DNA from: a virus
Length of the DNA stretch: 36,215 bases
Direction: 5' to 3' (one strand)
Virus record (IMG/VR): IMGVR_UViG_3300030389_002047
Span: 1-36,215 of that record
Under the pieces are notes generated by a model. The model worked only from the letters and a program-made list of their open reading frames with translations, made no database searches and was not told the origin of the DNA. Made by a program: the position numbers and the translations under genes. Below are positions 1 to 36,215 of the stretch, piece by piece; within the stretch, counting starts at the first letter, position 1, and each line of letters opens with the position of its first letter.

Positions 1-54
1 ATCCAAAGCAAAAGACTTTTCGTTACTTCAAATTTTATTAGCCAACAGGAAGGA

Positions 55-86
55 TTTGGATATGTCGAATTTTTTTCGTATCTTTG
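55..86 (+). promoter_or_regulatory. Bacteroidota-type promoter for the plus-strand gene
   Basis: TTTG at 55-58, a 20-base spacer, then TATCTTTG at 79-86. This fits the Bacteroidota consensus of a -33 TTTG, a spacer of about 17-23 bases and a -7 TAnnTTTG. A start site near 91-93 would leave a leader of roughly 20 bases before the ATG at 111. There is no Shine-Dalgarno sequence. It would give the lone plus-strand gene its own transcript, although two reading frames run into the window across this stretch, so read-through from an upstream gene is also possible. Confidence 0.62.
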
Positions 87-110
87 TTCAAATTTTAAAA
101 TCAAAACACT

Positions 111-521
111 ATGAATACATTTGTAAAATCAAACCCAAGGGAAAAGATTTTCCCTAAGAAACAAAGAACAAAAAAGAATGTTCAGACAGACGACTGTGTA
201 ATCCGTGCTATTGTACACGCAACAGGTATGGATTATAAAACAGTATTCAATGGTCTATTGGACAAGTCTAAAGAAACTATGTTTCTTCCCAATCAAGAAC
301 AAACTTATACAAAATTTCTTGAGTCACATGGATGGGTAAAAAGAAGACCCATGCGTAACGACAATAATAAAACTTATGAGGTTAGACACTTCCCTGCTAA
401 ACCAAGGGGCAGGTACATCATACACACCACATCCCATTTGACAGCGATTGTCAACGGTAAACACATGGATAGTTGGAACTGTGGAGGATGGAGAGCAAAC
501 TCATACTTTGAGAGAGCTTAA
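111..521 (+). CDS. Papain/C39-like cysteine-peptidase-like protein, 136 aa
   Basis: This is the only plus-strand gene. What is visible is a cysteine at the start of a helix (TDDCVIRAIVHATG, Cys29), a late histidine in a beta strand (SHLTAIV, His109) and an acidic residue just before a tryptophan (MDSW, Asp120). A Cys...His...Asp order with these surroundings is typical of small papain-like or C39-like peptidase folds found in phages and mobile elements. The N-terminal 25 residues are very basic. The protein has no signal peptide or membrane segment, so it should act in the cytoplasm; its substrate is unknown. It could equally be an inactive member or a DUF of the same fold. A promoter lies just upstream and a strong intrinsic terminator just downstream. 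Its TAA shares three bases with the stop of the converging minus-strand gene. Confidence 0.8.
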   Translation: MNTFVKSNPREKIFPKKQRTKKNVQTDDCVIRAIVHATGMDYKTVFNGLLDKSKETMFLPNQEQTYTKFLESHGWVKRRPMRNDNNKTYEVRHFPAKPRGRYIIHTTSHLTAIVNGKHMDSWNCGGWRANSYFERA

Positions 522-676
522 CCTCCGTATCTTTTAGATGGTCTGAGTCCCCTAGGTTTTCTAGGGGATTTTTTTTTGAATCCATCTGTAGCATAATACA
601 ACCTGACTTGTGCGTCTGTGAATATCCTACCACTCGGACTCTGATTTTTATTTTTTCCTATTTTTCTAAACGGCAT
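518..676 (-). CDS. Small basic phage protein, 52 aa
   Basis: This gene follows the giant ejection-protein gene. Its ATG overlaps that gene's TAA (TAATG, sharing base 676), a usual sign of translational coupling. The product starts MPFRKIGKNK, has a central PSGRIFTDAQVRLYYATDGF segment, and ends in a Lys/Arg/Pro-rich tail closing with RPSKRYGG. Small proteins with a PSGR.FT..QV.LYYAT-type core occur in Bacteroidota phages as far as I remember; no function is known to me. The very basic tail suggests binding to nucleic acid or to an acidic partner. Residues SPRKPRGL are encoded by the antisense of the plus-strand terminator hairpin. Its stop codon (518-520) overlaps the stop of the converging gene within TTAA. 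Confidence 0.75.
   Translation of the reverse strand: MPFRKIGKNKNQSPSGRIFTDAQVRLYYATDGFKKKSPRKPRGLRPSKRYGG
548..577 (+). terminator. Rho-independent terminator of the 136-aa gene
   Basis: The stem TCCCCTAG (548-555) pairs perfectly with CTAGGGGA (561-568) around a 5-base loop and is followed by nine T (569-577). The T run exists on the plus strand only, so it stops the plus-strand transcript 27 bases after its stop codon. The hairpin lies inside the minus-strand coding sequence at 518-676. Confidence 0.88.
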
Positions 677-3600
677 TACTGTAACCAATCAAATTCTTCT
701 GTTTCTTTTTTAGAATATCTTTTTCTTTTTCTCTTTGTTCGTCTTGAAGAAGATGTCTTTGTGTTTGCTCTTCGTTTCAATTCTTCGTAACCATAAATTT
801 GATATTCCGAATAGTTAAACATTCTCAAGAAAGCCTCTCCGGGATTCTTCACATCACCAAATAATATTTTAGAATAATTCTCATAGAACTTAGCAAAGTT
901 GTTAGCAGGTACACCAAACAGTTCAGCCAACTTGACCATTGTTCTGAATTGATATTTCTCTGCAGTTGCCTCTGACCCTGCATTCTTATATTTTGTGTAG
1001 TCATCATTGACAGCTTTAAGTTGGTCAAGGATAGGTATGTTTCGTATTGGTTTTGCCCAAGGCTTGTTGGACATCGAATCAAATATATAAGTTAAAAGGT
1101 CACCGACTATAAAAGCTGAATTGAAAGTTCCCAATAGAGCTGACCTAATAAAATCAAAATCATCTTCGTCTCTCCACTCTCGTGCTATACCGGGGAAACC
1201 TGATGCAATGAATTGGAATGTCAAAGGTAACAACAAGTGATAAGTAAACACACCTCTTAAGTTCTGACCTAGCGAACCCTTACCTGCGTTTGGGTCTAGC
1301 TTAATCATCTTAGTGTACAACCCTACCATGTTTTGTATATCTCTCCTTAGCAAAGCTCTAGGCGAGGATGTAAACAACTGAAACAATCTCATATATCTAT
1401 TGTTTTGATATGCGTCTCTGTTGAGTGCATCAAAATCTTGCTGAGTAGTTATTATTTGTTTGGTTACTTTGTCTAATGCAAAATCTATTGCCTGTTGGTC
1501 TGTTGAATTTGGATTGTTTTTTTTGAATTGGTCTTTGAAATAACTGTATGCAGGTATGCTACCCATAACACCACCTTTATCACCTGATTTAACAAACCAC
1601 ATTAATGCATCAACCACTCGAGCAAGGTCAATCTTTTTACGACTTAACTTTTCGTTTATATTTTTTGGGACCTTTACATTAAGCTTGTCAAAGAAACTTT
1701 TACTTGGTCTTTGATTATACCCCTCAAACATCCTAGCGAAATCCCTTCTTGTATATCTTTGCTGTAAGGTAGGCGAGTTCTTGTACATTTCTTGCCATGT
1801 TTTATTCCAAGTACCTATTCCATTTCTTAACTCTTTTGTACCATAAGTAAACCAATTTCTATAACCTATATAATCCGCAAAAGCCATTGAAGATGAGAAC
1901 TGTTTCAGCATAATTGTTGGGTTGGCAGCCAAAGCTTTGTATATATATAACCCCGAAGTGATGTCAAAGAATTTATCAAACATTTTATCTACCGGTCCTG
2001 TAGACCTTTTACCATAAGGATTGGCTACCATTTGTAGATTTTGATAAATCATATTATGTATATCAAACCCAACCTTGTAATTCATTGCTTGTTTTATGAG
2101 AGGTTCATTGAGTAATTTATTAACATCTCTAAGTGGTATAGCATAAGCTCTGAAGTTTTCCATGTCTTGAATATATCTTCTCAACTGTTGGTTTCCATCA
2201 ACAAACTGTATAGGTGATGCATTGTTTATTCTTGCTATAGTAGATTGACCACCAATATTTGTTTGATATTTTTTGTTATTCATATCTTTTAAATCCAAGA
2301 TACCTACTTCTTCTTGGTCTAAAGTTCTTTGAAGTCTTCCTGCATACTTACTGTTCCATGGCATATTAGTTCTGTATACATCTTTATACACAGAATTATA
2401 TCTTGCGTATACACTAGGGAAAAACTCTTGCACCTGCCACTCTGCCCATCTTCTTATTCTTGGGTCTAATTTTGCATCTATTTGTTTTAGCAATTCATTC
2501 AAATCAAATTGACTGTCTAGTAGTAACTCATTGTTTTGAAGACCCGGGTGGTTAGCAGTATCTAATCCTTGATTATATATATAATACATTTGATTTTGTG
2601 TGAGTTGAATAGTCATATCATTCAATTCGTTTGTAAGCTCCTGAAACTCTATGGATTTTTTGTCAAGGGTTTCTAGTTTTTGTTTTATTTCTGCAGCCCT
2701 TTTTGGATTGGCTTCGAAATTAATTGTGACTTTACTGAAGTCATCTAATGTTAATTCGTAATTTCTACCAAAATACTCTTCCATTTTGGAACGAATTAAA
2801 TCTTGCATATAAACCACGCCTTTATCTCTTTCAAGCCTAGCTCTATATATAGGGTCGTATATTAACTTGTTTGCCTCTGTACTATATATATCAGTCGACT
2901 CCCTAGATATTTGTTCTGTGAGAACATCTATACCAAAGTTTCCGGCAAAAAAGCTTTTGAATGCAGCAGCTAATTTATTGGCGTACTTAGTTAAAGTTTT
3001 GTTGTCAATCCTTTTTAATATGTTGTTTAGTTTTCTAAGTGCATCATTGGTTTCTTTCTTGTCGTTAAAATCATTGTCAAGCCCTGAAACATCTTTATAT
3101 AATTTTCTTTTTTGCTCATTGTACCTCAACCTTCTTTGTTCCATATCAGCCTTGAAATCTTGACGACCCTGAACAAAAAGTTCTTTTAACAATGTAGACG
3201 CCTCATCTAGTGTGGAAGATTTGTGTGGGTTTGTGTCTTCCATCAACCTTGCTTCGTTATACAGTATGGCTATTTGAAGAGTTTCAAGATTGATTTCATC
3301 ATCTACTGAATATACATTCTTGTTTTTAATCTTGTCAAACTCTTTTCTAAGTTCTGTAATTTTATTGTTAATGGTAGTTACATCTTCTTCATTTGTTGGG
3401 TTGGTGGTTATGATATTGTTCTTTAATTTATTTATAGCATCCTGCAAGTTGGGTAAAAACTTTCCTTTAAATCTTGCACTAGCCTTTACTTTAAGTTTGG
3501 TTCCAAGTAGTTTGTCGAAAACACTAAATGAATCTCTAGTGTTTTGCTTATTAATCATTTGGATTACATTATCTAAAACCATTCTGATATCATCAGGTTG

Positions 3601-6600
3601 TTTTACAGTATAGAAATCTTTATAGAACTTAGCGTCTGCTATATTGTTTAAAAACTTTTTTACTTGTGGAGAAGTCCACTTGGTCTTTGGCATATTCTTG
3701 AATATAAAACTTTTCATCTGCCTTTGTAAGTCACTCAATTGTCTAGCCCCAAGTTTTTGTTGCCTTGTTCTTTCCTTCATGTTCTTGATATCATTGGCTA
3801 TCTCAAGATTCTTTTGAATAGCCAACTGCTTATCTAGGGCAACAAGTAAATCATCTTGTAGTGTTTTATTGAGTTCTTGAAACTCAGGTTGTTGTTTTAA
3901 AATCTCCTGAGCTTTGGCTCTTACTTCCGACAGAGTGCTATTTTTTTTCTTAGCAAACTTCTTAACCTGAGTCATAACTCTACCGAACACCTGCATTCCA
4001 ACACTCATACCACCTTTTATGTTCCCAAACATTTGAGGCACACTACTAAAAAGGTCCGTGTCTATTTTCATTGCCTCGTTTATTTCGGCAACTTTGAAAC
4101 CTTGCTTTCTTAAATATAGCCTTATTGCAGCATCAGATATCTCCAACTGTCGTGCTGTCTCAATTATGTCAGCCATGGTAGATTTCTTAGCATCTTTCTT
4201 AGCCATCATTTGAAATGTATTCTCTAAATTATTAGCTTCAAATCCTGCAAACACAGGTTCTCCTGAAAGCAAATCAACAACAACCCCTTCCACAAACTCA
4301 TCCATTGTCATGTTGGTAATATCTTTCTTGGTTTTTTTAGACAAACCCATCAAGGATTTTATGTAATTGAATAATTTTTTTAGCCAAACCTTAAAGCCTT
4401 TTTCTTTAGACGCTAGTATAAAAGCCTCTCCTTTATCTCCTATAGCAGTAGCTAATGCTTCTTCTTTTATGAAGTTGTCTATCATTTCCTGACTTCTACC
4501 TTCCTTCTGCATTTCTTTTATAATTCTTTGGTAAGATGTATCATTTTTAATATCATCTATATACTGACTATCTGACACAAGCTCCAATCCTTTTTTATAT
4601 AAATCAGGTCGTGCAGTCTTAGCTGTGTTTAGCCATATGTGACCAAACTCGTGTATGGCAGCATTCATACTTTGATGTTTTGGATTTAAAAATACCTTTC
4701 CATCTATGACAGCACCATATACAGTTCCTCCATCTGTTATTTGTGATTTTATTACAAGTCCTTTTGCATAAGCGTTCTCTAACATAGCATCAAAAGCTTC
4801 ACGACTAGACACCACTTCTACTCCGGGGAAAGCTCTGCTCAAAAGATTTATAAGTTGCTGATACTTGGTTTGTGTAGGAGGAATTAATTCAAAAGATTCG
4901 TTAGCGGTCGTCTGTAGACTTCTTAGAATATCAGACTTTGCTTGTTTAAATGAGGTTCTATCAAAAACCTTATCGGCTAACTTACTAACAAGAGGTTCTG
5001 CTACAGTATATACCGGTACGGTTTCTTCTAAAATACCCACAACTTTACCTCTAATAAAGAACGGATAGTTGGGATGAGGCGTGAGACCTAATTCTTTTTG
5101 TTCTTTTCTATCTATTATGGCTTGGTCTCTTGTGGCTTCAGTTATTTTATTTCCTTGTTTGTCTTGTATCTCAACAACCACAGTCATAGCACCTTTGGGT
5201 AAATTATCTGTAAAGCGTTCTCTAATTTCAGCCCTTATATCTTCTATATAAAGTCCTGCATTATCCATTTTGATTTTTAGAGGTATATTCATAGACTGCT
5301 CCCTACTTGCTACTATCTGTCTAATTGCTTTCCCTCTAAATTCTGTGTTTGTTACATCTTCAGAAAAGAACTTTTTTAAATCTTCGAGTGTATTGACTTT
5401 ATCAAGGTCTTCTAAAAACTCTGCTCTTGCTTTTATATGATAATCTGACCCTTTTAATTTTGGTATAATACTTGCTACCACATTTTTTAACCTATCTTTT
5501 ATATCTACAATAATCTCTTCATTATTAATCCTAGGATTTTCAATTATTTTATCTATAGTTATGTCTGTCAAAACTACATTAGAGTCCATGGATGATTTAT
5601 CCATATTAAACACTATAGATATATCTGAGTCTATCGCACCATTTACTATTTTTGCAACCGCACTTTTATTTATAGATGCCCAAGCTACTTTGCCAAAATT
5701 TTTATCTGTTAAACCAAAAAACGGACCGCCATAGAGTTTGTTTTTTTCATCCACTTTTAATTGGTCTGCCATTAAAAAGTTTGCTTTCTTACCAATAATA
5801 TCATCTAAAGGAATCCTAGGAACTTTATTGGCTAGTTTTGTGTTCTCTGTTATTTCTATAGGAATTATAGGAACATCAGGAGCAGGTTCAGTTAATTCAA
5901 ATGCTTCATCTTGAACATTTTCCATCGCCTCCATTTGAGCCATAGCCTCCTCTTTTAATTGTGTTATTCTTTGATTACGAGTTTTAGGAGATGTTATTGA
6001 AAACTGTGGATTATTCTTTTGAAACAACTCTTCAAGTGCGTTAATTTCATTTTCTATTTCAGGATTAATATTTTCCTCAGTAGTTGTAGACACTTCTGCC
6101 AAATCCTCAGGGGTTATAACGATAGTTTGTTCAACTGATGGGGCAAACCCACCCTTTGCATCAGATTTCTTTTTAATTTTTAACTTGAATATAGTGTTAC
6201 CTGCTGCCGCAGCCTTTGTTGTTTTAGGCACAACTTTAACTTCTTTAACCTCAATATCAAAGTCCTCTAAATTTTCTTTTTTTATAATAACATCTTTGAA
6301 GTTTTTAAATCTTGTTTCTTCTATAGGAACAGAGGCTCCTTTTCCTTTCCTTTTCTTTTTTGTTTTTTTGCTTTCCTTTGTAAAATCAAAAGTAACTTTT
6401 TTTACACCCGTGGTCTGTTCATCATCTGTCTTGGTTTCATCAGTTATATTTTCTTCGTAAGTAAAATTGCTAGTCTTATTAGACTGAGTAAATGACAAAG
6501 GTGTAACCCCAACTTCTAGATTCTCAGCAGTCTCAGTAGTCACAGTAGATGCTTCTTTTGGTTTTCCATCTACTTCACTATCTCTTTTTACATTAAAGAT

Positions 6601-9600
6601 TTCATTTACCTCTAATGCAGTTTCATTGTCATTACCAATGAATATTTCAGTATTGTTTATTTCTTCAGGAGTCAAGGCATTTATTTTTTCCATGAACTTA
6701 TCCTTGGTTTCAAAACTTTCTTTACCAATCAGATATGTTGGTGCTGTTTTCTTGGTAGGTTCCACTTTGATACTACCATCTGCAATACCTGCTATACGAG
6801 CATCAATCTCTTTTATTTTTGTCTTGAATGCTTTTTTTCTTACCGGTGTGTTAGTTAACTTGCTTTTTTCATCAAGCAAACGCATTATTTCTAGCGTTGC
6901 TGTTTTTCTATTTTTAATTTTCTCACCTTCAAGAAGTCCTTTTGCTGTCTGTTTGTTACCAAGTTGGCGTTCTATTTTCTGTCCAAGCTCAGGTGATATT
7001 TTTTTCAACTTTACCATCCTCTTGGTCCAATCATATATTCTAGTATCAGAAGCTCCATAAGATTCTTCAAGCATACCTTTAGGTGTGGACAAGTCTTTTG
7101 ATAACTTTGAAGTTCTGTTGTTATAAGTATTAAAAAAACCGCTAACTGCTGCTGCAGGTGCATTACTAAACAATCCACCATAACCTTCAGCAAATATTTC
7201 TTTACCATCTAGGTCTTGACCGGCAACTACCTGAGCTAAAAATTCACCCGTGGCTTCCATGGCAGGGTCAAAAGTTACCCTTTCCAACAGGAATGCTCCG
7301 GCTTTTGAAGCCCCACTTGCTGTTCTTCCAACTTTAATTACATTACCTGCTAACCCAAAAGACAAAGCATTCACTATACCAATTGGAATACCTCTTTTGT
7401 GTCCCAATGCTGCACCTTCGCCCCATACATCTTCATTGACTAATGCTTTTGTTACATCATCAGGATTAGTCATATCATAACCATAAGCTTCAGCCGTATC
7501 AATGATAGCATTTGTAAACTCCATAGCGTGTCCAATCATATAACCTCCGGTAGCAAGTCCGGTTTTGAAACCTACTATTCCACCACCTATAGCTCCGACT
7601 CCGGTTCCTATTCCCGGTACAGCTACTGTACCTCCCGTTGCTCCTATTGTGGCTCCTGTTGTTGTACCAATACCAACATTTGTTGCTAATAGTTCAAACC
7701 CATACGGTAGCATTTGACTTAAACTATAAGCCATGAACTGCATACCTAAATCAAGAGGGTTTTCTTTAAGGACTTGCAAGGTTTCTCTACCAAATAAACC
7801 TCCTCTTGCTTTTTGCCACCTATTTAATACACGAGCTTGACCTCCTCTTTTAGATTCAGCAAGGGCTTTGGAAATCTCTATAGCCATTGCCTTACTGTCT
7901 TTGTTTTCTAAGCCAAGTCCCATTTGTAGAATTATGTCAGCAGCTTCTCCACGAGCCCAACCTTTATCCCATTCGTTAGTAACTGCAGACCAACCTTCTT
8001 CCCATTCTCTGTATACACTTTTATCAAACTTGTTGTTATACCACATATTAGCAATCTCAAATTGTTGAGCAGCCATTCTTCTATCTGCGGCTGCTGCTTC
8101 ATAAGATAATTGCAAAGCTCTAGCGTCATTTATTTCTTCGGGTATCTGTAAATCTAGGTCCGCTAAGTTTTCAACTCTTACGCCATATTTATTTAATGAT
8201 GCAACTTGTAGTGCGTCTTGAGCCTCAATCATTTTTTGATTTTCTCTAGCAGCTCTTATTGATTTGTCACGCCAATATTTTTGGTAATTTAAATCTATGT
8301 CCTCTCTGACTTTTACTAAATCTTCATCTTGAACTACCACACTCAACTCATCAGCCTTTTTTTCAAGTGCTTCAATAATATCTTTTGTAACACGAACTTG
8401 TTTGCCGTCAACAAAGTAGTTGCTATCTTTTAGTAGCTCAATGCTTTCTTCGTCTAACTTATCTTCAGCATCCTCTATATCCAAACCTGACTCTATGCCT
8501 AGCTCTTCAAATGTCTCCAAAGTATTCATGATTTTTTCGTACTCATCAAACTTTTGTTTGTAAGTCTTATAGTCTATACCATCAGCATTTTTGTCAAAAT
8601 ATTCTCTACTATATAATTCGAAAGTGTTTTCGTCTTTCCAACTACCATTTACAAAGTCTCTCGCTTCTTTAGGATTGTCGAATGAATATACTTCGTTTCT
8701 TTTTTTAGCTTCTTCTAAAGCTTCATCACCTGAAAGTTTTAACCAATATGCTCTTCTAGTTCCGTAATTAGAATCAGGGCTTTTAGGAAACAGAGTTGGA
8801 TATACTATAGTCTTGCCACCTTCTTGTTTGGTCTCCCAACCATATGCCTCAACTCTACCATTGTCTAACAAACCTCCTTTACGCATATTCATTACCTTCA
8901 ATGCGGTGTATTGTTCGTCTGTATATTCTGTTTCTTCTTTTTTAGGAGTGGCATTTTCTTTCATAAAGTTCTTAGCCGCTTCTAGTTCATCGGTATCAAA
9001 TTGCAAAGAGTTTCCATTCTCTGCCATCACAGTTATTTCATCATCAAAAAACCCCTCGTCCACCTTAAATATAAAATTATAATCTTCAAACTGATTATTA
9101 AGAAAACTCACACCTGACTCTATAGATTCATCAAATATTCTTTCATTGGTATTTAGTAAAGCACTTTGAAAATCAGGTGATTGAACAACTTCTATATTGG
9201 CTTGTTCAGTTGTGTATTTTTCTTCAAGCTCTCTTTCTCTTGCTTTTTGCTCTGCTAGAAATCTTTCTTCAGCATCTCTAAATTGAGCTTGTTGAAATTC
9301 TTCAGGAGTAGGAAAATCATCAGGTAATCCCGGTGGTTGGTACCCGGGAATCTGAGGATATAATTTCATCTCAGGAGCAAGGTTGACACGAGTATTGTCT
9401 TGAGCAACCTCCACTATCTCCGGTTGTAGTTGTGGGTTTTGTATTGTATTATCTACTACAGGAACCTCCTGTGGTATAGTTACACCTAATAACTTGGCAA
9501 ATTCTTCTTGGTTTTTTTGATACCCTTCATCTACGGCAAACTGAAAACTTAAATCAAAAGCCTCTTTGTTGGAGTTAAGAAGCTCAAGAAATTCTTCACG

Positions 9601-9663
9601 AGACTTTCTATATCCCTGACTGACTGCGTGATTATATAATAGTGAAAACGCTTCTTCATTCAT
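676..9663 (-). CDS. Giant ejection/polyvalent virion protein with HEFGH metallopeptidase motif, 2995 aa
   Basis: This single 9-kb frame fills a quarter of the window. Layout: residues 3-61 hold two copies of a 30-residue motif (AV..GY....EEF..LL). About 120-600 is charged and largely helical, including a segment near 250-345 (YPTLFPKSP ... GSWKD). About 640-730 is Gly/Ala-rich and membrane-like. About 1000-1250 is Lys/Glu-rich and low-complexity. HEFGH is at 1671-1675 with EEALA at 1734-1738 as likely third zinc ligand. A long helical region follows, then a C-terminal domain with GLYIYKALAANP and two hydrophobic stretches, and a basic tail. This is the design of phage polyvalent or cargo proteins carried in the head and ejected with the genome. 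Position after the tail genes and beside two smaller internal-protein candidates agrees. The protease could mature virion proteins, cut host cell envelope, or act inside the host; the sequence does not say which. No frameshift is visible. Confidence 0.8.
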   Translation of the reverse strand: MNEEAFSLLYNHAVSQGYRKSREEFLELLNSNKEAFDLSFQFAVDEGYQKNQEEFAKLLGVTIPQEVPVVDNTIQNPQLQPEIVEVAQDNTRVNLAPEMKLYPQIPGYQPPGLPDDFPTPEEFQQAQFRDAEERFLAEQKARERELEEKYTTEQANIEVVQSPDFQSALLNTNERIFDESIESGVSFLNNQFEDYNFIFKVDEGFFDDEITVMAENGNSLQFDTDELEAAKNFMKENATPKKEETEYTDEQYTALKVMNMRKGGLLDNGRVEAYGWETKQEGGKTIVYPTLFPKSPDSNYGTRRAYWLKLSGDEALEEAKKRNEVYSFDNPKEARDFVNGSWKDENTFELYSREYFDKNADGIDYKTYKQKFDEYEKIMNTLETFEELGIESGLDIEDAEDKLDEESIELLKDSNYFVDGKQVRVTKDIIEALEKKADELSVVVQDEDLVKVREDIDLNYQKYWRDKSIRAARENQKMIEAQDALQVASLNKYGVRVENLADLDLQIPEEINDARALQLSYEAAAADRRMAAQQFEIANMWYNNKFDKSVYREWEEGWSAVTNEWDKGWARGEAADIILQMGLGLENKDSKAMAIEISKALAESKRGGQARVLNRWQKARGGLFGRETLQVLKENPLDLGMQFMAYSLSQMLPYGFELLATNVGIGTTTGATIGATGGTVAVPGIGTGVGAIGGGIVGFKTGLATGGYMIGHAMEFTNAIIDTAEAYGYDMTNPDDVTKALVNEDVWGEGAALGHKRGIPIGIVNALSFGLAGNVIKVGRTASGASKAGAFLLERVTFDPAMEATGEFLAQVVAGQDLDGKEIFAEGYGGLFSNAPAAAVSGFFNTYNNRTSKLSKDLSTPKGMLEESYGASDTRIYDWTKRMVKLKKISPELGQKIERQLGNKQTAKGLLEGEKIKNRKTATLEIMRLLDEKSKLTNTPVRKKAFKTKIKEIDARIAGIADGSIKVEPTKKTAPTYLIGKESFETKDKFMEKINALTPEEINNTEIFIGNDNETALEVNEIFNVKRDSEVDGKPKEASTVTTETAENLEVGVTPLSFTQSNKTSNFTYEENITDETKTDDEQTTGVKKVTFDFTKESKKTKKKRKGKGASVPIEETRFKNFKDVIIKKENLEDFDIEVKEVKVVPKTTKAAAAGNTIFKLKIKKKSDAKGGFAPSVEQTIVITPEDLAEVSTTTEENINPEIENEINALEELFQKNNPQFSITSPKTRNQRITQLKEEAMAQMEAMENVQDEAFELTEPAPDVPIIPIEITENTKLANKVPRIPLDDIIGKKANFLMADQLKVDEKNKLYGGPFFGLTDKNFGKVAWASINKSAVAKIVNGAIDSDISIVFNMDKSSMDSNVVLTDITIDKIIENPRINNEEIIVDIKDRLKNVVASIIPKLKGSDYHIKARAEFLEDLDKVNTLEDLKKFFSEDVTNTEFRGKAIRQIVASREQSMNIPLKIKMDNAGLYIEDIRAEIRERFTDNLPKGAMTVVVEIQDKQGNKITEATRDQAIIDRKEQKELGLTPHPNYPFFIRGKVVGILEETVPVYTVAEPLVSKLADKVFDRTSFKQAKSDILRSLQTTANESFELIPPTQTKYQQLINLLSRAFPGVEVVSSREAFDAMLENAYAKGLVIKSQITDGGTVYGAVIDGKVFLNPKHQSMNAAIHEFGHIWLNTAKTARPDLYKKGLELVSDSQYIDDIKNDTSYQRIIKEMQKEGRSQEMIDNFIKEEALATAIGDKGEAFILASKEKGFKVWLKKLFNYIKSLMGLSKKTKKDITNMTMDEFVEGVVVDLLSGEPVFAGFEANNLENTFQMMAKKDAKKSTMADIIETARQLEISDAAIRLYLRKQGFKVAEINEAMKIDTDLFSSVPQMFGNIKGGMSVGMQVFGRVMTQVKKFAKKKNSTLSEVRAKAQEILKQQPEFQELNKTLQDDLLVALDKQLAIQKNLEIANDIKNMKERTRQQKLGARQLSDLQRQMKSFIFKNMPKTKWTSPQVKKFLNNIADAKFYKDFYTVKQPDDIRMVLDNVIQMINKQNTRDSFSVFDKLLGTKLKVKASARFKGKFLPNLQDAINKLKNNIITTNPTNEEDVTTINNKITELRKEFDKIKNKNVYSVDDEINLETLQIAILYNEARLMEDTNPHKSSTLDEASTLLKELFVQGRQDFKADMEQRRLRYNEQKRKLYKDVSGLDNDFNDKKETNDALRKLNNILKRIDNKTLTKYANKLAAAFKSFFAGNFGIDVLTEQISRESTDIYSTEANKLIYDPIYRARLERDKGVVYMQDLIRSKMEEYFGRNYELTLDDFSKVTINFEANPKRAAEIKQKLETLDKKSIEFQELTNELNDMTIQLTQNQMYYIYNQGLDTANHPGLQNNELLLDSQFDLNELLKQIDAKLDPRIRRWAEWQVQEFFPSVYARYNSVYKDVYRTNMPWNSKYAGRLQRTLDQEEVGILDLKDMNNKKYQTNIGGQSTIARINNASPIQFVDGNQQLRRYIQDMENFRAYAIPLRDVNKLLNEPLIKQAMNYKVGFDIHNMIYQNLQMVANPYGKRSTGPVDKMFDKFFDITSGLYIYKALAANPTIMLKQFSSSMAFADYIGYRNWFTYGTKELRNGIGTWNKTWQEMYKNSPTLQQRYTRRDFARMFEGYNQRPSKSFFDKLNVKVPKNINEKLSRKKIDLARVVDALMWFVKSGDKGGVMGSIPAYSYFKDQFKKNNPNSTDQQAIDFALDKVTKQIITTQQDFDALNRDAYQNNRYMRLFQLFTSSPRALLRRDIQNMVGLYTKMIKLDPNAGKGSLGQNLRGVFTYHLLLPLTFQFIASGFPGIAREWRDEDDFDFIRSALLGTFNSAFIVGDLLTYIFDSMSNKPWAKPIRNIPILDQLKAVNDDYTKYKNAGSEATAEKYQFRTMVKLAELFGVPANNFAKFYENYSKILFGDVKNPGEAFLRMFNYSEYQIYGYEELKRRANTKTSSSRRTKRKRKRYSKKETEEFDWLQ
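9481..9657 (-). repeat. Two 30-residue repeats at the N-terminus of the giant protein
   Basis: The first copy (residues 3-32) contains YNHAVSQGYRKSREEFLELL and the second (33-61) contains FQFAVDEGYQKNQEEFAKLL. Shared positions are AV, GY, EEF and LL at the same spacing. This is a helical hairpin-like duplication at the very start of the protein, perhaps a docking or packaging signal for the head; that role is inference. Confidence 0.7.
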
Positions 9664-9676
9664 CCTTTTTCTTTAT

Positions 9677-11545
9677 TTAAAAACCGCTAAAACTTCCATC
9701 AGGGTTATTGGTTGTTATGAAATCATCATTAAACTCTTGTCCGAAGAATATAGTCTCTTTTCTTCCCATACCACTAACTTGGTTTTTTTGGTCTGTGATA
9801 TCTTGTGAGGCAAATACACTCTCACTTTCATCGCTTAATAAATCAAGAGCTGCCGCTATAGAATCAGCATCATCACTTTCATATGTTGCAATGATTTTGC
9901 CATCAGGGTCTTTGACTTCCCCATCATCTACTGTATAGCCGGGCAATCTTAGTTCTACTAATAAATTAGTAAGCCTTCCATCTACATTTCCACTATCGTT
10001 AGCCATTTCAGCAGGGTCGTATTGTGCTGTCGCAGTATCCACAAATGCTCTTCTATAAGTTTGAGCAGGGGACTCACCATCCTCCCTGATTTTTTGTGTT
10101 CTTCCTATTCCTGTTTCGTTGAATGAAATTCTTTCTTTATATTGTGCATCAGTTTCATTTTTAAGTCTTGGTATATTAAGTCCTTGGTTTAATACATCTC
10201 CCACATTGTCAGTAATTTTAACTTTATTAATAAGTTCCGTTACAAACTCTCTCATGTCTTTCAACTGATTATCTGCTGTTTTAAAATTAACAGTTTCTGT
10301 GCTTCCGTCAGCAAACTGTACTCTTACACCCTTGGAAGTTCTATCTATATAGTTTATAATCAATGAGGGGTCTTTAGTGTCTTTATTAAGGTCTTTGACA
10401 AACCCAAGAGTCGACTCAATACCTGCATTATCATCGTAATATAATTTTGCCAACTCTGTGTATGTTTTTCGTTGAGCATCTCTGTTCACTTTACTTTCAG
10501 GTTCGAAACCTCTTCTACTTGTTGAAGTAGTTATTTCTTTATTTATTGAAGCATCTATTTGTCCTTTGATGTGTTCTTTTGCTGCCTCTTTTTGTTTTTC
10601 AGTTAAAACAGGTACTCCTCTAGCAGATTTTGATGTATCAATAAATATTATATTATCATCCTTCTTGGCTGCAGGGTCTTTACTAAAAGTATATGGTTGA
10701 CCGTTGGGAGCCATCAAGCCTTCGTCAGTTAAAATAGATACAACATCCCATTCATTCACCATAAATCTTGCTGTGGTTTCATCTCTCCATTGTTGGTATA
10801 ATTTTATTTCTTCTTCATCACCATACTTGCCGCCTTGGGACCTAGTTTTTATTAGGTACTCTAAATCTCCCTCGCCACCATACTGCATTTTTAGTGAATC
10901 TATTATACCAAGTCTTGACTTGTCAGTTTCGATAGCTTTTTGTAAATCAAAATTATCATATTGAGAATTTAGTGCGGCAGTCATTTGGTTGACAGTCATA
11001 AATTGATTTGGGTCTCCATCCATTTTTCCATCTTCCCAATGACCAATAGAAACCATACCATTGTTCTGATTAATTAATGCTTTTGTGTTTTGGATATTAT
11101 AAAGACCTCCTATTTGGTCCATCTCCCATCCTTCATATGCTTGAGATTCACCATTTTTTTGCCTTTCCATTTTAAGCTTATATACTTCTTCGTATTTTTT
11201 AGCCATACCATAAATCTTGTCGGTTGAATCATTTAGATTGGCTGCTATTAAAGAGTATTGTCTAGGTTGTAAAAGACCGGCTTTCAAAGCACGATTGGCT
11301 GCCAACATAGCAGCAGAACCATCAGCCGCAAATTGAGCAGCAAACTCATTTGCTTCAGTATAAGTACCTGAAGGGGCATTAGCAAGTCGTTCTTGCATTT
11401 CACGAGCTGCTTTGTCAAGCTCGTCTTTTTTTGCTTGTCTTCCTGCAATTTCTGCTTGTAGAGTATCTGTAAAGACCGATGCGACTGCTGACCAATCTAT
11501 TTGACTATCTACCTGTCTGTCTACATATCCGTATCCTGTGCTCAT
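9677..11545 (-). CDS. Probable internal virion (ejection) protein, 622 aa
   Basis: The family is not recognised by name. The product is soluble, acidic and mostly helical in its first half (start MSTGYGYVDRQVDSQIDWSA, then Ala/Lys/Glu-rich helices to about residue 125), with mixed alpha/beta character later and an acidic C-terminal third ending in NPDGSFSGF. I see no enzyme motif, signal peptide or membrane segment. The ATG lies one base after the stop of the 339-residue gene, and the giant gene follows 13 bases later. A long helical protein in this position is what ejection/cargo proteins look like in crAss-like and T7-like phages. A tail-lumen or scaffold role is an alternative. The only support for the role is position and composition. 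Confidence 0.6.
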   Translation of the reverse strand: MSTGYGYVDRQVDSQIDWSAVASVFTDTLQAEIAGRQAKKDELDKAAREMQERLANAPSGTYTEANEFAAQFAADGSAAMLAANRALKAGLLQPRQYSLIAANLNDSTDKIYGMAKKYEEVYKLKMERQKNGESQAYEGWEMDQIGGLYNIQNTKALINQNNGMVSIGHWEDGKMDGDPNQFMTVNQMTAALNSQYDNFDLQKAIETDKSRLGIIDSLKMQYGGEGDLEYLIKTRSQGGKYGDEEEIKLYQQWRDETTARFMVNEWDVVSILTDEGLMAPNGQPYTFSKDPAAKKDDNIIFIDTSKSARGVPVLTEKQKEAAKEHIKGQIDASINKEITTSTSRRGFEPESKVNRDAQRKTYTELAKLYYDDNAGIESTLGFVKDLNKDTKDPSLIINYIDRTSKGVRVQFADGSTETVNFKTADNQLKDMREFVTELINKVKITDNVGDVLNQGLNIPRLKNETDAQYKERISFNETGIGRTQKIREDGESPAQTYRRAFVDTATAQYDPAEMANDSGNVDGRLTNLLVELRLPGYTVDDGEVKDPDGKIIATYESDDADSIAAALDLLSDESESVFASQDITDQKNQVSGMGRKETIFFGQEFNDDFITTNNPDGSFSGF

Positions 11546-11546
11546 A

Positions 11547-12566
11547 TTACGATAAACCTAAAACTTTTTTTATTTCTTCATCAGTCATAAGAACTTTTTC
11601 CTGTTTACCATCTTTGGTAATTGTTTTCATAAATCTCTCATCCCCTGAAGCTTTTGCTTGTTGAATTTTTAATTGCGTTGAAGTTTGTGCAGGATTATTT
11701 GGGTCTCCAACTCCTAAGTTTTGCTGAAGATTATATGTTTGTAAGAAATTAGTACCCATTAAATTTTGTCTTTGTTCATTACTTAAATTTCTACCTAATT
11801 TTCTAAAGGTACGAGTATCTAGGTTTGAAACTAAATCTTGGTCAGTAAGGTCTATACTCTTTTTTACTTTGTCTCCAAATAAACCGGGTAGAAATTTTCC
11901 CTCTCTTATAGTAAAGTCAACAGTACCACTATCTTTTAAGGCTTGTGTTTGGTCTGCTGTATAGACTGTATCTCCAATAGCCATTTGTTGAGCATCTAAA
12001 TTTTGTGAATAAAGAGGTACTATCTGAGCTGCTGATGTTAAAGCATTAGCTGCTCCTTGAAATCCCTCCATCATTGCCTTATTAGCTAACGCTTCTTGAT
12101 TTGCGGCTTGAGCTTGAAATCCTTGAACCTCTCCTAAGTCTAGTTGAACATTGAGGTCTCTTAGTCTAGCATCTTCTTCGGCAACCAACTTATCTAGATT
12201 TGACATCTCTTTACCCATTTGAGTTCTTATCTGTCCTTGTGCGGCATCTTGAGCAACTTCTAATCTTCCGGCAGTAGCAGCGACACCTCTTTGGTCTCCT
12301 TCTCTTGCGGCTTCTAATGCTGTTGCTCCCTGTTGAAGTGCTGCTTCACGAGCTAATTCATATGGTTCCTTTTGTATTGCTAATTCATCTAGATAATTAA
12401 TCTCTAGTCTTTTTCTTGCCAAACGCATAGCTTCTGCAGCTTTACTCTCAGCATCTCTTGCAGCTCTTTTGGCTTTAGCTCCTTGAGCAAAAGATATACC
12501 TGCTCCGGTAGCACCAATTCCTGCACTTACTATTGCCGCTATTCCGGCTGCTCCTAATCCTGACAT
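11547..12566 (-). CDS. Internal virion protein, membrane-active N-terminus plus coiled coil, 339 aa
   Basis: The N-terminus (residues about 4-30, GLGAAGIAAIVSAGIGATGA...) is a Gly/Ala-rich hydrophobic segment with the look of a membrane-inserting helix. It is followed by a long Ala/Arg/Glu/Gln-rich coiled coil (about 30-180) and a more globular C-terminal part rich in Asn and Gln. This arrangement recalls T7 gp14-type internal proteins, which form the outer-membrane part of the DNA ejection channel. The likeness is in architecture, not in specific residues. Its start lies 13 bases inside the end of the cupin gene, and the 622-residue gene follows after one base, so the three are co-translated. 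A tail-needle protein is a possible alternative. Confidence 0.6.
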   Translation of the reverse strand: MSGLGAAGIAAIVSAGIGATGAGISFAQGAKAKRAARDAESKAAEAMRLARKRLEINYLDELAIQKEPYELAREAALQQGATALEAAREGDQRGVAATAGRLEVAQDAAQGQIRTQMGKEMSNLDKLVAEEDARLRDLNVQLDLGEVQGFQAQAANQEALANKAMMEGFQGAANALTSAAQIVPLYSQNLDAQQMAIGDTVYTADQTQALKDSGTVDFTIREGKFLPGLFGDKVKKSIDLTDQDLVSNLDTRTFRKLGRNLSNEQRQNLMGTNFLQTYNLQQNLGVGDPNNPAQTSTQLKIQQAKASGDERFMKTITKDGKQEKVLMTDEEIKKVLGLS

Positions 12567-13096
12567 AATTCTAAAGCTTTATTTATAATTTCTTTTGGCA
12601 GTTCCACAAATGAATCTGCGTAAATTTCTTTTTCTGCATCCTCCACATTGTCTGCATCTGTTTTATAGACGCAAATCCAAGTGGTATCTTCATGTATGTA
12701 AAACACTCTTTGAGTTCCTATTTGTGTAAAAACCGTATGAGGTGCTTCAATGTCTTTTACTTCACCTTCATCATTTAAATATGAAAGCTTACCCTTGACT
12801 AAAAAAGAAGGGTGTTGTTGTTTATGAATAAAAGAAACACATATATGCCCTTGAGGCATAAATATCTCTCTTGTGTATAAACCACCTTCAAAATGATGTT
12901 TTAATGGGTAGTATTTTTTCATTAACTTTTCTTGCGGCTCACCTATTTTATGAGTAGCCGTTCCATCTACAGAGCTTATCAAGTGTTTAAATGCCTCTAT
13001 CTTTTCCCATAATAATCCACGGTGATGATGTACTGCATTTAAAATCTGTTCAGGTCTATAAGTTTTTTTTCTTTTAGTCAAAGATAATACACCCAT
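12554..13096 (-). CDS. Cupin-fold phage protein, 180 aa
   Basis: The central region from GGLYTREIFMPQGH through IHKQQHPSFLVKGKLS to TVFTQIGTQRVFYIHEDTTW has the strand pattern of a small cupin barrel. The signs are an entry strand ending in a Gly turn, an H.....HPSF.V.G first half-motif, and a P.....IGT.R..Y.HED second half-motif. Related cupin-like proteins sit among virion genes in many podoviruses. Possible metal-binding residues are the histidines in HKQQH and in YIHED. The N-terminal 60 residues are helical and basic, the C-terminal 30 helical and acidic. It may be a small structural or assembly protein or a sugar/metal-binding enzyme; the sequence cannot decide. It overlaps the next gene by 13 bases, and a TATCTTTGTA promoter box lies directly upstream. 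Confidence 0.68.
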   Translation of the reverse strand: MGVLSLTKRKKTYRPEQILNAVHHHRGLLWEKIEAFKHLISSVDGTATHKIGEPQEKLMKKYYPLKHHFEGGLYTREIFMPQGHICVSFIHKQQHPSFLVKGKLSYLNDEGEVKDIEAPHTVFTQIGTQRVFYIHEDTTWICVYKTDADNVEDAEKEIYADSFVELPKEIINKALELCQD

Positions 13097-13102
13097 ATTA
13101 AT

Positions 13103-13112
13103 TACAAAGATA
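13103..13112 (-). promoter_or_regulatory. Probable -7 promoter box before the cupin gene
   Basis: Read on the minus strand this is TATCTTTGTA, the same 10 bases found before the 77-residue gene and the ring gene. I see no clear TTTG 17-23 bases upstream. Only about 8 bases lie between the box and the ATG at 13096, so a transcript from here would be leaderless or nearly so. Confidence 0.4.
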
Positions 13113-13118
13113 CTAAAA

Positions 13119-13994
13119 TTAAGGAAAAGATTTCATGACCTCCGATTCTACCACAAATAACTCTGATGCCGTATTGGCTTCTATCTCTAATTGAAATATG
13201 CCATAATGTCCGAGTATACCATGTGATTCAGCGACAGGATTCTTTAGTGTAAAGAAAAATGACCCAATCTGTATAGGAAGAGGTGCTGTTGGTTGAGGTG
13301 CAGGATATGTTCCTGCGTTGGTACTATTAACAATAATACCTGCAAGAGGTGAGCCTGTAAATGATGAGTCCATTGCAGTTCCTACTAGCGTTCCTAAGAA
13401 AATAATATCAGCACCATTTTTAAAATAAACAAAGTCACCCAAGTTATATAAACTCCCCAATGGTTTATCTATATCAAATAATATAAATATAGCAGCAGGG
13501 TCTGTTTGGTCTGTATCTATACTTTGACCAATACCATTTATACTTCTTAAATTTAAATTTGCACCCACCGGTATGGATGCACTTGCACCAACACCACCCG
13601 TAGGGCTGTTGCTTCTTAAGAATGCAAACCATGCTCCTTCTTTTTTCACAAAGTAATCTGCGTCTATTTCTCCATATATCTGTATGTCTGATGTAAACTT
13701 TGCAGACCACGCATCATCTCCCTCTAAGTTTAGGGTTTTGAATATTTTATTTTCTAGCGGTTGGTCATTAAATACACTTTCAATTTGAGCCGGAAACTGT
13801 TCTCCATAGTATTCATTCCTAGTGTCGTTGGTATTATGCCTATATAGATTTCCATTTTTAAATGTATACAAGAACTGATTCATACCAATAATATAATCAG
13901 GGTTGTAAGAATAGAAAGATGGAAAACCTTGTGAGTCTTCACTATAAGTAATTGTTCTTTTAAATTCTTCGGTTATAGGAGTATAAGTTGGCAT
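13119..13994 (-). CDS. Beta-rich tail structural protein, 291 aa
   Basis: The first 100 residues carry a run I associate with tail proteins of Bacteroidota phages. GFPSFYSYNPDYIIGMNQFL, then TFKNGNLYRH, then a YYGEQFPAQIESVFNDQP segment and KIFKTLNLEG form a beta-propeller-like or beta-sandwich module that usually occurs in large tail proteins and here stands alone. The rest is a beta-rich domain with Gly/Pro loops ending in ESEVMKSFP. It has no signal peptide or membrane segment. It directly follows the 312-residue gene (one base between stop and start), downstream of the large tail protein, so it probably adds to the tail tip or to tail fibres. The exact role is unknown. The motif makes a structural role fairly secure. 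Confidence 0.68.
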   Translation of the reverse strand: MPTYTPITEEFKRTITYSEDSQGFPSFYSYNPDYIIGMNQFLYTFKNGNLYRHNTNDTRNEYYGEQFPAQIESVFNDQPLENKIFKTLNLEGDDAWSAKFTSDIQIYGEIDADYFVKKEGAWFAFLRSNSPTGGVGASASIPVGANLNLRSINGIGQSIDTDQTDPAAIFILFDIDKPLGSLYNLGDFVYFKNGADIIFLGTLVGTAMDSSFTGSPLAGIIVNSTNAGTYPAPQPTAPLPIQIGSFFFTLKNPVAESHGILGHYGIFQLEIEANTASELFVVESEVMKSFP

Positions 13995-13995
13995 A

Positions 13996-14934
13996 TTAAC
14001 AAGGAGTATAAGAAGTTATTACATGGTTTTGGTCTATATCAATCAATGCAGTTGATGCACCTAGATTTATAACATAATCATTTCCGGGTGGAAATCCTAT
14101 CTCGCCATTTGCATCGGAAAAAGCAAATTCATTTATTGCAGGGCTACCCGGTGTTCCACCTATGTTGGGTGCTGCGTAAACTGTATCAGGGAAAGAAGCT
14201 ACACTACAATCTGAATTAGGTGCAGAAATAGGAGTTGGCGTTAATGCCACAGGACAATTGACTGTTGCATCCCATGCAGTAGTCGCACCCGGAGGTCCAA
14301 ACACTCTTAGCGTTATGGTTGTAAACGCAACACTTGTTCTTGGAATTACTATAGTAACATCACCCGGTCCTGTATTGGGTGTTAAATTAACATCAGCACT
14401 TGAGCCTGTTACTACACCATTTGTATTGGTGGGTGTATTAGGAAAGTTTCCATTGGCATCTGCCAAATAAAAATCTTGCCCTGTATATCCTCCTGCATTT
14501 AATGTGGGACCAATATTATTTGCACCTGAAGCATTACTAGCCCCTAAAAAATTATATGTGCTTCCGCTACCAACAAATCCAAATTGAGGACTTGTAGCGG
14601 TATTAAAAACTTGATTACCAAAAACACAACTAATACCGTCAACAACATTTGCCGGGTCAAAATAAACAATTATAGCACCGATGTCATTACCTATACCATA
14701 AGATATTTCGTAAAGACCGTTAGCACCGTTAAAAGTTAAAGCACTTCCACATGGCGTAACACAAGAAGGACACGCCACTACAGGACCTAAGACACCACCT
14801 ATTTGTTGTCTATAGTTTACCGAATCGGAATACCAACCGTCTGCTGCTGCAGTTGTTAAAGTAGCATCTGTAAAAACAGTTGTGCTAGTTGCTAAAGTTG
14901 GTCCGTCTAAAAAAAATGTTCCTAATGTTGCCAT
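13996..14934 (-). CDS. Beta-rich, Ser/Thr/Asn/Gly-rich tail appendage protein, 312 aa
   Basis: The start, MATLGTFFLDGPTLATSTTV followed by FTDATLTTAAADGWYSD, is a short module seen at the ends of phage tail and adhesin proteins. After a cysteine-containing strand (ACPSCVTPCGS) the sequence is a typical extracellular beta-sandwich composition with many Asn, Thr, Gly and Pro. Six cysteines, including two tight pairs and the final residue, suggest disulfides. It sits 10 bases after the 1802-residue tail gene, whose C-terminus is also cysteine-rich, so the two may work together at the tail tip in receptor binding. No catalytic motif is seen. The function is inferred from composition and position only. 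Confidence 0.6.
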   Translation of the reverse strand: MATLGTFFLDGPTLATSTTVFTDATLTTAAADGWYSDSVNYRQQIGGVLGPVVACPSCVTPCGSALTFNGANGLYEISYGIGNDIGAIIVYFDPANVVDGISCVFGNQVFNTATSPQFGFVGSGSTYNFLGASNASGANNIGPTLNAGGYTGQDFYLADANGNFPNTPTNTNGVVTGSSADVNLTPNTGPGDVTIVIPRTSVAFTTITLRVFGPPGATTAWDATVNCPVALTPTPISAPNSDCSVASFPDTVYAAPNIGGTPGSPAINEFAFSDANGEIGFPPGNDYVINLGASTALIDIDQNHVITSYTPC

Positions 14935-14944
14935 AATTATATTA

Positions 14945-15800
14945 TTATTCAGGTGTTATACATCCGCAATTTATGAATGTTATTGATAATTTTATAAGTG
15001 CTACAGATGATAAAACAGAATCGGCTCTCATACAGATGGTACTACTTGAACCTCCCGGAAGTATAAGATTAATTGAATTGCCCTGACAATCCAAATAAGT
15101 TATTGTTACCTGTTCTGCGTTTCCGTTGAATACATCATAGGTTCCACAAGCAGCACTACAAGTACCATTAGCAAAAGATTGAGCTACTTCTGTGGCTACT
15201 TGATTTGTTGTTCCAATAACCTCGTAAATACACCCTGCGTTACCAACACCTGCTAATGTTACGAAATCACCAATAGTAACCGCAGACAAAGGTATATTAT
15301 TTTGTGCTATAACAGTTATTATTTCGGCTGTAACATTGTTTGTCTTATATATATCACATCTCTCTAGTATTAAATTCAATGAAGAACATCCACAATCTGT
15401 GTAATTAATTACAGGGTTTCCTTGGTCAACAGATATAACTCTCGCACAATAAGTTCTTTCTTCAGTTTGAGGGATTTCTTCTGTAAATGTGTTACCCGAA
15501 GAATCTGTGATTGTTATTATTGCATCAGCTCCTGTAGCTGTTACCGTATAAGTTCCGGCACTTTGATTACAATTTGTTTGACTTACTATAATATTATTCA
15601 CAGTATGTGTTGCTCCGTCTTGAACCTCTTCTCCAACTCTGTATTCACAATCATTGCTGACGCCTGTTATCGTCACAAATGTATTTAATGTTACACCGTT
15701 AGTCGGTGGTATTACTACCGTATCAGGACTTCCGGATGTGTTACCTATAGTGATTCCGCCTGATGTATATTTTCTACATAGAGTAGCAACTCTATTTGAA
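14945..15800 (-). repeat. Tandem cysteine-rich modules at the C-terminus of the 1802-aa protein
   Basis: Two modules of about 140 residues share a layout. The first has CEYRVGEE, then GTYTVTATGADAIITITDSSG, then TYCARVISV, and ends YTDCGC. The second has CIYEVIGT, then CGTYDVFNGNAEQVTITYLD, then TICMRADSV, and ends FINCGC. A further CCGC lies just before the first. The cysteines recur at matching positions, which suggests internal disulfides and a duplicated beta-sandwich. Confidence 0.68.
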
Positions 15801-18800
15801 GGTGTCTCACCTGAAGAACATCCACAACAAGCATCAGTTGCATCGCTTGAAGAATAACATAACTCAGCTTCAGTCGGGTCTCTATAGTCATATATTAAAT
15901 ATAAATTAGAGTCGTTTGATGTAGGCATAGTAAATTGTCCTTCGAATTGATTTCCACCACCTGTTATATTTGGTATATCATTAGCGGCTGCTAATAAATT
16001 AGCAATATCTGTGGGGGTGTTGAGATAAGTAGTGCTTGTTCTTAAAAACTTAAATGAGTTACTATTTATATTAAAATCAAAATCGTCTCCTAAAGCAGGT
16101 ATCTTGTTGCTGATAATTTTTACCGTTGCTCCATCAGCCGGTGCTATATTTCCTCCTTGAGCTCCTTGTACAGAAGAGAATTGAGAAACTATTAATCCTG
16201 TTCCTGATTGAAACTCTATTTGTTCTGACTGTAATGCACTCAAGAAAGTGGTATCGTTCCATCTGTATTCATCATGTATAAATTTACCTGCTTCATTGTC
16301 GCTAGTAATTGCCACTTGTACTACATTCATTTGCACCGCATCAGGACAAAATACCGTCAGGTTTACATCAATAGGCTGACCCGTTACCGTCCCCCCTTTT
16401 TCAACCGTAACTTTTAGTAAGTTTTGATTTACAAAAGTTTTATTAAATGTCAAAGCATAAGAACCGTCTGCATTTATAATTTGATTGAAAACCTGAGGAC
16501 CGTTAGGCGAAGGATACACACCTGTGATTTCTATTTCTTCACCTGCTTGTAATCCTACAACTGTAAAGTCCACCTCAACATTTCCAATATCAAAACCTAA
16601 GTTATATAAAAATTCTTCTGATAAGTTTTTACCTAAAGTAAAACTTTGTGTGATACCACATGGTATCTCTACTTCAGGAACGGGTATTTGTCTATTTGTA
16701 TTACTTAATACATATTCATCCATATATGGGTCATAGCCACCTAACTTAAATGTATTAAAGTTATTTATAAATAAATCTCTAAAATAAGAACGCATCCCTG
16801 TTTCAGATATTACTTGTAAAGTTTCGTTTTGTGCCGAACTGCCTTTAAGTTGCAATACAGCTCCTCGTTTTGCATCAGTAAAGAATTTATCTGCACCCCA
16901 CTTTGCAAAACTTTCAGGATTGTTGCTATTCCCATAATCTTCTATTCGAGCTATTTGTGTTCCTAAAACCTGTGGGACTGATGTTACAGCACCCCCTCCT
17001 GTTGAATCACTTAATAAGTTTTTACCTTGTAAAACATAAGATATTTTATCCTCTTGTAGCACAAGAATATCAGTAGCTCTTCCATCCATCAGAGATATAG
17101 GACCATACTCATCTTCTAATGTTTTAAAGTTAAGAAGTCCTAAATTAAACTCATTGAGTTTATTTACATTGCTTTCAGCATTAAATACACCACTATAGGT
17201 TATATCAGCAAAACGATGTGCTAGTTCAAATTCTTTCTCGGATGTGCTTGTTGTTCTGTTACCTAGCTCCAATGGTTTACCTACTATAGAATCTCTTATC
17301 TTACTGCTTTCAACACCATTTCCAAAAGTGTAACAATTAAAAAAGTCAGTATCTATAATAGCATTTTGATTTGCGGTTTGTGATTGTACATTACCCTCAT
17401 GAGTTCCATCAGGAAATACAGTAAAAGTATCTGCACTCTCATACCAAAGGTCAGGAGCTGCATCTTGTGGAACAGTTTCAAACACAATCAAAGTGTTTCT
17501 ACGAATTAGCGTCATGCTAATTTTCAAGTTCACTCTTCTGTTTTTGTTTTCACCACATGACTTGCTACTTCTAACATGAAATCTAAGTTGACCTTTTTCG
17601 CCTGAACCTGAATTATCTCTTGTCCATGCTATTGAGACATCACCTGAATTACAAGGCAAACCTTGTGGAGCCCCATTTTGTAAAGTTTGGTCAGGATATA
17701 CTAATTCAGGTGGGGAGTCGTTAGTATCTGTTCGTGCACTTTGTGCTGAAACCATGGCTCCATAAATATTCTGAGCATTAAAAAAATCAAATACATTCGC
17801 ATAATCTTGAGATGCTGTCACGGTAACATCTGTTAAATATTCTACTAATTCACATTTATCACCACTACCTCCGTTTCTTTTATTATCTATTGTAACCCTT
17901 AAAGTTGAACCTGCAGGTATATCTAAATCTATTCTATCAAAAGTTGTTGGGTCAAGAGGGTCATATGCACCACTAGGAGTGTCAGGGTTATCTATACTTC
18001 CTATTTGTAATTTTAAAGTTTTACATTCAGGTGGACCTAAGAAACCATCTCTTTGAGCACTTCCCTTGGCACTATCTTCTTGAAAAGGGTTATCACCCGA
18101 TGCAGTTGTAAACTGATTGGTTCGTAATCTCATATATGTTCCTGCAGGAACACCGGGCAACTCATTACCATCTTCGTCAAAACCACCGATAGGATTTCCT
18201 GCATCATCAAGTGGGGGTGGAAGAATAAAGTTACTTCCCTTCGCCTCTTTAGATAACACCTTTACTCTCGTACATCGAGTTATTGGTCCATCAGTATCAG
18301 CTTTTACAATAAGCTCATCTCCTTCTTCTATCTTTCTGCTATTTTCACCCTCTAGTAAAAACCATGTAGAACCTAAAGTGACATCCTCAAAAAACAAGTT
18401 TGAGTATATAATGTCATAATTTTCTTTATCAGGCTTAATGCAAAACTTATAATACTTCGCCCATGGTGGAGCTAATTGAGCAGGAGGTATTTCTACTTGT
18501 ATTTTATTTTGACTTACTGAACTTCCACAAGGGAAATATTCATTATTATTCTCACTAACTAAGGCTGTAGTAGCCCTAGAAAATTCATCTAAATATATTA
18601 TACCTATTTCATATCCCCTGTTGCTATGAAGACTTGTTGCGTTTGCTATCTTAGTAAACTCTGCAGTAGCAAGACTTATACTTTGATACTCATAAGATAC
18701 ATTGGCAGGGTTTGCAGTATCGGTATATTCAAGTGCATTAAGTTGTATTTTAATAATATTAGGAGTTGCCTGAGAAGCAATAATTTTAAATCCTTCGCCC

Positions 18801-20353
18801 AATCCATCTACACCACTTCCTGATTTATCATATGCAGTATTATTAGCCGTATCATTTAAGGTTTGAAGGGCGTCACAATTGTATTGGTCAGTTAATGAGG
18901 TTCCATTACACGAGTCTGCAAAGTTTGCTTCTACTGCAGATATAGCGTCAATAAATTCTTGAGAATTTGCCATGGTAAAAGCGTCATTATAACTCGCAGG
19001 AAGTAAGAATGTAAAATCAATTGCTATATTATCATTTGTTTCTGTTAATGTGTCGCTTGTAAAGTCAGCATGAGATAAATCTGCATCTACTGTAAATGCG
19101 GCTCCTTGAACCAAATCTACTGTTGAAAAATCTAAAACTAAAACACTATTAGGTATTTGCTCTCCTTGAGCAGTTGGGTCTATATTATAAGTTCCCGTTT
19201 CAAAGGTTACAGTTAGTGACTCGTTGTCTACTAATTCACTAACGGAGTTTGTAAAATATTCTAGCTTTACAGGAGAACCAAACTCATCTACGACATCATT
19301 ACCATCAAAATAGTTTCCATACATCAATCTGTTACCCATAAGAGTTTGAGCCTTGGCTTTCAATGGCACATTGTCAAATGTCCTGAATATCTCTGTGTCG
19401 GGTAAAACTTGAAATACCTTACTGTTACTAAATGTATATGTTTCTGTTGAGTTGTCCGGCAAACCTAAGTCTTCTTTATTAAAAGACTCTATAACTTTAA
19501 TTACATTCGTACTGTTGTCCTTAAACAAAAGGTCTACTCCAACAACTAGCGGTCCACCTGTATTGTATTCAATCCTAACTATGTTTGTAGAATTTAACAT
19601 ACCACCGTTTAAGAAAGTGTCAAACTCAAAATTAAAAGGACCGGGTATAAAAGCCGGAGGAGAGAATGGAGATGTTGCAGAAAATGCATTGTCTGCATAC
19701 CTATATCTATAAGCAAAAGATAAGAACCTATCTTCCATATAATTGTTTGGTGAGCTAGATGGTAACGGTGAAATAGCCGGAGCAAAAGCCGGGGGTTTTT
19801 TTATAACAAGTATATCCTCTGCAGAAAATTGGTCTACATTTAAAACAGGGTTAGGATAGTTTTTTGTAGTGCTTATAAATCTAGGTGGATTAAAGTTGTC
19901 GGTAAAGAACAATAAGTTTTCAATAAGATTAACCCCTAATACTAATTCTTTTTCATCAAAATTTAATGTGGTATTTATTCCGCCTCCGTCATCAATACTT
20001 ACTACATGATATACAAGTAAGTTATTTGTAGTATCAAAAGATACTATCATATCGCACTTGCCGGTTGCACCTATAGGAAAATTTGGGTCATGGACAAACC
20101 AATAAAGAATTTCGTTTTCTCCATTTTCAAAAGCCCCTATGCATTTGGCATCAGATGATAAAGGTGTGTTGTTAAATGATAGAGTGGTGAGTTGTTGGTT
20201 ACCTTTAGCTAGTTCAACTGCTCCAATCTCAGTAACCTCAGTAGAACCCAAACGAACATTTACAGCATCTATATACTGACCATTGGGTAAAAGTCTTTCA
20301 TCAAGACCTTTATTCATTTTACCCGCTACAAAATTTCTAGTTACATTTGCCAT
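14945..20353 (-). CDS. Large tail protein (stabilisation/muzzle-like) with cysteine-rich C-terminus, 1802 aa
   Basis: The N-terminus (NFVAGKMNKGLDERLLPNGQ, then YIDAVNVRLG) matches the opening of tail stabilisation or muzzle proteins as I know them from crAss-like and other Bacteroidota podoviruses, where an N....MN.D.D.R.LP.G.Y.DA.NVR pattern starts a beta-propeller-like region. About residues 1-600 look like that core (ILYWFVHDP, LLFFTDNFNPPRF, FLSFAYRYRYADN). The middle is beta-rich with a few Cys. The last 240 residues contain tandem cysteine-rich modules. It follows the two ring-type genes with one base between stop and start, the same order as in crAss-like phages. It should form the lower tail tube or tip, with the C-terminal part exposed. 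It has no signal peptide. It could alternatively be called a tail fibre or baseplate-like protein. Confidence 0.75.
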   Translation of the reverse strand: MANVTRNFVAGKMNKGLDERLLPNGQYIDAVNVRLGSTEVTEIGAVELAKGNQQLTTLSFNNTPLSSDAKCIGAFENGENEILYWFVHDPNFPIGATGKCDMIVSFDTTNNLLVYHVVSIDDGGGINTTLNFDEKELVLGVNLIENLLFFTDNFNPPRFISTTKNYPNPVLNVDQFSAEDILVIKKPPAFAPAISPLPSSSPNNYMEDRFLSFAYRYRYADNAFSATSPFSPPAFIPGPFNFEFDTFLNGGMLNSTNIVRIEYNTGGPLVVGVDLLFKDNSTNVIKVIESFNKEDLGLPDNSTETYTFSNSKVFQVLPDTEIFRTFDNVPLKAKAQTLMGNRLMYGNYFDGNDVVDEFGSPVKLEYFTNSVSELVDNESLTVTFETGTYNIDPTAQGEQIPNSVLVLDFSTVDLVQGAAFTVDADLSHADFTSDTLTETNDNIAIDFTFLLPASYNDAFTMANSQEFIDAISAVEANFADSCNGTSLTDQYNCDALQTLNDTANNTAYDKSGSGVDGLGEGFKIIASQATPNIIKIQLNALEYTDTANPANVSYEYQSISLATAEFTKIANATSLHSNRGYEIGIIYLDEFSRATTALVSENNNEYFPCGSSVSQNKIQVEIPPAQLAPPWAKYYKFCIKPDKENYDIIYSNLFFEDVTLGSTWFLLEGENSRKIEEGDELIVKADTDGPITRCTRVKVLSKEAKGSNFILPPPLDDAGNPIGGFDEDGNELPGVPAGTYMRLRTNQFTTASGDNPFQEDSAKGSAQRDGFLGPPECKTLKLQIGSIDNPDTPSGAYDPLDPTTFDRIDLDIPAGSTLRVTIDNKRNGGSGDKCELVEYLTDVTVTASQDYANVFDFFNAQNIYGAMVSAQSARTDTNDSPPELVYPDQTLQNGAPQGLPCNSGDVSIAWTRDNSGSGEKGQLRFHVRSSKSCGENKNRRVNLKISMTLIRRNTLIVFETVPQDAAPDLWYESADTFTVFPDGTHEGNVQSQTANQNAIIDTDFFNCYTFGNGVESSKIRDSIVGKPLELGNRTTSTSEKEFELAHRFADITYSGVFNAESNVNKLNEFNLGLLNFKTLEDEYGPISLMDGRATDILVLQEDKISYVLQGKNLLSDSTGGGAVTSVPQVLGTQIARIEDYGNSNNPESFAKWGADKFFTDAKRGAVLQLKGSSAQNETLQVISETGMRSYFRDLFINNFNTFKLGGYDPYMDEYVLSNTNRQIPVPEVEIPCGITQSFTLGKNLSEEFLYNLGFDIGNVEVDFTVVGLQAGEEIEITGVYPSPNGPQVFNQIINADGSYALTFNKTFVNQNLLKVTVEKGGTVTGQPIDVNLTVFCPDAVQMNVVQVAITSDNEAGKFIHDEYRWNDTTFLSALQSEQIEFQSGTGLIVSQFSSVQGAQGGNIAPADGATVKIISNKIPALGDDFDFNINSNSFKFLRTSTTYLNTPTDIANLLAAANDIPNITGGGNQFEGQFTMPTSNDSNLYLIYDYRDPTEAELCYSSSDATDACCGCSSGETPSNRVATLCRKYTSGGITIGNTSGSPDTVVIPPTNGVTLNTFVTITGVSNDCEYRVGEEVQDGATHTVNNIIVSQTNCNQSAGTYTVTATGADAIITITDSSGNTFTEEIPQTEERTYCARVISVDQGNPVINYTDCGCSSLNLILERCDIYKTNNVTAEIITVIAQNNIPLSAVTIGDFVTLAGVGNAGCIYEVIGTTNQVATEVAQSFANGTCSAACGTYDVFNGNAEQVTITYLDCQGNSINLILPGGSSSTICMRADSVLSSVALIKLSITFINCGCITPE

Positions 20354-20354
20354 T

Positions 20355-21278
20355 CTACTTTATCCATTTATCCCTACCCCTTAGATTCATTAATAATCTT
20401 CCGGGATGTATATTGCTAATTCTTATTTTCGCATTTCTCAACAAAGCACTTTTTCTTTTTCTCGCCCTGTTTACTATGTATTCTTGTACACCTAATTTTG
20501 AACTTAAAATAGCAAATTCGATATATGCATAAATATATTCTTCAAATAATTTGTTTACTGTAATTTTAGAGTTGTCTCCGTTTTCCATTCCATCAGAGAC
20601 ATATTCAAGAACACATAATTCACCTGACATTCCTGAACTGAAGTTTATGACTCCGCCCTTGTTATCTATTCTAAATGTAGGGTTTGCGTTTGCTGTTTCA
20701 GTATTAAGACCAAAACGAGAACCTATTTGGTAATCAAAATACCAATAGCCATCGCAACAATATCCTTCATATCCGTAAAAAATACTATTCTTATTTAGAT
20801 AAATACTTTTCAAACCTCCTGTTATTCTTTCTAAGTCAAGGTTTGAGTTTTCAGGTTTTAATATATTGCCATCATGGTCAAATAAAATTCTACATTTATC
20901 GTCTTGTAAGTAAGCATCTGAATAATTAGTTTGAATGTTTTCTGTTAAAGGATACAGTAAGCCATTTTTAAAACAAGATATACGAACCCAATTCACATAA
21001 TCAGGAGGTAATACAAAGCGTAGTGTTTTACAAACATTAAGCTCTAATATTTTTATTTCCTTAAATGCATCATAATTTAATTCTTGTATTGCCCTTTTTG
21101 CATGAAATAAAATCTTATACCTTTCTTCATTATTAACTAAAGAGTGATTACCTGCATACATCAATTCAAAATTAGTTATGATGTCTTGTAGGCTTACATA
21201 TTGATAAGACCCCCAATTAGCATTCTCAGGAAGATTTCCTCCGTTTTCGTAATATTGATATGGTGTTATATATGACAT
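20355..21278 (-). CDS. Tail connector/ring protein, 307 aa
   Basis: The N-terminus (MSYITPYQYYENGG, then NWGSYQYVSLQDIITNF) and the following FHAKRAIQELNYDAFKE and LPPDYVNWVRIS match, from memory, a family shared by crAss-like and many flavobacterial phages. It is usually annotated as a tail tubular or ring protein between portal and tail. The helical first third resembles the adaptor fold of P22 gp4 and T7 gp11. A beta-rich centre has the tandem Cys-Cys of YEGYCCDGYWYFDYQ. The C-terminus is helical and basic (NRARKRKSALLRNAKIRI). It starts three bases after the stop of the 241-residue gene and is followed almost directly by the large tail gene. Structural assignment is fairly safe; which ring it forms is not known. 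Confidence 0.75.
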   Translation of the reverse strand: MSYITPYQYYENGGNLPENANWGSYQYVSLQDIITNFELMYAGNHSLVNNEERYKILFHAKRAIQELNYDAFKEIKILELNVCKTLRFVLPPDYVNWVRISCFKNGLLYPLTENIQTNYSDAYLQDDKCRILFDHDGNILKPENSNLDLERITGGLKSIYLNKNSIFYGYEGYCCDGYWYFDYQIGSRFGLNTETANANPTFRIDNKGGVINFSSGMSGELCVLEYVSDGMENGDNSKITVNKLFEEYIYAYIEFAILSSKLGVQEYIVNRARKRKSALLRNAKIRISNIHPGRLLMNLRGRDKWIK

Positions 21279-21281
21279 AAT

Positions 21282-22007
21282 TTATCTTTCTTGTTGGTCC
21301 TCCAAAGCCTCTTGTTGCTGCCCAAACTGCACAGCTTGTATTTCTCTAATTGACATTCCTGAAAATTGTAATATTTTACTTATCAAAGTAGGTTCGTCAT
21401 CAAGTGGTAATTCAAAGTCTTGATAGTCTGCAGCCGTTTGGTCAAAAACCGGCTCTCCACCCGACAAGTTTATGTATGTCCAAACAGGGTCTTTTGGGAA
21501 TCGAATATACTGACAAGTTAAATCACCTGCATTATTGATTGTGCTAGGAAATGCCGTTACAACACTACCTGCTTGAGTGTATGCAGGATAAAGAGATGAT
21601 GGGGCAGTTAGCATAGACTGATTTAATAAAGTGATTTTGTTTTGATGAACTCTTTCTACTTCATTTTGACGAGCTCCATCCCTATATAATATTTTATTTA
21701 TTAAATAATAATCAGACGGCATATTCCAAGTATTTGAACCCGGAGACCCCGGAACAGTCTGTATCAAAGGAATGACTACTCCAAAAGTATCAATAACCTC
21801 TTCATAACCCTTTTTGATATCCGCATATCCTGTTCCCGATTGTCTTGAATTTTCTTTATTGATTTGATAATTGTATTGGTAAAAGTAATCTTCAAATATA
21901 TCTAACTGTGCTTGTTTGGCAAACAAATTAAAATCACTTGGAGATATATACCCGTAATTATTCTTGTTAAGAATAGACAAGACAGTTTGTCTAACTGAAT
22001 TTATCAT
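21282..22007 (-). CDS. Head-tail connector/ring protein, 241 aa
   Basis: The opening MINSVRQTVLSILNKNNYGY, then ISPSDFNLFAKQAQLDIFED, is characteristic of a connector family that I recall from Bacteroidota phages just upstream of the protein above. It is a helical bundle with AQL.IFE, followed by a beta domain (WNMPSDYYLINKILY ... CQYIRFPKDPVW). It ends in a Gln/Glu-rich helix (QFGQQQEALEDQQER). It is the first gene after a strong terminator, and a TATCTTTGTA box lies between that terminator and the ATG, so it probably opens the tail transcription unit. The role as portal-tail adaptor is inferred from family memory and order. Confidence 0.73.
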   Translation of the reverse strand: MINSVRQTVLSILNKNNYGYISPSDFNLFAKQAQLDIFEDYFYQYNYQINKENSRQSGTGYADIKKGYEEVIDTFGVVIPLIQTVPGSPGSNTWNMPSDYYLINKILYRDGARQNEVERVHQNKITLLNQSMLTAPSSLYPAYTQAGSVVTAFPSTINNAGDLTCQYIRFPKDPVWTYINLSGGEPVFDQTAADYQDFELPLDDEPTLISKILQFSGMSIREIQAVQFGQQQEALEDQQER

Positions 22008-22021
22008 CTATAAATCTTTTT

Positions 22022-22031
22022 TACAAAGATA
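22022..22031 (-). promoter_or_regulatory. Probable -7 promoter box of the tail operon
   Basis: TATCTTTGTA on the minus strand lies between the terminator hairpin and the ATG at 22007, with 14 bases between them. There is no good TTTG at the usual -33 distance, because the hairpin occupies that space. A phage-encoded or host factor may replace the -33 contact. Confidence 0.42.
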
Positions 22032-22034
22032 AAC

Positions 22035-22066
22035 AAAAAAAAAGAGGACTGTTTTTTAGTCCTCTT
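22035..22066 (-). terminator. Rho-independent terminator after the small head genes
   Basis: On the minus strand the stem AAGAGGACT pairs perfectly with AGTCCTCTT around a 7-base loop (22042-22050 with 22058-22066). It is followed by a run of nine T (complement of 22035-22043, partly overlapping the stem end). It closes the transcript of the two small related genes and separates head from tail genes. Confidence 0.88.
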
Positions 22067-22090
22067 CTTAAACTTTCAATAACAATATTT

Positions 22091-22342
22091 TTATGAAATA
22101 GCTGTTATTGCTTGACTTAGAGTTACATCAATGGTTGCGTCCGTATAGCCTTGTCCCCAAACTTTTACAATAGCAGCATTGATTGCCGCTATATCGTTTG
22201 CAGTAAAAGGAGCTCCACTTCCTGTTGCGGTGACTTTTTTGTCATGATAATTGAAAACAATATCTCCTAAGTTGGAGGTTCCATCTACATATAATACATC
22301 AGCACCAAAATTGTAATCTCCGATAACTAAAAATTTATTCAT
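22091..22342 (-). CDS. Small head-module protein, paralogue B, 83 aa
   Basis: The product begins MNKFLVIGDYNFGADVLYVD, has a GDIVFNYHDKKV beta hairpin, then a helix (NDIAAINAAIVKVWGQ) and a final strand rich in Thr and Ile. Length, MNK start, DIV[IF][DN]Y hairpin and the helix that follows match the 92-residue neighbour upstream, so they are most likely old duplicates. It has no signal peptide and no cysteines. Lying between capsid and connector genes with its own promoter and terminator, it is probably an abundant virion component such as a decoration protein or head fibre. That function is inference. Confidence 0.68.
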   Translation of the reverse strand: MNKFLVIGDYNFGADVLYVDGTSNLGDIVFNYHDKKVTATGSGAPFTANDIAAINAAIVKVWGQGYTDATIDVTLSQAITAIS

Positions 22343-22354
22343 AATTTCTAAGAT

Positions 22355-22633
22355 TTAAAAGGTGAATGTAAAGGCGTTTACCGGTTCGCTTAATGCCGGT
22401 ATACTATATAATACTTGTGTCCATTTTTGTTGTTGGGCACTTTTAATGACACCAAATACGATGTCTACATCAGCTTGGACTAATGCCGCAGCCGAAGCAA
22501 GTTTCACTTGAGAGCCACCATTATAGTCTATGACTATATCATCTGCACTATCTAAATAGCACGATGCGATGTCTTTTAATGAAAATTGCTCTACTAATCC
22601 GCCATCAACGGCGATACTTGCATACTTATTCAT
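22355..22633 (-). CDS. Small head-module protein, paralogue A, 92 aa
   Basis: The product begins MNKYASIAVDGGLVEQFSLK, then has a DDIVIDYNGGSQVKL hairpin, a helix (ADVDIVFGVIKSAQQQ) and a final hydrophobic segment ending AFTFTF. It appears related to the 83-residue gene 12 bases downstream, and small tandem genes after the capsid gene often encode decoration proteins. A TATATTTG box 31 bases before its ATG and a terminator after its partner would give the pair a short transcript of their own, in keeping with high expression. It may be a capsid decoration or stabilising protein; no catalytic residues are visible. Confidence 0.68.
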   Translation of the reverse strand: MNKYASIAVDGGLVEQFSLKDIASCYLDSADDIVIDYNGGSQVKLASAAALVQADVDIVFGVIKSAQQQKWTQVLYSIPALSEPVNAFTFTF

Positions 22634-22664
22634 AATTTAAAAAATTTTATGAGTTAATAAAAAA

Positions 22665-22699
22665 CAAATATACAACTTTTATCCAAGCTTTTTTTCCAA
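22665..22699 (-). promoter_or_regulatory. Possible promoter for the paralogous pair
   Basis: On the minus strand TATATTTG (22672-22665) fits TAnnTTTG, and a TTG (22699-22697) lies 24 bases upstream, one base outside the usual spacing. The expected start site is about 25 bases before the ATG at 22633. The -33 part lies inside the end of the preceding gene. Confidence 0.48.
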
Positions 22700-23425
22700 G
22701 TATTCTAGTTTGTCAACCCCCTCATCTGTTTTAAAATAGGACGATAAAACATATACAGGGTCTTCGCCAAATGGAATTTGAATCAATCTCTTTTTATTTC
22801 CCGGCAAATTAAAATACACATCTTTCTTTTGATTTTTAAATATTAATAATTTTTCATCAAAGAAAGTTTGAACTGTTGAATTTAAATGTATCTCAGGGTC
22901 GGATATTGCAGCCAAAAATTCTTTTGGATAGTTTTTGGCATATATCAAAATATCTCTTTTCAATTCTGAGCTAGACATTTTAGAAACATTTCCAAATAAG
23001 ATAACCTTACCTATCATTTCCATTTGCTCTAAAGTAAGTTCTTTAGCAGCTATCAATGCATCTACTTCTGTATTTAAACTTTCCACTTGTGTAGCTGCGT
23101 CTTTTGCTAAATCTACTTCTTCAAACTTCACACCATTTAACGGATGATAAGATAAAAATGTTTGTAGGGCTTGATTTGTTTTTGGAACTCGAAGTAATCC
23201 ATCTTCAAAAACAATAGGAGTAACTATAGCGTTGCCGTCTTGCTCTTCTTTAAATGGACTCTTTTGATTGGTTGCGTATCTTAATTCTTTATTGATTCCT
23301 TGTTCTTCATCAAACCAAAGAAGTGGTTTACGCTTTGAACTTTTTGAAGGTAACATGAAGCTCAATGGAGCTGCATTCCTTGTGAGTCTATAGACTCGGT
23401 CTTTTAATTCTTGTTTTACTTTCAT
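22679..23425 (-). CDS. Capsid-adjacent phage protein, 248 aa
   Basis: I recognise the family only by pattern. PLLWFDEEQGINKELRYATN, then SPFKEEQDGN, FEDGLLRVPKTN and FLSYHPLNG occur in a conserved protein that follows the capsid gene in many Bacteroidota phages. No function is established to my knowledge. The N-terminal half is beta-rich and the second half helical. There is no membrane segment. The start chosen is the ATG at 23425 (MKVKQELKDR). The frame stays open 19 codons further up, but that stretch would translate the terminator hairpin (REPTGS), so the longer form is unlikely. It sits between the capsid terminator and the small paralogues. It may be a capsid-binding accessory or an assembly factor. 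Confidence 0.72.
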   Translation of the reverse strand: MKVKQELKDRVYRLTRNAAPLSFMLPSKSSKRKPLLWFDEEQGINKELRYATNQKSPFKEEQDGNAIVTPIVFEDGLLRVPKTNQALQTFLSYHPLNGVKFEEVDLAKDAATQVESLNTEVDALIAAKELTLEQMEMIGKVILFGNVSKMSSSELKRDILIYAKNYPKEFLAAISDPEIHLNSTVQTFFDEKLLIFKNQKKDVYFNLPGNKKRLIQIPFGEDPVYVLSSYFKTDEGVDKLEYLEKKLG

Positions 23426-23447
23426 TATATTAAATTTAAATTTTATT

Positions 23448-23475
23448 AAAAAGATAAGGGAGCCCGTAGGCTCCC
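23448..23475 (-). terminator. Rho-independent terminator after the capsid gene
   Basis: GGGAGCC (minus strand, 23475-23469) pairs perfectly with GGCTCCC (23464-23458) around a 4-base loop. The T-rich run TTATCTTTTT follows. It begins 20 bases after the capsid stop. The interrupted T run suggests partial read-through into the next gene, which would keep capsid mRNA in excess. Confidence 0.82.
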
Positions 23476-23494
23476 GTATCATTTAGGGTTTGTA

Positions 23495-24940
23495 TTAGTC
23501 TTCGAATAATACAAAGTTGTTCGCACCCATTACACAAACACATCTTTCTGATAAGAAGTTAACTCTCATCTCATCAATGTCTGTAGTAGCTGCTCCACCT
23601 GCTGACCCTGTAATCCATGTCTTATATCTTCTATCTTCAGTTTCTGAAGCTCTATATCTTACATGAAGGTAAGGTCTCTTCGCATTTTTACCAAGAACTT
23701 GGTCGTAAACACTTGTAGAACCTGCCGGTACTAATAAACCGTTAATCGCACCTGTGCCACTGATTCCGCCTCTCATTGTTGGGTCATTTAGATATTTCCA
23801 ATCAGACTTGTAGAAGTCATAACCTCTACGGAATCCTGTGAAACCTAAATTTAACGCCATCTCTTCATCGTTGTCAAATAGTCCATAAGATGTACCACCT
23901 GCTCCGTAAGAGTTTTGAGCTGCTAACATATCGTCAATATCGAAACCGAACTGTCTGTTTAAGAAAATTACATTTTCCTCAATTGCACCTTGCTTGTCTA
24001 ATCTGTCGATAACTGCATCGAAGTCAGCTAATGCATCAGGATTACCTCCTGTCCATAAGTTACCTCTTGTACCAACTGCGTGGAAAACACCTTCTGAACC
24101 GATGAGTCCTTCTCCAACTGCTCCTGAAGCTGCCTCTGCAGGTACTGCTTCTATCATTGCTGTTTCTAAGTAATCATCAAATCTTAGCCTTGTTTCATGC
24201 TCAGACTTTAAGTACCATAGGTATCCTGAACCACCGTCTTCTGTTGAAATTTCAATCCAACCAATTTGAGCCATATCAGAACCATTAACTAAGTAAGTGT
24301 CCTTTAGGATGATTGGGTTGTTTTCAAAGATGTAGTCATCTGATTGTAAGGAACCTTCCATTCCTGCTTTACCTTTTTCAAATTCTGAACCGTAAATGAA
24401 AACTGTAGTAGCTGCCCCTAAAGCTGCAACTTGACCTGCTGCCTCATAGTATGCTACGGAGAATGTGCTGTTCGCTGTATCTACCGCAGTTACAACTGCT
24501 TTGTTTTCACCACCACCTGCATTATCTGAAATTACAACTGTTTGTCCTTTTCTTACTGCGATACCGCCTTGTGCTGAATAAGGATTTTCACCTGTAATTA
24601 CAGTACCAACAGGGTTACTACCAATAGCTGAATCATTAACTGTTAATGTAGCTGTGTTAGAACCTGCTGCTTGAGCTGATGTTACATTTTCATATTTGAT
24701 ATGTAACCTTCCTTGTTCTGCCCATTTAATAAGGTCAGAATTAGAAGGCATTTCTGCACCCACCATTTTTAAAAATGCTGAAAGTGTTCTGTTACCATAT
24801 CTTTCAAATTCTTTTTCATATGTATCAGGAAGATACTGATTTAAGAAATCAAAGTTGGTAATATAATTAGTCGACAACGGAACTTGTTGAGCCGATGGCT
24901 GCAACGAGAATGTTGGACTTGCTGCAAAATTTCCTGCCAT
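23495..24940 (-). CDS. Major capsid protein, HK97-type, 481 aa
   Basis: Length, position after portal and scaffold, and a terminator directly after the gene all point to the major capsid protein. The N-terminus has LNQYLPDTYEKEFERYGNRT, then LSAFLKMVGAEMPSNSDLIK, and a READ-like stretch ERYGNRTLSAF as in the crAss-like capsid proteins I know. Residues about 85-183 (TATLTVNDSAIG ... TTVFIYGSEF) form a beta-rich insert, probably a surface domain on the HK97 core. Further on FGFDIDDMLAAQNSYGAG and NLGFTGFRRGYDFYKSDWKY belong to the core, and it ends CVCVMGANNFVLFED. The protein has no processed N-terminal delta domain. The 381-residue gene in front is the likely separate scaffold. The ATG at 24940 has no Shine-Dalgarno sequence. 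Confidence 0.9.
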   Translation of the reverse strand: MAGNFAASPTFSLQPSAQQVPLSTNYITNFDFLNQYLPDTYEKEFERYGNRTLSAFLKMVGAEMPSNSDLIKWAEQGRLHIKYENVTSAQAAGSNTATLTVNDSAIGSNPVGTVITGENPYSAQGGIAVRKGQTVVISDNAGGGENKAVVTAVDTANSTFSVAYYEAAGQVAALGAATTVFIYGSEFEKGKAGMEGSLQSDDYIFENNPIILKDTYLVNGSDMAQIGWIEISTEDGGSGYLWYLKSEHETRLRFDDYLETAMIEAVPAEAASGAVGEGLIGSEGVFHAVGTRGNLWTGGNPDALADFDAVIDRLDKQGAIEENVIFLNRQFGFDIDDMLAAQNSYGAGGTSYGLFDNDEEMALNLGFTGFRRGYDFYKSDWKYLNDPTMRGGISGTGAINGLLVPAGSTSVYDQVLGKNAKRPYLHVRYRASETEDRRYKTWITGSAGGAATTDIDEMRVNFLSERCVCVMGANNFVLFED

Positions 24941-24964
24941 TATTTCTAATTTTTAAATATTAAT

Positions 24965-26110
24965 TTACTTTTTACTTCTAATCTTGAGCCCCCTACCCTC
25001 ACTTGGATTGAGTGCTCTAATTGTCATTCCATCCTTTTTAACAACCTGAGGAGCTGACCTTGTTGTCATATTGACATTTTTAATTTTTTTAGTCACATCC
25101 TCTGTTGCATCAGCTTTGCCTTGTTCATAAAAAAACTTAGCAAACCTGTCAGGATTTCTCGCTACGGATAACGCCCTATGGTATCCCGATGCATCCTTAA
25201 TTAATCCGGTATCCTTGTCCATGTACATCTCCGTAAAGAAGTTGCCTTCTGAATTTACCTTTTTAATTTCCTCAACATCCTTAGAAGGTAGAAAAGTTAA
25301 TACTTTGTCTTCTCCAACTTTAAAGTCAAAACCTTTGAACTCTGTGTCGAAAACCTCATCGGTTTTTTCTAAAAACCAATTTCGCTTCCTTTTAAATTCT
25401 TCTTCATAGGTTTGAGCATCCTTAACATATTGGTTATACGCTGCAAGTTGTTCTTCCTGCTCTTTGGAGAAAGTTGCCGTGCTTGACTCAAGGGGCTCCT
25501 TGTACATCTCCTTTTGCTCTTCAAAAAACTTACGAGCCTTACCAATCTCTTTTTTAAACGCTAACTTCTTCTTTTTAATTACATTTTCTTCATCAACCTC
25601 ACTGTCGTAAGCAAAGTCTTCCATCATGTATTGAATATCTTCAGCATCTAAATCCTCTTCAGTTGCTTGATAATATTCACGCAGAAGCTGCGTTTCATCC
25701 ATGTCTTTGAAGTTTCTGTTTAATTTAACATAGTCTTCAAATCCACGACCTGTCTTTTTCTTGTATTCCAAAAATGCTGAGACATCTTCAGGTAATTCCT
25801 GAGGCTTCTCTTTTTCAGTAAACAAATCATTTACTGAACTGACATCTTTGTCATAAGTATTCTTAATATATCTAAGAACATCTTCCTCTTTTAACTCCGA
25901 GGACTGAGTTATATTTTCTTGTGTTTCGCTTTCCGGCTGTACACTTTCTTGCTCTTGTGTGGGGGTGGCACTCTCATTGCTTGTATCCACTTGCTCCACG
26001 GGAGCACTTGTTTCTTTAACATCTTCTGAAGCATTATTAATTACTTCTTCTTCTTTTTGAGATAAAGACTTTTCTTCCTTTACCCCAATGTCTTTTACTT
26101 TTATATCCAT
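24965..26110 (-). CDS. Scaffold-like head assembly protein, 381 aa
   Basis: The N-terminal 95 residues are acidic and disordered in character (many Glu, Gln, Ser, Thr). They are followed by helical, charged segments (LLREYYQATEEDLDAEDIQY; KKKKLAFKKEIGKARKFFEE), a middle segment (FDFKVGEDKVLTFLPSKDVE), and a basic C-terminus ending GRGLKIRSKK. An acidic disordered head with long helices and a basic tail, placed between portal and capsid genes, is the usual form of phage scaffolds, whose basic tail binds the capsid protein. There is no protease motif, so it is probably an expelled scaffold rather than a maturation protease. It starts 51 bases after the portal stop, with a weak -7 box in between. 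Confidence 0.75.
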   Translation of the reverse strand: MDIKVKDIGVKEEKSLSQKEEEVINNASEDVKETSAPVEQVDTSNESATPTQEQESVQPESETQENITQSSELKEEDVLRYIKNTYDKDVSSVNDLFTEKEKPQELPEDVSAFLEYKKKTGRGFEDYVKLNRNFKDMDETQLLREYYQATEEDLDAEDIQYMMEDFAYDSEVDEENVIKKKKLAFKKEIGKARKFFEEQKEMYKEPLESSTATFSKEQEEQLAAYNQYVKDAQTYEEEFKRKRNWFLEKTDEVFDTEFKGFDFKVGEDKVLTFLPSKDVEEIKKVNSEGNFFTEMYMDKDTGLIKDASGYHRALSVARNPDRFAKFFYEQGKADATEDVTKKIKNVNMTTRSAPQVVKKDGMTIRALNPSEGRGLKIRSKK

Positions 26111-26126
26111 TGAATTAAATTTTAAA

Positions 26127-26134
26127 CAAAGTTA
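26127..26134 (-). promoter_or_regulatory. Possible -7 box before the scaffold and capsid genes
   Basis: The minus strand reads TAACTTTG, which fits TAnnTTTG, 16 bases before the ATG at 26110. No TTTG is seen at the right distance upstream. It could drive scaffold and capsid together, but the evidence is one 8-base match in an AT-rich gap. Confidence 0.3.
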
Positions 26135-26161
26135 ATAAATATTTTTATGTATTTTTTTCAG

Positions 26162-28597
26162 CTATCTTGGGTCAAATTCAGCTAAATCAAAACCATCTAA
26201 ACTATCTTCATTGGACTCAAAGTTCTGTGGAGGTAGATTGTTTTTCCTTTGATTTATTAGTTTTGACTGCTCTGTATTTTGTTGGGATATTCTTTGCTTC
26301 TTTGCTTCTTCTCTAGCACCTTCTCTAAAAGCCAAGGCTTGTTCTGACATTCCTCTCAACTGTTGATTGTAACTAAACTCTTCAGCCATCAACTGTGATT
26401 TTAACTGAGCTTCATTTTTCATCTTTTCTATTTCAAAAGCAATCTCTGCTTGTTTCAGTTGCATCTTGCCTTGAACTTCCATTTGTTGTTTTTGCATTGC
26501 AGCTTGTGCTGCCATCTGTTGAGACTGCATATTGATTTGAGCTTGTTGCTGTTGCTTCTGCATTTCCATTTGCTGTTGCTTTTCTTCTTTCTGCTTTCTT
26601 TTTAATTTAAGCAACTGATTGGCAAGTTTTATATTTTTAAGCTCTCTAATGTCGATGGCATCTTCTAAATTAATATCCTGCTTAGATAATGCCATTTGAA
26701 TATTTTGCTCAAGCTGTGCCTTTTGCTCTTCATCCGGTGCGACCTCTATAAAAATTCCAAAATCATATATATATAAATCAGATATATCATCCAACAAGCT
26801 GACATTATATTTTCCAATTTTATTTACAAAATCATCTTTGAAGTCTGAATATTCTAATATATCTGCAACCCTGTATGTCAAAGCTTCGGCTAATGTTCTA
26901 TATATATATAGAGACCCGTCAAGAATGTGACGAGTTGCTACATTAGAATTTAATGCTGCAAGTTTTTGTAAACCAACTAAAGAGTTAGGGTCAGGCGTAC
27001 TTCCATCTCTAGCTTCATTGAGACCCGTTACTGTTCTAATCATATTTAAGTAATGATTGTAATTTGCAATAAGCATTTGAGTTTTACTTGCACCTGAGTT
27101 TGTTGCTATTTCTTTTATAGGAACTCTTGCTTGATTGAAGTCCCCATCTTGTGTGTAACTTCTTCCAATAACACTACCTGTTTGGAAATACAAACGCAAA
27201 GCATCCTCAGGATTATACGCATTACCTGTTCCTAAATCTACTTCATTCAAACCATCTGCATCAATGAATACTCCATCAGGAACTACCTTGGCAATCACTT
27301 GTTGTAATTTTAAATGAGTAAGTTGAATTAAATCAGCAAAAGGTATCATTCTTCTTACTAAAGACTCAACCACACCTTTATACATTCTAGGTGCTACAGC
27401 CACATAATTAGGCAGTGCGTGTTGACTTGCTGATTTTGGTCTCACCATATTATGAGCCAACTCCCATTTTAAAAGGATGTTTGTACCCATAACCATAACG
27501 CCATCATACCAAACATCAATTGTTTTTTCTATTTTTTCAAACCTTCCTTCATCTATTGCAGCATCCGGGGGATTGAATTGGTCATCTTTTTCTATAACCT
27601 TGCTGCCACCTGTTTCTAATATTTTTTTCTTATATACAATCTTGTTGGTAGATTTATAGTTAAAGTACAGTAATGTACAAGTATCTCTATAAAACATATC
27701 GTTTTCATAATACTGTGCTACATTATAATAATCATACCAATTTTGACTATACTTACTTATTTCTTCTAATTGCTCATCTGTTAATGTGGGGTCAATTTTT
27801 AAAAGCTCAGTCATGGGTAGTGTTTTTACTTCTCCCCAATAAAAACAATCTTTGAAGTGGGGGTCTTCAGTATAACTATATACTATATTAGCCGGGTCAA
27901 CATAACTTATTTTAACTCCTGAGCCCGGTAAGAACTCGTGCTTTGCTACACCGATACCTAAAACCGTGATATCATAATCTACTCTTTTTCTTAAATCAAT
28001 GTAATGGTTTTCTTCAAAAAGAGTATTAATTGCTTCTTCTTCCGCAATCTCTATTGATGGCTTATAATTAAGCTGCATATACAAAGACAACTCTTCATCA
28101 CTATTAGGAAGTTCTTCAGGTGAAACTGTAAATGGGTCAATGCTTGAGTTTTGTTTTATTTGTTGTAAAAAATCTTTAGAAACCATTTGAGCTTCTACCA
28201 TGTCTTGATACTTGCTTCTTTTGGCTTGAGACATAGCATCTTGTGCATAAGCATTTACTTTGAAAAGTCTATCTGACATTCCGTTTACAACTATGTCGAC
28301 AAACTTTGGTATTACAGGAACAGGTGTCCAATCTAAATTTAGATAAGATAAATCACCATCAATAGCTAATTCATCTTTGTATTTTCTAATTGATTGCTCT
28401 CCTCTTGCATATAAACGCAATCTATGGAATTGTCTGAATTGGTTGTAGAATCGACAGCTCATTCCATCCCTACGAAACCATTCGTATTGTATGGCTTGTC
28501 CTATCTTTAATCCGTACTCATCTGTTGCCTTTTCAGCATCTGAAACAAATTGGTCAGGAAAAGCGGCAGACTTAATATCTATTTTAACATCTTTCAT
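26162..28597 (-). CDS. Portal protein, 811 aa
   Basis: The gene follows the large terminase with a 4-base ATGA overlap and has the length of crAss-like portals. The core (about 1-640) shows portal-type features: MDFG-free helical clip and stem segments, YDITVLGIGVAKHEFLPGSG followed by a YVDPANIVYSY strand pair, MYKGVVESLVRRMIPFADLI and TVTGLNEARDGSTPDPNSLV, which resembles the conserved P.sl.G.qklA region of this portal family. Residues about 665-735 form a Gln/Met-rich coiled coil (repeated KQQQ/MQ.QQM), probably the long barrel that reaches into the head. The end is charged (DGFDLAEFDPR). It forms the 12-fold channel at the DNA-entry vertex. The assignment rests on position, length and family pattern. 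Confidence 0.88.
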   Translation of the reverse strand: MKDVKIDIKSAAFPDQFVSDAEKATDEYGLKIGQAIQYEWFRRDGMSCRFYNQFRQFHRLRLYARGEQSIRKYKDELAIDGDLSYLNLDWTPVPVIPKFVDIVVNGMSDRLFKVNAYAQDAMSQAKRSKYQDMVEAQMVSKDFLQQIKQNSSIDPFTVSPEELPNSDEELSLYMQLNYKPSIEIAEEEAINTLFEENHYIDLRKRVDYDITVLGIGVAKHEFLPGSGVKISYVDPANIVYSYTEDPHFKDCFYWGEVKTLPMTELLKIDPTLTDEQLEEISKYSQNWYDYYNVAQYYENDMFYRDTCTLLYFNYKSTNKIVYKKKILETGGSKVIEKDDQFNPPDAAIDEGRFEKIEKTIDVWYDGVMVMGTNILLKWELAHNMVRPKSASQHALPNYVAVAPRMYKGVVESLVRRMIPFADLIQLTHLKLQQVIAKVVPDGVFIDADGLNEVDLGTGNAYNPEDALRLYFQTGSVIGRSYTQDGDFNQARVPIKEIATNSGASKTQMLIANYNHYLNMIRTVTGLNEARDGSTPDPNSLVGLQKLAALNSNVATRHILDGSLYIYRTLAEALTYRVADILEYSDFKDDFVNKIGKYNVSLLDDISDLYIYDFGIFIEVAPDEEQKAQLEQNIQMALSKQDINLEDAIDIRELKNIKLANQLLKLKRKQKEEKQQQMEMQKQQQQAQINMQSQQMAAQAAMQKQQMEVQGKMQLKQAEIAFEIEKMKNEAQLKSQLMAEEFSYNQQLRGMSEQALAFREGAREEAKKQRISQQNTEQSKLINQRKNNLPPQNFESNEDSLDGFDLAEFDPR

Positions 28598-30816
28598 CTA
28601 ATTAATTCGCTTTTTATACCCGTGTTAGTATACCTTGCAAAGTTAATCTTTATTTTTGACTCTTTTTTTTCAGGCGTATATAAATGCTTCTGATTAGCCA
28701 TAATAGCTAAACCTGAGCTAATCGAGGCATCATAACGGGTTCTATTGTTAATATCAAATTTAGCCCAATCCAAAAGAGTACGATTAAAAGGCATCGTTCC
28801 CATTTCATCACTAGGTCTAAATACTTCTTCTGTATCTAATCCTATATATTTTTCTATATAAGATTCAATCGCTGCGGCATGAGCTTGTTTTACTTCCTCA
28901 CTTGTGTTGGGGATACCGCCTAATTCTTTTTCTGATTTGGATAATTTACTTTTATGTTTATCAGGTCTGTTCAAACAAAATCTTCGATAACCTCTATTTT
29001 TAAAATGATACAACAACCTAGGCTTGTTGTTTTCTATAAGTATCGGCATACCGTAAAACACACACGCCATCAAAACATCTTCAAAAAATAATTCTGCTGT
29101 TTGAGGTCGAGCTATATATTCAAGAAAAAACTCATTACTTGGTGCTTCATCCATAGAAAATTTAGTCAAGCCATGCAAAGCTCCATTAGAGCCTCCACCT
29201 CCAACTACCCCACTAATATCATAGGAGTCACATCCAAACACTCCCAAGTGTTCATTGCCGGGATATTTTAATCCATTTCGTTCAGTAAAATTATTCTGAA
29301 TGTGAACTGCCGGTAACCAAGAAATATGAAACCTACCTTGCTTGGTGGGTATCCATACTACTGAACTATCTTTGACTCCATTTTGCCAAACAAACTTTCC
29401 TTGCGTAATGTTATGTTCTCTAATATAAGAATCATTGAAATCTATTTGTTGATATATTTTACTTAGATTAAATATAGACGACTTGCTTTCATCCCTAAAA
29501 GCGTGAGCTTCAGTTCGAGGAAACTGTCTGTAAAATTCATTCAAAGCATCTGCATCATTTTTCAGTGAATCTACTTCAGCCTTCCAATAATCTATACTTC
29601 CTGAATATATATAGTCCCCATCAACTCCTTGTATTTCTACCTTTGGTTTTTCTAATACAGGTTGTCCATATCTATCTATAAAGCCCTCCATGTTCCATTC
29701 CATAGGTATAAATAAAGAATACAATCCACTTTTAGTTTGACCATTTGCATTTCGATTCAAAACATCTGAGCTTTCAAAAAGTTTTTTAAAATTATCTCCA
29801 CCCTTTTCTAATGAGTTAGAAGTGGAGCCCATCATACATTTTCCAATAATCTTACTACCCAATCTTAAACAGGTTTTTGTAACACCCCAATTATTTAGAA
29901 TGTTATTAGGTTTTATCCATTTACCACTTTCATCATGGACTAGCAGTAAAAGTTTTTCTCCATCATAAGAGTTGTCGTCAGTGTTTTTCCAATCTATAGT
30001 TGTATCCAAACCTTCTAAATCATCTTCAAAAACCTCATGCATATTTTTCTTTGTAATCTTTGATGCAGGAACTCTATATGCTAGTTCAGATTTGGGTTTG
30101 TCCATTCCATCTTGAATTGGTTTGAAAAAGAACGGAAGACTATTTGATATGGGAACTACTTTGTCTGTAAACATTTTTTTTGCATCTGCTCCTGTTTTGG
30201 AGAGTATACCTATTCTAGAATCTTTTGATATCGTGGCTTTGTTAACACATTCCGAAGAACTCATATATGAAAAACCTGACCTTCTAATTTTAAGATATAT
30301 CATTCCATAACTTCTTGAATCAGCCTTACACGCTTCCCAAAATAAATACAAAGCTCTATTCGCTTCTCTGAAATCAGGATACCCTACATCTATTTTTGTC
30401 CATTGCAGATACATATAATGTGAGCCTGTTATATATGTTGGCTTTCCATTGTTGTAAAACCAATATCCTTCATCACGATATTCAAATTCTTTTTCTATAT
30501 AATCTACCCAACGATTTTTAAAATCTCTTGGCATTTCATTCCACTGAAATATAGAACGAATTTTATCTAATTGTTTTGGTGTCTCTCTTCTTTCCCAATA
30601 CTGTTCATATTTTTTTTCGTGTCTTTTATATACTTCTTTTGGGGTCTTAGGCAATCCAATCCTAACATTTGATATCTCTATTACTTTTCCTATTTGCCCT
30701 GTTCTTGAAATAATGACCAAGTCATATTTTAAATTATAACCATACAGCCAAGTTCTAGCCCTGTTTTTATTTACAAGAACTGATTTTGGTATATAATTTT
30801 TTAATTCTTTTATCAT
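28594..30816 (-). CDS. terL: Terminase large subunit, 740 aa
   Basis: This is the DNA-packaging motor. The ATPase part has a divergent Walker A (KIRRSGFS, residues 177-183) and a clear Walker B with catalytic glutamate (LLLLVHDES, Asp295-Glu296), followed by a motif III-like segment (KCMMGSTSN). The nuclease part starts near 525 with GVFGCDSYD (Asp530, Asp533), then FFEDVLMACVFYG and a late RYDAS aspartate, as in RNase H-fold terminase nucleases. WKAEVDSLKNDADALNEFYR, then FPRTEAHAF, links the domains. The RR.G.S type of Walker A and the early FEYRDEGYWFYNNG and PTYITGSHYMYLQW segments recall crAss-like phages. Its start overlaps the preceding small gene by ATGA and its stop overlaps the portal start by ATGA. 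Confidence 0.95.
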   Translation of the reverse strand: MIKELKNYIPKSVLVNKNRARTWLYGYNLKYDLVIISRTGQIGKVIEISNVRIGLPKTPKEVYKRHEKKYEQYWERRETPKQLDKIRSIFQWNEMPRDFKNRWVDYIEKEFEYRDEGYWFYNNGKPTYITGSHYMYLQWTKIDVGYPDFREANRALYLFWEACKADSRSYGMIYLKIRRSGFSYMSSSECVNKATISKDSRIGILSKTGADAKKMFTDKVVPISNSLPFFFKPIQDGMDKPKSELAYRVPASKITKKNMHEVFEDDLEGLDTTIDWKNTDDNSYDGEKLLLLVHDESGKWIKPNNILNNWGVTKTCLRLGSKIIGKCMMGSTSNSLEKGGDNFKKLFESSDVLNRNANGQTKSGLYSLFIPMEWNMEGFIDRYGQPVLEKPKVEIQGVDGDYIYSGSIDYWKAEVDSLKNDADALNEFYRQFPRTEAHAFRDESKSSIFNLSKIYQQIDFNDSYIREHNITQGKFVWQNGVKDSSVVWIPTKQGRFHISWLPAVHIQNNFTERNGLKYPGNEHLGVFGCDSYDISGVVGGGGSNGALHGLTKFSMDEAPSNEFFLEYIARPQTAELFFEDVLMACVFYGMPILIENNKPRLLYHFKNRGYRRFCLNRPDKHKSKLSKSEKELGGIPNTSEEVKQAHAAAIESYIEKYIGLDTEEVFRPSDEMGTMPFNRTLLDWAKFDINNRTRYDASISSGLAIMANQKHLYTPEKKESKIKINFARYTNTGIKSELIR

Positions 30817-31085
30817 TTAGAGTTTCTTTCTGCAAAACCTTGTTTGGAACGAGAGGGTTCATTTACAATTTCTAAGGCTTCTTTTTCTGCTTCTATCTTG
30901 TTAAGTATTTCAAAAGCATCCATAATACATAATTTTTTTGTGGCGGCAGCGTTTTTTAATCTATCCGCAGCCAACTCATCATCCGGGTCAGGTTTTATTA
31001 TATCTTCTTTTGCAACCTTTATAAGTTGCTCAACAGCTCGATATCCTGCATTTATTATTTTAAGTTTAGTTTCTTTCAGATTCAT
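30813..31085 (-). CDS. Possible terminase small subunit, 90 aa
   Basis: A short, mostly helical protein (KLKIINAGYRAVEQLIKVAK; AADRLKNAAATKKLCIMDAF; EILNKIEAEKEALEIV) sits directly before the large terminase with an ATGA overlap. Small terminases are often short helical DNA-binding proteins in exactly this place. No helix-turn-helix can be called with confidence, and the protein is acidic except for its C-terminal PSRSKQGFAERNSK. Its start lies 20 bases inside the end of the GroES-like gene. The call rests on position and helical content; an unrelated packaging accessory is possible. Confidence 0.45.
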   Translation of the reverse strand: MNLKETKLKIINAGYRAVEQLIKVAKEDIIKPDPDDELAADRLKNAAATKKLCIMDAFEILNKIEAEKEALEIVNEPSRSKQGFAERNSK

Positions 31086-31641
31086 ATGCGACTATATTTT
31101 TATTTCTTATTCTATATAATTTATTATTATCAAATCTAAACTCATACTCTGAGTCCGGCATAAAGGTAACTATATCTCCTTTTTTTATTCCATGTTTCAT
31201 AATAGATTCTGTCGGATATTCCATTATACCCATAAGCGGCTCGTTAGAAAAAGGTTTGTATATATAAGTTTCTTTTGCCGGTAAAGGTGCAACAAAACAA
31301 AATGGTTCAATAGCGTTCCACTTATTATTTTTATAATACATATAATATTGAGTTTCATCCACAAAAAAAGTATTGTCTTTGAAATAACTCTTGCCGCTTT
31401 GTCTGTTTCCATACATATCGTTGTAGAACTTAAAAACATTATGGTGAACCAAAAGAGTGTCGCCTTTTTCAACAGGACCATTATACATGATTGGAGTTTC
31501 AATAACTACGGCTTCTCTATTTGAGAACGAAGCAGATTCTTCTGAAGTGTCAAGAATCAAATCTATTGCTTCTATTTTTTTTGTATTGCTATATCTTTTG
31601 TTTTCTTTGGGTTTGACAAGAAATTGAGTAGGTGACTTCAT
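31066..31641 (-). CDS. Tandem GroES-like (co-chaperonin-type) protein, 191 aa
   Basis: The first half follows the GroES layout. It has a KPKENK start strand, a flexible segment IDLILDTSEESASFS (residues 26-40) in the place of the GroES mobile loop with LIL where GroES has IVL, then EAVVIETP, PVEKGDTLLVHHNVFKFY, and TFFVDETQYYMYYK before IEPFCFVAPL. The second part repeats the tail of the pattern: PLMGIMEYP, GIKKGDIVTFMPDSEYEF, NNKLYRIRNKNIVAYE. So there are two GroES-type beta barrels, the second without an obvious mobile loop. Phage co-chaperonins such as T4 gp31 work with host GroEL to fold the capsid protein, and this gene sits three genes before the portal. It could be a virion protein with a borrowed fold instead. 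Its ATG overlaps the preceding stop (TAATG). Confidence 0.62.
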   Translation of the reverse strand: MKSPTQFLVKPKENKRYSNTKKIEAIDLILDTSEESASFSNREAVVIETPIMYNGPVEKGDTLLVHHNVFKFYNDMYGNRQSGKSYFKDNTFFVDETQYYMYYKNNKWNAIEPFCFVAPLPAKETYIYKPFSNEPLMGIMEYPTESIMKHGIKKGDIVTFMPDSEYEFRFDNNKLYRIRNKNIVAYESERN

Positions 31642-31871
31642 TAAAAATTTATATTAAACTCAAGAGTAACGGGCATAGTAGAATTAAATTGCTTCCACAA
31701 CAAAACTTCACCTTCGCTTGTGTCTAATATAAAAATCTGATATGCGTCTTCTTCTTGGTTGTATTTAATTAAATGAATCTCGTAGCCACCGTTTAGAACA
31801 GACTGCCCAACTATATAATGCATACCTCCTGATTTATAATCAGGACCTACTGAGATTTTTCGAATGTCCAT
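31641..31871 (-). CDS. Conserved small phage protein, 76 aa
   Basis: The product starts MDIRKISVGPDYKSGGMHYI and continues with VLNGGYEIHLIKYN and AYQIFILDTS before ending VTLEFNINF. It is a compact, all-beta small protein with no cysteines, signal peptide or membrane segment. I have a sense of having seen the MDIRKIS.GPDYK..MHYIVGQ start beside phage packaging genes of Bacteroidota phages, but I know no function. It lies between the tail spike gene (16-base gap) and the GroES-like gene (1-base TAATG overlap), so it is co-expressed with the packaging genes. Confidence 0.7.
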   Translation of the reverse strand: MDIRKISVGPDYKSGGMHYIVGQSVLNGGYEIHLIKYNQEEDAYQIFILDTSEGEVLLWKQFNSTMPVTLEFNINF

Positions 31872-31887
31872 TTAATTTAAAATTAAA

Positions 31888-34353
31888 TTACGGGGTAATA
31901 TTTATTCTTACTACTCCGGCAGTATGATATAATCCTCCTAGTCCGATTCCTGCTGCTGCTGCATCTGCATCATTTGGGTAGTCTTGAGCAACCAATTGGT
32001 CCATGTAAATAACTCCAAATAAAGGACCCGATGTGTTGACAATGTTTAAGGCATTTCTTCTTGCAGTTAAATTCTGCCCAACACCTACTTGTAAACATGG
32101 ATTACCTTGAGTGTTAACTTTTGAGTCATCATTGTTTTTTCCTACAGTAAAAGAGTTTGTTGAACTTGTTACAGTGATACCGTTACCAAAAGCAGCATTG
32201 TTGGCACCGGAGCTAATATCAATGTTATTACCTATAGCTACACTATTGTTAGCTGCACCTGATGAACCTATATCATTATTGTTACCTATATTCAAGCTTC
32301 TTGCTGTGCTACTTTGTGTACGGCAACTATTACCACTCACAATATTATTACTTCCTGAAACAGTGTGTTGAGTACCGGCTAAAACAACATTACTATTGCC
32401 GGTAACACTTCCGGATGCATTTAATATGGTATTTTTATCTCCATCAATTGTGGCACCCATTTGTCCAAATACCACATTACTAGCACCGCTTAATGTAACA
32501 TCATCAGCGTTAAACAAGAAGTTATAATCAGACCCGGATGAAATACTTGACTGTTGAGCTCCATTGAAGCTAGTAATCCCAAACAGGAAGTTGTGATTAT
32601 TAAACTCAAATGAAGTTGGATTTGAAAATTCACTTGCAAAAATAAAGTTACGACCTGAATCTGTCATCTCTATATTTCTACATCCTAGCACATAATTATT
32701 TCTAGTGTTGTTACTGTCTGTGGCAGCTAGAGTATTAGTAAGAGTAATAGTAGAACCATTAACAACAACATTACCTGTAATAGGAGTATCATTGGCTGAT
32801 ACCATTGTAATTGTTGATGAGCCAAGGATTACATTGTTGCTTGAGTTCGCACCGGCTATAGCACTGCCACTTGTTCCAACAACGAAGTTGTCATTTCCTA
32901 CGAGGGGCTGACCACCTATTGCAAAACTAGAAGCATTTAACAATGTATTGTTCTGCCCTTGAATTATTGTTGGGTCTGCCGGTGAGGAACCGAAGCTGTT
33001 TAAAACAAGATTGTTATTTGAGTTGTTACTACCATTAGCGTCAATTTTTATCGCCTGACTGTTTATAAGAGTGTTTTTATTAGCAAACTCTGCAGCACCT
33101 TCTAATATTTTAATAGCATAAGAGCCCAATACAACATTCTCCGTGGTTGGGTAAGCAGTTCCACCGCTTACATTTTGTCCTATTTGAACCTGACTTGGGT
33201 CACTTGGTTGTCCATCGGAATACATATTTATGGCAATATTGTTATTACCAAAAACCTTATTATTAGAACCTAGTATTATATTATTTCTAGCAATAGTAGA
33301 ATCAGTTGCACCTGCACCCGCAACTCCAAGGCTGTTTGTTTTATTACCTGTACTACCTGCAGATATAACTATGTTACCAATATCATGAGAGCCGCCAAAA
33401 AGTTTTCCTATTATTACATTACCACTTATAATGGAATTACTACCGGGGTCGTTGTTAGCCCCTGCGTTTCTACCTATGTAAATATTTTCACTTACAGTAA
33501 AAGGAGTATCATTTATAGTAACGGCTGTGTCTAAATTGATTGCAGCATTGTCACCAATAATCGTGTTCTTTTCAAAGGAGGTTAATCTTTTGTCGCCCCC
33601 TAGTCCTGCATTTCTAAATGCTCTCCTTCCTATAACTGTATTTCCCTCTATGGTTGTGGCGTTTTCATCTACTGAAAAATCAGCAAATGCTTGATGACCC
33701 ACATAAACACCTCCGACATGACCAACAAAATTAGGGTTTATTAGAGAGGTTGGACTTGGATTACCTGCAGAAAACCCAACACCTATAGATGTATTATTTC
33801 CGATATATTGTACTGTGTCATCGCCTAAAGCATTTTTAGAAATAGCAACATTATTAAATCCTTGAACATTAAATGCAAGTGAGCCTCCACCAATGGCAAT
33901 ATTATTAGTTCCGGTTGTAGTGGCATTCAAGGCATTATGACCAATAGCTATATTTACTCCATCCTCATCTTGACCAAAAAATCCTGCTGTAAAACTACTT
34001 AATGCTCCCTGACCCACTCCTACATTCTTGCCAAAAGTAAATGCGTCACTAACTCCTGCACCATCACCAATGTAAACTGATTGACCTGTCCCGGTTATTC
34101 CAATTAATCCATTAACATTAATTTTAGTTGGTGCGGTTGTGGAATCTTGTGTTATTACTGAATCCACATAATCAACTCCATTGGATATAGGAACAAATAA
34201 ATCTGTAACTACACTTGGAATTGGTGGAACTAAACTTATGATATCACCTATGGTATAGTTCTTAGTTATATTATTATCATTAACATCCGTACCAATAACT
34301 TTATCATTAAGTTGAGGTGTGGAATCAATTACATAGGTAGATATTTTAGCCAT
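31888..34353 (-). CDS. Tail spike/fibre with YadA-like beta-roll repeats, 821 aa
   Basis: The N-terminus (KISTYVIDSTPQLNDKVIGT, then NITKNYTIGDI) is a short virion-attachment module seen on Bacteroidota phage fibres. From about residue 100 to 770 the sequence is a long series of short repeats (GTNNIAIG, GFNNVAIS, GNNTSIGVG, NNIILGSNNKVFG, GNNNIAIN, SNNVILG, GNSNVVLAG). They fit the left-handed beta-roll of YadA-type adhesin heads, in which NxxxG-type turns stack. Such heads are trimeric and bind surface ligands. The C-terminus (DADAAAAAGIGLGGLYHTAG) is a common phage-fibre end module. It is therefore the likely receptor-binding protein. It is unusual in lying upstream of the terminase rather than with the other tail genes. 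There is no pectate-lyase-type enzyme motif. Confidence 0.82.
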   Translation of the reverse strand: MAKISTYVIDSTPQLNDKVIGTDVNDNNITKNYTIGDIISLVPPIPSVVTDLFVPISNGVDYVDSVITQDSTTAPTKINVNGLIGITGTGQSVYIGDGAGVSDAFTFGKNVGVGQGALSSFTAGFFGQDEDGVNIAIGHNALNATTTGTNNIAIGGGSLAFNVQGFNNVAISKNALGDDTVQYIGNNTSIGVGFSAGNPSPTSLINPNFVGHVGGVYVGHQAFADFSVDENATTIEGNTVIGRRAFRNAGLGGDKRLTSFEKNTIIGDNAAINLDTAVTINDTPFTVSENIYIGRNAGANNDPGSNSIISGNVIIGKLFGGSHDIGNIVISAGSTGNKTNSLGVAGAGATDSTIARNNIILGSNNKVFGNNNIAINMYSDGQPSDPSQVQIGQNVSGGTAYPTTENVVLGSYAIKILEGAAEFANKNTLINSQAIKIDANGSNNSNNNLVLNSFGSSPADPTIIQGQNNTLLNASSFAIGGQPLVGNDNFVVGTSGSAIAGANSSNNVILGSSTITMVSANDTPITGNVVVNGSTITLTNTLAATDSNNTRNNYVLGCRNIEMTDSGRNFIFASEFSNPTSFEFNNHNFLFGITSFNGAQQSSISSGSDYNFLFNADDVTLSGASNVVFGQMGATIDGDKNTILNASGSVTGNSNVVLAGTQHTVSGSNNIVSGNSCRTQSSTARSLNIGNNNDIGSSGAANNSVAIGNNIDISSGANNAAFGNGITVTSSTNSFTVGKNNDDSKVNTQGNPCLQVGVGQNLTARRNALNIVNTSGPLFGVIYMDQLVAQDYPNDADAAAAGIGLGGLYHTAGVVRINITP

Positions 34354-34354
34354 A

Positions 34355-34588
34355 TTATTTCTTTTTTACTTCCCCTGTCTGTATATTAATGACAGAGTCT
34401 TTTCCATATTTTTCTATAAGTTCTAACTCTAACTTATTAAACTGTTGGGTCAAAGCATTTATTTGACCATAATACTCTAGCTTTTGAACCTCTAGGTTAC
34501 CTAAAGCTAACTTTACTTTGTTTAAAGAATCAGTTGCCTCTCTCAGAGACTTTAATTCTTCTTCAGTTAATTTTACTTCTTCACTCAT
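34355..34588 (-). CDS. Small coiled-coil protein, 77 aa
   Basis: Nearly the whole protein is one charged helix (LTEEELKSLREATDSLNKVK; ALGNLEVQKLEYYGQINALT; QQFNKLELELIEKYG) with heptad-like leucines, then a short DSVINIQTGEVKKK tail. There is no membrane segment or lipobox, so it is not an obvious spanin or holin. It starts 29 bases after the holin stop behind a good promoter, and its stop lies one base before the tail spike start. It may be a chaperone or trimerisation aid for the spike; this is inferred from adjacency only. Confidence 0.72.
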   Translation of the reverse strand: MSEEVKLTEEELKSLREATDSLNKVKLALGNLEVQKLEYYGQINALTQQFNKLELELIEKYGKDSVINIQTGEVKKK

Positions 34589-34607
34589 GATTATTTAATT
34601 TAATTTA

Positions 34608-34644
34608 TACAAAGATACTATTTTTTATTTTTTATCTTTTCAAA
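34608..34644 (-). promoter_or_regulatory. Bacteroidota-type promoter before the spike and packaging genes
   Basis: On the minus strand TTTG (34644-34641), a 23-base spacer, then TATCTTTG (34617-34610) within TATCTTTGTA. About 21 bases separate the box from the ATG at 34588. This is the best promoter on the minus strand, and its -33 part lies in the end of the holin gene. It probably drives the spike, GroES-like and packaging genes. Confidence 0.6.
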
Positions 34645-35019
34645 TGACCTTCCGCCAAAATATGCGGATATTACAGTTATTAAAACAAGCTGAAGTAAAT
34701 CCACCCAATTGGCTTTTACTTCAAAATGTATAACTCCTGCATCTATAAAAACTAGCAGTACAGTTGATACAACCAAAAATATAAGAACCATAGGTCTTAC
34801 ATTCTTTGAAAGCCAAGAGTCAGAAGTCATATCTGTTCTCCATCTTTCTGTAATATTCTTTTCCATTTCAGATTCATGACTCATAAAAAGCTCTGTCATT
34901 TCTTTTTCAAACTGAGCTTTTTCTTCTTTGGTGTGTACAAACTTATCAACTATGTTTGACAAACCTTCTGCTACATTAGTTCCGGCTCCACCAAATATTT
35001 TACTTAATAACTGTTTCAT
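34618..35019 (-). CDS. Holin, GTA/3TM-holin-like, 133 aa
   Basis: Residues 1-60 are a charged, amphipathic helix region (KEEKAQFEKEMTELFMSHES). They are followed by SWLSKNVRPM and two hydrophobic helices at about 76-96 and 105-124 with a short acidic/basic turn between them, and a basic C-terminus (RSFEKIKNKK). The D..SW...N.RP lead into the first membrane helix is the mark of the holin family that includes gene-transfer-agent holins (GTA_holin_3TM). The start overlaps the amidase stop by ATGA. The pair forms the lysis cassette: the holin opens the inner membrane and the amidase reaches the peptidoglycan. Confidence 0.8.
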   Translation of the reverse strand: MKQLLSKIFGGAGTNVAEGLSNIVDKFVHTKEEKAQFEKEMTELFMSHESEMEKNITERWRTDMTSDSWLSKNVRPMVLIFLVVSTVLLVFIDAGVIHFEVKANWVDLLQLVLITVISAYFGGRSFEKIKNKK

Positions 35020-35429
35020 AACATACTGTAATTAGATTTCACATCAAAGCTTGGACACGCTTTACTAGAAAACTCATTGTGTCCATGAATGGTTGCATCG
35101 GGAAAACATTTTTTTAAAAACAACAACAAATTCAGCATACTTTCTTTTTGCTCGATTGTTCTTGTGTCCTTAGGTGTTTTACCATCTTTCTCAACTCCAC
35201 CGATATAACATACACCTATGCTATTTTTATTCATGTTCTTCACATGAGCTCCAATCTCGTCAACCATTCTTCCAAACTGAATGGTTCCATTAATTAGTAT
35301 TACAAAATGATATCCACAACCTCGCCATCCACGAGCCTTGTGCCATCGGTCTATTACTTCAACATCAACAGAATCATCTCCTTCTCGTGTTGCTGAGCAA
35401 TGTAAAATAATTTTATCTATATCTCTCAT
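35016..35429 (-). CDS. N-acetylmuramoyl-L-alanine amidase (T7 lysozyme-like), 137 aa
   Basis: This endolysin cuts the bond between muramic acid and L-alanine in peptidoglycan. Amidase_2 signs are all present. IILHCSAT gives zinc ligand His10, GYHFVILING gives catalytic Tyr40, and TIHGHNEFSSKACPSFDV gives His117, Lys123 and zinc ligand Cys125, as in T7 lysozyme. GAHVKNMNKNSIGVCYIGG is the usual substrate-side loop. The length is that of a single catalytic domain, with no cell-wall-binding part, as is usual for phages of Gram-negative hosts. It has no signal peptide, so it needs the holin. Its ATG overlaps the stop of the small basic gene upstream and its stop overlaps the holin start. Confidence 0.92.
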   Translation of the reverse strand: MRDIDKIILHCSATREGDDSVDVEVIDRWHKARGWRGCGYHFVILINGTIQFGRMVDEIGAHVKNMNKNSIGVCYIGGVEKDGKTPKDTRTIEQKESMLNLLLFLKKCFPDATIHGHNEFSSKACPSFDVKSNYSML

Positions 35430-35551
35430 CTTCCTTGTCCTATATATTTTTTCTTATATGCGTTTTGACTCCGACTTGCATTCTTGGAATGAACACCGGG
35501 TCTCTTTTTTTTGTGACGAAAAGAATAAGTAAATAAAACTTTTCTAGCCAC
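35426..35551 (-). CDS. Small, very basic phage protein with GTG start, 41 aa
   Basis: The frame reads MARKVLFTYSFRHKKKRPGV, then HSKNASRSQNAYKKKYIGQG and R, with GTG as the only start after the in-frame TAA upstream. The KKRPGVHSK...NAYKKKY.GQGR pattern is one I know as a recurring tiny basic protein in Bacteroidota phages; no function is established. It is tightly fitted: its GTG shares a base with the upstream TAG (TAGTG), and its TGA overlaps the amidase ATG (ATGA). At least 14 of 41 residues are Lys or Arg, which suggests RNA, DNA or ribosome binding. Confidence 0.75.
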   Translation of the reverse strand: MARKVLFTYSFRHKKKRPGVHSKNASRSQNAYKKKYIGQGR

Positions 35552-35709
35552 TAGCTTTTATCTTTCTTGGAGTTTTGGTAAATTTTTTGGACTGTGTAAA
35601 CGATGGTTGCTATAAGGAGGATAATTTTCAATGCCATTTCTATCTCAGTAAAAGATATTGCGAAGACGCTAGAGTTGATTCCGTAAAGTTTTAAATCTTC
35701 GAACTGCAT
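35551..35709 (-). CDS. Small single-pass membrane protein, 52 aa
   Basis: The product starts MQFEDLKLYGINSSVFAISF and continues TEIEMALKIILLIATIVYTV with a basic tail QKIYQNSKKDKS. Residues about 25-44 form one membrane helix. The positive tail places the C-terminus in the cytoplasm. Tiny one-helix proteins next to the amidase and holin can be accessory holins or antiholins, so a lysis role is possible but unproven. It has no Shine-Dalgarno sequence. Its start lies inside the 28-codon frame upstream and its stop shares a base with the GTG of the next gene. Confidence 0.72.
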   Translation of the reverse strand: MQFEDLKLYGINSSVFAISFTEIEMALKIILLIATIVYTVQKIYQNSKKDKS

Positions 35710-35777
35710 GACACTACTTCATATTTTACTTCCAAATTTTCAATCCCTGTAGTGTTATCTGCTGTCCAATAATCCAT
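35691..35777 (-). CDS. Possible tiny gene, 28 aa
   Basis: A 28-codon frame (MDYWTADNTTGIENLEVKYE, then VVSCSSKI) starts one base after the stop of the preceding gene and overlaps the start of the 52-residue gene by 19 bases. It exactly fills an otherwise empty gap, which favours a real gene or a coupling leader. Its length is too short to be sure. I know no relatives. Confidence 0.4.
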   Translation of the reverse strand: MDYWTADNTTGIENLEVKYEVVSCSSKI

Positions 35778-35778
35778 C

Positions 35779-36215
35779 TTAAAATAAGTATAATATTGAA
35801 TCACCTATCGCACTTTGTATAGTATTAACTTTTGTTACTTGAACCGGTAGTACATAAGGTAGGGAGTCAACAGGCACTTGAAAGTTTACGGTCTCTCCTC
35901 CTGCTGTTTCAACTTCTGCTTGTACAAAAGTTTGCTGTGCAGAAGCTCTTCCTATATAAAGTAAAACTCCATCAGTTTTTGCTGCGTAAGCAAATATTTT
36001 TTGGTTTCCAAAAAAGTTACCTGATGTGTTTACAATAATAAAATCATCAGCTACTGTTTCTATTACTCTCCCAAAACCATTTGCATTTATAATAACCATT
36101 CCGGCTTTAATACCGGCTTGTGGTAAAGTAGCTGTTCCTACAGTCGGAGCACAAAATAATTTTCTGTCGGCAGGTACTACTGAACTAATAGTAAGCTCAA
36201 CACTTTTTGTGGTTT
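35779..36215 (-). CDS. Beta-rich phage protein, 5' end outside the window (145 codons present)
   Basis: The frame stays open to the right edge. The ATG at 36099 is internal (…KAGMVIINANGFG), because 38 good codons lie before it (TTKSVELTISSVVPADRKLF, then CAPTVGTATLPQAGIK). What is present is beta-rich and hydrophobic with Gly turns (DDFIIVNTSGNFFGNQKIFA; DGVLLYIGRASAQQ; VPVDSLPYVLPVQVTKV) and ends SAIGDSILYLF. The alternating VELTISS...LPQAGIKAGMVIIN pattern resembles the C-terminal beta domain of fibre or head-spike proteins, but I cannot name it. It is probably a structural protein upstream of the lysis genes. Confidence 0.7.
   Translation of the reverse strand, partial: TTKSVELTISSVVPADRKLFCAPTVGTATLPQAGIKAGMVIINANGFGRVIETVADDFIIVNTSGNFFGNQKIFAYAAKTDGVLLYIGRASAQQTFVQAEVETAGGETVNFQVPVDSLPYVLPVQVTKVNTIQSAIGDSILYLF

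Follow-up and report, generated by a model that had tools for sequence, protein, structure and literature searches.

A single reading frame of 2995 residues standing at the end of a block of virion genes raises the question of what so large a protein contributes to its phage, and of what a zinc-protease motif does within it. The frame lies in an IMG/VR virus record, linear and 36,215 bases long, which was analysed complete, is referred to here as the window and is probably a fragment. It occupies positions 676 to 9663 of the minus strand, the strand of all the giant's features given below, and starts with ATG; the plus strand of the same interval is full of stops. A preliminary description had reported the 2995-residue frame, an HEFGH motif at residues 1671-1675, an EEALA motif at 1734-1738 and a placement after the tail genes, all of which were borne out, the last by synteny and by PHROG matches of the other genes of the record to terminase, portal, capsid and tail-type structural proteins; the structural block ends with the giant gene. 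The same record holds a holin gene and a separate Amidase_2 gene (35016-35429). Searches with the whole giant protein against Pfam, PHROG and PDB sequences gave no significant match, and its annotation as a putative ejection protein of the polyvalent type draws on the ORF itself and on its relatives.

The giant closes a three-gene cassette whose order (339 aa, 622 aa, giant) is conserved across relatives, running from small to medium to very large (339, 622 and 2995 aa) and adjoining the head and tail genes. The 339-aa protein (11547-12566, minus strand; phrog_13764, 'virion structural protein') has an Ala/Gly-rich N-terminus and takes the position of T7 gp14 and N4 gp52, and the 622-aa protein (9677-11545, minus strand; phrog_35506) takes that of T7 gp15 and N4 gp51, and may by analogy be tunnel-like. 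In T7, the operon order is gp14-gp15-gp16, and the ejectosome formed by these proteins resembles the cassette in the order and relative sizes of its three genes (PMC8954989); in N4, the order is gp52-51-50, with a gp51 of 644 aa and a gp50 of 3500 aa (PMC12633501). No sequence homology to T7, N4 or any solved ejection protein was found, and compared with T7 gp16 the giant has a protease, lacks the transglycosylase and is more than twice as long. Virion evidence comes from Cellulophaga phage phi18:3, in which gp120, gp121 and gp123 are annotated as virion proteins by 'experimental MS/MS proteomics'. Among these three, gp120 is the only one whose homology was shown by profile (to the 339-aa protein, E 5e-5), and gp123 is the positional counterpart of the giant, linked to it only via Tenacibaculum phage Gundel_1 by a weak tblastn match; gp123 matched neither the profile of the giant's C-terminal region (CTD) nor that of its Gly-rich region, and its close relatives phi13:2 and phi19:3 are without HExxH. 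The T7/N4-like gene order and sizes, and the MS/MS annotation of the syntenic phi18:3 gp123, support the preliminary reading of an ejected protein, packaging and ejection being what we infer from them. Our favoured reading, which we hold to be reasonably probable, is that the giant is an ejection protein of a Bacteroidota podovirus, the largest in a set of three, and that its zincin acts as a protease after delivery; on this reading the giants form a new family within a class of phage delivery proteins that is already known.

The chain opens with a twin repeat (residues 1-62; 9478-9663) of two units of about 30 aa of the GYxKSxxEFxxLL type, in agreement with the N-terminal duplication proposed earlier (z about 15 when set against shuffled sequence). 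Among the relatives, 104 of 129 show a duplication of this kind at z>3, compared with 1-5% in control stretches, and the tandem units of relatives belong to several apparently unrelated sequence types. Twin repeats as a general packaging tag were considered and rejected, since across the phages they were seen only at the starts of giants or of short ORFs just upstream. A SHOCT-like nature of these repeats is a further conjecture. Residues 63-540 (8044-9477), for which no fold is predicted, are poorly conserved in alignments with distant relatives and lead into the Gly-rich, membrane-like region (residues 541-880; 7024-8043), whose composition is as anticipated: Gly reaches 21% at 680-760, and Kyte-Doolittle 19-mers exceed 1.4 in the hydrophobic segments 680-698 and 758-776. 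A profile built from this region matches 71 of 196 giant ORFs. The low-conservation linker that follows (residues 881-1257; 5893-7023) has a dN/dS of 0.52, the highest among the giant's regions, and contains Lys-rich patches at 1102-1109 and 1164-1172; the Lys-rich linker of the preliminary description is thus present, but it precedes the protease rather than coming after it.

Next comes a domain of about 340 aa that we call HPNYP (residues 1258-1595; 4879-5892), modelled as beta-rich with a helical insertion and lying directly N-terminal to the zincin, the same place that it has in most relatives. In structure it comes nearest to ASCH and YTH domains (Z 4.5-5.1), and PUA_NSUN2 appears weakly in family members; on this basis the domain is tentatively described as PUA-like. 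The zincin domain (residues 1596-1806; 4246-4878) matched no Pfam model above cut-off, nor did the HPNYP domain. The CTD (residues 1807-2995; 676-4245) comprises about 1190 aa, is conserved, has a length of 1150-1240 aa in most viral members that are full-length, and is predicted to be all-helical (pLDDT 73.8, pTM 0.65). The hydrophobic C-terminal helices noted at the outset stand as to the helices; the hydrophobicity is weaker, being limited to one 19-mer (2843-2861). The predicted fold of the CTD is found again in BFVD models of many phage proteins (E down to 8e-62), several of which bear the name polyvalent, and the top PDB match of the CTD is the PhiM1 pre-ejectosome with Z 7.4 over 213 residues, a likeness that we treat as suggestive only, helical proteins reaching more by chance. 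PDB profile searches with the HPNYP-zincin, CTD, 622-aa and 339-aa families gave nothing meaningful, and Foldseek searches of the PDB with the HPNYP-zincin and CTD models gave no E below 0.001. A direct search for the LPD38 family in the CTD and the records gave no match, and its controls gave none either. Alignments A6 and A7 supersede A5, in which two CTD lineages were mixed.

In architecture the nearest parallel is N4 gp50, the virion RNA polymerase of Schitoviridae, which is likewise a giant and last-ejected protein, with an N-terminal domain (NTD) that inserts in the membrane, and a C1 domain with HExxH followed by a helical C2 of about 1125 aa (PMC12633501). The window's giant differs from it in having no RNA polymerase, for which no Pfam match was found, and no sequence match; the slot from NTD to zincin, filled in N4 by a polymerase of about 1100 aa, is here taken by the linker of about 380 aa and the beta-rich domain of about 340 aa. 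As the Foldseek match of the CTD to N4 gp50 reaches only E 2.1, homology to the N4 C2 domain is not claimed. A second parallel is offered by polyvalent proteins with a zincin MPTase (Iyer et al. 2017, PMC5512222), multi-domain phage proteins in which the zincin is a hub domain. The giant shares with them the presence of several unrelated domains in one chain (beta-rich HPNYP, zincin and helical CTD); in the window's own giant no Pfam domain of the polyvalent series (PolyVal/LPD) was detected, whereas its relatives carry named ones above cut-off in other parts of the chain, including ART, kinase, InPase, PBECR1, MuF_C, LPD3, LPD23 and LPD38.

With regard to the motif itself, H1671, E1672, F1673, G1674, H1675, W1677, G1692, E1735 and G1745 are invariant across 38 aligned sequences (residue numbers equal the alignment position plus 1257). 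Sequences sharing the invariant catalytic residues have 22-77% identity, and over that range the GxKG motif behind the third ligand is invariant or nearly so. In the AlphaFold2 model of residues 1258-1832 (pLDDT 87.5, pTM 0.82), HEFGH (4639-4653; model residues 414-418) falls within a single, active-site helix (409-427), a beta hairpin lies ahead of this helix, as in zincins, and Glu1735 (4459-4461; model residue 478), the probable third zinc ligand, is placed on a later long helix (468-497). When residues 1597-1807 were compared with PDB chains, M34 proteases came out best, with lethal factor at Z 6.4 and PPEP-1 at Z 5.7; matches to these two cover Z 5.7-6.6 over about 137-157 residues, at the top of the list and under Z 8, and are followed by other gluzincins (ERAP1, aminopeptidase N and LTA4 hydrolase) at Z 3-4. 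Pfam ATLF matched at E 0.061, below the cut-off, and a direct search for the M34 Pfam family found no match in the window's record. A gluzincin zinc site in the giant is well supported, and the predicted fold is probably M34-like; the invariant catalytic residues, this gluzincin-like model and a dN/dS of 0.13 for the domain support the metallopeptidase reading, with activity as the predicted part of it.

The same structural comparison bears on a possible periplasmic role, in which the zincin would clear the way by attacking cross-links of peptidoglycan or proteins of the envelope, much as T7 gp16 does with its transglycosylase. The giant occupies the slot in which gp16 carries a peptidoglycan hydrolase (PMC8954989), a phage needs such an activity, and the 622- and 339-aa proteins have no other recognised muralytic domain, apart from a marginal endolysin-like match (E 0.025). 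The fold, however, is nearest to M34 proteases, which act on protein substrates, and not to known peptidoglycan hydrolases, the zincin is C-terminal to the membrane-like region, that is, on the cytoplasmic side in the N4 model, and the record has its separate Amidase_2 gene, so that we hold this function to be very unlikely.

The first relatives were fetched with the pattern HEFGH[IVL]W and were biased toward the motif; a second search used the CTD only and gave 58 distinct relatives whose genes are complete at the 5' end. HExxH is present in 55 of these 58, 13 with the window-type zincin and 42 with a second type, in which TIAHE[VI]FHA is followed by EE..AEL, often several hundred residues before the CTD; the other 3 have none. 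Chance occurrence was rejected, residue shuffling giving an expectation of about 0.45 HExxH proteins among 64 CTD proteins (before duplicate removal). Since 55 of the 58 have the motif and its types and sites differ, the relatives retain a protease but vary in its type and place. As to a possible loss of the motif, raised in the preliminary description as a refutation of its reading, close relatives keep it, and only the distant cultured counterparts phi38:1, phi13:2 and phi19:3 are without it. An inactive fold, retained purely for structural support within the giant, would have a precedent in the C1 domain of N4 gp50, which has an HExxH and no reported protease activity; it sits poorly with zinc-binding residues, catalytic residues and GxKG that are invariant or nearly so at 22-77% identity, and with a second zincin type that retains its own HExxH and downstream Glu motif, and we regard it as very unlikely.

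Between the window and L001, one of its near relatives (L001 and L002 have 90-94% identity, L003 has 32%), dS is 0.15-0.31 over most of the gene and rises to 0.87 for the HPNYP domain and 0.63 for the zincin. Thus, in one of the two phages the HPNYP-zincin block has been swapped as a whole. The block is under purifying selection, with a dN/dS of 0.22 in the HPNYP domain and 0.13 in the zincin in the same comparison. This exchange weighs on an alternative in which the zincin processes the giant itself, or other proteins of the head, while virions assemble or once inside the head, so that fragments take the place of the whole chain in packing and ejection, as has been proposed for DdrB of phage P1. 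Zincin processing of polyvalent proteins has been proposed (PMC5512222), a protease in 55 of 58 relatives despite differing type and position is as expected of a general processing role, and the poorly conserved linker 881-1257 just precedes the block. Nevertheless, N4 gp50 is packed whole despite its HExxH domain, the distant cultured counterparts assemble without any HExxH, and the block is swapped between near-identical phages with no matching change elsewhere, which a protease tied to its cleavage sites should resist; a role in self-processing or assembly is a possibility that we consider rather unlikely.

Under the favoured reading of a delivered protease, several copies of the giant would be packed in the head, and the giant would exit through portal and tail once the 339- and 622-aa proteins have formed a channel, threading domain by domain. 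The Gly-rich region may then anchor it in the inner membrane, leaving the HPNYP-zincin and C-terminal parts in the cytoplasm, as proposed for N4 gp50 (PMC12633501). There the zincin would work as a zinc protease during the first minutes of infection, and the HPNYP domain may position the substrate. As its target, a host protein is slightly favoured over the giant itself, whose parts would be released, because the HPNYP-zincin block is exchanged as a unit. The identity of the substrate would reveal either the first host target of the phage, or how the ejected giant chain is unpacked.

The distribution of the family gives this proposal its reach. A profile of the protease region gave 142 matches, with 80 viral loci listed, plus 28 bacterial contigs, mostly of Bacteroidota; in all, about 100 viral contigs and these 28 bacterial genome contigs carry the window-type zincin, and some of the bacterial matches, on long chromosomal contigs (Dyadobacter, Aquimarina), suggest prophages. 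A typical family member measures 2300-4200 aa. Gundel_1 and Podoviridae sp. ctfjg026 (MW202828) represent the relatives that are cultured or complete. The 2482-aa 'structural protein' Gundel1_74 of Gundel_1 (Pachyviridae) has the same cassette-end position, the HEFGH zincin and the CTD (profile E 5e-84), yet its identity is 24% and most of the HPNYP domain is missing. The 3859-aa protein of ctfjg026 shares an orthologous HPNYP-zincin block and a twin repeat, and differs in its long inserts and in having two HEFGH domains, the second near residue 1614. For many giants of marine and gut Bacteroidota podoviruses now termed 'structural protein' or 'hypothetical', a function is hereby proposed, that of a head-packed carrier of a protease into the cell.

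The relatives also expose a strongly selected overlapping reading frame near the start of the gene. In most relatives with a twin repeat, Lys-Lys-Lys follows it, and of 82 such N-terminal cases 80 have an unbroken run of A, AAAAAAAAA, as the coding sequence, compared with 2 of the 342 KKK found in other parts of these genes; taken over its full length, the run is A10 in 95 of 106, and other ORFs of the same loci contain 6 such runs in 724 kb. After the tract, the -1 frame has a mean open length of 24 codons, whereas synonymous-codon shuffling, by which a compositional cause was rejected, gives 8.5; of 79 representatives, 58 show a WFFG-like motif in the -1 tail (about RYGIxxGRWFFGxxR-stop), where 0.5 is expected (maximum 3 in 200 simulations). 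The tract and related -1 tails are also found in phi38:1 and elemoA, as well as in Gundel_1, whose Gundel1_74 has both; the window's gene and L001 have neither. There is strong evidence that family genes encode a second, recoded product besides the giant. It appears likely that the giant genes of Bacteroidota podoviruses are two-product genes, in which A10 slippage, by polymerase or ribosome, would yield a short virion or assembly protein made of the twin repeat and the -1 tail, that the tract serves as a joint for the exchange of unrelated twin repeats, and that the window's lineage lost tract and tail. A limited literature search found no published description of the A10 tract or the -1 tail, and this is apparently a case of recoding in a virion gene not reported before. 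In several pairs, repeat types have been exchanged with the break at the A tract. In four Cellulophaga genomes (phi13:2, 18:3, 19:3 and 46:3), whose records show A9, the giant gene loses its frame exactly at the tract, a state that may reflect a homopolymer sequencing error.

Across the family of giant ejection genes, an A10 tract is located behind the N-terminal twin repeat, a tandem pair of units of about 30 residues, as in relatives' loci L004 (16280-16289), L008 (nucleotides 98-107 of the giant gene) and L009 (nucleotides 169-178), with further examples in L013, L133 and L143. Past this tract, a conserved short tail, approximately RYGIxxGRWFFGxxR-stop, is encoded in the -1 frame in 58 of 79 representatives, against 0.5 expected under synonymous shuffling. 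The combination of tract and tail looks like programmed slippage, which would yield a second, short product. The window gene (676-9663, minus strand) carries neither the A10 tract nor the tail.

Comparisons of relatives' loci further revealed nearly identical downstream sequences carrying differing twin repeats (L007 versus L010/L198/L199; L072/L082; L130/L133; L143/L148; L132/L135). Similarity breaks off at the A tract or close to it, an apparent swapping of N-terminal tags.

Regarding individual relatives, the giant of Podoviridae sp. ctfjg026 (L005:19266-30842) contains two HEFGH domains, at about residues 1614 and 2499, which differ in their surroundings, the second being the orthologous one. 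Another relative of the giant is found on CP070801.1 (L091), a contig that bears the label Candidatus Aenigmatarchaeota. This contig probably belongs to a phage and was wrongly assigned to a metagenome-assembled genome, given that the close relatives all come from phages of Bacteroidota.

Elsewhere in the window, a 136-aa ORF on the opposite strand (111-521, plus) displays the pattern DxCxxR...TSHLTAIVNGKHMDSW, resembling that of a papain-like cysteine peptidase; Pfam gave no match for it. An 821-aa protein with many NxAIG-like repeats (31888-34353, minus), weakly matching an ice-binding beta roll in Pfam (E 0.0017), is possibly a fibre or head decoration. The GTA_holin_3TM holin gene paired with an Amidase_2 gene (34618-35429, minus) is a lysis cassette.
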